Below the pieces are notes generated by a model. The model made no database searches and was not told where the DNA came from. It was given only the letters and a program-made list of their open reading frames with translations. A DNA stretch of 64,000 nucleotides from assembly GCF_001190925.1 (NCBI RefSeq), contig NZ_CP011072.1, positions 4,278,001 through 4,342,000 on the forward strand. Reading direction: 5' to 3'. The position numbers and the translations under genes were made by a program. Positions 1-64,000 of the stretch are shown here, one piece after another. The number at the start of each line of letters is the position of its first letter. Within the stretch, counting starts at the first letter, position 1. Source of the DNA: Azoarcus sp. CIB (GTDB lineage Bacteria > Pseudomonadota > Gammaproteobacteria > Burkholderiales > Rhodocyclaceae).

Positions 1-465
1 TACCTTGTCTATCACCCAATATCCGACTCGCCGAAACGCATTGATAAACATGTTCTCTCTGCGCTTGCGGCGAACACCGTATACGACGTGAAAGCCTTGC
101 TGCCAATACTCGAAGAACTCTTCGAGCAATTCGGGCGGATCCTGCAGATCAGCATCGATCTGCAGCACAGCGTCCCCCCTGGTGTGAAGGTAATTTGCGA
201 GAATCGAGCGTTGAAACCCGACGTTCTTTGCGAATCGCACCGCTCTCACCCGGTCGTCCGACGCACCGAGATTCGAGAGTTTTTCCCAAGTGTCATCGTT
301 CGAGTGATTGTCTGAGAAAACGAACTCGAGCCGGCAGCGGTCCTGCATACGCTCGGCCAGTGCCGTGAGGCGGCCGTACAGCGAGTCGATGTTCTCCGAT
401 TCGTTCAGGACAGGTATCGTGATCGAAACCAGCGGCAACGAATGAGCGTTAGTAGTCATAGGCAT
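1..465 (-). CDS. Family 2 glycosyltransferase (3' end beyond window)
   Basis: Only the N-terminal ~155 residues are inside the window; the gene runs off the left edge. It opens with the family 2 nucleotide-binding pattern (LVSITIPVLNESENI) and has the Asp-rich sugar-nucleotide/metal motif QIDADLQDPPE about 100 residues in, as in DPM1/ArnC-like polyprenyl-phosphate sugar transferases. Such enzymes move a sugar from a nucleotide donor to a lipid carrier or glycan on the cytoplasmic face of the inner membrane. ATG codons at 465 and 459 are in frame and neither has a strong ribosome site. It is the last visible gene of the minus-strand polysaccharide operon, 27 bases after the epimerase. The family is clear from motifs; donor and acceptor are unknown. 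Confidence 0.85.
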   Translation of the reverse strand, partial: MPMTTNAHSLPLVSITIPVLNESENIDSLYGRLTALAERMQDRCRLEFVFSDNHSNDDTWEKLSNLGASDDRVRAVRFAKNVGFQRSILANYLHTRGDAVLQIDADLQDPPELLEEFFEYWQQGFHVVYGVRRKRRENMFINAFRRVGYWVIDKV

Positions 466-492
466 CAGATTAAATCGTTCAAAACTATGCGG

Positions 493-1428
493 CTATGCTT
501 TAAGCATCGCACAATCGGCGTCGGCCAGCTCTTGAACCGCTGCTACCACGCCTTCCGTTAGCGACCTCGTGGACGACCAGCCGAATGCAGTCTTGAAAGC
601 GCGCGGGTCACCGACGACGGAGGGCAAGTCATCCGGGCGCAGCGGAAGAGCCCCAAAGCGAAGAAGTTCACGGGCCACGTCCAGTGCAGCGGCGACCTCT
701 AGAGCGAAATTCCGCACTGTCGTCCCCCGGCCAGAGGCGAGATTGTACGTGCCTGCAAGCTCGGGATTGCCCGCGAGAACCCCGAGAACAATTTCGATGC
801 CTTCGCACACCTCGTCGACATGCATGAAATCTCGCACTTGCGTCCCGGCAGACAGAGCGACGCAGTCAGATCGACGCAGGCTGGACACGAGCGAGGGGAA
901 CAATCGATGGGCCGCCTCGCCCGGACCGAAAACGTTGAACAGTCGCAACACGGCGACGGGGAGACCGCATTGCTCACCCAGCGCCCGCGCGAGCAGTCCA
1001 CCCGCAGCTTTACTCGCACCGTACAGTCTACGTGCTTCGGGCGGAGAGCTTTCAGTAATTAATTGAAGGGAATCGCTTCCCGCGTACTCGGCGCTGCTCC
1101 CCACTTGAACAAAGGATCGTGCCCCGTGATCGGCAGCTAACCTCACGAGCTCCGACGGGAAGCAGGCGTTGATCCGCACCAGACTCTCCGGATCGCGATC
1201 ACCGGGATGGACGCCGGCGGCGGCCAGATTCACGACGGCGTCGATCCCGCGACCGGCAAGAACTTCGCGGAGCACAGCAATTTGGAGCCCCTCGGCCACG
1301 AGCTGCTCGCCCGGAACCGACGGAGCCGCCCTACGAACGACTGAGAACACTTCGTGCCCAGCGAATAGAAGTCTCTGCGCAAGCCTGCCTCCGACGAAGC
1401 CGCTCGCGCCAGTGAGAAGCACCCTCAT
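493..1428 (-). CDS. NAD-dependent epimerase/dehydratase, extended SDR family
   Basis: The 311-residue product begins with the Rossmann motif TGASGFVGG (residues 6-14), has the NLAAAGV segment after strand 4 and the active-site pattern YGASK, all typical of extended short-chain dehydrogenases acting on nucleotide sugars. Next to a CDP-glucose 4,6-dehydratase it probably reduces or epimerises a CDP-linked 4-keto-6-deoxy sugar, but the exact product cannot be read from sequence. The ATG at 1428 was chosen because it lies one base after the stop of the upstream gene and starts directly at the beta-alpha-beta fold; a longer reading back to 1617 only duplicates the neighbour in another frame. Confidence 0.87.
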   Translation of the reverse strand: MRVLLTGASGFVGGRLAQRLLFAGHEVFSVVRRAAPSVPGEQLVAEGLQIAVLREVLAGRGIDAVVNLAAAGVHPGDRDPESLVRINACFPSELVRLAADHGARSFVQVGSSAEYAGSDSLQLITESSPPEARRLYGASKAAGGLLARALGEQCGLPVAVLRLFNVFGPGEAAHRLFPSLVSSLRRSDCVALSAGTQVRDFMHVDEVCEGIEIVLGVLAGNPELAGTYNLASGRGTTVRNFALEVAAALDVARELLRFGALPLRPDDLPSVVGDPRAFKTAFGWSSTRSLTEGVVAAVQELADADCAMLKA

Positions 1429-1429
1429 T

Positions 1430-2530
1430 TCAACGCTGCTCCCTCTTGACGAGCACAGTGCGCCAGGCTTCGATCTGATCCTGCGTAAGCGCGCGGCCGC
1501 AGCCCGGATCCCGGTAATACTCCCGATACCAGGCAGCCGTCTGCTCGACGACCTCCTCGGTATCCCAGGCGGGGAGCCACTGGAGAACGTTGCGCGCGAG
1601 CGAACTGTCGAGTGCAAGCGCGCTCGCCTCCGGCAACGGATTGTCCATGAATTGGAGATTCGGCCGTTGCCAACTCGCGGACAGCAGTTCCAGAACCTCC
1701 CTTACCGAATACTGGCGCGCATCCTGCGGCCCCAGATTCCATGCTCGTGCATAGCGCGAGGGATTGTCTGAGATCAATCCTGCCATGAGCATCAAATACC
1801 CGTGAACGAGCGCAAGGACGTGCTGCCAAGGTCGCGTTGCATCGGGATAGCGCAGCGTCAGCTGCGTTCCGTTCGTGACCGCACGGACGAAATCCGGCAC
1901 GAGCCGATCCTCCGACCAGTCCCCGCCTCCGATGATGTTGCCTCCTCGTGCGGTTGCGATAACGGGCCCTTTCCCATCTTGCCATGAGAAGGATTCGGCG
2001 TAGCTTTGGATAACCATCTCGGCGGCCGATTTGGAAGCGCTGTACGGGTCCTTTCCGCCCAAGGGATCGTTTTCCCTGTACGGCCAAGGCCACTCGTTAT
2101 TCTTGTACACCTTGTCGGTGGTGATGCACAAAACACCACGCACACTCTTTACGGAACGAGCGGCCTCGAGCACATGGGCTGTCCCCTGCGCATTCACGAG
2201 AAAGGTTTGCACAGGCTCCCTGTAGGAGCGCCGTACAAGCGGTTGCGCCGCCAGATGGAGGATGAGCTCCGGCTGGAAACGTTCGACTGCGCTCCTAAAG
2301 AGCTCGAAATCGCTAATGTCCCCATAGACGGTCGGTACATCTCCTTCATGGCCAAGAGCTTTGAACAGCGAGGGGTCCGTGGCCGGAGGCAAGGAAAAGC
2401 CGGACACGTCCGACCCGATGCGTTTGAGCCATTCGACGGCCCACCCCCCTGTGAAACCGGTATTTCCGGTCACTAGAATCCTGCGCTGCGAAACAGCCAG
2501 CTCAAATGAAAGCAACTCACGTGAGGTCAT
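1430..2530 (-). CDS. rfbG: CDP-glucose 4,6-dehydratase
   Basis: This 366-residue protein matches the family closely: Rossmann motif TGNTGFTGG near residues 21-29, LAAQPLVRRSY, the catalytic TTDKVYKN segment (~137-144) and YSASK (~163-167), then the diagnostic GGNIIGGGDW and RPWQHVL stretches. It converts CDP-glucose to CDP-4-keto-6-deoxyglucose, the branch point to 3,6-dideoxyhexoses or other CDP-deoxysugars found in O-antigens. The matching glucose-1-phosphate cytidylyltransferase (rfbF) is not in the window and may lie beyond the left edge. The first ATG at 2530 is used; a TTG one codon upstream is an alternative. The upstream gene ends 81 bases before it. Confidence 0.93.
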   Translation of the reverse strand: MTSRELLSFELAVSQRRILVTGNTGFTGGWAVEWLKRIGSDVSGFSLPPATDPSLFKALGHEGDVPTVYGDISDFELFRSAVERFQPELILHLAAQPLVRRSYREPVQTFLVNAQGTAHVLEAARSVKSVRGVLCITTDKVYKNNEWPWPYRENDPLGGKDPYSASKSAAEMVIQSYAESFSWQDGKGPVIATARGGNIIGGGDWSEDRLVPDFVRAVTNGTQLTLRYPDATRPWQHVLALVHGYLMLMAGLISDNPSRYARAWNLGPQDARQYSVREVLELLSASWQRPNLQFMDNPLPEASALALDSSLARNVLQWLPAWDTEEVVEQTAAWYREYYRDPGCGRALTQDQIEAWRTVLVKREQR

Positions 2531-2611
2531 CAATTATCACCAAGATAAGTCTATTGAATTCGTTGGGAGCACGTTTCACGCCTGCACATGCCGCGCACAC
2601 ATCATTCGAGC

Positions 2612-4236
2612 TCACGCGCCGTCTGCCCAGGACAGCTCACGACCTTCGATCTTGGCTGCCGTTGCGGAACGAGATTCCTGGGCCGGCAAAGTATCTTGGG
2701 GCAGCAAAACCGCCTTCAGTTGGTCCGTGCTCTCCTTCCACGTCAGCCAAGGGAGGCCATCGGACGTCGGGTACTGCCCGGTACGGAACAGTTCGAGCCA
2801 TTCATCGATTGCACCAGCCAAGTCAACCGCCGACAGGCCGGTAAAGTAATGGGCGTGTGATCCAGCCACCTCACGAAAGACGGCGAGGTCTCTCGCGATG
2901 ATCGGCACCTTGTATTGCGCGGCCTCGATTAGCGGGAGTCCAAAGCCCTCCCCCTCGGATGCGGCAATCAAGCAGCTCGACGCAGCATATATTCTATCCA
3001 GATACTCATCGCTGATACCCTCCAACCAGAGCAGGCGCTTATCGAGTTCCGGATGGGCGCGAAGTTTCTGGACGAGCGAATCGACCATCCACCCGGCCTT
3101 GCCCACTATCACGAGGTTCGCCGCAAGACCGCGCTCCCATAACAACTCAAACGCACTCAGAACCTGCGCATGCCCTTTCCGCGGCTCCAACGTGCCCACC
3201 AACAGGAAACTCGGGACGCTCGTGAGCTTTTGCAGAACTACTTCGGCATTCGTGTCCATGCCCTCGCTCGCGCGGCTATTCTTTAAGTCGGCACCGAGAT
3301 GGAACCAACGAATATCGAGCGGGCGTCTCTTCTGCACGCCGTTAGCTCGCACCCAGTCGGCCATCTCCTGTGCGACGGAACGCGAAATACAGATCGCTGA
3401 ATCGGCCTTGGAAACGACTCTCAGCCAATCCTCGTGCCCCTCCTTGAAACCCGGGGGATAAACATTTTCGAACTGGATGGGGATCAGGTCATACACGACG
3501 AACGCGACGTGAACTCCCGAATTCATGAGCCCCTCATAGACGCCACACCTGTCGGCCTGAATGACGTAACCACCAGCAAGATCAAGACCGATAAGAATAT
3601 CGCCGACATGGGGCTCGACCCGCTCGTTCGGGAGCCACCCTTGAGTGCATCCTAGCAATGCGAGGGTATAGTCACGAGCGTATCGGTAATGCCAATTCCC
3701 GCCTTCATCGCTGAGGTATACCGGCTCGATCAGATATCCGCTCGGCGGCGAATCGATCAGCCCGAGCAACAGAGCTCGGACAACCCGTTGAATACCCGTC
3801 TTGAAGTCGTCTCGCACCACTACGGAGACATCGACAAAGAGCTTGCGCGCCGGGCGCTTAGACGGAAAAGCGCGAGACAACGCGTCCGCCAATGCGACGA
3901 CCTCCTGCCCCCCCTCCTCCTCGCGTATCCTGCACCCAAGTTCGCGAATCAACGCAGCGCGCCCGACGCTGGCTCTGTCATAGAATGCCTCAATGCCCCG
4001 AAAATACTGATCGGCACAGACTTCCGGCGAATGAACTGCGTGAACATAGGCCCGGCCCCGTGCTCCAAGGGCCGAACGTTCAGGTGGCTGACGCCTTAGG
4101 ATTTCCAGGGCCTCCACCAACTGCCCTTCGGCAAAATCGTCCGGCAACATCCAGACTGCATCTGTCGGCAGATCTGCCATTGCTCCGTTTGCATTGACAA
4201 CGGTAGCCAGTCCGTAGTTGAGGCAATCAAGTACAG
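2612..4236 (-). pseudogene. 3' part of IS-disrupted multidomain glycosyltransferase
   Basis: This is the C-terminal half of the gene whose 5' half lies at 5504-7137. It begins with the end of one GT-B domain (AVLDCLNYGLATVVNANG), then holds a further complete glycosyltransferase module starting at KLFVDVSVVVRDDFKTGIQRVVR, with the family 4 donor-binding segments LVGTLEPRKGH and AASEGEGFGLPLIEAA. The reading frame continues into the insertion sequence up to an ATG at 4291, which gives a chimeric but probably meaningless start. Deleting 4237-5503 plus one copy of the 10-bp duplication joins both halves in frame as 1,082 residues. A separate truncated protein from this half is possible but has no visible ribosome site. 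Confidence 0.88.
4227..4236. repeat. Target-site duplication, left copy (TCAAGTACAG)
   Basis: This 10-bp direct repeat abuts the left inverted repeat of the ISAs1 element and is identical to 5504-5513. Its length fits the 8-10 bp duplications known for the ISAs1 family. Confidence 0.95.
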
Positions 4237-5503
4237 CAGGGCAATCGCACCGACTTGGCATATGCGAATGCCAAAGATTGTTAACTTTCATGACCTTACC
4301 GAGCCCCTGTTCACAGCGGCATAATTTGTGTAGTTTCCTACCTTTTTGGGCCGCCCATGAAGGCAGGAAACATCATGCCGCTGACGCAGGTGTTCGTCTC
4401 GATTTCCGATCCGCGCAGCGCGCGCCACAAGCGCCACGATCTTGCCGAACTGCTCACGGTGGCGGTTTGCGCGGTGCTGTCGGGCGTGGACGACTTCGTC
4501 GACATCGAATTGTGGGCCGAGGCCAAGATCGACTGGCTGCGGGGCTTCATGAAGCTTGAGCATGGCATCCCGTCCCATGACACGATCGGTCGCGTGTTCG
4601 GCATGATCACGCCCGATGAGTTCGAATCTGCATTCCGGCGCTGGGTTGGCATGGTGGTGCCCGCGTTGGCCGAGGACACGGTCGTGGCAATCGATGGCAA
4701 GACCAGCCGACGAACCGCCAGCAAGACCAAGACGCAGGCGAGTCCGCTGCACTTGGTCAGCGCATTCGTGGCCGGTATGGGTGTTGTGTTGGGCCAGACG
4801 GCGACCGCCGAGAAATCCAACGAGATCACGGCGATCCCGGAATTGCTCGCCAAGTTGGCGCTCGAGGGCTGCGTGGTGACGATCGACGCGATGGGCACGC
4901 AGACGAAGATCGCGCGCACGATCCGCGAGCGTGGCGCCCATTACGTGCTGTGCGTGAAGGACAACCATCCGAAGCTGCTCGACTCGATCATGTTTGCCGG
5001 TATCGGTCCGAACGGACCGCTGACACCGAGTTCGACGCACGAGACCAAGAATCCAGGCCACGGTCGTAGCGAAGTCAGGCGATGCTGGGCCTTTGATGCA
5101 ACCGAGCGGCTCTACAAGGCCGAGGACTGGCAGGACATCGCCAGCTTTGCCGTGGTCGAGCGCGTGCGCACGGTGGGCAATCGCACCAGCACCGAGCGCG
5201 CCTACTACATCAGCAGCCTGCCCGCCGACGCCGAGCGCATCGCTCGGGCCGTACGCAGTCACTGGGAGGTGGAGAATCGCCTTCACTGGTGTCTGGATGT
5301 GCAGTTCAATGAGGATCAGTCACGGGTGCGCAGCGGTTATGCCGCCAACAACCTGGCCATCGTCCGCCACATCGTGATGAACCTGCTGCGGCTCAATACG
5401 ACCCGCAAGGCGAGCATCAAATCGAAGCGCATGCTGGCTGCCACCGTCGATGAATTTCGCGCCGAGTTGCTCGGGGTTATGACATGAAGGTGCGATTGCC
5501 CTG
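4237..5503 (+). mobile_element. ISAs1-family insertion sequence, complete (1,267 bp)
   Basis: The ends are perfect 15-bp inverted repeats, CAGGGCAATCGCACC at 4237-4251 and its complement at 5489-5503, with weaker similarity further in. A perfect 10-bp direct repeat, TCAAGTACAG, flanks the element at 4227-4236 and 5504-5513. The only gene inside is an intact ISAs1-type transposase. The intact termini, duplication and transposase indicate a recent, probably still mobile insertion. It lies opposite to the direction of the interrupted glycosyltransferase. Confidence 0.96.
4357..5487 (+). CDS. ISAs1-family DDE transposase
   Basis: The 376-residue product has the N-terminal DDE_Tnp_1-associated region (SDPRSARHKRHDLAELL) and the transposase core. 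Probable catalytic acids are Asp113 in VVAIDGKTSRR, Asp177 in VVTIDAMGTQ and Glu306 in WEVENRLHWCLDV, the usual ISAs1 spacing. It cuts and joins the element ends. The ATG at 4375 has AGGAA well placed upstream and may be the true start, giving MPLTQVFVSI; the ATG at 4357 has no good ribosome site. The frame has no stop or shift, so the enzyme appears functional. Confidence 0.95.
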   Translation: MKAGNIMPLTQVFVSISDPRSARHKRHDLAELLTVAVCAVLSGVDDFVDIELWAEAKIDWLRGFMKLEHGIPSHDTIGRVFGMITPDEFESAFRRWVGMVVPALAEDTVVAIDGKTSRRTASKTKTQASPLHLVSAFVAGMGVVLGQTATAEKSNEITAIPELLAKLALEGCVVTIDAMGTQTKIARTIRERGAHYVLCVKDNHPKLLDSIMFAGIGPNGPLTPSSTHETKNPGHGRSEVRRCWAFDATERLYKAEDWQDIASFAVVERVRTVGNRTSTERAYYISSLPADAERIARAVRSHWEVENRLHWCLDVQFNEDQSRVRSGYAANNLAIVRHIVMNLLRLNTTRKASIKSKRMLAATVDEFRAELLGVMT

Positions 5504-5513
5504 TCAAGTACAG
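5504..5513. repeat. Target-site duplication, right copy (TCAAGTACAG)
   Basis: Identical to 4227-4236 and directly next to the right inverted repeat. Read on the minus strand it encodes part of the AAVLD stretch, which continues in frame across the element. Confidence 0.95.
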
Positions 5514-7137
5514 CCGCCGAGGTTTCCCCCCGAGAAAGGGTTCTGAGTTGTACGGCCACGTCCGCCGCAGCCAGATACAGGCGGTAGGTTTCAGCGTCAA
5601 CCCAACCGCTGATTCGCACCCCTCGAAGCTCTGGCGCATCTCCAATCCGGTTGGCAAGTTCGATCCCATAGGGAGACTCGTCATTCTCACCAACGAATAG
5701 CAACTTGCAGTGCGTGTCTTCGGTTATCAATCGCGAAGCGGCCCAAGCATTCAGAAGCGAGTGGTTCTGCTTTGTCTTGCCTATGAATCCAAAGCTGCAG
5801 ACTACGAAGTCCTCCTCTGAGAATCCGAGTTTCTTCCTTGCACGCTTCCGGTCGATTTGGCTCGCCCGGAGGCGCAACAACGGGACCACAGAGAGACTAT
5901 GACCTTGGCCGTACCAGTGCTGAGTGAGACGAACCGAGTTCTCCGAATGGACGATGACTCCGAGCGCATTTGTGATTACGCTGAAATTACACGGATAGCC
6001 GAACGCGACGCATTCGTCACCGCTCTGGAACCGCTCCTTCACCGCGCGGTAACCGTGGGCTCGGTATAACTCATCCCAAAGGGCATTGGGCGCTATGTTG
6101 TACGTCTCTCGATACCATTGAACACCGCTCAGGAAGAAGTCGTGCAAGACGACGACGCCGGGAGCCTTGCCCAAGAGTTCAAACATCCCGGCGTGCATCG
6201 GGTTATTGCCAAAATGGTAGAGCACGCGCTCGTATTCGTGCTTCCGTTCGAGGAATTCGTCGCCTGAAAGAACCTCTGCATTTCTCTGAACCCATTCATC
6301 GGTTACCGAAGCCTGAGCTGCTACGACATCGACGTCATAGTAGCGGGCGAGGAAAGGCAACAACTCAGCGCTATAGTCTGCAATTCCAGAACGCTCCGGC
6401 GGCAACGGCGACACATAGGCAAGACGAGGTTTCGTGCTCCGCAAAGACGGGCCCAAGGGAAGCGATTGACAGCGATTCGCATGCATTTCCTCAAACCGCG
6501 CCAAAAGGCGGGTGGCTTCCGTGTTCAGCTCGCTCTCGGCGTCGAATCCCGGCCCGGTGAACGCCTGAAATATTGCCTCGCGTTCAATAGAGAGGCTCTT
6601 CGCGGCACGCTCGACCGTCACCGGCGCGAGCAAATGGCATCCCGCGGCACGTTTCAGAAATTCGAGTTTCCGTGCTCGATGCCCGTCAACCCCAGGCTCC
6701 CCAGTCGGGTGAGCAAGGACTTCCTCGGGCACCATGACGACGGTAGGTAATGCGGGGGCGAAGCCTCCTATGCTCACGACAACGTCGTTTGCATATCCCT
6801 CAAACAAGGTGGTCAGGTATACGACGTCCGGCTCGAGACTTGCCAAGAACGCCTCCCTGATCAGTTCGCCTCGCAGGATGCGCAGGCCGTTTGCCGAATT
6901 GTTCTCACTAAGTGGTCCCGGCGCATTCCAAACCCTGATCTTGTCTTGCGGCAACAGTCCCCGAAACGCGTCACGGATATAGCCAATCGAATCGGGAAAG
7001 GAAGCGCTGAGCGCCAAGACGATGTCGTGCTTCCCGCAATTGCGGACGACCGCTTGAACGAAGGACACGGCGAATCGTCCGACGCCGTTCTGCCGGCGCT
7101 CCGTTTGCGCCCCCTGCATGTCGATGACAATACGCAT
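5504..7137 (-). pseudogene. 5' part of IS-disrupted multidomain glycosyltransferase
   Basis: The first ~544 codons of a very large polysaccharide glycosyltransferase. The N-terminus MRIVIDMQGAQTE starts one GT-like module; a second begins near residue 235 with RLAYVSPLPPERSGIADYSAELL, a common opening of family 4 enzymes, and contains the donor-domain segment SFGFIGKTKQNHSLL. The frame then enters the insertion sequence and stops at 5320 after ~60 unrelated residues. The start ATG overlaps the stop of the upstream gene as TGATG, so translation is probably coupled. The intact protein would have had about three GT modules and likely made the main repeat of the exported polysaccharide. Linkages cannot be predicted. 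Confidence 0.88.
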
Positions 7138-9458
7138 CAGCTGGTCCTATTGCTCCGTTGTATCGCTACCTGCAGCTCGGAATAAATCTGCCGCCCAGTG
7201 GCGGAAAGATTCGACAACTGCGGCTCCCTCTCGAAGGTGGAGTGAATTGATCCGTCGGCCGCAGCGGAAAAATCACATGGCTGTAGCGAATTCGGTAGCC
7301 GGGGACCCGCTTGCGGGAGAAGCCCCGCGTTGCGGGCGAACAGCACGACGTGATTGCGCAGGACCGGGTACCTGTCGAGTGATTTGTTGACCCTGTAACG
7401 CAGCCCCGGCCGCTTAAGGGTGGCACGAACCACCAGAACGGCAGGCGCACGAAGCACTCGGCGTACAGGCTGAGAGATCAGACTAGCCGCCCGGCGCAGT
7501 GGCGAAAAATCGCCCGAGATCACGCGTTTAGCAGCCCGCACTGGCGCAGTCATTCGCCACGAATTGCTGCCATGGATAGCCAACAAGCGCTCGTGCCACT
7601 GTTGCGACTCCACGTACCAGTAATGGGCGCTTCCTTGCGTCGCGACCAATGTTCCATGCAATTCGTTTCGCTCCGCCAGCCAGGCTCCCACCAGTGCGCT
7701 TCCTTCAGCCCCCTGCGCTTCGAGCCGCGCTATGAGGTCTTGCTGCTCCTTCAGCGCTATATCCGCGGCAGCGTACGTACGTTCAAGCTCGTCCGCCCGT
7801 AACTCGGCATGGCGGGCCCGCTGTTCCAACGCGTCCGCACGCTCCACGGCGAGGACCATCCGACGCTCCAGCCCGACGGCACCGGTTTCGGCCGTGACTG
7901 CGCGGACTTCCAGCTCAGCAGCGCGAGCTTCAGCAGCGGCTGCACGACTCTCCATTCCGTCGGCTCGGATTTCGGCCTCGAACACTTGGTACTCGAGCTC
8001 ACCGACGCGGCTCTCGGCGCCAATAGCGCGCTGTTCGAGCTCATGCACCTGCATCAAAGCTGCCACGACCCTCCGCTTCAGCTCTTCGAGCTGAGCTTCA
8101 CTCACAGGCTCCCGCAGGGAGTTGTCGGCCTCATCAGTCCCGTCGGATTCACGGACCTCGAGCCCGGCGGCGCGCAATTCGGCCTCGACAACACGAAGTT
8201 CCAGATCTTCGATGAACGTCTGGGCAAGTCCCACGCGGTACTCCAACGCGGCTGCCTCAGCCTCGGCTGCCTCGGCCCGGCGCAGGTTCTCGTCCGCCTG
8301 CAGTTCGACTGCTCCAGCCTTGACCTCCGCCGCGAGCACCTGTCCTTCGAGGTTCGCTATCTGTTGCGCATACGCCGCGCGCAATTCAACCTCCCTGCGC
8401 CCCGATTGCAGGACGAGAGACCGTGCGCGCTCTGCGTCTCGGAGCAGCCCCGACGCCGAGGGACCGGCGTCACCATCGGCCCAGATTCGCGGCTCATTTT
8501 CGCGCCTGAGGCAAAGCAAGTCGTTCAATTCGCGCTGCGTCATGCCCGACAAGAGCAACAATCCATGCGCCTTGTCTTCGACACGTTCAAAGAAGTCGCG
8601 ATCATCCACCCCATACACGGTCTGCGGACTCACACAGTCAGAAAAATCGACTCCGCAGATGCCGTGCCCAGCCATCTTCCCGATCGTCACCTCGCGATAC
8701 TCCATATCGTCGCTCAAACGATCGATATTCAATAGCAGATCGGCGTGCGCAACGCCTTCCTTGAGGGCGAGCAGCCAAAGCACATAAAAGACGAGGTAGG
8801 AATGCTCCGGCGGAAGCGGGGTCTTCAGAAATCTGTCCATCTGTGCAGGCAGATCCTCGCTTTCGAAGCTGCAGAAACCGATTTCCTGACGTAAGCGTGC
8901 AATGACCTCCGGATGGCGCGGGGCATTCAGGAACAACTGGCTCGTGGCGTCAAAATAATCCGCGACCTTGTATGACCACCATTGGTCCCACGGGTTACGC
9001 CACAAATAGACGTGAAGTCCGCCGAGTTCTTCCTTGATCGCGCCGATTCTGCAGGATGTTCGGCACTCCTGTATGACCGGCTGCCCACGCGATTCCGATA
9101 TTAAGCTCTTCCAGAACTCGAGACCGAACTGCTCTCCTCCCTGCGCGAAATATGCGTCGTAGACATCCGACTTCTTGAGCGCTCCCAGGCAGCGCTCTGC
9201 AACCTCGTAGAGTTCCAGAAAATACGGGTCCGCCAATCTCGGATGGCGCAACATCGCCATCTTGCCGGCATCCTCTCTCAGGAGCATCTCTCTGTTTTCG
9301 CGGGCATACAACGAAATCTCGTGCAGAGGCTCCTGGTAACACCAATAGCCAGCGGCCGAACGACGAAAGGCATTGAAGACGTACGTGCTTCCGGCCCGAA
9401 ACAGAGAATGAATGAAGACGGGGACGCCCGCCGCCAAACGAACCGTGTCTTTTGTCAT
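7137..9458 (-). CDS. Sulfotransferase-like protein with long coiled coil
   Basis: The 773-residue protein has three parts. Residues 1-~320 resemble a PAPS-dependent sulfotransferase: a P-loop-like FIHSLFRAGSTY (15-26) and the VYLWRNPWDQWWSYK segment (150-164) in the position of the 3'-phosphate motif. Residues ~340-600 are an almost unbroken Ala/Glu/Arg-rich heptad stretch, a very long coiled coil. Residues ~605-773 carry the short LAIHGSNSWRMTAPVRA motif seen in many polysaccharide glycosyltransferases and a basic tail. It overlaps its upstream ABC ATPase gene by ATGA and its downstream GT gene by TGATG. A role in modifying or terminating the exported chain is inferred from architecture and position; biochemical sulfation is unproven. 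Confidence 0.72.
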   Translation of the reverse strand: MTKDTVRLAAGVPVFIHSLFRAGSTYVFNAFRRSAAGYWCYQEPLHEISLYARENREMLLREDAGKMAMLRHPRLADPYFLELYEVAERCLGALKKSDVYDAYFAQGGEQFGLEFWKSLISESRGQPVIQECRTSCRIGAIKEELGGLHVYLWRNPWDQWWSYKVADYFDATSQLFLNAPRHPEVIARLRQEIGFCSFESEDLPAQMDRFLKTPLPPEHSYLVFYVLWLLALKEGVAHADLLLNIDRLSDDMEYREVTIGKMAGHGICGVDFSDCVSPQTVYGVDDRDFFERVEDKAHGLLLLSGMTQRELNDLLCLRRENEPRIWADGDAGPSASGLLRDAERARSLVLQSGRREVELRAAYAQQIANLEGQVLAAEVKAGAVELQADENLRRAEAAEAEAAALEYRVGLAQTFIEDLELRVVEAELRAAGLEVRESDGTDEADNSLREPVSEAQLEELKRRVVAALMQVHELEQRAIGAESRVGELEYQVFEAEIRADGMESRAAAAEARAAELEVRAVTAETGAVGLERRMVLAVERADALEQRARHAELRADELERTYAAADIALKEQQDLIARLEAQGAEGSALVGAWLAERNELHGTLVATQGSAHYWYVESQQWHERLLAIHGSNSWRMTAPVRAAKRVISGDFSPLRRAASLISQPVRRVLRAPAVLVVRATLKRPGLRYRVNKSLDRYPVLRNHVVLFARNAGLLPQAGPRLPNSLQPCDFSAAADGSIHSTFEREPQLSNLSATGRQIYSELQVAIQRSNRTS

Positions 9459-10720
9459 GCGAGAGCCAATTCAAAGACTGCGGCCGTATTGATCAGGCCG
9501 GACTTCACGAAGGTCTGGTCGTCTGACCGGATGCGGAAGATTACCGCATCGACCCGCCGATGCAGGAATACGGGAACATCCGAACTGTCATCCCGAACGC
9601 CACAATTGATGTAGAAGACGCCCGGAGCAAATGCGTTTTCGAGCTTGAAACTCGCGATCATCGTATCTCCCGGAGCAAATGAGCGGGCGCTAATGTCGGG
9701 CATATGGGACGTATCCATTCCGAACAACGCGACCCCATCGCGAGTCTTCGCCATGAACGCGAACGCGACCCTGGAAGCCATCTGGGCAAAGCGAACCCGG
9801 TACTTCAGTACGATCGGTTCGCGACTACCGAACACGTTCGCGCGCTCGCCACTGGCGTTCTCGAGCCAGATCGCTTCGATCAGCGCGCGACCGTCGCCGT
9901 ACGCAACCTCGCAGTCGCTCGCCAAGCTTTCATCGACCAATGACTCGGGCGCAATTGGGAACCCTTCGCTGACCTTCGCCGTTTCGCGTCCGCCGAAAAG
10001 TGCCTTCTCGTACAAGTCGCATACGTTCTTTGCTGACCCGAAGGCGAAAACCTCTCCGTTATTCAGGAACAAAGCTTTTCCGCAAATCCTCTTCACGCTG
10101 TCTACGTCGTGACTGACATAGAGCAAACTTGTCCCCTGTTCGCGAAAGTCCTCGATTCGCCGAAAGCATTTCCGCTGGAATGCGGCGTCGCCGACGGCGA
10201 GTGCTTCATCGACGATCAGAATCGCCGGCCGGAGCACAGTCGCAACGGCAAAGGCAAGACGCACTTGCATGCCACTCGAGTAGATCCGGACAGGCTGATC
10301 CACATAATCGCCGATGTCGGCGAACTGCTCGATTTCGGGCATCAATGTGGTGATCTGCTCAACCGTGAGTCCCTGCAACTGCCCTGCCATGAACGCGTTC
10401 TGGCGTCCCGTGAAGTCGGGATGGAACCCCATACCAAGTTCCAGCAGGGCTGCGACACGTCCAGGGCCCACGCGGACGCTCCCGGCAGTCGGTTGCGTAG
10501 TACCGGTAATAATCTTCAGGAGAGTGCTCTTCCCCGCGCCGTTGACGCCAAGGATGCCCATGCTTTCGCCTGCGTCAAGATCGAAGGAAACATCCTTTAA
10601 CACCCATTTAAGGGTGTGGTGAGGTCGATGCCCCGGCGTTACCCATTCCAACAGGCGGGACCATCTGGTCGGGTACTGTTTGAAGGCTTTACCGAGATTG
10701 CTGACTTCGATCCTACCCAT
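9455..10720 (-). CDS. wzt: Polysaccharide ABC exporter ATPase with Wzt C-terminal domain
   Basis: The 421-residue protein has a standard ABC ATPase: Walker A GVNGAGKST (~58-66), signature YSSGMQ (~147-152), Walker B ILIVDEA (~167-173) and switch His in VSHD. After residue ~270 comes a second, mostly beta domain of ~150 residues like the Wzt C-terminal carbohydrate-binding domain, which in E. coli O8/O9a recognises a modified non-reducing end before export. With Wzm it would move lipid-linked polysaccharide across the inner membrane. The ATG at 10720 overlaps the wzm stop (TGATG); a GTG one codon earlier is the alternative. Confidence 0.92.
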   Translation of the reverse strand: MGRIEVSNLGKAFKQYPTRWSRLLEWVTPGHRPHHTLKWVLKDVSFDLDAGESMGILGVNGAGKSTLLKIITGTTQPTAGSVRVGPGRVAALLELGMGFHPDFTGRQNAFMAGQLQGLTVEQITTLMPEIEQFADIGDYVDQPVRIYSSGMQVRLAFAVATVLRPAILIVDEALAVGDAAFQRKCFRRIEDFREQGTSLLYVSHDVDSVKRICGKALFLNNGEVFAFGSAKNVCDLYEKALFGGRETAKVSEGFPIAPESLVDESLASDCEVAYGDGRALIEAIWLENASGERANVFGSREPIVLKYRVRFAQMASRVAFAFMAKTRDGVALFGMDTSHMPDISARSFAPGDTMIASFKLENAFAPGVFYINCGVRDDSSDVPVFLHRRVDAVIFRIRSDDQTFVKSGLINTAAVFELALA

Positions 10721-11514
10721 CACAACTCGTCCACCAATTCACCGGCGTGCCGACGGAAGAGCCCCAGTCCGACGGCGCAGAAAAACAACGCAAGCAAGCA
10801 CACTGCCCACAGGTTTTCCCATTGTGGCCAACGGTTAGCTATGAATATCTGCTGAAAGCTGTCCATTAGAGCTGCCATCGGGTTCCAGATCATCGCCGCA
10901 CGCATCTCGTCCGACAAGGCCGCTGTCGGGTAAACAATTGGCGTAAGCCAAAACCAAAAGGTGATGAAAATGCCGAAAAACTGACCAATGTCGCGAAAGA
11001 AGACGTTGAGCACCCCAAGCGTGACACCCAATCCGATCGAAAATAGAACGAGTATGACGAGAAGAGGGACGAGAGCAAGGATCGCATTACCGGGGAAATT
11101 GCCAGAGAGCAGCAGGAAGGCCGTAAACAGCCCGAAGACGATGCAAAAATTCAGCAACGCGCTCAGGATGATGACCAGCGGCAGGCACATCCGCGGAAAG
11201 CAAAGCTTCTTCAGAAGATTTGCATTGTCGATGAAAACGTTCTGGGCGCGACCGACGATCTCGGCGAAAAGCCCCCAGGTCAGGAGTCCTGCGCACAGAT
11301 AGATACTGTACCCGAACCCGCTATCGACGCCGGGAAGCTTGGCCCGCATGACTTCGGCAAAGATCACCGTATAAACGACAATCATTGCCAAAGGATTTAG
11401 AACGGTCCAGAAAGCTCCCAACAGCGAATTGCGGTACTTGGACTGAAACTCGCGTTTGACACTGCCGATGATAAAACCGCGGTAGTTCCAAAGCGCAGCA
11501 AACATTGCGCTCAT
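10720..11514 (-). CDS. wzm: Polysaccharide ABC exporter permease
   Basis: The 264-residue integral membrane protein belongs to the ABC-2 type permeases of polysaccharide export. It starts with the amphipathic WNYRGFIIGSVKREFQSKYRNSLLGAFWTVLNPLAM segment typical of Wzm/KpsM, then about six hydrophobic helices, with a characteristic FFRDIGQFFGIFITFWFWLTPIVYP stretch. It forms the channel for the Wzt ATPase. The ATG at 11514 has GAGGG upstream. The 115 bases up to manC hold no recognisable signal. Confidence 0.93.
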   Translation of the reverse strand: MSAMFAALWNYRGFIIGSVKREFQSKYRNSLLGAFWTVLNPLAMIVVYTVIFAEVMRAKLPGVDSGFGYSIYLCAGLLTWGLFAEIVGRAQNVFIDNANLLKKLCFPRMCLPLVIILSALLNFCIVFGLFTAFLLLSGNFPGNAILALVPLLVILVLFSIGLGVTLGVLNVFFRDIGQFFGIFITFWFWLTPIVYPTAALSDEMRAAMIWNPMAALMDSFQQIFIANRWPQWENLWAVCLLALFFCAVGLGLFRRHAGELVDEL

Positions 11515-11632
11515 CAAAGCACCCTCGACACACGGAAAACCGGCCCCGCGCGCCGCGCTGAATCCGACATGAAGACCATTTCAGTGTTCTCAGTGGCGCG
11601 GCGGGATTCCCCGCGCCCACCACAACAAGCTT

Positions 11633-13081
11633 TCAAACCGCCACCCGTCCATAAGTATCTTCGAAGCGCACGATGTCGTCCTCGTCGAGGTAGCTACCGG
11701 ATTGGACTTCAATGATTTCAAGCGGAACCTTGCCGGGATTGGCGAGCCGATGAATATGCCCTAAGGGAATGTAGGTCGACTCGTTTTCCGACAAGAAAAA
11801 AACCTTCTCGCCGTTAGTTACCTCAGCTGTACCCTTGACGACAATCCAGTGCTCGGCGCGGTGGTGGTGCATCTGCAGGCTCAGCTTGGCGCCGGGTTTG
11901 ACGACGATGCGCTTGACCTGAAAACGGTCCCCGAAGTCGATCGAGTCATACCAACCCCAGGGGCGGTAGATCTTGCGATGCGCATCGGCGAGCGTGCGGC
12001 CTTCGGCCTTGAGGCGGGTGACGATCTTCTTGACGTCCTGCGTACGAGACTTGTCAACAACCAGGACCGCATCGGGCGTTTCCACGACGATGACGTCTTT
12101 AAGGCCAACCCCGGCAACGAGGCGGCCGCCGCCGTACAGCAGACTGCCCTCGCAGCCTTCAACGATGGTTTCGCCGAAGTGCGCATTTCCACTTGCGTCC
12201 TTCTCCATGACATCCCAGAGGGCGTCCCACGCCCCTACGTCGGACCAGCCTGCGGACATCGGGATCACTACTCCTTCGATGCCGAGGCCGTTCTGGTTCG
12301 CGAGCTTTTCCATCACTGCGTAGTCGATGGAGTCTGACGGACAGGCCGCAAAGGATTGCGGATCGATGCGTAGGAAATCGGCGTCCTGGGCTGCGGCATC
12401 GAAGGCCTGCGTGCAGGCGGTGGACATCGACGGATTCAGCTCCTCCAGTGCTTTCAGCCAGACACTGGCGCGCATCATGAAGAGGCCGCTATTCCACAGA
12501 TACTCACCCGATGCGACGTACTCGGTCGCACGATTCACGTTCGGCTTCTCGACGAAGGCGACGAGTTTGAGTGCGCCATCGTCACGGCGAACGCCGGTGC
12601 GGATATAGCCATACCCGGTCTCGGGGCGCACCGGGACGATTCCGAAGGTGACAATCGCGCCATTGGCGGCCGCGGGAAGGCCGTTTGCGACGGCGGACTG
12701 AAAGGCAGTGCGATCAGTGACGACGTGATCGGCCGGCATCACGAGGAGGATCGGATCATCGCCATTCAACCTGGCTGCGGCCAGCGCCGCGAGGGTCAGC
12801 GCAGGCGCGGTATTCCGCCCCACAGGCTCGAGAACAATGTGCGGATCATCAATGCCCACGGAACGGAGCTGCTCGGCCGCCATGAAGCGATGTTCATTGT
12901 TGCACACCACGATGGTCGTGCCGGTGCCCTGCCCCTGCATGAACCCCTCGAGACGCAACGCGGTTTCCTGCAGCATCGTGCGGTCGCCGGTCAGGGCGAG
13001 AAGCTGCTTGGGCTGCATTTCGCGGGACAACGGCCAAAGCCGCGTTCCGGAACCGCCAGAGAGGATCACAGGAGTTATCAT
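11633..13081 (-). CDS. manC: Mannose-1-phosphate guanylyltransferase / mannose-6-phosphate isomerase
   Basis: The 482-residue bifunctional type II enzyme has the pyrophosphorylase signature GGSGTRLWPLSREMQPKQ at its N-terminus, the FVEKP motif mid-protein, and a C-terminal cupin-like isomerase domain (RPWGWYDSID, GAKLSLQMHHHRAEHWIV) with the metal-binding His cluster. It supplies GDP-mannose, so the polysaccharide probably contains mannose or a GDP-mannose-derived sugar. The ATG at 13081 was chosen because homologues start at MITPVILSGG; an upstream extension to 13159 has no family similarity. It is the first biosynthetic gene before the exporter. Confidence 0.94.
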   Translation of the reverse strand: MITPVILSGGSGTRLWPLSREMQPKQLLALTGDRTMLQETALRLEGFMQGQGTGTTIVVCNNEHRFMAAEQLRSVGIDDPHIVLEPVGRNTAPALTLAALAAARLNGDDPILLVMPADHVVTDRTAFQSAVANGLPAAANGAIVTFGIVPVRPETGYGYIRTGVRRDDGALKLVAFVEKPNVNRATEYVASGEYLWNSGLFMMRASVWLKALEELNPSMSTACTQAFDAAAQDADFLRIDPQSFAACPSDSIDYAVMEKLANQNGLGIEGVVIPMSAGWSDVGAWDALWDVMEKDASGNAHFGETIVEGCEGSLLYGGGRLVAGVGLKDVIVVETPDAVLVVDKSRTQDVKKIVTRLKAEGRTLADAHRKIYRPWGWYDSIDFGDRFQVKRIVVKPGAKLSLQMHHHRAEHWIVVKGTAEVTNGEKVFFLSENESTYIPLGHIHRLANPGKVPLEIIEVQSGSYLDEDDIVRFEDTYGRVAV

Positions 13082-13276
13082 GTTCGAAGGTGCCAGTGGT
13101 TGATTTATACTAAATAGATAAATAATGCGTTTAGCATTACCCGCCCTAAAAAACGGCACTCCTTAAGGGCTGAGCTGGTCGCGCATGTGAACGCGCCAAG
13201 CCTGAGAGCAAAGGCTCGAATTATTGCACTGCGGAACGCCAACTACTATTCAACCAAAGTAATAGGAAGTTACGCG
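13082..13276. promoter_or_regulatory. AT-rich gap upstream of manC with inverted repeat
   Basis: This gap between the nucleotide-sugar epimerase (ends 13270) and manC is unusually AT-rich for the window. It contains a perfect inverted repeat TAATGC-GTTTA-GCATTA at 13123-13139 and, on the minus strand, GTATAAAT close to manC, which could be a -10 element. It is a plausible promoter for the manC-wzm-wzt operon; no clear -35 was found. Confidence 0.35.
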
Positions 13277-14277
13277 TCGTAGTAGCCGCGGTACCAGGCA
13301 ATGAAACGCCGCACCCCTTCGCGCACGCTCGTGGCCGGCGCGAACCCGGTCCACGCATTGAGCTCCGCTGTTTCCGCGTAGGTCGCCGGCACGTCGCCGT
13401 CTTGCATCGGCAGGAAATTCTTCTCGGCCTTCTGCCCGACCGCTTCTTCGATCGCTTCGATGAAGCTCATCAGCTCGACAGGATCGTGATTGCCTATATT
13501 GAAGACCCGGTAGGGGGCGGCGCTGCGACCGGGGTCGGGCTGAAGGGGATCGAAGGCGGGGTCCGCTTCGGCCGTATGGTCAAGGGTGCGGATGACGCCC
13601 TGGACGATGTCGTCGATGTAGGTGAAGTCGCGCTTCATCTTGCCGTGGTTGAAGACGTCGATGGGACGGCCTTCGAGGATGGCTTTCGTGAAGAGGAAGA
13701 GCGCCATGTCGGGGCGGCCCCAGGGGCCGTACACCGTGAAGAAGCGCAGGCCGGTGGTGGGCAGGCCGTAGAGGTGGCTGTAGGTGTGGGCCATCAGCTC
13801 GTTGGCCTTCTTCGTGGCGGCGTAGAGACTGACGGGGTGGTCGACGCTGTCGTGCTCGGAGAACGGCATCTTTGTGTTGCCGCCGTAGACGCTGGAGCTG
13901 CTAGCGTAGACGAGGTGCTGGACCTTGTTGTGTCGGCAGCCTTCGAGGATGTTGATGAAGCCGACGAGGTTGCTGTCGACGTAGGCGTGCGGGTTCTGCA
14001 GGGAGTAGCGCACGCCGGCCTGGGCGGCGAGGTGGATGACGCGGTCGAACTTTTCCTCGGCGAAGAGGCGCTCCATCCCGGCGCGGTCGGCGACGTCGAA
14101 CTTGACGAAGCGGAAGGCGGGATGTGGGGTGAGGCGCGCGAGGCGGTCCAGTTTGAGCGTCGGGTCGTAGTAGTCGTTGAGGTTGTCGAGGCCGACGACT
14201 TCGTCGCCGCGTGCGAGGAGCGCCTCGCTGTTGTGCATACCGATGAATCCGGCGGCGCCGGTTACGAGGATCTTCAT
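13270..14277 (-). CDS. UDP-glucuronate 4-epimerase-like nucleotide-sugar epimerase
   Basis: The 335-residue extended SDR has GAAGFIG at the N-terminus, [13 protein letters not shown], the [16 protein letters not shown] segment and YAATKKANE with the active-site Tyr/Lys. These features, including [21 protein letters not shown], are those of the CapI/WbnF/LspL UDP-glucuronate 4-epimerases that make UDP-galacturonate. It probably adds an acidic sugar precursor for the surface polysaccharide or LPS core. The ATG at 14277 starts directly at MKILVTG; five extra codons upstream are possible. It lies in the same direction as manC, with a 195-bp gap. Confidence 0.9.
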
Positions 14278-14365
14278 ACGCAGTACGACCATCCGTGGGA
14301 AATTCGACCGCGAATTATCTCACGGACGGAGGGCGCTTTCGTTACAGGACGTTATCGGTGCCGTC

Positions 14366-14404
14366 CATGCGGCGGATAACGCCTTCGGCTCATCCGCCCG
14401 ACGG
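14366..14404. repeat. Dispersed GC-rich inverted-repeat element, copy A (partial)
   Basis: The stretch GGCGGATAACGCCTTCGGCT followed by CATCCGCCC folds as a hairpin and is nearly identical to the right half of the copies at 27662, 38189 and 53272. It lies in the 219-bp gap between the PIN toxin and the epimerase, which holds no other feature. Confidence 0.7.
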
Positions 14405-14496
14405 TCTCGAGACCGACAAGGTCGGGGCCGAACAGGTCACCACCGTCAATCGCACGAAACACTGGAAGGGTCAGGCCGACCTGCCGCGATCTTGCC

Positions 14497-14922
14497 TCAA
14501 TGCATTTGCAGCCAGTCAGCGAATTCCGCAACCGTGAGGACGGGGATGTGAAATTGCGCCTTGACTGCCTGAATGTCTCCGTCGCCGCTCACCAGAGCAT
14601 CGGCAGAACCTACGGCCGCGAGGGCCAGAAAAATGACGTCGTCGGCATCGCGAATTTGCGGCAGGCCTTCGGGCGTCGTCTCGACCTTGACGATCTCCAC
14701 GTAGGGCAGGAATTCTGCCAAAAGGCTCTCCTGCTCGCTCCGGCTGAGCTTGAACTTGGGGTAGTTCAGGACACGAAGAAGTTCGCTGACCGTGTCACGA
14801 CTGGCCAGGGCGATGAAGCGTTTTGCCTGCCAGGCCTCTCGCAGCCAGACGAATTTACCCCGTGAGAAGATCAGTGCCGACACCAGGCAGTTGGTGTCGA
14901 GGACAACGCGGGGGACGCTCAT
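14497..14922 (-). CDS. PIN-domain toxin of a type II toxin-antitoxin pair
   Basis: The 141-residue protein has the PIN fold pattern: Asp in VVLDTNCLVSAL near the N-terminus, Glu in TVSELLRVL, and Asp residues in IRDADDVIFLALA and LVSGDGDI. These acidic residues bind the metal used for RNA cleavage. It matches the PIN toxin subfamily paired with AbrB-type antitoxins. Its start overlaps the antitoxin stop by ATGA, as usual for such pairs. The RNA target is unknown. Confidence 0.88.
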   Translation of the reverse strand: MSVPRVVLDTNCLVSALIFSRGKFVWLREAWQAKRFIALASRDTVSELLRVLNYPKFKLSRSEQESLLAEFLPYVEIVKVETTPEGLPQIRDADDVIFLALAAVGSADALVSGDGDIQAVKAQFHIPVLTVAEFADWLQMH

Positions 14923-15143
14923 GCGCGCTTTCTTGCCCAGTCGATAGCGTCGCCGACATCCTCTTCCGTGATGCCGAGCTCTTCCAACTTGGCCCGCACC
15001 ACATCGGCCTGCTGAATGCGAACAGGGGTCAGGATGATCTTCCCGTTCTGTGCGGTGACGTCGTAGTAGTCGGCCTCGCCCACCATCTGCACGACGGCCT
15101 TGGGCAAGGTGACCTGGTTCTTGCTCGTGCGCTTGGCCAACAT
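14919..15143 (-). CDS. AbrB/MazE-type antitoxin
   Basis: The 74-residue protein MLAKRTSKNQVTLPKAVV has the swapped-hairpin AbrB/SpoVT DNA-binding motif in its first ~45 residues and a helical C-terminus (ELGITEEDVGDAIDWARKRA) that would bind the PIN toxin. The ATG at 15143 is preceded by an excellent CAGGAGG ribosome site; an upstream in-frame ATG at 15161 lacks one. It likely represses its own promoter. Confidence 0.87.
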   Translation of the reverse strand: MLAKRTSKNQVTLPKAVVQMVGEADYYDVTAQNGKIILTPVRIQQADVVRAKLEELGITEEDVGDAIDWARKRA

Positions 15144-15342
15144 CGCTGCCTCCTGAAACAATGAAGTAAGGAATTCAGATTTTAGCTAGTTTTAGAACGC
15201 ATTGCCGATTGACTAACTGAAAGTCGGCCAATGAACCACACTTACCCCAGTTCGTACTGGTAACACTGCTCTTGCTCCCTTGCGGACCGATCGTGGACAC
15301 GGGCGACTATATACTTGGCAGCTCGCCAAACCCTGACGCCCG

Positions 15343-16605
15343 ATGCTAGCCAGATTGTCTTATGCCCTGCTGTGGTTGTGCGCCCTGCCCTTTGTGCTGC
15401 TGCGCCTCGTGTGGCGTGCACGGCGGCAGCCCGCCTACCTGAAGCATCTGGGCGAGCGCTTTGGGCGTTATACGGGCCGGACGCCGCTGCCGGTGATCTG
15501 GGTGCATGCGGTGTCCGTGGGGGAAACGCGTGCGGCGGAACCGCTGGTGCGCGCGCTACTGGCGCGCTGGCCTGATCACACGGTGCTGCTGACGCACATG
15601 ACGCCGACGGGGCGCGAGACATCCGAGAGTCTGTTCGGGGGCGAGCCCCGGGTGTTGCGCTGCTATCTGCCGTACGACCTGGGCTTGCCGTGCCGGCGCT
15701 TCCTTGAGCACTTCCGGCCGCGCGTGGGCATCGTGATGGAGACCGAGCTGTGGCCGACGCTGCTGGCGAGTTGTCGGGCGCGCGGAGTGCCAGTGCTGCT
15801 CGCGAACGCGCGGCTTTCGGAGCGTTCTGCGCGGCGCTATGCACGGTGGCCGACGCTGACGCGCATGACGCTGGGGGCGCTGGCAGCGATCGGGGCGCAG
15901 ACGGAGGCGGACGCGCGGCGGCTCGGCGAGTTGGGGGCAGAGGGAGTTGCCGTGACGGGCAACATCAAGTTCGACATCTCGCCGCCGGATGCACTGGTCG
16001 CGCTGGGGGCGAGCTTCCGCGAACGCTTCGGCGGGCGCCCGGTCGTTCTCGCGGCGAGCACGCGCGAGGGGGAGGAGACGCTGATCCTCGAGGCGTTCCG
16101 GGCGCAGGCGCCGGACGATGCGCTGCTCGCACTGGTTCCGCGACATCCGCAGCGTTTCGACGAGGTCGCACGGCTCGTGGAGGCGAGCGGACTCAGGCTG
16201 CAGCGGCGTTCGGACGAGGCTCCCGTAGCCGCGGATACACGCGTCTGGCTGGGCGATTCGATGGGCGAGATGTTCGCCTATTACGCAGCGGCGGACGTTG
16301 CGCTGATCGGCGGCAGCTGGCTGCCTTTCGGGGGGCAGAACCTGATCGAGGCGTGCGCGGTGGGGACGCCGGTGGTGTTGGGTCCACATACGTTCAACTT
16401 CGCCCAGGTGGCCGATCTGGCGATCGCGGCGGGTGCGGCGCGTCGGGCCGGGGACATCGATGAGGGCATGCGGGTCGCGCTCGGGCTGCTGGCCGACGGG
16501 GTGGCACGCGAGGCGGTCGGTGCCGCCGGAAAGCAGTTTGCGGCCGCTCATCGCGGGGCGACGGCGCGGACGATGGCGATTGTGGAGAGGCTCAACCGGG
16601 GGTGA
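15343..16605 (+). CDS. waaA: 3-deoxy-D-manno-octulosonic acid transferase
   Basis: The 420-residue membrane-anchored GT30 enzyme attaches Kdo from CMP-Kdo to lipid IVA, the first LPS core step. Visible family motifs are an N-terminal hydrophobic anchor, IWVHAVSVGETRAA, LLTHMTPTGRE, the METELWPTLL segment with the catalytic Glu region, and GGSWLPFGGQNLIEA in the donor domain. It converges with the TolC-like gene across repeat copy B. No strong ribosome site precedes ATG 15343, but the N-terminus fits the family. Its place next to the polysaccharide locus suggests the latter decorates LPS. Confidence 0.95.
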   Translation: MLARLSYALLWLCALPFVLLRLVWRARRQPAYLKHLGERFGRYTGRTPLPVIWVHAVSVGETRAAEPLVRALLARWPDHTVLLTHMTPTGRETSESLFGGEPRVLRCYLPYDLGLPCRRFLEHFRPRVGIVMETELWPTLLASCRARGVPVLLANARLSERSARRYARWPTLTRMTLGALAAIGAQTEADARRLGELGAEGVAVTGNIKFDISPPDALVALGASFRERFGGRPVVLAASTREGEETLILEAFRAQAPDDALLALVPRHPQRFDEVARLVEASGLRLQRRSDEAPVAADTRVWLGDSMGEMFAYYAAADVALIGGSWLPFGGQNLIEACAVGTPVVLGPHTFNFAQVADLAIAAGAARRAGDIDEGMRVALGLLADGVAREAVGAAGKQFAAAHRGATARTMAIVERLNRG

Positions 16606-16641
16606 TGTCCGGCCGGATGCCGGACGGTCACTCCCTCCCCT

Positions 16642-16677
16642 GCATGCGGCGGAAGGCGCTTCGCTTTTCCGCCCTAC
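16642..16677. repeat. Dispersed GC-rich inverted-repeat element, copy B (half)
   Basis: GGCGGAAGGCGCTTCGCTTT followed by TCCGCCCTAC forms a strong stem and matches the left half of the full copies. It sits between convergent waaA and the TolC-like gene and could serve as a two-way terminator. Confidence 0.7.
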
Positions 16678-16704
16678 ACCCTACCCGCAGGAGCGCCGGC
16701 CAAT

Positions 16705-18018
16705 TTACTCCGCCAGCAGCGCGTCGATGAGCTGGACGTCTTCTTCGCCGAGGGTGCCAGCGGCAGCCTTCAGGCGCAGCTGGGCGAGGATGGTGTCGTA
16801 GCGGGCGCGGGCGAGCTGGCGCTGGGTGTCGGCGAGTTGAGACTGGGCGTTGAGGACGTCGATGTTGATGCGCACGCCGACTTCGTAGCCGAGGCGGTTG
16901 GCTTCGAGGGCGGAGGTGGATGAGACCTGGGCGGCTTCGAGGGCCTTGACCTGTGCCATGCCGCTGGTGACACCGAGGTAGGCCTGGCGCGCGGCGAGTG
17001 CGGCGGAACGGCGGGCGTCGTCGAGATCGGCGTCGGCCTTGAGCTTGAGGGCCGCGGCTTCGCGTTCGCGGGAGGAGACGGCGCCGCCGGCGAAGATGGG
17101 GACGTTGAGTTGCAGGCCGACGGTGTTGGCGTCGGTGCGCGTCGAGCCGCCTGCGGCATTGGAGCTGAAGCCGGCGCTGCTGTGGCTGCGGGCAGCGACG
17201 ACGTCGAGCGTCGGGTAGTGGCCGGCGCGGTTGCGCTCGACTTCGCGCGCGGCGATTTCGCGCGCGAGCTGCTGCGCCTGCACCGCGTAGCTCCCCTGCT
17301 CTGCGGCCGTTGCCCACTCTGCGATGTTGTCGGGCTGCGGGCGGGACAGGGAAAGACCCTGCCGCAGACCGGCGAGCGGCGACGGGTCCTTGCCGACGAT
17401 CTGGACGAGCGTCTGACGGCGTACATCCAGGTCGTTTTGCGCGGCGATTTCCTGCGCCGAGGCGAGGTCGAAGCGCGACTGGGCTTCATGAACATCGGTG
17501 ATCGTGACGGTGCCGACTTCGAAGCTGGCCTTGCCGAGTTCGAGCTGCTCTGAGGCGGCCTTCTTCAGCTGGGACTGGGCAGAGAGGGCGTCCTGGGCGT
17601 TGAGGACGTCGAAATAGGCTTGCGCGACGCGCAGGATCAGGTCGTGGCGCGCCTGTCCGAGCTGGACTTCGGCGAGCGCGGTCTGCAGTTCGCCCTGCTT
17701 GTACTGGATCCAGTTCTGCCAGCGGAACAGCGGCTGCGTGAGTTGCACGCCGTAGCCGTTGCTGTTGTATTCGCGCGTACCGAAGACCCGGGTATGCGTG
17801 TCGACGTCATTCCAGGTGGTGTTGGCATTGGCGCCGATGGTCGGCAGGAGCCCTGCCCGGCCCTGTACGACACGTTCCTGGCCCGCCTCGTACTGGGCGC
17901 GGGCGGCGGCGAAGCGCGCGTCGTTGGCGAGCGCGTCGCGATAGACCTGCAGGAGGTCGACCGACCAGGCGCTGGTCGAAAAGAGGGTGGCGAGACTCAG
18001 GGCGATTGCGCGCTTCAT
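16705..18018 (-). CDS. TolC family outer-membrane efflux protein
   Basis: The 437-residue product begins with a signal peptide (MKRAIALSLATLFSTSAWS) and continues with DLLQVYRDALANDARFAAARAQYEAG, the hallmark start of TolC-type channels. Two long-helix repeats follow, including YFDVLNAQDAL and RLGYEVGVRINIDVLNAQ. TolC trimers form the outer-membrane exit of RND pumps and type I secretion systems. The ATG at 18018 has GGAG upstream. It follows the rhodanese and pcm genes; the RND pump at 19106-23412 upstream has no channel gene of its own, so this may be its partner. Confidence 0.9.
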   Translation of the reverse strand: MKRAIALSLATLFSTSAWSVDLLQVYRDALANDARFAAARAQYEAGQERVVQGRAGLLPTIGANANTTWNDVDTHTRVFGTREYNSNGYGVQLTQPLFRWQNWIQYKQGELQTALAEVQLGQARHDLILRVAQAYFDVLNAQDALSAQSQLKKAASEQLELGKASFEVGTVTITDVHEAQSRFDLASAQEIAAQNDLDVRRQTLVQIVGKDPSPLAGLRQGLSLSRPQPDNIAEWATAAEQGSYAVQAQQLAREIAAREVERNRAGHYPTLDVVAARSHSSAGFSSNAAGGSTRTDANTVGLQLNVPIFAGGAVSSREREAAALKLKADADLDDARRSAALAARQAYLGVTSGMAQVKALEAAQVSSTSALEANRLGYEVGVRINIDVLNAQSQLADTQRQLARARYDTILAQLRLKAAAGTLGEEDVQLIDALLAE

Positions 18019-18049
18019 CGACTTCTCCGGGGGGCAATTCGCTGTGGTG

Positions 18050-18373
18050 TCAGTACTGCGGCATGGTCGGGTCGACCTGGGCGGCCCAGGCGGCGACGCC
18101 GCCGGCAAGGTTGGTGACCCTGGAGAAGCCCTGACGCTCGAGGAACATGCACACCTGCGCGCTGCGGCCGCCGTGATGGCAGATGACGACGATCTCGTCG
18201 TCGGGATCGAGTTCGGTCTGGCGCGCAGGCACCGAGGCCATCGGCATCAGCGTCGAACCCTCGATGCGACAGATCTCGAACTCGACCGGCTCGCGCACAT
18301 CGAGCAGGAAGGGCTTGTCGCTCTGCGAGTCGGCAAGCCGTTCGGCGAGTTCGGTGGCGGTGATCTGTCGCAT
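18050..18373 (-). CDS. Rhodanese-like domain protein
   Basis: This 107-residue single-domain protein has the rhodanese active-site loop CHHGGRS, with Cys about residue 64 starting the six-residue loop, and the typical LLDVREPVEFEICRIEGS segment. It likely carries sulfur as a persulfide; the acceptor is unknown. The ATG at 18373 starts exactly at the domain (MRQITATELAERL); longer upstream readings duplicate pcm in another frame. It lies 11 bases after pcm and 31 before the TolC-like gene, so the three form one operon. Confidence 0.9.
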   Translation of the reverse strand: MRQITATELAERLADSQSDKPFLLDVREPVEFEICRIEGSTLMPMASVPARQTELDPDDEIVVICHHGGRSAQVCMFLERQGFSRVTNLAGGVAAWAAQVDPTMPQY

Positions 18374-18384
18374 GCAGGGGCTCC

Positions 18385-19038
18385 TCAGAAGCGGAATTCG
18401 TCCCCGCGCTGGACGTTCTTCAGCATCGGGACGACGGTTTCGAGCACGTCTTCGGCCTGGCACTGGTCTTCCGAGACGCGCGTGATCAGGCGGGCTTCCA
18501 TGACCGGCGCCGCGCCGACGAAGGCGAACATGCGGCCGCCGACCTTGAGCTGGTCGAGCAGGCTTTGCGGCACGACCGGCAGACCACCCGAGACGACGAT
18601 GACGTCGTAGGGCGCACGGCTGCTCCAACCGCGGGCGGCGTCGCCTTCCTCGACGATGACGTTCTCGACGCCAGCGCGGTTGAGGTTGTCGGTCGCGAAC
18701 TTGACGAGCTCGGGCTCGATCTCGACCGAGCGGACCCAGTCGGTGCGCGCCGCGAGCAGTGCGGCAAAGTAGCCGGAGCCGGTGCCGATCTCGAGCACCG
18801 AATCCGAACGCTTGAGCGGCAGCGCCTGCAGGATGCGGCCCTCGATGACGGGCTTGAGCATGATCTGGCCGTAACCGATGGGAATCTCGACGTCCGCGAA
18901 GGCAAGCGTCTTGTGGGCGGGAGGAACGAATTCCTCGCGCTTGACCGTCATCAGGAGGTCGAGGACGTCCATATCCAGCACATCCCAGGGGCGGATCTGC
19001 TGCTCGACCATGTTGAAGCGGGCGCGTTCGAAGTTCAT
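18385..19038 (-). CDS. pcm: Protein-L-isoaspartate O-methyltransferase
   Basis: The 217-residue SAM-dependent enzyme repairs isoaspartyl residues in aged proteins. It shows motif I VLEIGTGSGYFAALLA, the ERVP-like REEFVPPAHKTLAFAD region and IGYGQIMLKP. In this variant the usual GQTIS loop reads GYGQIML, as in the group of proteins next to tolC in betaproteobacteria. The ATG at 19038 has GGAAG upstream and fits the family start MNFERARFNMVEQQIRPW. Confidence 0.88.
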   Translation of the reverse strand: MNFERARFNMVEQQIRPWDVLDMDVLDLLMTVKREEFVPPAHKTLAFADVEIPIGYGQIMLKPVIEGRILQALPLKRSDSVLEIGTGSGYFAALLAARTDWVRSVEIEPELVKFATDNLNRAGVENVIVEEGDAARGWSSRAPYDVIVVSGGLPVVPQSLLDQLKVGGRMFAFVGAAPVMEARLITRVSEDQCQAEDVLETVVPMLKNVQRGDEFRF

Positions 19039-19060
19039 GGCATTGGCTTCCTGTGCAAAT

Positions 19061-19076
19061 ATTAGCACACGCTAAT
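19061..19076. promoter_or_regulatory. Palindrome ATTAGC-ACAC-GCTAAT upstream of pcm
   Basis: A perfect 6+6 bp inverted repeat lies 22 bases before the pcm start, in a short AT-rich gap between the RND pump stop and pcm. It could be an operator for the pcm-rhodanese-TolC operon or the foot of a small hairpin; no cognate regulator is identifiable. Confidence 0.4.
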
Positions 19077-19105
19077 TTAGTGCGCGATAAGTAAACTTTT
19101 GCATT

Positions 19106-22100
19106 TTAGCGTACTTGCTGCACTGCAGGCGGCCCGTTTTCCCCGGTTTTCCGGGGTTCGCGGCGCACCCGGTACCAGGCGGCATACAGTGCGGGCAGGA
19201 AGATCAGGGTGAGGACGGTGGCGACGGTGAGGCCACCCATGATGGCGACGGCCATCGGGCCGAAGAAGGCGCTGCGCGAGAGCGGGATCATCGCGAGGAT
19301 CGCCGCGGCGGCCGTGAGCATGATGGGGCGGAAGCGGCGCACGGTCGATTCGACGATGGCATCCCACGCGCTGCGACCGTGCTCGCGGTCCTGGCGGATC
19401 TGGTCGACGAGGATCACCGAGTTGCGCATGATCATGCCGGAGAGCGCGATCGTGCCGAGCATCGCGACGAAGCCGAAGGGTTTGCCGAAGGCGAGCAGGA
19501 AGACCGTCACGCCGATCATCCCGAGCGGAGCCGTGAGCATGACCATCGCGACCAGCGAGAAGCTCTGCAGCTGCAGCATGAGCACGGTGAGCACGGCAAT
19601 GAGGAACAGCGGCATGCCCGCGGCGACGGACTTCCCGCCCTTGGCGCTCTCTTCGACGGAGCCGCCCACCTCGACGCGGTAGCCCAGGGGCAGCGCTGCT
19701 TCGATCGATGCGATCTGCGGGGCAAGATCGGCGACGACCACGGCCGGTTGCACGCTGCCATACAGGTTGGCGCGGACCGTGACGGTGGGGATGCGGTTGC
19801 GGCGCCAGACGACGCCCTGCTCGAAGCCGTATTCGGCCGTCGCGACCTGGGCGAGCGAGACGCTGCGGCCGCCGCCGACCGGGATCGCGAGATCCGGCAG
19901 CAGGCCCAGATGCACGCGCTCGGATTCGGCGCCGCGCAGCATCACGTCGATGGTCTCGGTGCCTTCACGGAACTGGGTGACGGCGAAGCCCTGCACGGAG
20001 GTGTTGAGCAGGGTGGCGATGTCCTGTGTCGTGAGGCCGAGAAGCCGCGCCTTATCCTGGTCGACCTTGAGGCGCACGCGCTTGGACGGTTCCTCCCAGT
20101 CGAGATGCACGTTGGAGAGCTGGGAGTGCGTGCGCAGCTTCGCGGCGACCTCGTGGGCGACGCGGCGCAATTCGTCGGGATCCTGGCCGCTGACGCGGTA
20201 CTGGATCGGGAAGCCGACCGGAGGGCCGTTCTCGAGCCGATTTACGACGCCTATGAGTTCCGCCGGGGCCTCATCGAAAAGCTCGATCAGCTTGGTGCGT
20301 AGGGCCTCACGCGCCGCCGGGCCGTCCGTGAGGATCACGAACTGGGCGAAGCTCGTCTGCGGGAGCTGCTGGTCGAGCGGCAGGTAGAAACGCGGACTGC
20401 CGCCGCCGACCCAGGCGACGTAGTTGTCGATGCCGGTTTGTGCATCGAGGAAGGTTTCCAGGCGCCGGACGGCGCGTTCCGTGGCCTGATGGGACGCTCC
20501 CTCGGGAAGGCGCAGATCGACGAGCAGTTCCGGGCGGGTCGATTCGGGGAAGAACTGCTGTGGCACGAAGCGCCCGAAGGCGACGAGCGAGCCCGCAAAG
20601 GCGATCAGGGTCAGCGCGATGACGAGCCAGCGGTGCGTGACACACATGTCTACCAGCGCGCGCAAGCGCGTGTAGAAGGAGGTGTGGTAGATCGCATATT
20701 CGTCGTGCAGCTCGTGCGCGTGGGCATCGCGCTCGGCAACCCGTGCGCCGAGCCGCGGGGAAAGGCGGCCGAGGAGACGTGCAAGCACGGGCGGCTTGCC
20801 GCGCTGGGCGTGGAAGTCCGGCAGGAGGTGGTAGCCGAGCCAGGGAACGAAGAGCACCGCCGCGACCCAGGACACGAGCAGCGCGATAACCGTGACCTGG
20901 AAGATCGAGCGCGTGTATTCGCCGGTCGACGACACGGCAGTCGCGATCGGCAGGAAACCCGCCGCGGTCACGAGCGTCCCGGAGAGCATCGGCATCGCCG
21001 TCGTGACGTAGGCGGCGCTCGCGGCCTTCGCACGCTCCCAGCCCTGCTCCATCTTCGTTGCCATCATCTCCACGGCGATGATCGCGTCGTCGACGAGCAG
21101 GCCTAGCGCGAGGATCAGCGCGCCGAGCGAGATCTTGTGCAGGCCGATGTCGAGGATGCTCATGAACAGGAAGGTGATCGCGAGCACGACCGGAATGATC
21201 ACGAGCACGACGACGCCGGTGCGCAGACCGAGCGAGAGCAGGCTCACCGCCATGACAATGACAACGGCTTCGACGAGCACCTGGACGAATTCACCGACGG
21301 AACGGGCCACCGCGCGCGGCTGGTCGGCGACGCGCTCGAGGCGCACGCCCACGGGGAGTTGCGCGTCGATGCGCGCGATGGCCGCATCGAGGTGGCGGCC
21401 GAGCGCGATGATGTCGCCGCCTGCGCGCATCGACACGCCGATGCCGAGCGCGTCCTCGCCCTTGAAGCGCAGGCGTTCGCGCGGCGGGTCGGCGAAGCCG
21501 CGACGCACCTCGGCCACGTCGCCGAGGCGGAAGCTGCGGCCCTGCGCGCGGATGACGGTGTCACGGATGGCATCGAGGTCCTCGAACGCGCCGCTCGGGC
21601 GCAGCCACACGCGTTCGTCACTGGCATCGAAGAATCCGGCACCGGTGGTGGCGTTCTGGGCCGCGAGCGCGCCGGCGATGTCGCGCACCGAGAGGCCGAA
21701 GGTCGCGAGCTTGGTGTTCGAGAGTTCGATATACACGCGCTCGGGCTGTTCGCCGAAAAGGCTGACCTTGGCGACGTCCGGCACGTGCAGGAGTTCGCTG
21801 CGGATCGCATCGGCATAGCGCTTGAGCGCGGCGTAGTCCAGGCCTTCTCCGACCAGCGCGAAGATGTTGCCGTAGGTGTCGCCAAACTCGTCATTGAAGG
21901 TCGGCCCGACGATGCCCTGCGGCAGGGTGTGGCGGATGTCGCCGACCTTTTTCCGCACCTGGTACCAGACTTCAGGCATCTCGCGCGCCGGCGTCGAGTC
22001 CTTGGCGACAAAAAACACCATCGACTCGCCGGGACGCGAGAAGCTGCGCAGTACGTCGACCTGGGCGATCTCCTGCAGCTTCTTCTCGATCTTGTCGGTG

Positions 22101-22321
22101 ACCTGGCGCGCGACCTCCTCGGCGGTCGTACCGGGCCATTCGGTGCGGATCACCATCACCTTGAAGGTGAAGGGCGGGTCCTCCGACTGGCCGAGCCGGG
22201 AATAGGAGTACAGGCCGATCACGGCGAGCACGGCCATGAAGTAGAGCACCAGCGTCTGGTGCCGCAGACCCCAGGCGGAGATATTGAAGCGGCCTTCGTC
22301 GAACTCGCGCGGGGTTGTCAT
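19106..22321 (-). CDS. RND efflux pump inner-membrane transporter
   Basis: The 1,071-residue protein has the RND layout: one N-terminal membrane helix, a large periplasmic loop, a block of helices, a second loop and a second helix block. Typical segments are YFMAVLAVIGLYSYSRLGQSEDP near the start, GALILALGLLVDDAIIAVEMM in the first helix block (with the Asp pair used in proton relay) and GMIMRNSVILVDQIRQD near the end. It resembles the hydrophobe/aminoglycoside-type pumps with the SEDPPF start. Its start overlaps the adaptor stop by ATGA. It expels unknown compounds with the adaptor and probably the TolC-like channel. Confidence 0.93.
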   Translation of the reverse strand: MTTPREFDEGRFNISAWGLRHQTLVLYFMAVLAVIGLYSYSRLGQSEDPPFTFKVMVIRTEWPGTTAEEVARQVTDKIEKKLQEIAQVDVLRSFSRPGESMVFFVAKDSTPAREMPEVWYQVRKKVGDIRHTLPQGIVGPTFNDEFGDTYGNIFALVGEGLDYAALKRYADAIRSELLHVPDVAKVSLFGEQPERVYIELSNTKLATFGLSVRDIAGALAAQNATTGAGFFDASDERVWLRPSGAFEDLDAIRDTVIRAQGRSFRLGDVAEVRRGFADPPRERLRFKGEDALGIGVSMRAGGDIIALGRHLDAAIARIDAQLPVGVRLERVADQPRAVARSVGEFVQVLVEAVVIVMAVSLLSLGLRTGVVVLVIIPVVLAITFLFMSILDIGLHKISLGALILALGLLVDDAIIAVEMMATKMEQGWERAKAASAAYVTTAMPMLSGTLVTAAGFLPIATAVSSTGEYTRSIFQVTVIALLVSWVAAVLFVPWLGYHLLPDFHAQRGKPPVLARLLGRLSPRLGARVAERDAHAHELHDEYAIYHTSFYTRLRALVDMCVTHRWLVIALTLIAFAGSLVAFGRFVPQQFFPESTRPELLVDLRLPEGASHQATERAVRRLETFLDAQTGIDNYVAWVGGGSPRFYLPLDQQLPQTSFAQFVILTDGPAAREALRTKLIELFDEAPAELIGVVNRLENGPPVGFPIQYRVSGQDPDELRRVAHEVAAKLRTHSQLSNVHLDWEEPSKRVRLKVDQDKARLLGLTTQDIATLLNTSVQGFAVTQFREGTETIDVMLRGAESERVHLGLLPDLAIPVGGGRSVSLAQVATAEYGFEQGVVWRRNRIPTVTVRANLYGSVQPAVVVADLAPQIASIEAALPLGYRVEVGGSVEESAKGGKSVAAGMPLFLIAVLTVLMLQLQSFSLVAMVMLTAPLGMIGVTVFLLAFGKPFGFVAMLGTIALSGMIMRNSVILVDQIRQDREHGRSAWDAIVESTVRRFRPIMLTAAAAILAMIPLSRSAFFGPMAVAIMGGLTVATVLTLIFLPALYAAWYRVRREPRKTGENGPPAVQQVR

Positions 22322-23412
22322 TTGCGGGCATCCAGCGCGACCGGGGCGGCTTCATCGACCGCACGCACGGTTTCGCCTGCGACGAGGCGATGCACGCCCG
22401 TCACCACGACGCGCGAGCCGGCCGACAGGCCGCCGACGACCACGACACCGTCCTCGCGGAATGCCGCCGTGTCCACCGCGAGGGGCGCGAGGTGCGAGGC
22501 CTCGTCGACGACCCAGACGGTCGCGCGGCCATCAACGCGGGTCACCGCGGTCAGCGGCAGGACCGTCTGCACCGCATCGCGGGATTCCGTAAAGGCGACG
22601 CTCGCCGTGGCGCCGAGCGGCAACCCATCATCGGCGTCCGCGACGCTCACGCGCACGGCGTAGGAGCGGGTCGCGGCGTCGGCCGCGGGGGCGATCTCGC
22701 GCACCGCCGCGACATAGGTACGCGCCGGATTTGCCCACGCGCGCACGGCAGCGGGCGACCCCGTCTTCAGCTCGGCAATGCGGCTTTCCGGCACGTGGAT
22801 CAGCACCTCGCGTTGGTCGGGACGCGCCACGCGCAGCACCGGCTGGCCGGCCGCGACGACCTGCCCGACTTCGGCGGGCGCGGCCGTGACCACGCCCGCG
22901 TCGGCGACGGTGAGTGCTGCGTAGCCGGCCTGGTTGCCGGCCGTGGCGAGTTGCGCGCGGGCTTGGCGCAGCCGCGCGTCGGCCGCCTGCAGGGCGGTAC
23001 GCCGGCCGTCCAGCGCCGAGGCGCTGACGAAATTGCGTGCGTGCAGATTCTGCACCCGCTCGAATTCGGCCCGCGCCAGCGCAACGTCGGCCTCCACCGC
23101 CGAAACCTGAGCCGCGGCCGCCTGTTCGGCGAGCTTCACGTCCTGCGGATCGAGGCGCGCGAGCACCGCCCCCGGCCGCACGCGCGCGCCGACGTCCACG
23201 TTGCGCTCGACGATTTTTCCGGCGATGCGGAATCCGATATCTGCCTCATGGCGCGCGCGCACCTCGCCGGTGTAGACGCGCAGTTGCGGCTCCGCGGCGT
23301 CGTTGCCGATGGTGCGCACCAGCACCGCACGCGGAGGCTTTTCGACCGGCGCGGGACCGGAACAGCCGGCCAGCAGGCCCGCCAGAACGACGCTTGTCAG
23401 TATTGTCTTCAT
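22318..23412 (-). CDS. RND pump periplasmic adaptor (membrane fusion protein)
   Basis: The 364-residue lipoprotein starts MKTILTSVVLAGLLAGC, a clear lipobox with Cys17 as lipid site. It has the HlyD/AcrA plan: a beta-barrel strand, a lipoyl half (ARHEADIGFRIAGKI), a long helical hairpin (AEQAAAAQVSAVEADVALARAEFERV) and the matching lipoyl half, then a C-terminal beta domain. It joins the RND pump to the outer-membrane channel. It overlaps the regulator gene upstream and the pump gene downstream by four bases each, so all three are one transcript. Confidence 0.92.
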   Translation of the reverse strand: MKTILTSVVLAGLLAGCSGPAPVEKPPRAVLVRTIGNDAAEPQLRVYTGEVRARHEADIGFRIAGKIVERNVDVGARVRPGAVLARLDPQDVKLAEQAAAAQVSAVEADVALARAEFERVQNLHARNFVSASALDGRRTALQAADARLRQARAQLATAGNQAGYAALTVADAGVVTAAPAEVGQVVAAGQPVLRVARPDQREVLIHVPESRIAELKTGSPAAVRAWANPARTYVAAVREIAPAADAATRSYAVRVSVADADDGLPLGATASVAFTESRDAVQTVLPLTAVTRVDGRATVWVVDEASHLAPLAVDTAAFREDGVVVVGGLSAGSRVVVTGVHRLVAGETVRAVDEAAPVALDARK

Positions 23413-24056
23413 CGCGCATCTCCACCGGGCGCCCGGACCAGCAAGCCGTTCAGGATCAGATCGAAATAGGTGTGCAGGTACTGCGCCAAGTCGGTTTCCT
23501 GGCCGCAGCAGGGGCCGAAGGAGTGGCGCCACATCGCCCGATAGACGAGCGGAGCGATCAGGACGCTGCAGATCGCGTCAGGATCGACTTCGCGAAACAC
23601 GCCGCGCTCGATGCCGCGCGCGACCGCCTGGCGCAGGAGCGCTGAGCCGCGCTGTATGACTTCCTGCTGGTAATAGACGGCAACGTCAGGGAAGTTGCGC
23701 GCTTCGGACATCATCAGCTTCGGGATGCCGCCCAGTTCGGTACTGCCGATGCGCTCCCACCAGCCCAGCAGGATCGCGCGCAACAGCGCCAGCGGATCGT
23801 CGTACTCGTCCAGAAGCGCTTCGCCGGCGTGCAGCGCCGGGACGATGCCTTCCTGGATGACGGCCTTGAACAACGCGTCCTTGCTGTCGAAATAGAGGTA
23901 CAGCGTGCCCTTGGAAACGCCGGCGCGCTCGGCGATGTCATCGAGCCGCGTCGCGGCGAAGCCCTTCTCGACGAAGAGCGACAGAGCGGCCGCGGTCAGT
24001 TCCTGGGGGCGCGCCTCCTTGCGGCGTTGGCGCGGTGCGGGGCGAGTTTCGGCCAT
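23409..24056 (-). CDS. TetR family repressor of the efflux operon
   Basis: The 215-residue protein has the TetR helix-turn-helix near the N-terminus (TRLDDIAERAGVSKGTLYLYFDSKDALF) and a variable ligand-binding C-terminus of the kind found with RND pumps. It is the first gene of the efflux operon, which is less common than divergent placement, and would control its own transcript through the palindrome at 24129-24146. The inducer is unknown. Confidence 0.93.
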   Translation of the reverse strand: MAETRPAPRQRRKEARPQELTAAALSLFVEKGFAATRLDDIAERAGVSKGTLYLYFDSKDALFKAVIQEGIVPALHAGEALLDEYDDPLALLRAILLGWWERIGSTELGGIPKLMMSEARNFPDVAVYYQQEVIQRGSALLRQAVARGIERGVFREVDPDAICSVLIAPLVYRAMWRHSFGPCCGQETDLAQYLHTYFDLILNGLLVRAPGGDAR

Positions 24057-24128
24057 GTTCCTTCCATCGGTCGAGGCGGGATCGGCCGGCGAAACACGCA
24101 GCGCGCGGCGGGACGATCGGCTATTTAG

Positions 24129-24146
24129 TTACTGACTGGTCAGTAA
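24129..24146. promoter_or_regulatory. TetR-type operator palindrome
   Basis: TTACTGAC-TG-GTCAGTAA is a perfect 8+8 bp inverted repeat 73 bases before the repressor gene. Its core resembles operators of AcrR/TtgR-like repressors. It lies just downstream of the predicted -10, where a bound repressor would block transcription. Confidence 0.82.
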
Positions 24147-24173
24147 TTTAGACGCCGAGAATCCGAAACGCAA
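24145..24173 (-). promoter_or_regulatory. Predicted sigma-70 promoter of the efflux operon
   Basis: On the minus strand TTGCGT (-35, 24173-24168), a 17-bp spacer and TAAATT (-10, 24150-24145) give a good housekeeping promoter, with the TetR palindrome over the -10 edge and start site. Confidence 0.6.
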
Positions 24174-24247
24174 GAAATGTAGAGGGAGCGGGCGCAGGTC
24201 GCAGGCGCGGGAGGGCCGTGCAGCGGACGGGAGAGGCGGCAGCGCCC

Positions 24248-25648
24248 TCAGCGCGACTCCAGGATCAGCCGCCCGTGGTGCGGCTGGATCGGGCGGCCGT
24301 TGCGGGCATAGAGGCGGGCAAAGATCGCGAGCTGGTCGGACGAGAGGAGGAGCGGCTCCTTCATCACCGCCCACAGCACCCCTTCGGTGCAGGGAGGGGA
24401 TTCGAGCGAGCCCATGAAGAGGTAGTGCGACGAGGACGCGGGCAGCAGGCCCGCCGGGTCTATCGTGACCGTCGGCGTGTAGTCCGTGCCGCGCTCGAGC
24501 GGCAGGTTGTTCCACAGGGTCTGGATCAGCGGGTGCGAACGATCGCCGCTTTCGAGCAGCACGGCGACGATCGCAATGTTACCGGCGGCGTCGCGGTGAT
24601 GGAAATGCACGGCCATGTCGGACGCCTGGCCGCCGACGCGCTCGACCGAGGGACGGTGGAATTCGAAGAATTCGAGCTCGTAACGCTGGCTGCGCAGCAC
24701 CACGCCCATGCCTGCCCCCACGTGCACGCGCAGCGTGCGGCCGGTATCGGCGATGCGGAAGCCGGTTTCGCGGTAGTCGAAGCGCGGCGCTTCGAGATCG
24801 ACCGCGATGCCGTTGCGCAGGTCTATCGGCGACTGGCGCTTGCCTTGGGCGCAGACGGCCCATTCCGGGCGCAGCGAGGCCCATTTGTCGGGACCTGTGT
24901 CGCCTTCGTAGCTCCATTCAGGACGCCGCAACGCGAAGTCGCGGACGGACGGCGCCCGGGACGGCGTGGGCGCGAGCGAGGCGACCGTCTCGCGGGCAGG
25001 TGTCGCACTGCCCCGCGGCGACGATGCCCTCTTCCCGGACGGAGAGGATTCCGCGGGCGCGGATTGCGCCTCGGGTGCCGGCGCCCTGCTCCGCGCGTGG
25101 CGCGCGATGCGTTCGGTCTCGCGCGCCGGGGTATCGGTCGGCACGGCGGCCGAACGGCTCAACGGGACCAGCGGGGTGATGCCCGCGTCGGCATTCGCAG
25201 ACTCAGCGATCGCCGTCACGTCGCGCGCGATTTTCTTCAGATCGGAGACCGAGGGGGGTTTGCACACTTCCTGCCACAGGCGCTCGTCCACACTGTTGCG
25301 CGCCGCCAGCACCGGACTCTCGTCGAGGCCGCCCTCCTCGCGCAGAATGACGTGGCGCTCGTCCATGTAGACGCGCTTTAGCGTGAAGAAGCTGCGGTTG
25401 TAGCAATCGTAGCGGTTCATCGCCTTCACCGACGCATAACCCTCGATCGCGGCACGCTCGGGCGAGAGCACGATGCGCGCCCACGCGACCTTCTGCCCGC
25501 CGTCGGACTGGATCACGCTGGAACGGTCGAGCTCGACCGTGCGCTCGCGGTCGCGCACGACCATGTCCCAGGTCTGCTCGGCCGAGACGAAGCCCGGCAG
25601 CAGCAGGGCTGCGAGCAGTGCGCAACGGACGGGAAAGCGAACAGTCAT
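24248..25648 (-). CDS. Secreted protein with degenerate alpha-carbonic-anhydrase domain
   Basis: The 466-residue product has a signal peptide (MTVRFPVRCALLAALLLPGFVSA), then a ~110-residue domain similar to surface-adhesin E-type proteins (WDMVVRDRERTVELDRSSV, RYDCYNRSF), a Pro/Ser/Ala-rich linker (~165-235), and an alpha-carbonic-anhydrase-like domain (~243-466; KRQSPIDLRNG, GSLESPPCTEG). By motif alignment the first zinc His is Glu329 (FFEFHRPS, normally FHFH-PS), while His331 and His348 remain; the proton-shuttle His is Arg and the usual Thr199 is Glu. Hydratase activity is therefore doubtful. It is a lone gene; a role at the cell surface is inferred. Confidence 0.78.
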   Translation of the reverse strand: MTVRFPVRCALLAALLLPGFVSAEQTWDMVVRDRERTVELDRSSVIQSDGGQKVAWARIVLSPERAAIEGYASVKAMNRYDCYNRSFFTLKRVYMDERHVILREEGGLDESPVLAARNSVDERLWQEVCKPPSVSDLKKIARDVTAIAESANADAGITPLVPLSRSAAVPTDTPARETERIARHARSRAPAPEAQSAPAESSPSGKRASSPRGSATPARETVASLAPTPSRAPSVRDFALRRPEWSYEGDTGPDKWASLRPEWAVCAQGKRQSPIDLRNGIAVDLEAPRFDYRETGFRIADTGRTLRVHVGAGMGVVLRSQRYELEFFEFHRPSVERVGGQASDMAVHFHHRDAAGNIAIVAVLLESGDRSHPLIQTLWNNLPLERGTDYTPTVTIDPAGLLPASSSHYLFMGSLESPPCTEGVLWAVMKEPLLLSSDQLAIFARLYARNGRPIQPHHGRLILESR

Positions 25649-25807
25649 GGCGGGCGGGAAGACAACAGACGAGACGATGCTGACCGGACCCGGCCACGGC
25701 CGGATCCTCCATGTGGAAGTCTTCGGCAGCAATCGGCGAATCTTTAGCCTCATCTGCGCGCAGCCCTTCCCTTCATCACCGGCGTGCGGTTACAATCCGC
25801 GCCGTCA

Positions 25808-25978
25808 TTAGGGAGTAGCCGCCTCCGAGCCCCTCGGAGGGACCACGTCAACAAACTTGCCCATCCGGGCATGGCGTGTTCAGTCCTCGGACCTGGCGAG
25901 ACTTTTGACCGCATGCTCTCCGTTTGTTCGGGCCGGGGAGGCGTGCGGTCATCGGTCATGCGCCGGCCCGGAGAACCT
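25808..25978 (+). ncRNA. yybP-ykoY manganese riboswitch
   Basis: The 5' leader of the UPF0016 gene contains the conserved GGGAGTAGCC at 25811-25820 followed by the GTCAACA segment, then CCTGGCGAGACTTTTGACC and a 3' arm GGTCATGCGCCGGCCCGG, in the order of the yybP-ykoY family. These RNAs bind manganese and switch on exporters. The ribosome site GGAG just before the ATG lies at the end of the element, so control of translation is likely. The rest of the 331-bp gap upstream holds no gene. Confidence 0.88.
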
Positions 25979-25979
25979 G

Positions 25980-26558
25980 ATGAACCTGCCTCTCGAAGCA
26001 TTTTCCGTTTCCACTGGCATCGTCGCGCTCGCCGAGATCGGCGACAAGACCCAGCTGCTCGCCTTCATGCTCGCCGCGCGCTTCCGCAAGCCGTGGCCGA
26101 TCATCGCCGGCATCTTCGTCGCGACAATCGCGAACCATGCCTTCGCCGGCGCGGTCGGCACCTGGGTCACGACCGTGCTCGGGCCGGACGTGCTGCGCTG
26201 GGTGCTGGGCCTGTCCTTCATCGCGATGGCGGTGTGGATGATGATCCCCGACAAGCTCGACGAGGACGAGATCACGGTGCCGAAGTTCGGGGTGTTCGCA
26301 ACGACGGTCGTCGCCTTCTTCCTCGCCGAGATGGGCGACAAGACACAGATCGCGACCGTCGCGCTGGCCGCGCAGTACGGCGCTTTCGTGGCGGTCGTCA
26401 TGGGCACGACGCTGGGCATGATGATCGCGAACGTCCCGGCCGTGCTCGTCGGCAACGGTATCGCGCAACGACTCCCGGTGCGCCTGATCCATGGCGTGGC
26501 GGCGTCCATTTTCGCGGTGCTGGGTGTCGCGGCGTTGCTGGGCTTCGGCATGGATTGA
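25980..26558 (+). CDS. UPF0016/GDT1 family manganese exporter
   Basis: The 192-residue membrane protein contains two copies of the family signature E-x-G-D-K-T, in LAEIGDKTQLLAFMLAARF and LAEMGDKTQIATVALAAQY, each in a three-helix repeat, as in MntX/TMEM165. The acidic residues form the cation path. Together with the manganese riboswitch ahead of it, manganese export is the probable role. ATG 25980 follows GGAG; upstream in-frame codons belong to the riboswitch. Confidence 0.93.
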   Translation: MNLPLEAFSVSTGIVALAEIGDKTQLLAFMLAARFRKPWPIIAGIFVATIANHAFAGAVGTWVTTVLGPDVLRWVLGLSFIAMAVWMMIPDKLDEDEITVPKFGVFATTVVAFFLAEMGDKTQIATVALAAQYGAFVAVVMGTTLGMMIANVPAVLVGNGIAQRLPVRLIHGVAASIFAVLGVAALLGFGMD

Positions 26559-26589
26559 GGCCGGCGCAGCCGGGGCGGCGTCCTCCGGG

Positions 26590-27423
26590 TCAGCGGCCCC
26601 CGTCGGCCCGCCCGATGAGCCCGCTGGTCGGCGAACTCGGCGACGCGCCGTAGAACTTCCGCGGCATGCGGTCGGCGAGGAAGGCCTCGCGCCCGGCCGC
26701 CACGGCCTTGCCCATCGCATCGGCCATCCTGACCGGGTCGCCCGCGGCGGCGATCGCGGTGTTCATCAGCACGCCGTCGCAGCCGAGCTCCATCGCGATC
26801 GCGGCGTCGGACGCGGTGCCCACGCCGGCGTCCACGATCACCGGCACTTTCGCGCGGTCGATGATGAGTCCCAGGTTCCACGGATTGAGGATGCCCATGC
26901 CTGAACCGATCAGGGACGCGAGCGGCATGATCGCGACGCAGCCGAGCTCTTCGAGGATGCGCGCCTGCACGGGGTCGTCGGCGCAATACACCATCACGCG
27001 GAAGCCGTCCTTCACGAGGCGTTCGGCGGCGTGCAAGGTCTCGGGCATGTTGGGGTACAGCGTGTCGCGGTCGCCGAGCACTTCGAGCTTGACGAGGTCG
27101 TGGCCGTCGAGGACTTCGCGCGCGAGGCGCAGCGTTCGGACGGCGTCGTCGGCGGTGTAGCAGCCGGCGGTGTTGGGCAGGATCGTGAAGCGGTCGGGCG
27201 GCAGCACGTCGAGCAGGCTGGGCTCGCCGGGGTGCTGGCCGAGGTTGGTGCGGCGGATCGCGACGGTGACGATCTCGGCGCCGCTCGCGTCGATCGCGGC
27301 CCGCGTGTGCGCGAAGTCGCGGTACTTGCCGGTGCCAACCAGCAGGCGCGAGCGGTAGCTGCGATTGCCGATCACGAGCGGGTCGTCGCCCGCGGGCCGA
27401 ACCTGCACCGCCTTTTCTTCCAT
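26590..27423 (-). CDS. thiG: Thiazole synthase
   Basis: The 277-residue TIM-barrel enzyme builds the thiazole phosphate of thiamine from deoxyxylulose phosphate, ThiS thiocarboxylate and dehydroglycine. Family segments are [42 protein letters not shown] with the Schiff-base Lys, and [31 protein letters not shown]. It begins three bases after the thiS stop. It converges with the manganese exporter over a 31-bp gap. Confidence 0.96.
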
Positions 27424-27426
27424 GTT

Positions 27427-27630
27427 TTAGCCTCCTCCGACTGCAATGACGATTTCGATGCGGTCGCCGGCGTTGAGCGCGACGTCCGCATAGCACCCGC
27501 GCGGCACGATGTCGCCGTTGAGCTCGACGGCGATGCGCTTGCCCGCATGGCCGAGCGCTTCGACGAGGTCGGCGACGCAGCCCCCGCCGGGGATCGGCAT
27601 CGCGCGACCGTTGACGATAATCGCGCTCAC
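27427..27630 (-). CDS. thiS: Sulfur carrier protein ThiS
   Basis: The 67-residue ubiquitin-like protein ends in the required Gly-Gly (IVIAVGGG) that is thiocarboxylated to donate sulfur to ThiG. The start is taken as GTG at 27630 because GGAGGG lies seven bases upstream and the product then has normal ThiS length; an ATG at 27645 would place this site inside the gene. It is translated just before thiG. Confidence 0.93.
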   Translation of the reverse strand: MSAIIVNGRAMPIPGGGCVADLVEALGHAGKRIAVELNGDIVPRGCYADVALNAGDRIEIVIAVGGG

Positions 27631-27661
27631 TGGACTGCCCTCCATTCGTCCGCCGCAGAAC

Positions 27662-27754
27662 AAGGGCGGAAAAGCGAAGCGCCTTCCGCCGTATGCTGCC
27701 ACCTAGCATTGCGCATACGGCGGATAACGCCGCTACGCGGCTCATCCGCCCTAC
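27662..27754. repeat. Dispersed GC-rich inverted-repeat element, copy C (full)
   Basis: A 93-bp element of two hairpin halves: GGGCGGAAAAGCGAAGCGCC running into TTCCGCC, then GGCGGATAACGCCGCTACGC leading to ATCCGCCCTAC. It fills the gap between the lipA stop and thiS. Confidence 0.8.
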
Positions 27755-27766
27755 GGAGCCCGGCGC

Positions 27767-28735
27767 TCACGGGGCCATCATCCCCGCTCCGCCGGTCGTC
27801 GCGGCGCGCGCGACTTCGTCGGCGCGGTAGGACGAACGCACCAGCGGCCCCGCGGCGACTTCGACGAAGCCCAGTGCGAGCGCCTCATCGCGCAGGCGTT
27901 CGAACTCCGCCGGCGACACGTAGCGATCGACCGGCAGGTGCGCGCTCGACGGGCGCAGGTACTGGCCCAGCGTGACGATGTCGCAACCATGCGCGCGCAG
28001 GTCACGCAAAGTCGCGAGCACTTCGTCGTCGGTCTCACCCAGGCCCAGCATCAGGCCGGACTTGGTCGGCACTTGCGGCAGGCGGCGCTTCACCGCTTCG
28101 ATCAGCGCGAGCGAGCCCGCGTAGTCGCCGCCCGGACGCGCGGCGCGGTAGAGGCGCGGCACGGTCTCGATGTTGTGGTTGAAGACGTCCGGCGGAGCGG
28201 CGGCGAGCTGGTCGAGCGCGAGGGCTTCGCGGCCGCGGAAGTCCGGCGTCAGCACTTCGATGCGGATGCCGGCGACGGCGGTGCGGACCTGATGGATGCA
28301 GTCCGCGAAATGCGCGGCGCCGCCGTCGCGGAGATCATCGCGGTCGACCGAGGTGACCACGACGTAGCGCAGACGCATCGCCGCGACGACCGCCGCGAGT
28401 TCGCGCGGCTCGTCCGGGTCGGGCGGCAGCGGCCTGCCGTGGGCGACGTCGCAGTAGGGGCAGCGGCGCGTGCAGAGGCTGCCGAGGATCATGAAGGTCG
28501 CGGTGCCACTGCCGAAGCATTCGCCGATGTTCGGGCAGGCAGCCTCTTCGCAGACCGTGTTGAGTTTGTGCTCGCGCAGCACGGATTGGAGGCGCAGCAC
28601 TTCGGGCGTGCCGGGGTCGCGTGCACGCAGCCAAGCAGGACGGGGCGCGGACGCGAGGGCCGGGTCGATGCGGACCGAGATGCGCGCGAGCTTGGCGGCG
28701 CCGCGCATGCCGGTGCCGGGAAGTGTGGTTTGCAT
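27767..28735 (-). CDS. lipA: Lipoyl synthase
   Basis: The 322-residue radical SAM enzyme inserts two sulfurs into octanoyl groups to make lipoate. Both iron-sulfur motifs are present: [12 protein letters not shown] for the auxiliary cluster and CTRRCPYC for the radical SAM cluster, with the closing RSSY motif near the C-terminus. ATG 28735 has AGGAG eight bases upstream. It follows acoC after 53 bases in the same direction, so it is probably the last gene of the aco operon and supplies lipoate for AcoC; no lipB is seen nearby. Confidence 0.96.
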
Positions 28736-28788
28736 GAGGATTTCTCCTGTGGCGGCCGAGCGGTGCAATACCGCCCGGCCGCTGCGCC

Positions 28789-29913
28789 TTAGCCGAGGAA
28801 GCGCGTGATGAGGCGATTGACTTCGTTCGCCGCTTCCATCTGCACCATGTGCCCCTGCCCCGCCAGCACTTCGACGAGCGCATCCTTGCCGACGGCGCGC
28901 GCATGGCTCACCGGGATGATCTGGTCATTCTCGCCCCAGATCACCAGCACCGGCTTGCCTAGTCCGGACGCGACCGACGCGAGGCGGGTCGCCTGGCGGC
29001 CATGCTCGAAGAGCGTGCCGCTGATCGTGCGCAGCGCCGCATCGACGCCTTCGAGGCGCTTGTACTTGAGCATGTCGTCGATGAGCTGGCGCGTGACGAG
29101 GCCGGCGTCGGAGAAGAGCTGGCTCAGTGCGGGTTTGAGCGCCCGGCGGTCGTTCGCGCCGACGAAGCCGTCGATGTAGGCCCCATTGATCTCGTCGCCG
29201 AGTGCAGCGCTGGCGATCAGCGTCAGCGATTTCACACGCGCCGGGGCGGCCTGCGCGACGGCCATCGACACCGCACCGCCCATCGAATGGCCGACGAGGT
29301 GCGCGGCATCGAGCCCGACCGCGTCCATGAAGCCGACCACCGCCGATGCCAGGGTCGCGAGCGAGCCGTCGCCGACGTCCTTCGCCGATTCACCGTGGCC
29401 CGGCAGGTCGAGCGCATACACCGCGCGATCTGCCGCGAGCGCCTCATGGTTGAACAGCCAGTTGTTGAGGTCGCCACCGAAACCGTGGATCAGGATCATC
29501 GGCTCGCCGCTCTCATTTGCCCCCCCTCCGCGTTTCAGGTAACGGATCCTGCGGCCACCGACCTCGACCTTCTCCGGCTTCGGGCCCGCGTCTTCCTCGT
29601 CGCCGCTGTCCGGCGTGAAGTTCGCGAGGAAGTCGGCAATGGCCGCGTCGATCTCGGCGTCCGGCACTTCGGCGTCCGCGACGATCCCGAGCAGGCCGCC
29701 GACCGGCAGCACATCCTCGCCCGATGCGAGCTGCCGGCGCAGCACGCCCGCGACCGAGGCCTCGACCGCGCCGGCGATCTTCTCGCTCTCGACCTCGACG
29801 ATCTCGTCGCCCACGGCGATCGCGTCGCCAACCTCCTTCAACCAGCCGTTGACCTTGCCCTCCTGCATCGAGAGGCCCCATTTCGGCATGGTGAGCTTGT
29901 GAATCGCGGACAT
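28789..29913 (-). CDS. acoC: Acetoin dehydrogenase E2, dihydrolipoyl acetyltransferase
   Basis: The 374-residue protein has an N-terminal lipoyl domain (residues 1-80) with the lipoyl Lys45 in VESEKIAGA, a flexible acidic linker (~83-115), and an alpha/beta-hydrolase-type C-terminal domain with LIHGFGG, the nucleophile elbow GHSMGG (Ser210) and a late GQGHMVQME His. This lipoyl plus hydrolase fusion is specific to acetoin-cleaving AcoC proteins. It passes the acetyl group from E1 to CoA. Its ATG overlaps the acoB stop as TGATG. Confidence 0.94.
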
Positions 29914-30923
29914 CAGCGGTACTCCTTGACTCGGGTGACGGCCGCTTCGATGCGGGCCGGACTCGGAACGTAAAGATCTTCCAGCGCGTCGCTGAAAGGC
30001 ACGGGTACGTGCGGGGCGGTGACCTGCTCGATCGGCGCCTTGAGCGCGCCGAAGGCCTTCTGCGCAACGATGCCGGCAATGTCGGAGGCCATGCTGCAAC
30101 GCGGCGTGGATTCGTCGACGATGACTAGCCGCCCGGTCTTCTCGACGCTTTCGAGGATCGTGTCCTCGTCGAGCGGGGAGGTCGTGCGCGGGTCGATCAC
30201 TTCGCAGTGGATGCCCTGCTTCTGCAGCGCCGCTGCCGCGGTGAGCGCCTGATTCACCATGCGGCCGAACGCGACGATGGTCACGTCGTCGCCTTCGCGC
30301 GCGACGTTGGCCTCGCCGAAAGGCAGCGCGTAGCTCTCCTCCGGCACCTCGCCTTCCATCGTGTACAGCACCTTGTGCTCGAGAAAGATCACCGGGTCCT
30401 TGTCGCGAATGGACTGGATCAGCAGGCCTTTAGCGTCGTACGGGTTCGACGGCACGACGACCTTCAGCCCCGGGATGTGCGTGAACATGTTGTACAGGCA
30501 CTGCGAGTGCTGCGCGGCGGCGCGGAAGCCCGCACCGTACATCGCGCGGATCACGACCGGCGTCTCGGCCTTGCCGCCGAACATGTAGCGGAATTTCGCC
30601 GCCTGGTTGTAGATCTGGTCGAAGCACACGCCGAGGAAGTCGACGAACATCAGCTCGGCGACCGGGCGCAGACCGTTGCATGCCGCGCCGACCGCCGCGC
30701 CGACGTAGCCGGACTCCGAGATCGGAGTGTCGAGCACGCGGCCCGGATACTTGTGGTACAGCCCCTTCGTGACGCCCAGCACGCCGCCCCACGCATCCTC
30801 GTCGCCGGGCGCACCGGCGCCGCCCGCGTTGTCCTCGCCCATGATGATGACGCGCGGATCACGCGCCATTTCCTGGTCCAGCGCCTCGTTGATGGCCTGC
30901 TGGTAGGTGATCTTTCTTGCCAT
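29913..30923 (-). CDS. acoB: Acetoin dehydrogenase E1 component beta subunit
   Basis: The 336-residue thiamine-diphosphate enzyme subunit shows the E1-beta features GEDNAGGAGAPGDEDAWGGVLGVTKGLYHKYPGRV near its start, ISESGYVGAAVGAA with the Glu that activates the cofactor, and AQHSQCLYNMFTHIPGLKVVVPSNPYDAKGL. With AcoA it cleaves acetoin to acetaldehyde and hydroxyethyl-TPP. AAGGAG precedes ATG 30923. It lies 29 bases after acoA. Confidence 0.95.
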   Translation of the reverse strand: MARKITYQQAINEALDQEMARDPRVIIMGEDNAGGAGAPGDEDAWGGVLGVTKGLYHKYPGRVLDTPISESGYVGAAVGAACNGLRPVAELMFVDFLGVCFDQIYNQAAKFRYMFGGKAETPVVIRAMYGAGFRAAAQHSQCLYNMFTHIPGLKVVVPSNPYDAKGLLIQSIRDKDPVIFLEHKVLYTMEGEVPEESYALPFGEANVAREGDDVTIVAFGRMVNQALTAAAALQKQGIHCEVIDPRTTSPLDEDTILESVEKTGRLVIVDESTPRCSMASDIAGIVAQKAFGALKAPIEQVTAPHVPVPFSDALEDLYVPSPARIEAAVTRVKEYR

Positions 30924-30952
30924 TTGAATGTCTCCTTCAGGTTCTTCGAGGC

Positions 30953-31927
30953 TCAGTACGACACGTACACGTCGGTCAGCAGGTCGGCCGGCGACGGCTT
31001 CGGATCGGCCTTGGCGCGCACCACCGAGTCGTCGATCAGCGTCTTCACCTCGCGGTCGATCGCGTCGAGCTGGTCAGCGGTGATCTCGCCGTCGGCAGTC
31101 ACGCGGCGGCGGAACTGCAGCAGGCAGTCCTTCGTCTCGCGCAGGTTCTGAACCTCGCCCGGCGCACGGTAGGTCTGCTGGTCGCCCTCGAAGTGGCCGT
31201 AGTAGCGCGACAGCTTCACTTCCAGCAGCGTCGGACCGCCGCCTTCGCGCGCACGCTTGATCGCCTCGCCCGCCGCCTTATGCACCGCGAAGAAGTCGAA
31301 GCCGTCGACGATCACGCCGGGCATGCCGAAGGCGGGCGCGCGGTCGGCGATGTTCTCGCAGGGCACCGAGTACTTCGACGAGGTCGCCTCGGCGTAGCCG
31401 TTGTTCTCGGCGACGAAGATCGCCGGCAGCTTCCACACGGCGGCGAGGTTCAACGCCTCGAAGATCGTCCCCTGGTTCGACGCGCCGTCGCCGAAGAAGC
31501 ACACGCCCACGTCCTTCGTCCCGCGGATCTTCGCGGCGAGCGCAGTGCCGCAGATCAGCGGACCGCCGCCTCCCACGATGCCGTTCGCGCCGAGCATGCC
31601 GACCGACAGGTCCGCGATGTGCATCGAGCCGCCCTTGCCCTTGCAGGTGCCGGTGGCCTTGCCCCAGATCTCGGCCATCATCCCGACCGGGTCCACGCCT
31701 TTCGCGATGCAGTGGCCGTGGCCGCGATGGGTGCTGGCGATGTAGTCTGCGCCGGTCAGATGCATGCACACGCCGGTCGCCGAGGCCTCCTCACCGGCAT
31801 ACAGATGCACGAAGCCGGGGATCTCGCCGGTCGCAAAGTCGTTATGCACGCGTTCCTCGAACTCGCGGATCGTGCGCATCGTGCGGTAAGCCTTGAGCAG
31901 GCTCTCGCGGTTCAGTGTCTCGCTCAT
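30953..31927 (-). CDS. acoA: Acetoin dehydrogenase E1 component alpha subunit
   Basis: The 324-residue subunit has the thiamine-diphosphate motif starting GDGASNQG and ending AENN about 30 residues later, and HRGHGHCIAKG and GKGGSMHIAD segments typical of E1-alpha. It opens the aco operon. ATG 31927 follows GAGGAG; upstream in-frame sequence contains the promoter and is not coding. Transcription is predicted from the sigma-54 site about 80 bases upstream. Confidence 0.95.
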   Translation of the reverse strand: MSETLNRESLLKAYRTMRTIREFEERVHNDFATGEIPGFVHLYAGEEASATGVCMHLTGADYIASTHRGHGHCIAKGVDPVGMMAEIWGKATGTCKGKGGSMHIADLSVGMLGANGIVGGGGPLICGTALAAKIRGTKDVGVCFFGDGASNQGTIFEALNLAAVWKLPAIFVAENNGYAEATSSKYSVPCENIADRAPAFGMPGVIVDGFDFFAVHKAAGEAIKRAREGGGPTLLEVKLSRYYGHFEGDQQTYRAPGEVQNLRETKDCLLQFRRRVTADGEITADQLDAIDREVKTLIDDSVVRAKADPKPSPADLLTDVYVSY

Positions 31928-32002
31928 CGTTGCTCCTCGCTTGGTTGAGTCGTTTCCAGTGCCGCGCCGCCTGCAAGGCATCCGCGGACCTGGGCAGCCT
32001 TC

Positions 32003-32018
32003 CGCACGGCGCGTGCCA
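32003..32018 (-). promoter_or_regulatory. Sigma-54 promoter of the aco operon
   Basis: On the minus strand TGGCACGCGCCGTGCG has exact GG-N10-GC spacing and the -24 consensus TGGCACG; the -12 box reads GTGC rather than TTGC. It lies ~76 bases upstream of acoA, which fits an AcoR-activated promoter. Confidence 0.82.
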
Positions 32019-32163
32019 GCCGAGTCTGGATACGCTCCGCCGCTCGCCCCGCAAAGCGCGCAAGCCACTGAAAATACGCAATAAATTTCGGACGAACGAG
32101 CACCCGTGAGCGGCGAGGCGAGGTCCGCGTCGGGCGTTTCCGGGGTCCTCAGGCCGGCCCCGT

Positions 32164-32217
32164 TGAGACACCCGGTCCGAGATTGCCGGGACGGGTGTCT
32201 CAGCCGCGTGAGACACC
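32164..32217. promoter_or_regulatory. AcoR-type upstream activating sites
   Basis: Three half-sites are present: TGAGACACCC (32164-32173), its inverted copy GGGTGTCTCA (32193-32202) and TGAGACACC (32209-32217). They form one wide and one tight (6-bp gap) inverted repeat, about 145-200 bp upstream of the aco sigma-54 promoter and just before acoR, the usual place for an enhancer. The rest of the 393-bp acoA-acoR gap has no gene. Confidence 0.78.
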
Positions 32218-32225
32218 TGTCCGCA

Positions 32226-32254
32226 TTGATTTCGCCTCTTTGCGGGAATAGGCT
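32226..32254 (+). promoter_or_regulatory. Possible sigma-70 promoter of acoR
   Basis: TTGATT and TAGGCT with a 17-bp spacer lie about 70 bases before the acoR start and directly next to the activator sites, so AcoR could also affect its own gene. Confidence 0.35.
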
Positions 32255-32320
32255 GAAAGCACAGCAAAAAAGCACTATCCAATGCATCCGGCGCGCGACG
32301 TCGGAGACGAGAGGAAGGCA

Positions 32321-34351
<2,031 letters not shown>

Positions 34352-34405
34352 CGAGCCGACTGCGCTCCGCGAAAATGCGGTCGCCCTCCCCGACACGAGC
34401 GCGCC

Positions 34406-34765
34406 ATGAGCGAAATCACGATCTACCACAACCCCAAATGCGGCACCTCCCGCAACACCCTCGCATTGATCCGTGAAAGCGGCATCGAGCCCCAGGTCAT
34501 CGAATACCTGAAGACCCCGCCGACACGCGAAGAACTCGTTGCCCTGATCGCCGCCAGCGGCCTGTCGGTGCGCGAGATCATGCGCAGCAAGGAAGCGCTC
34601 TTCTCCGAACTCGGCCTCGCCGACCAAGCGAAGACCGACGACGAGCTGATCGACGCGATGCTCGCGCACCCGATACTGATGAACCGCCCGATCGTCGTCA
34701 CGCCGCTCGGCACGCGGCTGTGCCGGCCTGTGGAGGTCGTGCACGAAATCCTGCAGCCGCGCTAG
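34406..34765 (+). CDS. arsC: Arsenate reductase (glutaredoxin-type)
   Basis: The 119-residue thioredoxin-fold protein has the catalytic IYHNPKCGTSRNTL motif (Cys12) and the late NRPIVVTPLGTRLCRP segment with the conserved Arg residues that hold arsenate. It reduces arsenate with glutathione/glutaredoxin. It is about 20 residues shorter than the E. coli plasmid enzyme at the C-terminus, a common chromosomal form. No other ars gene is nearby, so it may serve as a lone detoxification gene. Confidence 0.92.
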   Translation: MSEITIYHNPKCGTSRNTLALIRESGIEPQVIEYLKTPPTREELVALIAASGLSVREIMRSKEALFSELGLADQAKTDDELIDAMLAHPILMNRPIVVTPLGTRLCRPVEVVHEILQPR

Positions 34766-34817
34766 GGACAGTTTCGCCCCAGACCTGCTGGCAACGCTGC
34801 TTGGAGTGCAGGCCCCA

Positions 34818-34884
34818 TAGGGCGAAAAAGCGCGGCGCCAACCCGCCCACCATCCGGCGGAAGGCGCCGCGCTTTTTCGCCCTA
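34818..34884. repeat. Dispersed inverted-repeat element, copy D (perfect 22-bp arms)
   Basis: Two perfect 22-bp arms, TAGGGCGAAAAAGCGCGGCG plus CC at 34818-34839 and their complement at 34863-34884, enclose a 23-base loop containing GGCGG. The right arm includes the stop codon of the cytochrome gene. Between convergent arsC and the cytochrome it likely acts as a two-way terminator. Confidence 0.82.
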
Positions 34885-35313
34885 CTGTTCGCCCAAATAC
34901 TGCAGATACGCCACCAGCTCCCAGATCTGCTCCGCGCTGAACGCCGCGCCCCACGGAGGCATAACATCCGCGCCGACGCGCCCCGTGGTGATCGTCTCGA
35001 ACATCACGGGGACCGGCAAATCCTTGCGCCCCTTGAAGTCCGGCGCGCGTCCGCCCGTTCCCTCGTAGCCGTGGCAATAGCCCGCGCAGGTCTTGTTGAA
35101 GCGCTTGCGGCCGGCCTCGATGCGCGCCGGGTCGGCGAGGTCGAAAGGCGCAGCAACCTGGGATGCGGGCTCGTGCGCAACAACGGGAGCGGCGGGGCCA
35201 ACGGCGGCGGCGTCGAAGGAGAGGGCCGCGCCCAGCACGAGCTTGAAGAGGAGAGGCGCCGTGCGCAAGGCGCGCCGGAAAGACGGCATCCGAAAGAGCT
35301 TCAGTCGATTCAT
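34882..35313 (-). CDS. Small c-type cytochrome with CX3CH haem motif
   Basis: The 143-residue protein has an N-terminal hydrophobic stretch for export and one haem-binding motif, Cys76-Ala-Gly-Tyr-Cys80-His81, with three residues between the cysteines in place of the usual two; the DNA reads TGC GCG GGC TAT TGC CAC. A probable axial Met118 lies in VMPPWG and the C-terminal helix IWELVAYLQYL is normal for class I cytochromes. It follows the PQQ dehydrogenase by 94 bases and is likely its electron acceptor in the periplasm. An in-frame ATG eight codons later is an alternative start. Confidence 0.85.
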   Translation of the reverse strand: MNRLKLFRMPSFRRALRTAPLLFKLVLGAALSFDAAAVGPAAPVVAHEPASQVAAPFDLADPARIEAGRKRFNKTCAGYCHGYEGTGGRAPDFKGRKDLPVPVMFETITTGRVGADVMPPWGAAFSAEQIWELVAYLQYLGEQ

Positions 35314-35407
35314 GGCAGTTCCACCGAAAAAATCGGGGGCGGCGGTGGACTGCCGCCCCGCGAGCAAGAGCAGGCGCGGGGCCTGCCAAGGAGGAAGGAG
35401 GAAGGCG

Positions 35408-37069
35408 TCAGTCGACCGTGAAGGCGATCAGCGCCGCGCCGCCGGGCAGGTCCTTGATCTGCGGATAGGCGCCGGCGAGGAAGCCCGGCGCGTGCGAGCC
35501 GAGGCCGGTCGGCACGACGACGTACTGGCGTCCGCCCGCGGCGTAGCTCACCGGCCCGCCGCGCAGCCCGGAGCCGGCGCTGAAGCGCCACAGCTCCTTG
35601 CCGTCGTCGGCGTCGTAGGCGTAGATGCGCCCTTCCATGTCGCCGGTGAACACCAGCCCGCCGGCCGTCGTCAGCACGCTGGAGAGCGGCGGCATGTCGT
35701 AGCGGATGCTCCACTTGACCTTGCCGGTCAGCGGATCGCGCGCGTCGAGCCGGCCGTGCGGCTTGTCGGCCGGCGGCGGCACGAGCCTGATCTCGTCGAT
35801 GCCCAACGACAGCGAGGAGATCGCCGTGAGGTTGGCCGGATCGTCGCGCCCGGCGACGACCTCGTTGCACACTTCCATCGCGTGCGAATACCACAGGCCG
35901 GTGCCGGGGTTGTAGGCGCCGTGGTTCCAGCTGCGCGCGCCAAGCAGGTTCGGGCAGAACAACTTCTTCTTGCCCTCTTCCGGATAGATGGGGTCGATCA
36001 GCCGTCCGGTCTTCGGGTCGATGCCCTTGACCCAATTCACGTGCTGCGCGAACTGCCACACGTTCTCGAGCTTGCCGTCGTCCTTGTCCATCACGAACAC
36101 GAAGCCGCTCTTGTTCAGATGCACGATCACATCCTTGCCGTCCGCGCCCTTCACCATCAGCGCCTCGTAGGCCGAGTCGAAGTCCCACGAGTCGTGCGGG
36201 ATCTCCTGGCGCGCCCATTTCAGCTTGCCGGTCTTCGGGTCGAGCGCGAGCAGGCTCGCCGTGTACTTGTTGTCGCCCTTGCGGTCGGCGTTGAAGTAGT
36301 CCGGCGCGGCGTTCGAGGTGCCGATGTAGAGCGTGTCGGTGCGCGGGTCGTAGGTGCCCGGCATCCACGCGCTGCCGCCGCCGCGCTTGCGGCTGTCGCC
36401 CGGCCAGCTCTCGGGGTGGTCGCGCAGGATCTCGAAGGTCCACGCCGGTTTGCCCGTGTCGGCGTTCACCGCATAGATCTTGCCGCTGATCGGTTGGTCG
36501 CCGCCGGTCGTGCCGCCGAAGAGCACGTCGCCCGCGAGCTGCGGCGGCGCCGAGAAGAGCGCGCCGTACTGCGTCTTGAGATCCGTGAGCTGGGTCGACC
36601 ACAGCTCCTTGCCGGTCTTCTGGTCAAGCGCGACGAAGCGCCCGTCGAGCGTGCCCAGATACACCTTGCCGCGCCCCACCGTCACGCCGCGGCTGGCTGC
36701 AGCATAGAAAGTCTGCTTCGACAGCGGGTCGAGTTTCGCCTCGTAGCGCCACAGCGAACGCCCGCTCGCCGCATCCACTGCCCACACGTTGTTGTTCGCC
36801 GAAACGTAGTACAGCACCCCGTCGATCACGATCGGCGTCGCCTGGATGCCGTGCGTGATGTTGCCCGGCTGGTGGATCCACGCGACTTTCAGGCGCGACA
36901 CGTTGTCGCGGTTGATCGCCGCGAGCGGGCTGAAGCGCCATGCGTTGTAGCTGCGGTGATACTGCGGCCAGTTGTCGGGGTCGTCGTAGCCGGGCCCGCT
37001 CGCCGCCCAGGCGGCACCGGACAATGCGCCCGCACAGGCGAGCGCGGCAATCGTTTGTCTCGTCTTCAT
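35408..37069 (-). CDS. PQQ-dependent alcohol dehydrogenase (quinoprotein)
   Basis: The 553-residue periplasmic enzyme has a signal peptide (MKTRQTIAALACAGALSGAAWA) and the eight-bladed propeller repeats with W-docking motifs of quinoprotein alcohol dehydrogenases. Catalytic Asp296 is in PHDSWDFD; the extra Asp298 two residues on is the feature that marks lanthanide-using forms. The vicinal Cys-Cys usual over PQQ is absent (QTFYAAASRG, 119-128), and the metal Glu appears as Asp in GTTGGD. It probably oxidises an alcohol and passes electrons to the cytochrome encoded next to it. GGAGGAG precedes ATG 37069. Substrate unknown. Confidence 0.88.
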   Translation of the reverse strand: MKTRQTIAALACAGALSGAAWAASGPGYDDPDNWPQYHRSYNAWRFSPLAAINRDNVSRLKVAWIHQPGNITHGIQATPIVIDGVLYYVSANNNVWAVDAASGRSLWRYEAKLDPLSKQTFYAAASRGVTVGRGKVYLGTLDGRFVALDQKTGKELWSTQLTDLKTQYGALFSAPPQLAGDVLFGGTTGGDQPISGKIYAVNADTGKPAWTFEILRDHPESWPGDSRKRGGGSAWMPGTYDPRTDTLYIGTSNAAPDYFNADRKGDNKYTASLLALDPKTGKLKWARQEIPHDSWDFDSAYEALMVKGADGKDVIVHLNKSGFVFVMDKDDGKLENVWQFAQHVNWVKGIDPKTGRLIDPIYPEEGKKKLFCPNLLGARSWNHGAYNPGTGLWYSHAMEVCNEVVAGRDDPANLTAISSLSLGIDEIRLVPPPADKPHGRLDARDPLTGKVKWSIRYDMPPLSSVLTTAGGLVFTGDMEGRIYAYDADDGKELWRFSAGSGLRGGPVSYAAGGRQYVVVPTGLGSHAPGFLAGAYPQIKDLPGGAALIAFTVD

Positions 37070-37097
37070 GCTGTTCTCCTCCGGAAGCGTGCGCGCC

Positions 37098-37997
37098 TTA
37101 CCAGGCGTAGACGTACTTGAGATTGAAGCTGTCGGTCGCGCCGTGGCTCTCGCCGTCGATGCCGCGCGAGTAGCGCACGGTGATCGACTGGTTGCCGTAG
37201 TACTTGAACATCACGCCGAGTCCGGCCGTCGTCTCGTGGCTGTCGGGGAGCTTCACGCCCGCGGCGCGGTTCCTCCAGCCTTGCTGGCGTTCGTAGTCGA
37301 GCGCGAGGAAGGGTTCGATCGCGTCGTCGATCTGGTAGCCGAGGCGATGGTTGGTATGGAAGAGCGTGCCCGGGGTCGCGTCGGCCGCCGTCGATTCGCC
37401 GAAGAACACGAAGCCGGCGTCGGCGGTATAGGTCAGCCTGCCCATCTGCACGTCCCAGAACAGGCTCGTCAGGTTCTTCCACACGTCGCCGCCGCCGATG
37501 TCGCTGTCGCCGACCGGCAGCTGCATGAAGCTCTGGATCCCCAGAGTGGAAGCCGGACTGGGCTTGTACCAGGCGGCGAAGCCGGTGATCGGGTCGCCGA
37601 TGCCGCTCGCGGAGCTGCGCGCATCCGAGTTCCGCACACCGACTTCGGGCACGATGACCTCGTATGCGAGCCCGATCTTCGGGTTCGATTCGGGCGTCCA
37701 GAAGCGCACGTACTTGGACAGGCCGACGATCGTGCGCGTCTTCGCCGCGCGACGCCGGTCACCGTCGCCATCCCACTGGCGATCGCCGTCCTGGAAGGTC
37801 GCGTATTGCACGAATACGTTGAAGGGCTTGAAATCGACCGGCAGGTCATACTCGTGCGGCCCGATCACGTCGAGCGTGACCTGCGCCTGTGCCGGCGCCA
37901 CGGCAGCGAGAGCCGCCAGGGCTACGATGGGCGCGGCCTTCCGGATCGGCCGTGTCAGCGCGTCGCTCCCCGCGCGGCCGGAATGTCTGGTGTGCAT
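37098..37997 (-). CDS. Outer-membrane protein, phenol MetA-pathway transporter family
   Basis: The 299-residue protein has a signal-peptide-like N-terminus ending near APAQAQ, alternating hydrophobic beta strands and the end KYVYAW typical of barrels with a C-terminal aromatic. It resembles the Phenol_MetA_deg family (GLAYEVIVPEVG, GIGDPITGFAAWY), thought to help uptake of hydrophobic substrates. It is the first gene of the PQQ dehydrogenase operon, 28 bases before the dehydrogenase, and may admit its substrate. ATG 37997 has GAGGAGA upstream and lies below the sigma-54 site; longer readings would include the promoter. Confidence 0.8.
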   Translation of the reverse strand: MHTRHSGRAGSDALTRPIRKAAPIVALAALAAVAPAQAQVTLDVIGPHEYDLPVDFKPFNVFVQYATFQDGDRQWDGDGDRRRAAKTRTIVGLSKYVRFWTPESNPKIGLAYEVIVPEVGVRNSDARSSASGIGDPITGFAAWYKPSPASTLGIQSFMQLPVGDSDIGGGDVWKNLTSLFWDVQMGRLTYTADAGFVFFGESTAADATPGTLFHTNHRLGYQIDDAIEPFLALDYERQQGWRNRAAGVKLPDSHETTAGLGVMFKYYGNQSITVRYSRGIDGESHGATDSFNLKYVYAW

Positions 37998-38061
37998 TGG
38001 ATGTCTCCTCGTTATGTCTTGCTGTGCGCGGGACGGCAGACGCAGCCCGCGGGATTCCCTT

Positions 38062-38077
38062 CGCGAATCCCGTGCCA
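38062..38077 (-). promoter_or_regulatory. Sigma-54 promoter of the PQQ dehydrogenase operon
   Basis: On the minus strand TGGCACGGGATTCGCG has exact GG-N10-GC spacing and a consensus -24 box. It lies ~65 bases upstream of the outer-membrane protein gene, the same layout as the aco promoter. Confidence 0.82.
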
Positions 38078-38129
38078 CGTCGGGTTTTCTTTTTCTTCAA
38101 TGACTTGCGAAACGACGAGAGACGGACCG

Positions 38130-38179
38130 CGAGACAGCCGTCTCGATACGCGGGTGAGACGGGCGATACAGCTGTCTCA
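38130..38179. promoter_or_regulatory. Putative activator sites (TGAGAC/GTCTCA half-sites)
   Basis: CGAGAC-AGCC-GTCTCG (38130-38145), TGAGAC (38155-38160) and TGTCTCA (38173-38179) repeat the half-site seen upstream of acoA, here 50-100 bp upstream of the sigma-54 promoter. This suggests AcoR or a close relative acts here too. Confidence 0.68.
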
Positions 38180-38188
38180 GCAGGGGGC

Positions 38189-38289
38189 GTAGGGCGGAAA
38201 AGCGAAAGCGCCTTCCGCCGCATGGAGAAGTCACCGATGGACATGCGGCGGCGCTTTTGCAAACCCGGCCTACGGCTTATCCGACCTAC
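38189..38289. repeat. Dispersed GC-rich inverted-repeat element, copy E (full)
   Basis: A 101-bp element starting GTAGGGCGGAAAAGCGAAAG and ending CCGACCTAC, with two hairpin halves like copies C and F. It fills most of the remaining gap before thiD. Confidence 0.78.
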
Positions 38290-38376
38290 GGAAAATCGCG
38301 ATTACCCTGACGGCTTGCCAGCACGGAAACGTTTCGGTAGCGTCGCCCGCCTGCTCTCCTGTTTCGAGGTAAGACC

Positions 38377-39216
38377 GTGCAGCGCCAGATTCCCAACGTC
38401 GTCAGCATCGCCGGCGTCGACCCCAGCGGCGGGGCCGGCGTGTTCGCCGACATCAAGACCTTTTCCGCGCTCGGCGCTTATGGCTGCGGCGTCGTCGCCG
38501 CGCTCACCGCACAGAACACGCAGGCCGTGACCGGCGTGCATACGCCGCCGACCGACTTCCTGCGCCTGCAGATCGACACGCTGTTCGCGGACGTGAAGAT
38601 CCACGCGGTGAAGCTGGGCATGCTGGGCAGCGCCGAGATCGTCGCGACGGTCGCGGACCGGCTCGCGCACTTCGACGCGCCCTTCGTCGTTTGCGATCCG
38701 GTCATGGTCGCGAAGAGCGGCGACCACCTGCTCGCGCGCAATGCGGTCGCGATGCTGATCGAGGCGCTGCTCCCACGCAGCTTCATGATCACGCCCAACC
38801 TCCCGGAAGCCGGCGTACTGCTCGAGCAGCGCCCGCCGGAAACGGTGAAGGAGATGTACCGCGCCGCCGAACGCCTGCGCGAGATGCTGCCGCTGTCGTC
38901 CGAGCGCTGGGTGCTGCTCAAGGGCGGTCACCTGCCGGGCAGCGAGGTCGTGGACCTGCTCTTCGACGGCGACCGCATGATCGAGCTGCCATCGCCGCGC
39001 ATCGAGACGAAGAACACCCACGGCACCGGCTGCACGCTGTCGTCAGCGATCGCGGCCCTGCTGCCGCAGCACGCGGGCGGCTTCCGACCGGTCGAGGCGG
39101 CAGTACGCAATGCACGCGACTACCTGCTGCGAGCGATTGCGGCATCCGGCGCCCTCGCCGTCGGAAGCGGACATGGTCCCGTGCATCACTTCCACCGCTG
39201 GTGGCCGACGACCTGA
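38377..39216 (+). CDS. thiD: Hydroxymethylpyrimidine/phosphomethylpyrimidine kinase
   Basis: The 279-residue ribokinase-fold enzyme phosphorylates HMP and HMP-P for thiamine synthesis. Motifs are SIAGVDPSGGAGVFADIKTFSALG at the N-terminus, CDPVMVAKSGDHLL and the anion-hole/catalytic NTHGTGCTLSSAIAA. It starts with GTG at 38377 behind GAGG. It lies just before the thiC riboswitch region in the same direction but is probably transcribed separately from thiC. Confidence 0.95.
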   Translation: MQRQIPNVVSIAGVDPSGGAGVFADIKTFSALGAYGCGVVAALTAQNTQAVTGVHTPPTDFLRLQIDTLFADVKIHAVKLGMLGSAEIVATVADRLAHFDAPFVVCDPVMVAKSGDHLLARNAVAMLIEALLPRSFMITPNLPEAGVLLEQRPPETVKEMYRAAERLREMLPLSSERWVLLKGGHLPGSEVVDLLFDGDRMIELPSPRIETKNTHGTGCTLSSAIAALLPQHAGGFRPVEAAVRNARDYLLRAIAASGALAVGSGHGPVHHFHRWWPTT

Positions 39217-39328
39217 CGCGCCGCTGCGCGCGACGGGAAACGGCGGCCCGGTAGGCCCGTAATCACGTCCGGACGCCGCCTTCCTCTAAAATCCGATTTA
39301 TCGAACCATTTGTTCCGATTTTTACTTA

Positions 39329-39357
39329 TTTACACGCACCAAGCTTTGGCGTAACGT
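39329..39357 (+). promoter_or_regulatory. Possible sigma-70 promoter of thiC
   Basis: TTTACA and TAACGT with a 17-bp spacer end about 10 bases before the TPP riboswitch, placing the start site at its 5' edge. The -10 is a weak match. Confidence 0.45.
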
Positions 39358-39367
39358 GTCGCAACTT

Positions 39368-41438
<2,071 letters not shown>

Positions 41439-41468
41439 CGCTATCGCGCGACGCAGCAGGCAACGAAG

Positions 41469-41499
41469 ACGGGCCGCCCAGTGCGGCCCGTATTTTTTT
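41469..41499 (+). terminator. Rho-independent terminator after thiC
   Basis: A perfect 9-bp stem ACGGGCCGC/GCGGCCCGT with loop CCAGT is followed by ATTTTTTT, 30 bases after the thiC stop. Confidence 0.93.
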
Positions 41500-41693
41500 G
41501 TGCGGGGCAGCGTGGTCGCCGGCCGCGATCGGCGACGACACCGCCATCGCGCAATCTCTTGATCCATCAAGGTAAACCCCGAGCCCAAAGCGGGCAGTCT
41601 TAAGGCTCGAACCGTTGCACGCCTGAAACGGAATCTATAGAGTCTATATATAAGAATTTGATAATTTATTGACACTTAACGAGAGAGAATTTC

Positions 41694-42695
41694 ATGCATG
41701 CACGTTTCGCGGCGGCCAGCCTCGGACTCCTGCTGGTGGCGACACCCGCGCTCGCCCAGCAAACTCCCACGCTCAGCCTGATCGACCGTCCCGCCCCCAC
41801 CCTCGACACCCTGCCGAAGGACGCCTACGGGGAACTCGTGCGCTACGGCCACGAACTCACGACCCGCACATTCGCCGTCATCGGACCGGAAGTGCAGGAG
41901 CGCAGCATGCGCTTCGCCGGCAACAACCTCGCCTGCACGTCCTGCCACCAGAACGACGCCACCAAGCCCTACGCGATGCCCTGGGTCGGCGTCGCCGCGA
42001 CTTTCCCCCAATACCGCGCGCGCGAGGACGCGATCAGCTCGGTCGAGGAACGCGTGAACGGGTGCATGGAGCGCAGCATGAACGGCCAGGCGCTGCCGCT
42101 CGATTCGCGCGAGATGAAGGCTTTCGCGGCCTACATCCATTACATGTCCCGCGGCGTGCCGGTTGGCGCGAAGGTCGAGGGCGCCGGAGCGAAGCAGATC
42201 AAGGTGCCCAACCGTCGCGCCGACCTCGCCGCCGGCGAGGCCGTGTATGCCAGGAACTGCGCCGCCTGCCACGGCGTGGACGGCCAAGGCCAGCGCCGCG
42301 GCAAGCCCGGCGACGCCGAGGGCTATGTATTCCCGCCGCTGTGGGGCAAGGACACCTTCAACAACGGCGCCGGCATGAACCGCATGCTGACCGCGGCGGC
42401 CTTCATCAAGCACAACATGCCGCAGGGCACCACCCACGCGGCGCCGGTCCTGAGCGACGACGAAGCCTTCGACGTTGCCGGCTACGTGCTGTCGAAGCCG
42501 CGTCCGATCAAGGCCGGCCTCGACAAGGACTTCCCTGCGCGCTGGAACAAGCCGGTGGATGCCGCCTTCCCGCCCTACGTCGATGGCGCCTCGGCCGAGC
42601 AGCACCGCTACGGTCCCTATCCGCCGCTGATGGACATGGCGAAGCAGCGTGCCGAGGCAATGAGGGCGGCCCGCGACGCCGCCGCGGCGCGCTGA
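41694..42695 (+). CDS. tsdA: Dihaem cytochrome c, thiosulfate dehydrogenase-like
   Basis: The 333-residue exported protein has a signal peptide (ends ATPALAQ) and two haem motifs, CTSCH (81-85) and CAACH (189-193). The segments RFAGNNLACTSCHQND, FPQYRAREDAISSVEERVNGCMERSMNG and PLWGKDTFNNGAGMNR are those of TsdA, which joins two thiosulfates into tetrathionate. Cys124 in VNGCMERS is in the position expected for the unusual Cys haem ligand of TsdA. No TsdB partner is adjacent. The AT-rich 41640-41690 stretch may hold its promoter. Confidence 0.85.
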   Translation: MHARFAAASLGLLLVATPALAQQTPTLSLIDRPAPTLDTLPKDAYGELVRYGHELTTRTFAVIGPEVQERSMRFAGNNLACTSCHQNDATKPYAMPWVGVAATFPQYRAREDAISSVEERVNGCMERSMNGQALPLDSREMKAFAAYIHYMSRGVPVGAKVEGAGAKQIKVPNRRADLAAGEAVYARNCAACHGVDGQGQRRGKPGDAEGYVFPPLWGKDTFNNGAGMNRMLTAAAFIKHNMPQGTTHAAPVLSDDEAFDVAGYVLSKPRPIKAGLDKDFPARWNKPVDAAFPPYVDGASAEQHRYGPYPPLMDMAKQRAEAMRAARDAAAAR

Positions 42696-42820
42696 GAAGC
42701 GCCCGACAAAGCCCGCGACGGCACGAACTTCGCCCCTGTCGCCCCCTCCAACATCTACGTTTCGCCGGCACCATCCGCACCAGCGGCTGGCCGGAGGAAC
42801 GGTCGATGGAGGATCCCGCG

Positions 42821-42967
42821 ATGGGCAGATTGCTGACAGCCCTATTCACGGCGCTCGTCACGAGCCTTCTCGCAGCCGGCACAGGGTGTGCGACGACCGC
42901 GACGGACGGCACGCAGTCATCGGCCCCGTCCCGCGACAGCATGCGAGGCGGCGGAGGCGGCTACTGA
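42821..42967 (+). CDS. Small predicted lipoprotein or exported peptide
   Basis: A 48-residue product MGRLLTALFTALVTSLLAAG followed by TGCATTATDG and a Gly-rich tail. The first ~20 residues are a signal-type hydrophobic helix and Cys23 could be a lipid site, though the -3 position (Gly) is a poor lipobox. GGAGG lies eight bases before the ATG, supporting real translation. No family recognised. Confidence 0.45.
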   Translation: MGRLLTALFTALVTSLLAAGTGCATTATDGTQSSAPSRDSMRGGGGGY

Positions 42968-43056
42968 CGAAGGCCCCGCAAGGGGCCGCGCGCCCCCTGT
43001 TTCGTCCGGGCGCCGCGGGGTGAGACAATGGCGGATCACCCACGCGCGCCACCACC

Positions 43057-43584
43057 ATGACCACCGACCAATCCCTGCCGATCGCCGCCATCGTCTATCG
43101 CCCCACCGACCACATCGAGCCGGTGCTCCTGGAGGCCGCACGCACACTCGCCGGCGCAGGGGTGCGGCTGGGTGGCATCCTGCAACACGACATCCCGACG
43201 ACGATCAATGACCCCTGCGGCATGGAACTGGAGGATCTCGCATCGGGCGAGCGCTTCGCCCTGTCGCAGGATCTGGGCAGCGGGTCGGAGGCCTGCCGGC
43301 TCGATCCGGACGCGCTCGCGCATGCCGCGGTCGCGGTCCGCGGTGCGCTCGAACGCGGCGCGGAACTCGTCTTCATCAACAAGTTCGGCGCGCAGGAAGT
43401 GAGCGGAGCGGGACTGCGGACCGAGATGGCGATGGCGGTGACGAGCGGCGTGCCGGTCATCACGGCGGTGGGGGAGCGCTTCCTCGCCGAATGGCAGCAC
43501 TTCACCGGTGGCCAGTCGACGCTCCTCGAACCGAAGGTCGCCGACATCCTTGCGTGGTGGCGCGCGCTGCCCGCGCGCGCCTGA
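43057..43584 (+). CDS. DUF2478 family protein
   Basis: The 175-residue protein starts with an nucleotide-type beta strand and loop (IAAIVYRPTDHIEPVLLEAARTL) and carries DLGSGSEACRLDPDALA and FINKFGAQE, features of the DUF2478 family, related to NTPases and often found near molybdenum or nitrogenase genes. No such gene is in the window. It ends three bases before the cysteine-cluster gene, so the two are cotranscribed. Function unknown. Confidence 0.78.
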   Translation: MTTDQSLPIAAIVYRPTDHIEPVLLEAARTLAGAGVRLGGILQHDIPTTINDPCGMELEDLASGERFALSQDLGSGSEACRLDPDALAHAAVAVRGALERGAELVFINKFGAQEVSGAGLRTEMAMAVTSGVPVITAVGERFLAEWQHFTGGQSTLLEPKVADILAWWRALPARA

Positions 43585-43587
43585 ACG

Positions 43588-43845
43588 ATGGAATGCCGCG
43601 CGGCCTGCGCCGCCTGCTGCATCGCTCCGTCCATCTCCAGCCCCATTCCCGGCATGGAGGGCGGCAAGCCCGCCGGCGTGCGCTGCGTCCAGCTCGACGA
43701 GGCCGACCGCTGCCGTCTCTTCGGCGACCCGCGTCGCCCCACAGTATGCGGCAGCCTCGCCCCCAGCCCGCAGATGTGCGGCACGCATCGCGAGTCCGCG
43801 ATGCGGTGGCTGACCGATCTGGAAACGCTCACCGCTCCGGCCTGA
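43588..43845 (+). CDS. YkgJ family cysteine-cluster protein
   Basis: The 85-residue protein has the metal-binding cysteine pattern of YkgJ-like proteins: [11 protein letters not shown] at the start, [16 protein letters not shown] and [15 protein letters not shown] further on. It probably binds zinc or an iron-sulfur cluster. It follows the DUF2478 gene closely. Confidence 0.85.
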
Positions 43846-43955
43846 CGCTTACGTTCCGTTGCGACTGAGGGACGATTTGTGCCGTACTGCAACATGACGA
43901 GGGGTATCATCGCGCCTTTCGTTCATCATCGCCCCGGCGCAAGCCGCCACGCCTC

Positions 43956-44780
43956 ATGGATCTCGCCCAGCTGTTCGTCGCCCTGCTTCTCGGCATCATC
44001 GAAGGCCTCACCGAATTCCTGCCGGTTTCCTCGACCGGCCACCTGATCATCTTCGGCGATCTGCTCGGCTACAACGACGAGGCCAGCAAGGTGTTCAAGA
44101 TCGTGATCCAGCTCGCGGCGATCCTCGCGGTGTGCTGGGATTACCGCGAGCGCCTCGTGCACGTCGCGACCGGCGTCGTCAGCGATCCCGCCGCGCAGCG
44201 CTTCGTCGGCCTGCTGATCGTCGGCTTTCTGCCCGCAGCCGTGCTGGGCGTGATGTTCCACTCGAAGATCAAGGCGCTGCTCTTCAACCCGCTCACCGTC
44301 GCGACCGCGCTGATCGTCGGCGGCTTCGTGATCCTGTGGCTGGAAAAGCGCAGCTACCATCCGCGCATCAATGCCGTCGACGAGATGCGCTGGCCGGACG
44401 CGCTCAAGGTCGGCTTCGCGCAGGCGCTGGCGATGATTCCCGGCACCTCGCGCTCGGGCGCGACCATCATGGGCGGGCTGGTGTTCGGCCTGTCGCGCAA
44501 GACGGCGGCAGAGTTCTCCTTCTTCCTCGCGATCCCGACGATGTTTGCGGCGACGGCGTACGACCTCTACAAGGCGCGCGACATGCTCCACGCCGGCGAC
44601 CTGCCGGTGTTCGCGGTCGGCTTCGTCGCGTCCTTCGTCGCCGCGATGTGGGCGGTGAAGACCTTCATCCGCTTCGTCTCCAATCACACCTTCATCGTCT
44701 TCGCGTGGTACCGCATCATCTTCGGCCTCATCGTGCTGGCGACGTGGAAGTTCGGTCTCGTCGCGTGGAGCGAGGTCTGA
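43956..44780 (+). CDS. uppP: Undecaprenyl-diphosphatase
   Basis: The 274-residue inner-membrane enzyme recycles the lipid carrier for peptidoglycan and O-antigen and gives bacitracin resistance. Both catalytic motifs are intact: [14 protein letters not shown] (16-29) and [10 protein letters not shown] (~162-171), among eight predicted helices. Confidence 0.96.
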
Positions 44781-44842
44781 GCGACCGGGAATCCGCCGTC
44801 CGTGGTTAAACTAGGGGCTCCGTCACAGCTCCTGCATACGCG

Positions 44843-45430
44843 ATGATCATCTACCTGCACGGTTTCCGCTCGGCTCCCGCGTCGATCAAGGCGCAGGCGC
44901 TGCAGCGCCACATGCTTGCGAAGGGGCTGGGCGAGGAATTCTGGTGCGAGCTGCTGCCGCCCGAACCGGACGCCGCGATCGCGCTCGTCGAACGCCGGAT
45001 CGCGCGCTGCCGCACGGAACGTCCCGCCCTCGCGCCGACGCTGGTCGGCAGCTCGCTGGGCGGCTACTACGCGACGCACCTCGCCGAGAAGCACGACCTC
45101 AGGGCCGTGCTCGTGAATCCGGCCGTCGTCGCGCCGCTGTCGCTGGAAGCCTACGTCGGCGAGCAGACCAACCTCTACACGGGTGAAACCTTCGACTTCA
45201 AGGACGCCTACATCGCCCAGCTGCGCGCGATGGACGTCGCGACGATCGCGCGCCCGCAGAACTTCTGGCTGATGGTCGAGACCGGCGACGAGGTGCTGGA
45301 CTACCGCGACGCGGTCGCGAAGTACGCCGGCGCGCGCCAGACCGTGCTCGAAGGCGGCGACCACGGCTTCTCGCGCTGGACCGACTACCTCGACGACGTG
45401 ATCGCCTTCGCCGGGCTCGCCGCACGATGA
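44843..45430 (+). CDS. YqiA/YcfP-type alpha/beta-hydrolase esterase
   Basis: The 195-residue protein has IIYLHGFRSAP at the N-terminus, the nucleophile elbow GSSLGGYYATHLAE, and a late GGDHGFSRW with the catalytic His. These are the features of small UPF0227/YqiA esterases. Substrate unknown. Its stop overlaps the next start by ATGA. Confidence 0.87.
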   Translation: MIIYLHGFRSAPASIKAQALQRHMLAKGLGEEFWCELLPPEPDAAIALVERRIARCRTERPALAPTLVGSSLGGYYATHLAEKHDLRAVLVNPAVVAPLSLEAYVGEQTNLYTGETFDFKDAYIAQLRAMDVATIARPQNFWLMVETGDEVLDYRDAVAKYAGARQTVLEGGDHGFSRWTDYLDDVIAFAGLAAR

Positions 45431-46275
45431 GCGCGCCCGCAGACTTCGACGCGCGCCGCTTCAAGGCGCAGGAGCGCGCCGGCTTCAACCGCATCGCCGC
45501 GCGCTACGCCGACGGCGCCCATCTGCGCGCCGACCTCGCGCAGGCCTTGCTCGATGCGGCGGATCTAGCGCCCGGCCAGCGGGTGCTCGATCTCGCGAGC
45601 GGACCGGGATTGCTCGCCCGCGACGCCGCCGCCCGCATCGCGCCGGGCGGCTGGGTGCTCGCGAGCGACATCGCCGACGGCATGCTCGCCGAGGGCGCCC
45701 GCCGCACGGCCACCGAGGGCAAGGCCGACGCGCTCGGCTTCGCCGCGGCCGACGCCGAACGCCTGTGCCTGCCCGACGCGAGCTTCGACCGCGTGCTCGC
45801 CGGCCTCGCGCTCTTCATGTTCCCGCACCCGCAGCAGGCGCTCGCCGAGATGCGCCGCGTGCTGCGCCCCGGCGGACGCGTCGCACTCTCGGTGTGGGGC
45901 CCGCGCGAGTCCGTGCCGCTGATCGCGCGCGCACAGGACTGCATCGCCCGGCAGCTCCCGCCCCCCAAGGTCGCCCGTCCCTCGGTGTTCCGCTTCGGCG
46001 ACGACGCCGCACTGACGACCGCTCTGACCGAAGCCGGCTTCGCGGACGTACGCATCGCGCCCTGCCCCTTCCGCTGCCACTTTCCCGACGCGGAAAGCTA
46101 CTGGCAGGCCTTCCTCGATCTCGCCGGCGGCGCGGCCGAAGCCCTCTCGCGCCTGCCCGAAGCCACTCAAGCTGCCCTGCGCGCCGCAGTCGAAGCCGAC
46201 CTCGAAAGCCATCGCAGCAAGGACGGCGACTACACCGTCGAAGCCCTCGCGCTGGTCGCGACCGCGCGTTCATGA
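45427..46275 (+). CDS. Class I SAM-dependent methyltransferase
   Basis: The 282-residue protein has the SAM-binding motif VLDLASGPGLLARDAAARIAPGGWVLASDIADGMLA and the FDRVLAGLALFMFPHPQQALAEMRRVLRPGGR segment of UbiE-like methyltransferases. The methyl acceptor is unknown. It overlaps both neighbours by four bases, so esterase, methyltransferase and rarD are one operon. Confidence 0.88.
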   Translation: MSAPADFDARRFKAQERAGFNRIAARYADGAHLRADLAQALLDAADLAPGQRVLDLASGPGLLARDAAARIAPGGWVLASDIADGMLAEGARRTATEGKADALGFAAADAERLCLPDASFDRVLAGLALFMFPHPQQALAEMRRVLRPGGRVALSVWGPRESVPLIARAQDCIARQLPPPKVARPSVFRFGDDAALTTALTEAGFADVRIAPCPFRCHFPDAESYWQAFLDLAGGAAEALSRLPEATQAALRAAVEADLESHRSKDGDYTVEALALVATARS

Positions 46276-47171
46276 CCGCGGCCGCAATCGATTCGCAACG
46301 GCGCCGCCAGGGCGTCGTCGCGACGCTGATCGCATTCACGATCTGGGGGCTGATGCCGCTCTACTTCAAGGCGGTCGGCAGCGTGTCGCCGGGCGAGATC
46401 GTCGCGCACCGCGTGCTGTGGTCGGTCGTCTTCCTCCTCGCGCTGCTCGCGCTGTGGCGCGGCTTCGACGGCCTGCGCCGCCTTATGGCCCAGCCGCGCC
46501 TGATCGGACTGCTCGCGCTGTCGGCCTCGCTCACCGGCAGCAACTGGCTGGTCTTCGTGTGGGCAATCTCGGAAAACCGTCTCATCGAGGCGAGCTTGGG
46601 CTACTTCATCAATCCGCTGGTGAGCATCCTGCTCGGCCGCCTCGTACTCGGAGAGCGCATGCGTCCGCTGCAGCAGGCGGCGGTCGCGCTCGCCTGCGCC
46701 GGCGTGGCGTGGCGCGTGTGGCAGGTCGGCGCGCTGCCGTGGATCGCACTCTTCCTCGCGATCACCTTCGGCCTGTATGGCCTGCTCAGGAAGCGCGCGC
46801 CGGTCGACGCGATCAACGGTCTGTTCGTCGAAACCCTGGTCACCGCGCCGCTCGCGATCGGCTGGCTGATCTGGCTCGCCAGCCGCGGCAGCCTGCAATT
46901 CGGCCAGGACCTCGCCACCGACGCGCTGCTGCCGCTCGCCGGCGTGCTCACCGCCGTGCCGCTGATGCTGTTCGCGATCGGCGCCCAGCGCCTGCCGCTA
47001 TCCACGATCGGCTTCCTGCAGTACCTCGCACCCAGCATCAACTTCGTGCTCGCGGTGTTCGTCTTCCGCGAACCCTTCGACGCCGGCCAGCTCGCCGGCT
47101 TCGCGCTGATCTGGGCGGCGCTCGCCGTCTATTCGGTCGACATGCTGCGGGCGAGCCGCGCGACACGATAG
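46272..47171 (+). CDS. rarD: RarD/EamA family transporter
   Basis: The 299-residue protein has about ten membrane helices in two EamA repeats and the RarD start GVVATLIAFTIWGLMPLYFKAV, followed by EIVAHRVLWSVVF and SASLTGSNWLVFVWAI. RarD proteins are predicted permeases; the substrate is not established. Confidence 0.9.
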   Translation: MTAAAIDSQRRRQGVVATLIAFTIWGLMPLYFKAVGSVSPGEIVAHRVLWSVVFLLALLALWRGFDGLRRLMAQPRLIGLLALSASLTGSNWLVFVWAISENRLIEASLGYFINPLVSILLGRLVLGERMRPLQQAAVALACAGVAWRVWQVGALPWIALFLAITFGLYGLLRKRAPVDAINGLFVETLVTAPLAIGWLIWLASRGSLQFGQDLATDALLPLAGVLTAVPLMLFAIGAQRLPLSTIGFLQYLAPSINFVLAVFVFREPFDAGQLAGFALIWAALAVYSVDMLRASRATR

Positions 47172-47231
47172 TCCGCGGCAGCCCTCTGCGCCCGGCGGTC
47201 GAATCCTTTAAACTGTCGGGCTTGCTCAAGT

Positions 47232-49157
47232 ATGGCGGTTCCGATGTTCGTGCTGTTCGAAGAGGATGGGGCCTTCAAGGCCGGGACCATCCTCGCTGAT
47301 AACGATTCCTCGCTGCAGGTCGAGACGTCCCACGGCAAGCGCGTGAAGCTGAAAAGCAACCACGTGCTGATGCGCTTCCGCGAGCCGTCGCCGGGCGACC
47401 TGCTCAACCGCGCCGAAGCCGGCGCCGAGGAACTGGACACCGCCTTCCTGTGGGAAGTGTGCGGCGACGACGAGTTCGCCTTCGACGCGTTTGCCGCCGA
47501 ATACCACGGCCACGCACCGAATGCCGTCGAATCCGCGAGCATCCTGCTGCGCCTGCACTCGGCGCCGATGTACTTCCATCGCAAGGGCCGCGGCCGCTTC
47601 CGCAAGGCGCCCACCGACATCCTGCAGGCCGCGCTCGCCGGCCAGGAGAAGAAGCGCCAGCAGGCCGAAGCGATCGAGCGCATGCGCGCCGAGCTGGTCG
47701 CGGGCCGGATGCCGGCCGAGATCGCCGGCATGCTGCCGCAACTCCTCTACCGCCCCGACCGCAACCGCGTCGAGACCAAGGCCTTCGAGGCCGCCTGCGT
47801 AGACGCCGGGCTATCGGCCCCGCGCCTGCTGCTGCAATGCGGCGCGCTGGAGTCGAGCTACGACTTCCACTACAACCGCTTTCTGTTCGAATACTTCGAG
47901 GAAGGCACCGCCTTCCCGAGGTTCGAAGCCCCGACCGATCCGGCGGATCTGCCGCTCGCGCAGGTCGCCGCGTTCTCGATCGACGACGCCACCACCACCG
48001 AAATCGACGACGCCTTCTCGGTGACGCCGCGCGAAGGCGGCGGCTGGCGCATCGGCATCCACATCGCCGCACCCGCGCTCGGCTTCGCACGCGGCTCCTC
48101 GCTCGACGCGATCGCGCGCCGACGCCTGTCCACCGTGTATATGCCGGGCAACAAGATCACGATGCTGCCCGATGCGATCGTCGAGACCTTCACGCTCGCC
48201 GCCGGCCGCGAATGCCCCGCCGTATCGCTGTATCTCGACGTCACCGCGGCACTCGCCGTCCAGCGCCACGAGACCGTCGTCGAGCGCGTGCCCATCGTCG
48301 CGAACCTGCGCCACCACGATATCGAGCCGCTCTTCAACGAGCAGGTGCTGCACGACCACTCCGGTGGCCCCGACTTCAAGTGGAAGCGCGAACTCACGCT
48401 GCTGTGGGATCTCGCCAACGTGCTCGAGGCCGGCCGCGGCAAGGCCGAGGACAACCGCAACCAGGTCGACTTCAACTTCTATGTCGACTGGCAGACGCAC
48501 ACCGCGGACGGCCCTGGCTACGTCACGATCACCCAGCGCAAGCGCGGGTCGCCACTCGACAAGCTGGTCGCCGAGATGATGATTCTCGCCAACTCCACCT
48601 GGGGCAAGCTCCTCGACGAAGCCGGCATTCCCGGCCTGTACCGCGTGCAGAGCGGCGGCAAGGTGCGCATGTCCACCGCCGCCGGCCCGCACGACGGCCT
48701 CGGCGTGGACTGTTACGCATGGTCGAGCTCGCCGCTGCGCCGCTATGTCGACATGGTCAACCAGTGGCAGATCGTCTCGGTACTGCGCGACGAAGCGCCC
48801 GCGTTCGCACCGAAGTCCGCCGACCTGATGGCCGCGATGCGCGACTTCGACGTCACCTACGCCGCCTACGCCGACTTCCAGCGCCAGATGGAACGCTACT
48901 GGTGCCTGCGCTGGCTACGCCAGCAGCCGGGCATCACCGTCGATGGCAAGGTGCTGCGCGACAACCTCGTGCGCCTCGACGCGATCCCGCTGATGGTCAA
49001 GGTGCCCTCGCTGCCGGTGATGCTGCCGGGCACGCGCGTGCGCCTGACGGTCGAACACAGCGACCTGCTCGACGTCGACATCAGCGCACGCTTCGTCGAG
49101 ATGCTCGCCGAGCCCGATCCCGCGGAAGCGGCCGACGCAGCACTCGAAGGCAACTGA
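47232..49157 (+). CDS. RNase II/RNB-domain ribonuclease
   Basis: The 641-residue protein has a small N-terminal beta domain (~1-70), a central part, and an RNB exonuclease domain with the metal-binding SIDDATTTEIDDAFSV motif (~250-265). Later segments GSPLDKLVAEMMILANSTWGKLL and YAWSSSPLRRYVDMVNQWQ match RNase II/R enzymes that degrade RNA 3' to 5'. It lacks a clear C-terminal basic tail, so it is closer to the short RNB proteins of proteobacteria than to full RNase R. Confidence 0.9.
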   Translation: MAVPMFVLFEEDGAFKAGTILADNDSSLQVETSHGKRVKLKSNHVLMRFREPSPGDLLNRAEAGAEELDTAFLWEVCGDDEFAFDAFAAEYHGHAPNAVESASILLRLHSAPMYFHRKGRGRFRKAPTDILQAALAGQEKKRQQAEAIERMRAELVAGRMPAEIAGMLPQLLYRPDRNRVETKAFEAACVDAGLSAPRLLLQCGALESSYDFHYNRFLFEYFEEGTAFPRFEAPTDPADLPLAQVAAFSIDDATTTEIDDAFSVTPREGGGWRIGIHIAAPALGFARGSSLDAIARRRLSTVYMPGNKITMLPDAIVETFTLAAGRECPAVSLYLDVTAALAVQRHETVVERVPIVANLRHHDIEPLFNEQVLHDHSGGPDFKWKRELTLLWDLANVLEAGRGKAEDNRNQVDFNFYVDWQTHTADGPGYVTITQRKRGSPLDKLVAEMMILANSTWGKLLDEAGIPGLYRVQSGGKVRMSTAAGPHDGLGVDCYAWSSSPLRRYVDMVNQWQIVSVLRDEAPAFAPKSADLMAAMRDFDVTYAAYADFQRQMERYWCLRWLRQQPGITVDGKVLRDNLVRLDAIPLMVKVPSLPVMLPGTRVRLTVEHSDLLDVDISARFVEMLAEPDPAEAADAALEGN

Positions 49158-49169
49158 ACGCCGGACGGC

Positions 49170-50126
49170 ATGGATCGCATCATCGCCCCTCGCACACCGC
49201 ACACGACCAGCGGGCCGGCACGCCCCGCCGCCGTGGTCGCCACGCCACTCACGACCCGACGCGGAACGGGAATCCTGCAAGGCGACCCGCTGCTCGCGAT
49301 CGCCTTCCTGCTGTCGCTCGCGATCCATGCGCTGGCGCTGTCGATCGGCTTCACGATGGACGTCGGACCGCGACCACGGGAACCCGACCGCGGCCTGGAA
49401 GTGGTGCTCGTCAACGCACGCCACGCACGCGCCCCGGAAAAGGCCGACGTGCTCGCGCAGGCCAACCTCGACGGCGGCGGCACCAGCGAACAGAACGTGC
49501 GCCCGAAGTCGCCGCTGCCGCCCCAGCCCACGCAGCGCGACGGCGACACCCTCACCGAGTCGCGCAAGCGTACCTCGGATCGCAGCGCCGCCCGCCCCGA
49601 GGTCATGACGGCACCAAAATCGGCCGCGCAGACCCAGGCCGCCGTGCAGCAGCCCGATCCTGCGGCCATCGAGCCGAAACCGTCGGGCCTCGACCTGCTC
49701 GACAGCGTGGCGGCCGCCGCGCGCCTCGAGGCCGAGATCGAACGCAAACTTGAGGAATACGCGAAGCGTCCGCGCAAGACGCCGCTCACCGCGGCGCGCG
49801 CGAAGGAATATCGTTTTGCGCAGTACGTCGAGGACTGGCGGCAGAAGATAGAACGCGTCGGCACCCTCAACTACCCTGACGCTGCGCGCGGCCGACTGTA
49901 TGGCAGTTTATTGCTGTACGTTGCGATCAAGGCCGACGGTTCGGTCGAACGAGCCGAAATCATGCGTTCCTCGGGAGAGAAAGTGCTCGACGAAGCCGCG
50001 CTGCGCATCGTCAAGCAAGCCGGCCCGTTTGCCCCCTTTCCCGACAACATCCGCGCGGACACCGACATCCTCGAGATCGTGAGGACCTGGACCTTCACCA
50101 ACGCCGACCGGCTCACCGCCCACTAG
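49170..50126 (+). CDS. TonB-like energy transducer
   Basis: The 318-residue protein has one membrane helix (~residues 38-58, [21 protein letters not shown]), a Pro/Ala/charged periplasmic linker and a TonB C-terminal domain ([57 protein letters not shown], with breaks). No ExbB/ExbD genes adjoin. It lies 12 bases after the RNB gene and 13 before aroE. Confidence 0.88.
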
Positions 50127-50139
50127 ACACGCCACGCTC

Positions 50140-50973
50140 ATGGACCGCTACGCCGTCATCGGAAACCCCGTCGCGCACAGCAAATCGCCGGTGATCCACG
50201 CCGCCTTTGCCACGCAGACCGGACAGACGCTCACCTACGAGGCGCTGCTCGCGCCGCTCGACGGCTTCGCCGCAACGGTCGCCGGGTTCCGCGCCGCCGG
50301 CGGACGCGGCTGCAACGTCACGGTCCCGTTCAAGCTCGAAGCCTTCGCGCTGGCCGAGCGCCGCTCGCCGCGCGCACAGGCCGCCGGCGCCGTGAACACC
50401 CTCAAGTTCGACGCCGACGGCATCTACGGCGACAACACCGACGGTGCCGGCCTCGTGCGCGATCTCACGCACAACCTCGACTGCCCGCTCGCCGGCCGCC
50501 GCATCCTGCTGCTCGGCGCGGGCGGCGCCGCGCGCGGCGTGATGCTGCCCCTGCTGTCGGCCACCCCCGCCCGCCTCACGCTCGCGAACCGCACCGTGCC
50601 GCGCGCCGAAGCGCTCGTCGCCGAATTCTCCACGGCCGCCGGCAGCACGCCGCTCGCCGCCGGCAGCTTCGCGGATCTCGCCGGATCGCAGTTCGACGTC
50701 GTCATCAACGCGACCGCTGCGAGCCTCGCCGACGAGGCCCCGCCGCTGCCGCCCGGCCTGTACGCACCCGGCGCGCTAGCCTACGACATGATGTACGGCC
50801 GCGGCGAGACGCCCTTCCTCGTCGCGGCCCGCAGTGACGGCGCCGCACGGCTCGCCGACGGCCTCGGCATGCTCGTCGAGCAGGCGGCAGAGAGCTTCCT
50901 GCTGTGGCGCGGCGTGCGCCCCGCGACCGCACCGGTCCTCGCCGAGTTGCGGCACCAGATTGAAGGCAGATGA
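50140..50973 (+). CDS. aroE: Shikimate dehydrogenase
   Basis: The 277-residue NADP enzyme has [12 protein letters not shown] for shikimate binding, catalytic Lys in NVTVPFK, Asp in GDNTDGAG and the GAGGAARGV dinucleotide loop. Its stop overlaps the mtgA start by ATGA. Confidence 0.96.
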
Positions 50974-51662
50974 AAACGCTCCTGCGGCGCGCGGGCTGGG
51001 TGTGCGTGGCGCTCGTCGCGCTGCTGCTGTTGTACCAGCTGTGGATTCTCCTGCTGGTGCTGTGGTGGAGCCACTTCAACCCGTCCAGCACCAGCTTCAT
51101 GGACATCCGCCTCGACGAGCTGCAGGAGAAGCGCCCCAATGCCGAACTGCGCCACGAATGGGCGCCCTACGAGCGCATCTCCATCCACCTCAAGCGCGCC
51201 GTGATTGCCGCCGAGGACGACAGCTTCGTCGACCATGAAGGCTTCGACTGGGAAGGCATCCAGCGCGCAATGGAGAAGAACCAGCGCAAGGGCCGTGCGG
51301 TCGCGGGCGGCTCCACGATCAGCCAGCAGCTTGCAAAGAACCTGTTCCTGTCGCCGACGCGCAGCTACTTCCGCAAGGCACAGGAAGCGGTCATCACCGT
51401 GATGATCGAGACCGTGTGGAGCAAACGCCGCATCCTCGAGGTGTATCTCAACGTCGTCGAATGGGGGACCGGCATCTTCGGTTGCGAAGCGGCCGCGCGC
51501 CGCTACTACGGCGTTCCGGCCAGCCGGCTGGGCCCCGACCAAGCCGCGCGCCTCGCGGTGATGCTGCCCAATCCGCGCAAGTACGAGAAGCAGTTCGGCC
51601 CACGGCTGGCGGCCCACGCGGCACGCATCCGCGGGCGCATGGCCTACGCCCAGGTGCCTTGA
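50970..51662 (+). CDS. mtgA: Monofunctional peptidoglycan transglycosylase
   Basis: The 230-residue GT51 enzyme has one N-terminal membrane anchor and the motifs [22 protein letters not shown] (catalytic Glu), [27 protein letters not shown] and [10 protein letters not shown]. It polymerises lipid II glycan strands. Confidence 0.96.
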
Positions 51663-51797
51663 GCCGTCTTCACAGCCGCGCCACGGCGCGCGACTGACGC
51701 GTCGCAACATTTTCGGCCTTCCGGGGTCGCAAGAGCACCGCGAAGTCCGTAGAATTCGCGCCTTACGACAGATCCCACACACCGCCCGGAGGCGCCG

Positions 51798-53240
51798 ATG
51801 AGCGAGCAGGACGAACGCCACCCGGAAGACGTCCAGCAGCACCTGCGCGAAGTGCAGGAGCTGCTGGCACGCCACAAGGTGGTGGAAGATCTCGTCCATC
51901 GGCAGGACATGCCCCGCCACGAGCTGGTCGAGAATCTCGTCCACAAGCAGCACGTCGCCGAACTCCAGGCCAAGCTCGACACGCTGCACCCCGCAGACAT
52001 CGCCTACATCCTCGAGGCGCTGCCGCTCGAGGACCGCCTGTTCGTGTGGGATCTCGTCAAGGCCGAGCGCGACGGCGACATCCTGCTGGAAGTCTCCGAC
52101 GCGGTGCGCGAGTCCCTCATCGAGACGATGGACCCGCACGAGCTCAAGGCCGCAGCGGAAACCCTCGATGCGGACGAGCTCGCCGACCTCGCGCCCGACC
52201 TGCCGCCCGAGGTCATGCTGGACGTGTTCCAGTCCCTCGACAGCGAGGAACGCGAACAGCTGCGCGCGGCGATGTCCTTCCCGGAGGAATCGGTCGGCGC
52301 ACTGATGGACTTCGACATGGTGACGGTCCGCGAGGACGTCACGCTCGAGGTCGTGCTGCGTTACCTGCGCCGCTTCGACGAGCTGCCGGACCACACCGAC
52401 AAGCTCTTCGTGATCGACCGCGAAGACCACCTGAAAGGCATCCTGACGCTGGAATCGCTGCTCATCAACGACCCCGAGATGGTCGTCGGCGAGGTCATGC
52501 ACAAGGAAAACGTCATCAGCTTCGAGCCCGAGGACGAAGCCGACGACGCGGCCCAGGCCTTCGAACGCTACGACCTCATATCGGCGCCGGTGATCGATGG
52601 CGAGAAGCGCGTGATCGGCCGGCTGACGGTCGCCGATGTCGTCGATTACATCCGCGAGGAATCCGAGCACGAGATCCTCAGCCACGCCGGTCTGCGCGAA
52701 GAGGAAGACATCTTCGCCTCGGTGTGGGACTCGGTTAAGAACCGCTGGGCGTGGCTGGCGATCAACCTCGTCACCGCCTTCATCGCCTCGCGCGTGATCG
52801 GCGCCTTCGAGGGTTCGATCGAGAAACTCGTCGCGCTGGCCGCGCTGATGCCCATCGTCGCCGGCATCGGCGGCAACTCGGGCAACCAGACGGTCACGAT
52901 GATCGTGCGCGCGATCGCGATGGGCCAGGTCGAGCAGTCCGCGATGCAGCGCCTGATGCGCAAGGAGATGGGCGTCGCCGTCGTCAACGGCCTCGTGTGG
53001 GGCGGGCTGCTCGGGCTCCTCGCCTGGGCACTCTACGGCAGTGCCTCGCTCGGCGCGGTGATGACCGCGGCGATGACGCTGAACCTGTTGCTCGCCGCCT
53101 GCGCCGGCGTGCTGATCCCCATGGTGCGCCTGCGCTTCGGTGCCGACCCGGCCATGGGCGGCTCGGTGATGATCACCGCCCTCACCGACTCGGGCGGCTT
53201 CTTCATCTTCCTCGGACTCGCGACGCTGATCCTGCTCTGA
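51798..53240 (+). CDS. mgtE: Magnesium transporter MgtE
   Basis: The 480-residue protein has the cytosolic N domain, two CBS domains (~150-285) and a five-helix membrane domain with the channel signatures PIVAGIGGNSGNQT and ITALTDSGGFFIFLGLA. The N and CBS parts close the channel when magnesium is high. GGAGG precedes the ATG. Confidence 0.96.
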   Translation: MSEQDERHPEDVQQHLREVQELLARHKVVEDLVHRQDMPRHELVENLVHKQHVAELQAKLDTLHPADIAYILEALPLEDRLFVWDLVKAERDGDILLEVSDAVRESLIETMDPHELKAAAETLDADELADLAPDLPPEVMLDVFQSLDSEEREQLRAAMSFPEESVGALMDFDMVTVREDVTLEVVLRYLRRFDELPDHTDKLFVIDREDHLKGILTLESLLINDPEMVVGEVMHKENVISFEPEDEADDAAQAFERYDLISAPVIDGEKRVIGRLTVADVVDYIREESEHEILSHAGLREEEDIFASVWDSVKNRWAWLAINLVTAFIASRVIGAFEGSIEKLVALAALMPIVAGIGGNSGNQTVTMIVRAIAMGQVEQSAMQRLMRKEMGVAVVNGLVWGGLLGLLAWALYGSASLGAVMTAAMTLNLLLAACAGVLIPMVRLRFGADPAMGGSVMITALTDSGGFFIFLGLATLILL

Positions 53241-53271
53241 AGCAAGGAGCCTACGCGTTGCGGGATAGGCC

Positions 53272-53370
53272 GTAGGGCGGAAAAGCGAAGCGCCTTCCGC
53301 CACGCAGCGCCCGAAATTTGCACATACGGCGGAGTGATTGCCAAATGAGGCCTCGGCTCATCCGCCCTAC
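53272..53370. repeat. Dispersed GC-rich inverted-repeat element, copy F (full, 99 bp)
   Basis: It starts GTAGGGCGG and ends in the exact complement CCGCCCTAC, and has the same AAAAGCGAAGCGCCTTCCGCC left hairpin as copy C, with a few changes in the middle. It occupies the gap between convergent mgtE and hemL. Confidence 0.82.
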
Positions 53371-53384
53371 GCTCACGCCTCCGC

Positions 53385-54668
53385 TCAGCGCAGCGCTGCG
53401 AACACCGTCCTTGCCGCCGCGATCGTCGCGTCCACATCCGCCGCCGTGTGCGCCGCCGACACGAAGCCCGCCTCGAAGGCCGAGGGCGCGAAGTAGTGCC
53501 CGGCATCCAGCAACGCGTGGAAGAAGCGGTTGAAGGTGTCGCGGTCCGAGGCCATCACTTCGGTGTAGGAGCGCGGCACGCCCTGCGCGAAATACAGGCC
53601 GAACATGCCGCCGACCGAATCGGCGCAGAAGGTCACGCCCGCGTCGCGCGCCGCCGCCGACAGCCCGTCCACCAGCTGCGTCGCACGCGCCGCGAGCGTG
53701 TCGTAGAAACCCGGCTCGCGCACCAGCTGCAGCGACACCAGGCCCGCCGCGACCGCGACCGGGCTGCCCGACAGCGTGCCGGCCTGATACACCGAACCCA
53801 GCGGCGCGATGTGATGCATGATGTCGCGCCGGCCGCCGAAGGCGCCCACCGGCATGCCGCCACCGATCACTTTGCCCAGCGTCGTCAGGTCGGGGGTGAT
53901 GCCGTAGAGGCCCTGCACGCCCTGCGGGCCGACGCGGAAGCCGGTCATGACCTCGTCGAAGATCAACACGGCGCCGTACTTCGTGCACAGCTCGCGCAGC
54001 CCCTCGAGGAAGCCCGGCAGGGGCTTGATCAGGTTCATGTTGCCGGCAATCGCCTCGACGATCACCGCGGCGATCTCGTTGCCGCGCGCCTTGAAGACGT
54101 CCTCGACCTGCCCCAGGTCGTTGTAGTCGAGCACGATCGTGTGCTTCGCGAAGTCCGCCGGCACGCCGCCCGAGGACGGGTTGCCGAAGGTCAGCAGGCC
54201 CGAGCCCGCCTTCACCAGCAGGCTGTCGGCGTGGCCGTGGTAGCAGCCCTCGAACTTGATGATCCCATCGCGCCCGGTGAAGCCGCGTGCGAGGCGGATC
54301 GCGCTCATCGTCGCCTCGGTGCCCGAGCTCACCAGCCGCACCATTTCGATCGACGGCATCAGTTCGCAGATCAGTTCGGCCATCTCGACTTCGCCTTCGG
54401 TCGGTGCGCCGAAGGACAGCCCGCGCAGCGCCGCCTCGCGCACCGCCTCGACGATGGCCGGATGGGCGTGACCGGTGATCGCCGGCCCCCACGAACCGAC
54501 GTAGTCGATGTAGTCCTTGCCGTCCGCATCCCATACGCGCGCCCCTTGCGCACGCTCGATGAAGCGCGGCGAACCGCCGACCGAGCGGAAGGCCCGCACG
54601 GGCGAATTGACGCCACCGGGGATGGTTTTCTGGGCACGCTGGAAGAGGAGTTCGTTCTTGCTCGTCAT
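53385..54668 (-). CDS. hemL: Glutamate-1-semialdehyde 2,1-aminomutase
   Basis: The 427-residue PLP enzyme makes 5-aminolevulinate for haem. It has [46 protein letters not shown] and the PLP Lys in [18 protein letters not shown]. The ATG at 54668 is preferred; a GTG at 54680 would add four residues. Confidence 0.97.
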
Positions 54669-54752
54669 ATCGGGTTGCACTCGTCGATTGGCAAAGAGGA
54701 AATGGATCGAAAAAAGGAAACTGCGGGAAGGGCGGAATACCGCGCCACGGAC

Positions 54753-55391
54753 TCAGCCGGACAGCCCGAAGGCGGCGCGATACGCCGCCGCACGCCCCCC
54801 TGGATCAGGATCATCGAAGACGTCGGAAATCACCGCCAGCAGGTCGGCTCCCGCCTTAATCGCCTGCGGAGCGTTGTCCAGCGTGATGCCGCCGATCGCC
54901 GCAATCGGCAGCTTCAGCTCGCGGCGCGCGCGAGTCAGCAGTTCGAGCGGCGCATGCACCGCGGCGGGCTTGGTCGGGGATGCGAACAGCGCACCGAAGG
55001 CGACGTAATCGGCTCCCGCGGCGGCCCCCTCCTCCGCCCGCGCCCATTCGTTGTAGCAGGTCACGCCGAGGATGCGCTCCGGCCCCAGCGCTGCACGCGC
55101 CGCACGCAGGTCGCCGTCGTCGCGCCCGAGGTGCACGCCATCGGCCCCTACCGCGAGCGCGAGTTCGAGGCTGTCATTGACGATGAAGGGCACGGCAGCC
55201 TCGCGGCACAGTACCGCGATCGCTGCCGCCTGCTCCCGTCGCCGCGCCACATCCGCCTGCTTGCTGCGGTACTGCAGCAGCGCGGGGCGCCCGGCGAGCG
55301 CGCTGCGGACACCGGTCAGCAGCGCCTCACTGTCCGCCGTATCGGGGGTGATCAGATATAGCCCGCGCAAGGCGTGCTCACGCTTTGCCAT
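54753..55391 (-). CDS. thiE: Thiamine-phosphate synthase
   Basis: The 212-residue TIM-barrel enzyme joins HMP diphosphate and thiazole phosphate. Motifs include GLYLITPD, LLQYRSKQAD, FIVNDSLELALAVGADGVHLGRDD, ADYVAFGALFASPTK and AIGGITLDNAPQAI. ATG 55391 has GAGG six bases upstream; an ATG at 55397 would start directly on it. It overlaps the end of the ThiD-like gene by 14 bases, so the two are coupled. Confidence 0.95.
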   Translation of the reverse strand: MAKREHALRGLYLITPDTADSEALLTGVRSALAGRPALLQYRSKQADVARRREQAAAIAVLCREAAVPFIVNDSLELALAVGADGVHLGRDDGDLRAARAALGPERILGVTCYNEWARAEEGAAAGADYVAFGALFASPTKPAAVHAPLELLTRARRELKLPIAAIGGITLDNAPQAIKAGADLLAVISDVFDDPDPGGRAAAYRAAFGLSG

Positions 55392-56343
55392 CGTCATCCT
55401 CGTTCGCCCTCGCCCAGAAGAAACGGTCCGGAACGGCCATGCCCATACCGGGCCGATAGGCGCTGGACAACGCCTGCCAGGTGAATTCCTGCGCCTCGCC
55501 CATCGCCTCGGCCACCGTCATGCCATGCGCCAGCGCCCCGACGAGCGCAGCGGCCAGCGTCGCGCCGGCGCCAAGGAAGCGGCCCGGCAGGCGCTCCCAC
55601 GCATCCGTGCGCACGACGCCCTCGCGCCCGACCAGCACGTTGACGAACTGCGGCCCGGGCTCGCCGGCGCCAGTCAGCAGCACGTAGCCCACGCCACGCC
55701 CGAGCACGCGCGCGATCGCATCCGCAAGCGACAGGGCATCGTCCTCCTCGTCCGCGTCGTCGTCATCCCCGACGACGTCTCCTTCCATTTCGCCGGGCGC
55801 GAAAAGCTCGCCGAGCTCGTCGAACTCGTCGGCGTCGACGGCCTCGTCGCTGTCGTCATCGTCGCCGCCCGGGGGCGTCAGGGCGGCCAACTGCAACACC
55901 TCGCTGCGACTCGCGACCAGCACCGTCACCTGCGGCAGCACCAGCTCCGCAAGCGCCGCCAGCATGTCCTCGCCCGCGGCCTCCTCGCCATCCACGATGG
56001 ACAGCGCCGGCTCCAGCACCAGCGGGACATCGGGATAATCGGAGAGAATTTCGGCGATCGCCGCGACATTCTCGACGCTGCCGACCATGCCCAGCTTGAA
56101 GGCCTGCACCGGGATGTCCTCGAGCAAGGCACGCGCCTGCGCATCGACGGCGTCGCTATCCAGCGCCAGCAACTCCTCGACGCCGCGCGTGTCGCGCACC
56201 GAGATCGCCGCGACGACCGACAGGGGGTGACATCCCATGCTCGCAAGCGTCAGCACATCCGACTGGAGGCCGGAGCCGGCAGTCGCGTCGCTGGTCGCAA
56301 AGCACAGCACGACAGGGGGAACAGCGGTGAATCCGAGGGGCAT
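55378..56343 (-). CDS. ThiD-like protein with acidic insertion, probably altered catalysis
   Basis: The 321-residue protein has the ThiD fold (CFATSDATAGSGLQSDVLTLASMGCHPLSVVAAISV at the N-terminus, KLGMVGSVENVAAIAEIL). Two things set it apart from a working kinase: an acidic insertion at ~158-203, mostly Asp and Glu, and the loop GAGAT (258-262) where ThiD has the GTGCT anion hole with its catalytic Cys. A true ThiD is at 38377. It precedes and overlaps thiE, so a thiamine-linked binding or regulatory role is possible, but kinase activity is doubtful. Confidence 0.82.
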   Translation of the reverse strand: MPLGFTAVPPVVLCFATSDATAGSGLQSDVLTLASMGCHPLSVVAAISVRDTRGVEELLALDSDAVDAQARALLEDIPVQAFKLGMVGSVENVAAIAEILSDYPDVPLVLEPALSIVDGEEAAGEDMLAALAELVLPQVTVLVASRSEVLQLAALTPPGGDDDDSDEAVDADEFDELGELFAPGEMEGDVVGDDDDADEEDDALSLADAIARVLGRGVGYVLLTGAGEPGPQFVNVLVGREGVVRTDAWERLPGRFLGAGATLAAALVGALAHGMTVAEAMGEAQEFTWQALSSAYRPGMGMAVPDRFFWARANEDDDGKA

Positions 56344-56733
56344 GAAGGAATCTGCCGTCTATACCAGACGGCTGATCTGGCACGGCATGAAAAATGCGGT
56401 AAGATGCGGCGGATTTTACAGCCAATTTGCCCGGAGCATGCTTATAGATGGCCAATACGCGCCCCCATACCGGAAGCATCCGGCGCGCGCGCTCATCGGC
56501 CACCCTGGCGGGGGCACTTGTGCCTGCGGCAAGGCTTGGGGCCTCCGTGAGCGCACCCCGGCAGCCGGGCGGGCAGCGGCATGCAGGACGCTCGACGCCG
56601 CACCTCCGCAGCATGCCCCGAACGACACACGGATATGTCGCCGCACTGGACCAGGCGGCATGTCGCAGCACCCGCGCGATGCACGGACGCGCGCGCTGCG
56701 ACCACCCCGGGCCCGCCAGCAAGGATTGAAGCC
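56344..56733. other. 390-bp gap between thiD-like gene and pilG, no gene seen
   Basis: This divergent gap should hold promoters for both sides. Short frames in it code for Arg/Pro/Ala-rich sequence without ribosome sites or family motifs. No rubredoxin gene, tRNA or clear hairpin was found. Confidence 0.6.
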
Positions 56734-57129
56734 ATGGATCTGACCGGACTCAAGGTGATGGTGATCGACGACAGCAACACCATCCGCCGCAGCGCCGAGA
56801 TATTTCTCACCAACTCCGGCTGCCAGGTGCTGCTGGCCGAGGACGGCTTCGACGCGCTCGCGAAGATCGCCGACCATCATCCCGACGTGATCTTCGTCGA
56901 CATCATGATGCCGCGCCTCGACGGCTACCAGACCTGTGCGCTGATCAAGAAAAACTCGCAGCTCGCCGCGACGCCCGTGATCATGCTGTCGTCCAAGGAT
57001 GGCCTGTTCGACCGCGCACGCGGTCGCATGGTCGGGTCCGACGAGTACCTCACCAAGCCCTTCACCAAGGACAGCCTCCTCAAGGCGGTCGCCACCCATG
57101 CCGCACGCAAGGCCGGCACGGATCATTGA
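56734..57129 (+). CDS. pilG: Twitching motility response regulator PilG
   Basis: The 131-residue single receiver domain has the acidic pocket in MVIDDSN, phosphorylated Asp in VIFVDIMMP, the switch Ser in MLSSKDG and Lys in YLTKPF. It takes phosphate from ChpA and promotes pilus extension. AAGGA precedes ATG 56734. First gene of the pil-chp operon. Confidence 0.95.
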   Translation: MDLTGLKVMVIDDSNTIRRSAEIFLTNSGCQVLLAEDGFDALAKIADHHPDVIFVDIMMPRLDGYQTCALIKKNSQLAATPVIMLSSKDGLFDRARGRMVGSDEYLTKPFTKDSLLKAVATHAARKAGTDH

Positions 57130-57145
57130 CTGGAGTCCCATCGCA

Positions 57146-57511
57146 ATGCCAATCAAGAAGATACTGGTGGTCGACGATTCCCCGACCGAACGCCTCGCCC
57201 TGACCGAACTTCTGACGGCCAAGGGCTACCAGGTCGTCACCGCCGATAGCGGCGAGGATGCCATCGTGCGTAGCAAGAGCGAAAAGCCCGACCTCATCCT
57301 GATGGACGTCGTCATGCCCGGCATGAACGGCTACCAGGCCACGCGCACCATCTCGCGCGACGCGGCGACGAGCGGCATCCCGATCATCATGTGCACCAGC
57401 AAGGGGCTTGAGACCGACCGCATCTGGGGCATGCGCCAGGGCGCGCACGACTACCTCGTCAAGCCGGTCAATCCGGCCGATCTCATCGCACGCATCCAGG
57501 CGCTGGGCTGA
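57146..57511 (+). CDS. pilH: Twitching motility response regulator PilH
   Basis: The 121-residue receiver has LVVDDSPTERLAL, phosphorylated Asp in LILMDVVMPGMNG, MCTSKG and YLVKPVNP. In this system it acts as phosphate sink or retraction-side partner of PilG. It begins 16 bases after pilG. Confidence 0.95.
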   Translation: MPIKKILVVDDSPTERLALTELLTAKGYQVVTADSGEDAIVRSKSEKPDLILMDVVMPGMNGYQATRTISRDAATSGIPIIMCTSKGLETDRIWGMRQGAHDYLVKPVNPADLIARIQALG

Positions 57512-57517
57512 CGCTCG

Positions 57518-58033
57518 ATGGCCAAGCGACTCAGCCTGCGCGAATTCCAGGAAGACCTGGTACGGCGCTTTGCCGAAGCACAAAGCGGCAACCGCCGCGC
57601 ACTGCTGGGCGTGCGGGCGGGACGCGAAAACTGGCTCATCAATCTCACCGACAGCGGCGAGATCCTGCCCGCTCCACCGCTGGCGTCCGTACCGCTCACG
57701 CACGAGTGGTTTCGCGGCCTCGCGAACGTGCGCGGCACGCTGTTCAGCGTCGTCGACTTCTCCGCCTTCCACAACGGTCCGCTCACGGTTCCCGGCGGAC
57801 CGGCACGCCTGCTGCTCGTTGGCGCACGCCACGGCACGAACTGCGCGCTGCTGATTTCGAACGCCCTCGGACTGCGCAACCCGGACGACTTCCGCACCGA
57901 TCCCGACGGCGGCGCGGACGAGCGGCCCTGGGTCACCGAGCGCTTGCTCGACGCCCGCGACCAGCACTGGCTGCGGCTCGACGTGCCGACGCTGCTTGCG
58001 CACCGCGCCTTCCTCCAGGCCGGACTCGAGTGA
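57518..58033 (+). CDS. pilI: Chemotaxis adaptor PilI (CheW-like)
   Basis: The 171-residue CheW-domain protein ([54 protein letters not shown]) links the receptor PilJ to the kinase ChpA. It starts six bases after pilH. Confidence 0.93.
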
Positions 58034-58100
58034 GTACGCACGCGGCCCGTTCCTCCAACCATTACGGCAACCCATCATCCGATCTCGCGGAGCACACACC

Positions 58101-60236
58101 ATGGCCCTCAAGCTTCCGACGCTGAACTTCAAGAAAAAGAAGAAGGCCGACCCGGAAGGCGCGCCACTCGCCACCACGATCATGGAGGCGGCCCCGCCTC
58201 GGCGCGGTCCCGAGCCGGCAGCATCCAAGGGCGGCGCGAAGCGCGCCAACGGCACCGCCAACCGGTTCGCCATGCTCGCCACGGTGTTCGCGGCAGCCTC
58301 CTTCGCAGGTCTGGGCCTGCTCTACTACCAGTACCGCCAATCGGGCAACGCCACCGCTTACATCGCGGCGGCAGGCGAAATGGAGACCACCTCGCAGCGC
58401 ATCGCCAAGGCCGCCCAGCTCGCCCTGCAGGGCAACGCACAGGCCTTCGCCGAACTGCGCACGAGCACGAACCGCTTCACCGGCCTGCTCGAAGCGCTTG
58501 CCAAGGGCGGCAACATCGAAGGCCGCGACCTACCGGCCGCGCCCGCGGGCGTCCAACCGCAGGTGGATAACCTCGCGGCGAAATGGCGTCCGACTGCCGA
58601 ACTCGCGAATCAGCTGATCGCCCAGGAAAAGAATCTCCTCGTGCTCAACCAGTCGGTGGCCACGATCAATCAGCAGAACGAGGCCCTGTACGAGCAGGCA
58701 CGGCAGATCGTGCAGGCGCGAGTCGGCAGCAACGCACGCGACGTCACGGCCGCTACCAACAGCGTCGTGCTGACGCAGCGCATCGCGAAGAACGCGAACG
58801 CGCTGCTGGTCGCGAACGCGATCGATCCGGAAACGGCATTCGCGCTCGGCAAGGATGCCAAGTCGCTCACCGAAGTGATCAACGAGTTGCGCACGACGAC
58901 CACCGATCCCGAAGGGCGGCGACGCGTGAATGAATTCGCGACCGGCGCGACCGAAACCCTCGACGCCATCGACGACATCCTGCAGCACATCCAGGCCCTC
59001 GTGCAGGCGAAGAAGGCGGGCAGCGACATCTTCGGCGCTTCCGAACCCCTATCGACGAGTGCGCGCGATCTCTCCGCCGCGCTGTCCTCTGCAAACAGCG
59101 GCCTGTCGCCGGCCACACTCGGCATCGCGCTCGCCGCGATCGTCGGCCTCATCGCCCTGAGCCGCATGGCACAGGTGAACACGCGCGAACTCGCCGCGCG
59201 CCAGCTCGAAGCGGAGCAGCATCAGCGCGCTGCGGAAAACGAGCGCAACGTCGCGCAGCAGGCGATCCTGCGCCTGATGAACGAGATGGGCGACCTCGCC
59301 GACGGCGACCTCACCGTACGCACCACCGTTTCGGAAGACATCACCGGCGCGATCGCGGACTCGGTCAACTACACCATCGAGGAGCTCTCGGTGCTCGTGC
59401 GGCGAATCAACGACGCCGCGACGCGCGTCACGCAGGCAACCGAATCCGCGCAGAAGACCTCGAGCGAACTCCTCGGCGCAACCGAACGGCAGTCGCGCGA
59501 GATCGAGGAAGTCGGCACCACCGTCGAGCAGATGGCCAAGACCATGACGGAATCGTCCGAACGCGCCCTGCGCTCCGCCCAGGTCGCGCGCCGCTCGCTC
59601 GAATCCGCACGCAAGGGCGCGGGCGCGGTGGAAAACACCATCAAAGGCATGAACGGCATCCGCGAGCAGATCCAGGAAACTTCGAAGCGGATCAAGCGCC
59701 TCGGCGAATCCTCGCAGGAGATCGGCGAGATCGTCGAACTGATTTCCGACATTACCGAGCAGACCAACGTCCTCGCGCTGAACGCCGCCATCCAGGCGGC
59801 CTCCGCCGGCGAAGCGGGCCGCGGCTTCACCGTCGTTGCGGAAGAAGTGCAGCGCCTCGCGGAACGCTCTGCCGAGGCGACCAAGCAGATCGCGGCGATC
59901 GTGAAAACGATTCAGACCGACACCAAGGACGCCGTCGGCTCGATGGAAAACGCGACCCGCGACGTGGTCGAGGGCGCCCAGCTGTCCGACGCCGCCGGCC
60001 AGGCGCTGGCCGAGATCGGCGAGGTCTCGACCGAGGCCGCGCGCCTCATCGAACAGATCTCCAGCGACACGCAGCACCAGGCAGCCACCGCGACGCGCGT
60101 CGCGGCAACCATGAAGGAAATTCTCGCGATCACCGAACAGACCGCGACCGGCACGCGCCAGACCGCGGTGTCGGTTGGCCAGCTCGCCGACCTCGCCGTC
60201 GAACTCAAGGGCTCGGTGTCGGGCTTCAAGGTCTGA
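58101..60236 (+). CDS. pilJ: Type IV pilus chemoreceptor PilJ
   Basis: The 711-residue methyl-accepting protein has a basic cytoplasmic N-tail, a first membrane helix (~55-73), a helical periplasmic sensor with two PilJ-type repeats (~85-370), a second helix (~372-392), a HAMP-like stretch, and the signalling tip [28 protein letters not shown]. It senses surface or chemical cues for twitching. ATG 58101 was chosen because the family starts here; 67-bp gap from pilI. Confidence 0.95.
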
Positions 60237-60265
60237 CGCACTCGCCCCTCGCTAGGGAACCGGCC

Positions 60266-63200
60266 ATGACGCACCCTTCTGAACTGGATCTGGGCCCACT
60301 CACCTGGGTCAAGAACGAAATCGATCTCGCCCTCGCGCGGGCCGACGAGTCGCTCGAACAGGCGCTGTCCGCGTCCGATGCCCCGGGCCGCGTGCAGTTC
60401 GCACAGACCCACCTCCATCAGGTGCGCGGCGCACTCTCGATCGTCGGGCTGGACGGCCTCACCCAGTTCGCCTCCTCGCTCGATCAGTCCCTCGGGCAGT
60501 TTGCCCGCGGCGAACGCCCCATCGACGCCACGACCATTTCCCTGGCGCGGCGCGCGCTCGCGACGATGGGCAACTATCTCGAAGAGCTCGTGCATGGCAC
60601 GCCCGACCAGCCGCTGCGCCTGCTGCCGCTGTACCGGGAAATCGGCGCCATCCGCAGCGCGGACCCGGTCTCGCCGGCGGAACTGTTCCTCCCTGACCTC
60701 ACGCAACGTCCGCCGCGCCGCCAGATCGCCAGCGTCACGCTGTCCGACGACGCCCGTCAGGCGCAACTGCGGGCGCAGCGCGCACTGTTCCAGCGCGGTT
60801 TGCTCCAGTGGCTGCGCACGCCGAACGACCCGGCCGGCCCCTCGGCCATGCTCGACGCCGTCAAGGGCATGGAGGTGCTGCATACCGGCGTCCCCGTCAC
60901 CAACCTGTGGTACGCCGCGCAGGCCTTCCTCGAAGCCCTCGTGAATGCGGATGTGCCGGCCCTGCCGGAAGTCAAGCGACTGTGTTCGCAGCTCGACGCG
61001 CAGCTCAAGCGGCTGGCCGAGTTGCCGGCCTCGATACCCGACCGCCTCATCCGCGAACTGCTGTACTGGACCGCACAGGCCCCTGCACGCACCGCCCAGC
61101 AGCAGGCCGTGCGCGACACGTGGCACCCCCACACCCTGATCCCCGAGGCGGGCTCGACCATCAGCGTCACGCCGCTCGCGCCGCTGCTCAAGTCGCTGCA
61201 GGCCACGATGGCCGCGACCAAGCACGCCTGGGACGAGTTCTCCGAAGGCCACGCCGCGGCCCTGCCGCGCTTCGCGAGCAATCTCGCCGACCTTGCCGCC
61301 CAGGCGCCCCAACTCGGGCGGCCGTCACTCGACCGCCTGCTCGAAGCCCTGATCGAGTTCGTCCGCTGGCTGCGCAAGGATCCCCTGCAGAACACCAGCA
61401 AGGTCGCCATCGAGGCCGCGACCGCACTGCTGCTGGCAGAAGGGGCGCTCGACCGCGTCGTGCCGGACGCCGGTTTCTCCATCCAGGTTGCCGACACCGT
61501 CAGCCGCCTGGGCGCAATCATCCGCGGCGAAGCCGTCGAGCCCGCCGAACATTCGCCGACGGTGGAAACGGCACGCCGCCTGCAGGAGCGCGAGGCGGTC
61601 GGTCAGCTCGCGCGGGAAATCCTGTCGAGCCTTGCGCAGGTCGAACAGATCCTCGACGATTTCTTCCGCAACCAACAGAAGCGCGCACCGCTCGCGAATC
61701 TCGCGACCCCGCTCAAACAGGTCGAAGGGGCGCTGACCCTGATCGGCGACCCCGATGCGATCGCGCTCGTGCACGACGCGGCAACGACCGTCGCCCGCTT
61801 CGCGGCGACCGACGCCGAACCCGAAGCGGGCCAGTTCGAAGGACTCGCGCAGCGGCTGTCGGCCCTCGGCTTCTACGTCCAGACCCTGCAGCACGGCCCG
61901 GCAAGTCTCCAGACCTTCCTCGATCCGACCGCCCGCCGCGAACAGGCCAGCGCCGAAACGCCCGCCCTCAAGATCGACCTGCCGCGCTTCGCCGAAGTGG
62001 TTCCGCCGGCCACGAAGGCCGCCCCGACTGCAGCGCCCCTCGCGACACCCGCGCCGGAGCCGGTGGTCGAAGCGCCCGCGCCTGCTGCGCCCGAAGCTCC
62101 CGCCCGCGAAGTCCTGGCCGCGGAGGAGCCCGCGATCGAGCCCCTCGTGCCGATCGAGGAAGTCGAAACCGACCTCAATTTCCAGCCGCCGCTCGAACCC
62201 GCCGAACCGGCCCCGCCCGAGATCCGCTTCGATTTCGCGCCAATCGAGTTGCCGCCCGAAATACCGGAGGCCGCACCAACGGCTCCGCCGGCATTGCCGG
62301 TTGCAGCACCGGCCGCCCCGGCGCCCAGCGCGGCCGAGATCGACGCGGAGCTGCTCGAGATCTTCATCGAGGAAGCCCACGAAGTCCTCGCCAACGTCGC
62401 GGAACAGCTCGAGCTGTCGCGCACGTCACCGGGCAACGTCGAGCACCTTACGTCGATCCGGCGCGGCTTCCACACCCTCAAGGGGAGCGGTCGCATGGTC
62501 GGCCTGCGCGATCTCGGCGAAGCCGCATGGGGCGTGGAACAGACGCTCAATCGCTGGCTCCAGCTCGAATGGCCCCCCACACCGGCGCTCCACCACCTCC
62601 TCGGGGACGCTTGCGAGAGTCTCGCCGAATGGGTTTCGGAGCTGGAGGCCGGCGGCAGCCAGACGCGCGACGTCGCCGCCCTGATGGCCGAGGCCGAACG
62701 CCTGCGCAGCAGCGACGCGCCGATCAGCGAACCGGCGCCCGAGGCGACGCCCGCGCGCGCGGCTGAGCCCGCGGCAACGGAAGAGGCCGCCCTCGGGCTC
62801 GCAACGCTCGAACTGGCGGAAACCGGCGAAATCCTGCCCATCGCGGCGCCCGCCGCCGAAGAGGAGGTCGTCGTCGAAGAAGCGCTCGAAGCACTCGAAC
62901 TCGAGGCGCCGGGCGAAGAAATCGCGCTCGATGAGGCGGCTGCAGGCGAGGGCTTCGAGCCGGCGATCGCGAGCGAGTACGTTGCCGCGGCAAGCCCGCT
63001 TGCCGCGGAAGAGACGGCCGGCGAAATCGCTTTGCCGGAAGAGGCCGCGACGTTCGAGGAATTGTCTCTCGAACCAGCAGTTGACTTGACTGCAGCAGCC
63101 GAGGAATCGATCACTCTCGATGCACTGCCCGGGTTCGAGCTCCCGCCGGCAGCCGAAGAGCTTCTCGCGCTCGACGCATCCGTCGCATTGGAGCGGACAG

Positions 63201-64000
63201 CCGGGATAGATGCACCCATCGAACTGGTGGAATCGACGGAGGCCGAGGACGCCGAAAGGCTAGAGGAACTGGCCGAACTCGAGGAGGTGGTCGATCTCGA
63301 GGACACGATCGATCTCGAGGAAGCCCTCGAGCTGGAGGCCCCCCTCGAGGAGGAAGCGCCCGCCGCAGCCGTCGTATCGGAGGAACTCGAGGAAGCGACC
63401 GTCGACCTCGAGGAAATCGATACGCCGATCGATCGTGACGTCGTCTACGTCGGCGACAGCGAGATCAGCCGGCCCCTTTACGACCTGTATCTCGGCGAAG
63501 CGCGGCACCACCTGGGCACCCTGCGGGACGAGCTCGGCCGCCTTGCTGCCAACCCGCTGCTGGTCCCCACCGAGGCCGCCTTGCGCGCCGCGCACACGCT
63601 CGCCGGCATCTCGGGCACCACACGCCTGATGAGCGCGCAAGCGCTTGCCCGCGCGCTCGAACACGCGATCGAGCGACTGCGCGAGGGCGCCCACCCGCCG
63701 ACCGCGGAGCAGTCGGCGGTCATGAAGAGTTCCAACGACACCCTCGAGGCGATGGTCGCCCAGATCGCGCTGCGCCAGATGCCGCTCGAGGTGCCCGAAC
63801 TGACCGAGCAGCTCGACGGCATCGGTCGCACGATTGCGCTCGACACCGGTTTCGAGCCCGACGGCGTGGCCGTCGAGGAAGCCGCCCCCGAACTGCCGTC
63901 GGCCGCAACCGAAGCTGCCGAGGGCGCCGCCCGCGCGGCGACCGTCGCCGATGACCTCGACGAGCAACTACTGCCGGTCTTCCTCGAGGAAGGCGCGGAG
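60266..64000 (+). CDS. chpA: Chemotaxis kinase ChpA/PilL (3' end beyond window)
   Basis: An open frame of 1,245 codons runs from ATG 60266 (behind AGGGAA) to the window end. It has several Hpt-type modules: an N-terminal one (QTHLHQVRGALSIVGLDGL), a canonical one (RRGFHTLKGSGRMVGLRDLGEAAW) and one with RAAHTLAGISGTTRLMSAQALARALE. The canonical Hpt is flanked by a Pro/Ala/Glu-rich linker before it and a very acidic Ala/Glu/Leu-rich linker of roughly 230 residues after it. The kinase, CheW and receiver domains must lie beyond the edge. It phosphorylates PilG and PilH. Confidence 0.93.
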   Translation, partial: MTHPSELDLGPLTWVKNEIDLALARADESLEQALSASDAPGRVQFAQTHLHQVRGALSIVGLDGLTQFASSLDQSLGQFARGERPIDATTISLARRALATMGNYLEELVHGTPDQPLRLLPLYREIGAIRSADPVSPAELFLPDLTQRPPRRQIASVTLSDDARQAQLRAQRALFQRGLLQWLRTPNDPAGPSAMLDAVKGMEVLHTGVPVTNLWYAAQAFLEALVNADVPALPEVKRLCSQLDAQLKRLAELPASIPDRLIRELLYWTAQAPARTAQQQAVRDTWHPHTLIPEAGSTISVTPLAPLLKSLQATMAATKHAWDEFSEGHAAALPRFASNLADLAAQAPQLGRPSLDRLLEALIEFVRWLRKDPLQNTSKVAIEAATALLLAEGALDRVVPDAGFSIQVADTVSRLGAIIRGEAVEPAEHSPTVETARRLQEREAVGQLAREILSSLAQVEQILDDFFRNQQKRAPLANLATPLKQVEGALTLIGDPDAIALVHDAATTVARFAATDAEPEAGQFEGLAQRLSALGFYVQTLQHGPASLQTFLDPTARREQASAETPALKIDLPRFAEVVPPATKAAPTAAPLATPAPEPVVEAPAPAAPEAPAREVLAAEEPAIEPLVPIEEVETDLNFQPPLEPAEPAPPEIRFDFAPIELPPEIPEAAPTAPPALPVAAPAAPAPSAAEIDAELLEIFIEEAHEVLANVAEQLELSRTSPGNVEHLTSIRRGFHTLKGSGRMVGLRDLGEAAWGVEQTLNRWLQLEWPPTPALHHLLGDACESLAEWVSELEAGGSQTRDVAALMAEAERLRSSDAPISEPAPEATPARAAEPAATEEAALGLATLELAETGEILPIAAPAAEEEVVVEEALEALELEAPGEEIALDEAAAGEGFEPAIASEYVAAASPLAAEETAGEIALPEEAATFEELSLEPAVDLTAAAEESITLDALPGFELPPAAEELLALDASVALERTAGIDAPIELVESTEAEDAERLEELAELEEVVDLEDTIDLEEALELEAPLEEEAPAAAVVSEELEEATVDLEEIDTPIDRDVVYVGDSEISRPLYDLYLGEARHHLGTLRDELGRLAANPLLVPTEAALRAAHTLAGISGTTRLMSAQALARALEHAIERLREGAHPPTAEQSAVMKSSNDTLEAMVAQIALRQMPLEVPELTEQLDGIGRTIALDTGFEPDGVAVEEAAPELPSAATEAAEGAARAATVADDLDEQLLPVFLEEGAE

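Follow-up and report, generated by a model that had tools for sequence, protein, structure and literature searches.

The locus and its genes

The stretch of DNA analysed here (the window) comprises 64,000 nucleotides of Azoarcus sp. CIB and harbours a polysaccharide export locus, the genes and gene features of which lie on the minus strand. It contains manC/GMP-PMI for GDP-mannose supply (11633..13159; TIGR01479, E 1.9e-205), the permease gene wzm (10720..11517; PF01061, E 7.7e-21), wzt (9455..10720; 421 aa; ABC_tran, E 1.8e-21), a gene for a 773 aa protein, recognized by its ORF and structure model and referred to below as the terminator (7137..9458), and a GT4-type glycosyltransferase gene, presumed to encode the polymerase (2612..7137). 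Wzt ends in a cap-binding domain (9458..9985; Wzt_C, PF14524, E 2.9e-24). The gene joints overlap, by ATGA between wzt and the terminator gene and by TGATG between wzm and wzt as well as between the terminator and glycosyltransferase genes. An earlier note on this DNA had placed the terminator and wzt reading frames at these positions, had ascribed a binding domain to Wzt and had described the terminator gene as translationally coupled to both neighbours, all of which agrees with the present data. It had also named the main glycosyltransferase as a neighbour; this gene indeed adjoins and overlaps the terminator gene, but it is interrupted by an insertion sequence that the note had missed.

The inserted element belongs to the ISAs1 family (4238..5503, plus strand; 1266 bp; NF033564, E 1.1e-120) and has inverted ends, with an 11-bp direct repeat flanking it (4227-4237, 5504-5514). 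This repeat suggests that the two pieces (~5504-7137 and ~2612-4237) once formed one polymerase gene. The gene at the polymerase position in Aromatoleum toluclasticum (L025) is open and encodes 1277 residues. Five full-length copies of the element are present in the Azoarcus sp. CIB genome, including this one; four are identical and one is at 99 %, and the identical copies elsewhere make the insertion look recent. With its polymerase gene interrupted, the system may be silent in this strain. The locus could then be a remnant with a broken polymerase and a drifting terminator, which would concern the strain and not the function of the family. This is rather unlikely, if a serious prospect, since the reading frames of the terminator, wzt and wzm are all open and the insertion appears to be of recent date.

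The predicted terminator protein

The first 325 residues of the terminator (8484..9458) form a putative catalytic head, the model of which has the fold of the PAPS-dependent sulfotransferase superfamily in structure comparison. Sequence searches do not name this head: it had no match in Pfam (sulfotransferase families included), NCBIfam or the PDB sequences, and one further PDB search returned two unrelated chains (E 0.02). Among the 39 heads of the family, Sulfotransfer_3 was matched at E<=0.01 by 2/39 (best 8.2e-5) and an NCBIfam model by 0/39. Neither Pfam nor NCBIfam revealed a methyltransferase domain in the window head, which together with the sulfotransferase fold places the protein outside the WbdD family proper. 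Conservation was computed over the 39 heads. H17, R21, R154 and S162 are invariant (39/39), and G23, S24, T25 and Glu43 are each present in at least 90 %. The P-loop-like stretch H17..R21-x-G-S24-T25 (9384..9410) is the putative 5'-phosphosulfate loop, by analogy with the sulfotransferase superfamily. R154 and S162, with a spacing of 8 (8973..8999), presumably represent the 3'-phosphate-binding Arg/Ser pair of SULT enzymes. By these motif definitions, the conserved positions appear to make up both elements of a PAPS site. Glu43 (9330..9332) is a candidate catalytic base, by analogy with TPST. An APS kinase was found in 5/5 genomes examined, Azoarcus sp. CIB among them, and PAPS can thus be made. 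APS kinase genes are not in excess near the family loci (3/40 versus 3/100 control loci; Fisher p 0.35); an argument from gene order was dropped for this reason and the claim reduced to PAPS availability.

The head is followed by a helical rod, predicted as a coiled coil (residues 335-630; 7569..8456). In the full-length model (pLDDT 76) helices span residues 335-430, 454-581 and 586-630, in total 269 residues. Heptad periodicity is modestly above the shuffle mean, with a periodicity power of 3.9 at period 3.5. Heptad windows cover 188 residues; 300 shuffles averaged 71 (sd 40) and reached 205 at most. Judged by sequence and model, the protein would thus combine a capping enzyme with an extended coiled coil, as do polymerase-terminator-ruler systems. 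In relatives, the DNA between head and tail contains repeats, and in 19/22 the repeat period is a multiple of 21 nt. The window's own gene holds no more than a 15-nt array (2.3 copies); a slippage-built coil was therefore dropped for this gene, and the repeat argument comes from the relatives.

The tail comprises the motif SNSWRMTAPVR (residues 631-641; 7536..7568) and the C-terminal peptide LSATGRQIYSELQVAI (residues 751-766; 7161..7208), a candidate polymerase-docking peptide. The layout which the earlier note had likened to WbdD, with a sulfotransferase-like head, a ~260-residue coiled coil and a C-terminal tail beside a Wzt with a binding domain, is thus supported by fold, coil and Wzt domain. 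The motif SxSW[RK]x[TS]xPxR is common to other head kinds: elsewhere, FkbM, Methyltransf_11 and Methyltransf_24 heads encoded by the gene after wzt carry it. Many methyltransferase-head loci share the window's motif and, unless C-terminally extended, also its C-terminal peptide. A peptide profile was built on 13 C-terminal peptides picked by eye, with the line at empirical p 0.01; 12/13 passed when left out one at a time (L045 at 0.028). Methyltransferase-coil proteins with 95-320 residues past the motif passed in 7/7 cases, while L125, L040 (which reaches the contig end) and L042 did not pass. Among the proteins with more than 320 residues past the motif, 1/17 passed (L071; L113 0.02, L038 0.05). 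Glycosyltransferases were matched C-terminally in 10 of these 17, the check covering those 10. In L038, L059 and L060, 895-1109 residues follow the motif, and the fused relative L061 contains head, coil and glycosyltransferases (Pfam).

Relatives and the cap pocket of Wzt

The genome contig collection was scanned with a three-sequence profile, as a six-head profile was too loose. The same fusion next to wzm/wzt, which the earlier note had proposed to look for, was found in other genomes: the gene lies directly after that of a C-domain Wzt, as in the window, in 20/39 loci. Three heads (L028, L030, L033) are accompanied by a Wzt ORF of 217-220 residues that lacks the C-domain, two (L035, L051) by only a weakly matching permease, and eight heads of 350-431 residues (L043, L044, L048, L050, L052, L054, L055, L062) lie away from wzm/wzt. 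A second sulfotransferase lineage adjoining wzt (L098, L132) has the same tail motif. Other heads were called methyltransferase-only where no further domain was seen, or c3 where methyltransferase, second domain and coil were present. The second domain had no Pfam or PDB match, and a kinase proof was dropped, its loop being kinase-like by eye only. One of the first six c3 ORFs, L097 (295 aa), stops before this domain. L107 is a true WbdD relative (E 6e-92 to WbdD).

The Wzt C-domain changes with the head. Between the window and L013, which has an FkbM head, the Wzt ATPase parts are 62 % identical and the C-domains 19 %; for L025, with a sulfotransferase head, these values are 81 % and 73 %. 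The residual C-domain difference by head kind was reached in 0/2000 label shuffles, which ignore kinship. Below 55 % ATPase identity, C-domains were no different between same-head and different-head pairs.

A PDB search with the window C-domain alone gave one chance match and was replaced by a profile of 32. Arg388 of Wzt (9557..9559) was found to align with Trp362 in the cap pocket of Aquifex aeolicus Wzt, and E. coli O9a Wzt (2r5o, which we take to be the O9a Wzt domain) has Arg in the same column. The pocket residue is Arg or Lys in 22/22 Wzts of the window sulfotransferase family and Trp in 31/32 beside methyltransferase heads, counts that are in-sample, as the rule was noticed in the first 84 Wzts, 60 of which fall in five head kinds. 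Four of the other 24 are named singly: Arg is found in L098, of the second sulfotransferase lineage, and L107, whereas L121 and L109, each followed by a coil-less other sulfotransferase, have Val (an exception) and a position that is not alignable, respectively. The remaining 20 were left out of the counts; several have Trp, L105, L114 and L117 have Arg, and L125 and L126 are basic in one of two alignments. The unclassed next gene of L105 is methyltransferase-like by eye. After the prediction was written, 40 further loci were fetched, with 40 readable Wzts, 15 of which have a classable next gene. Arg occurred in 4/4 on the sulfotransferase side, L132 also being paired with Arg, and beside other heads Trp in 8/11 and Arg in 1/11 (Fisher p 0.004 for Arg/Lys). 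The 25 uncounted Wzts of this set include some with R or K (L135, L152, L160). L131, a methyltransferase-headed coil protein beside an Arg Wzt, is an exception, and in L157, with a second-lineage sulfotransferase ~1 kb downstream, the pocket is not alignable. Arg/Lys beside the window sulfotransferase family versus Trp, with few exceptions, beside methyltransferase heads is what a sulfated end read by Wzt would require.

The Arg/Trp difference might reflect common descent of the Wzt C-domains only and not cap chemistry. The C-domain tree, on which the head changes just twice and the residue three times, allows for this and offers too few events for a test. The explanation is nevertheless improbable, as the ATPase-part tree contains 7 head changes with 5/5 independent supported pairs in the same direction, albeit at a sign test p of 0.0625. 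Furthermore, a small sulfotransferase group (L029, L037, L040, L042) has Lys in C-domains that group with Trp-bearing ones. In the crystal structure of A. aeolicus Wzt, moreover, Trp362 touches the cap, stacking on its methyl group, and LPS binding is essentially lost in the W362L variant (PMC9445017).

Predicted chain termination by sulfation

WbdD of E. coli O9/O9a is a kinase-methyltransferase that serves as terminator and ruler, with a coiled coil, a C-terminal polymerase-recruiting region and a C-domain Wzt (PMC3482155, PMC11231755). The window system shares catalytic head, coiled coil, C-terminal region, Wzt partner and pocket Arg with it, but has a sulfotransferase fold instead of methyltransferase and kinase, and its predicted cap is sulfate in place of methyl-phosphate. 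WbdD of E. coli O8 is methyltransferase-only (PMC3482155); its gene follows wzt, as do those of the FkbM, Methyltransf_11 and Methyltransf_24 terminators and that of the window. Methyltransferase terminators differ by their methyl caps and the Trp, not Arg/Lys, in the Wzt pocket. WbbB of K. pneumoniae O12 is a single protein that acts both as Kdo terminator and as polymerase (PMC11231755). Its layout resembles that of L061, but its head adds Kdo and the window protein is unfused. The K. pneumoniae O4 and O7 terminators (GT137; methyltransferase-kinase) are coil proteins with new head chemistry on the same logic (PMC11231755), a chemistry other than the sulfate predicted here. The caps named in the available portions of the cited literature are methyl, (methyl)phosphate and Kdo, and "sulf" occurs 0 times in that of PMC11231755. 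Tyrosylprotein and other PAPS sulfotransferases are alike in head fold, at ~10 % identity; the window head is instead fused to a coil and encoded in a glycan export operon. In the wb cluster of Aeromonas salmonicida, ORF19 encodes a sulfotransferase-domain protein of 216 aa between wzt and wbbB (PMC4483657), the same gene order as in the window, a likeness by description only. Its role was left open, with no such residue in the known O-antigen structure, and "coiled" is absent from the available part of that paper (PMC4483657).

Most probably (roughly 0.7), the window protein is a WbdD-kind chain terminator for an ABC-exported O-polysaccharide with a PAPS-dependent sulfotransferase head, and Wzt reads the sulfated chain end via Arg388. 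The C-terminal tail of the terminator would recruit the polymerase that makes the growing chain, and the coiled coil would keep the head away from the membrane. As soon as the chain extends as far as the head, sulfate would be transferred from PAPS onto the non-reducing terminal sugar and growth would stop. The Wzt C-domain would then recognize the sulfated end through Arg388 in the cap pocket and admit the chain for export. Comparison with relatives suggests that such a sulfate-capping terminator is a new chemical version of the known measuring-and-capping system.

Alternatively, the head might sulfate internal sugars or a lipid-linked precursor during growth, with a coil that just anchors it to the polymerase and a Wzt that ignores sulfate. 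The eight heads away from wzm/wzt and the three Wzts without C-domain would fit this. It is improbable, as tail and gene slot are common to methyltransferase heads and both the Wzt C-domain and its pocket residue track head kind. A sulfotransferase fold with changed function, with PAPS no longer used or as scaffold only, would suit the low identity to solved sulfotransferases (7-16 %) and the Foldseek result (best E 1.8e-3, none <=0.001, some P-loop kinases further down the list), but is very improbable in view of the four invariant residues, the basic Wzt pocket as needed for an anionic cap, and the second sulfotransferase lineage, which also pairs with Arg.

If the terminal sulfate is real, it would add another cap chemistry and leave the surface polysaccharide negatively charged at its outermost end. 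A wider reading, to which we give slightly better than even odds, is that sulfate forms a further class of chain-ending cap in several phyla, with pocket Trp for neutral methyl and Arg/Lys for anionic caps (sulfate, methyl-phosphate). Terminators would then be one interchangeable chassis of coil, SxSWRxTxPLR and C-terminal docking peptide. Its heads would be exchanged along with the Wzt C-domain, and its coil would be resized by in-frame heptad DNA repeats, retuning chain length. A single-residue rule in Wzt, if true, would make the cap class testable from sequence and that of O-antigens predictable from the genome. Azoarcus sp. CIB and A. toluclasticum (L025), with heads ~60 % alike and linkers of 305 and 154 residues, would offer a natural case in which to test whether the coil acts as a ruler.

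Gene order and the interrupted polymerase gene

The window (4278001-4342000 of a 5.26-Mb single-contig genome) carries on its minus strand, in this order, manC (11633-13159), wzm (10720-11517), wzt (9455-10720), the putative terminator gene (7137-9458) and a GT4-type glycosyltransferase gene, with overlaps of a few bases at the last three joints (wzm/wzt, wzt/terminator and terminator/glycosyltransferase). A CDP-glucose 4,6-dehydratase gene (1430-2533) lies beyond the glycosyltransferase gene, and genes for glucose-1-phosphate cytidylyltransferase and GDP-mannose 4,6-dehydratase are found further along the same cluster. Together these genes are read as an O-polysaccharide cluster with export by an ABC transporter. 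An ORF resembling, by eye, a PIN-domain protein (14497-14922) adjoins this cluster. A second Wzt with a C-domain is encoded ~190 kb away (G000 C1:4089443-4089808, locus L067), and a further polysaccharide export locus may exist.

The earlier note had proposed that the sulfotransferase-like head and coil of the terminator form a WbdD-like chain terminator and ruler, the sulfated chain end being recognised by Wzt. Comparison and structure prediction give good support to this idea, sulfation itself being a prediction. The gene that the note took for the main glycosyltransferase is present, but a 1266-bp ISAs1-family element (4238-5503) interrupts it. This element has inverted ends and is flanked by an 11-bp direct repeat; its transposase matches NF033564 (E 1.1e-120). 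The genome harbours five full-length copies of this element including that of the window, four identical and one at 99 %, and because of this near-identity the insertion looks recent. With its polymerase gene cut, the strain may make none of the polymer of this cluster. An open gene of 1277 residues occupies the same slot in the intact Aromatoleum toluclasticum locus (L025).

Rod, tail and alternative heads

The full-length model of the terminator (pLDDT 76) has helices at residues 335-430, 454-581 and 586-630. Heptad windows cover 188 residues versus an average of 71 in 300 shuffles (sd 40), but as the highest shuffle reached 205, the window's own sequence gives moderate evidence for a coiled coil. 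DNA repeats in relatives add to this. Counting the best tandem repeat per ORF at a score of at least 60, 22 of the 71 ORFs that contain the head or the tail motif carry one between the two, and 19 of these 22 repeats have a period divisible by 21 nt (p 9e-14 if one in seven is expected). In L074:6483-8939 a 33-nt repeat (11 residues) ahead of the tail motif gives another coiled-coil periodicity. Where the motif was matched, a linker of 62-305 residues separates it from the head, the window having the longest (305) and L025 one of 154; the coil of L033, which has a variant tail motif, is far longer than the other linkers.

After the rod follow a tail motif, SxSW[RK]x[TS]xPxR, and, towards the C-terminus, the peptide L[ST]PRAxxIYxxLxxA. 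A profile of this peptide was built from 13 proteins of the window's head family, with 1111 ORFs as controls. The peptide was found in all 7 methyltransferase-coil proteins in which the motif is followed by 95-320 residues (empirical p <=0.0054). Among 17 proteins whose C-terminal part is longer, it was found in one (p <0.01), and 10 of the 17 show glycosyltransferase matches in that part; the profile scan did not find it in L125, L042 and L040, the last of which reaches the edge of its contig. It is a candidate polymerase-docking peptide.

The same tail is also joined to other heads. A locus from the same bacterial family (L013) has the order wzm-wzt-[FkbM methyltransferase + coil + same tail]-glycosyltransferase. 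In a further 60 Wzt_C loci of the order, the gene after wzt is often methyltransferase-headed, many with the same tail motif (FkbM group 8/9, Methyltransf_11 group 7/18, Methyltransf_24 group 4/4), and L098 represents a second sulfotransferase lineage with this motif. One group found after wzt, c3 (L095, L097, L103, L106, L111, L112, L134, L137, L162), consists of methyltransferases, most of them carrying a second, unannotated domain and a coil, accompanied by an Arg-type Wzt in 9/9; it is possibly a further kinase-like family. At L117:3849-7478 a 1209-residue protein with a beta-propeller-like repeat domain (by eye) and a coil is encoded after an Arg-type wzt and may represent a further kind of head.

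Distribution of the head family and supply of PAPS

Relatives of the head are rare. Some part of the terminator is matched in 3/61 genomes of relatives, two of these matching the head, while the match in genome G027 covers coil and tail only; head matches occur in 5/399 genomes of the order and 7/369 of the class, this genome being included in each count. A scan of a genome-contig collection yielded 39 head loci, spanning beta-, gamma- and alphaproteobacteria, Desulfobulbaceae, Nitrospirota and others. The terminator gene directly follows a C-domain Wzt on the same strand in 20/39 loci. L063 is cut by the contig end, and several others stop at contig edges. Other layouts are divergent wzm/wzt (L057), a Wzt ORF that has 217-220 residues and lacks the C-domain (L028, L030, L033), eight heads of 350-431 residues not adjoining wzm/wzt (L043, L044, L048, L050, L052, L054, L055, L062) and long C-terminal parts (L038, L059, L060). 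In L061 head, coil and glycosyltransferases are fused in one protein, a layout resembling WbbB.

Several single proteins depart further. The sulfotransferase head of L033:9977-13948 is joined to an extremely long coil, and the protein also matches DUF4214; the Wzt beside it lacks a C-domain, which breaks the simple pairing. In L015:129-1886 (FkbM match) and L028:1662-3665 (by eye) the head is followed by a methyltransferase-like domain, and in L030:9959-11692 by an unclassed domain in place of the long coil.

An APS kinase, which would supply PAPS for the head, is encoded in 5/5 genomes searched, including this one. Its gene lies within the terminator cluster, upstream of wzm, in L064:4187-4807 and L060:386-1066. 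No excess was found near the head family (3/40 loci versus 3/100 controls, Fisher p 0.35), and because controls are about as frequent, this neighbourhood carries no argument. Chain-end caps named in excerpts of the literature are methyl, (methyl)phosphate and Kdo (PMC9445017, PMC11231755, PMC3482155), and among the titles and abstract openings listed from open-licence papers none describes a sulfate cap or sulfotransferase terminator. The nearest hints are a sulfotransferase-domain ORF of A. salmonicida between wzt and wbbB, no role being assigned there (PMC4483657), and the sulfated capsule of Cobetia marina (PMC11766843).

Wzt C-domain and cap pocket

Comparison of 60 Wzts with five head kinds suggests that the C-domain follows the head kind. 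Between the window's sulfotransferase family and other heads, the C-domain tree requires 3 changes (300 shuffles: mean 18.1, lowest 11) and the ATPase-part tree 5 (shuffle lowest 13). At ATPase identities of at least 65 %, median C-domain identity is 47.4 % for the same head (127 pairs) versus 28.4 % for different heads (123 pairs), and at 55-65 % it is 36.8 versus 24.1 %; below 55 % no difference was found. For 49/60 Wzts the closest C-domain belongs to a Wzt of the same head kind; for the closest ATPase part this holds in 41/60. The residual C-domain difference was reached by 0/2000 label shuffles, a significance that is overstated because shuffles ignore kinship.

According to excerpts of PMC9445017, Trp362 of the Aquifex Wzt makes a stacking contact with the 3-O-methyl cap, and LPS binding is essentially lost in the W362L variant; this residue has index 363 in the PDB chain, an offset of one shared by the other pocket residues of that paper. 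In a profile alignment Trp362 falls in the same column as Arg388 of the window's Wzt, and the E. coli O9a Wzt (methyl-phosphate cap) also has Arg there. Among the first 84 Wzts, Arg/Lys accompanies the window's head family in 22/22 (18 R, 4 K) and Arg the c3 heads, which may make anionic caps, in 6/6, while Trp is found with FkbM (10/10), Methyltransf_24 (4/4) and Methyltransf_11 heads (17/18, one unaligned). Arg is also present in L098 and in L107, a WbdD relative (E 6e-92). L121 is a counterexample, with Val in Wzt and another sulfotransferase, lacking the tail motif, as next gene; L109 is unalignable at this column, and L105 has Arg next to an unclassed gene that looks by eye like a methyltransferase.

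The prediction was set down before 40 further loci were fetched; of the 40 Wzts read, 15 had a classable next gene. Heads expected to make anionic caps (three c3, one second-lineage sulfotransferase) were paired with Arg in 4/4, and methyltransferase heads with Trp in 8/11, the others being Arg (L131), Glu (L154) and unaligned (L155). This gives a Fisher p of 0.004 for Arg/Lys in a set in which the head family of the window is not represented, for which reason confidence in the sulfate-capping reading was slightly lowered, by 0.01. The cap-pocket rule suggested by these alignments is new and testable, with exceptions. The C-domain tree offers only two independent pairs for residue and head; on the ATPase tree (77 Wzts, 74 scored), 5/5 independent supported pairs point in the same direction (sign test p 0.0625).
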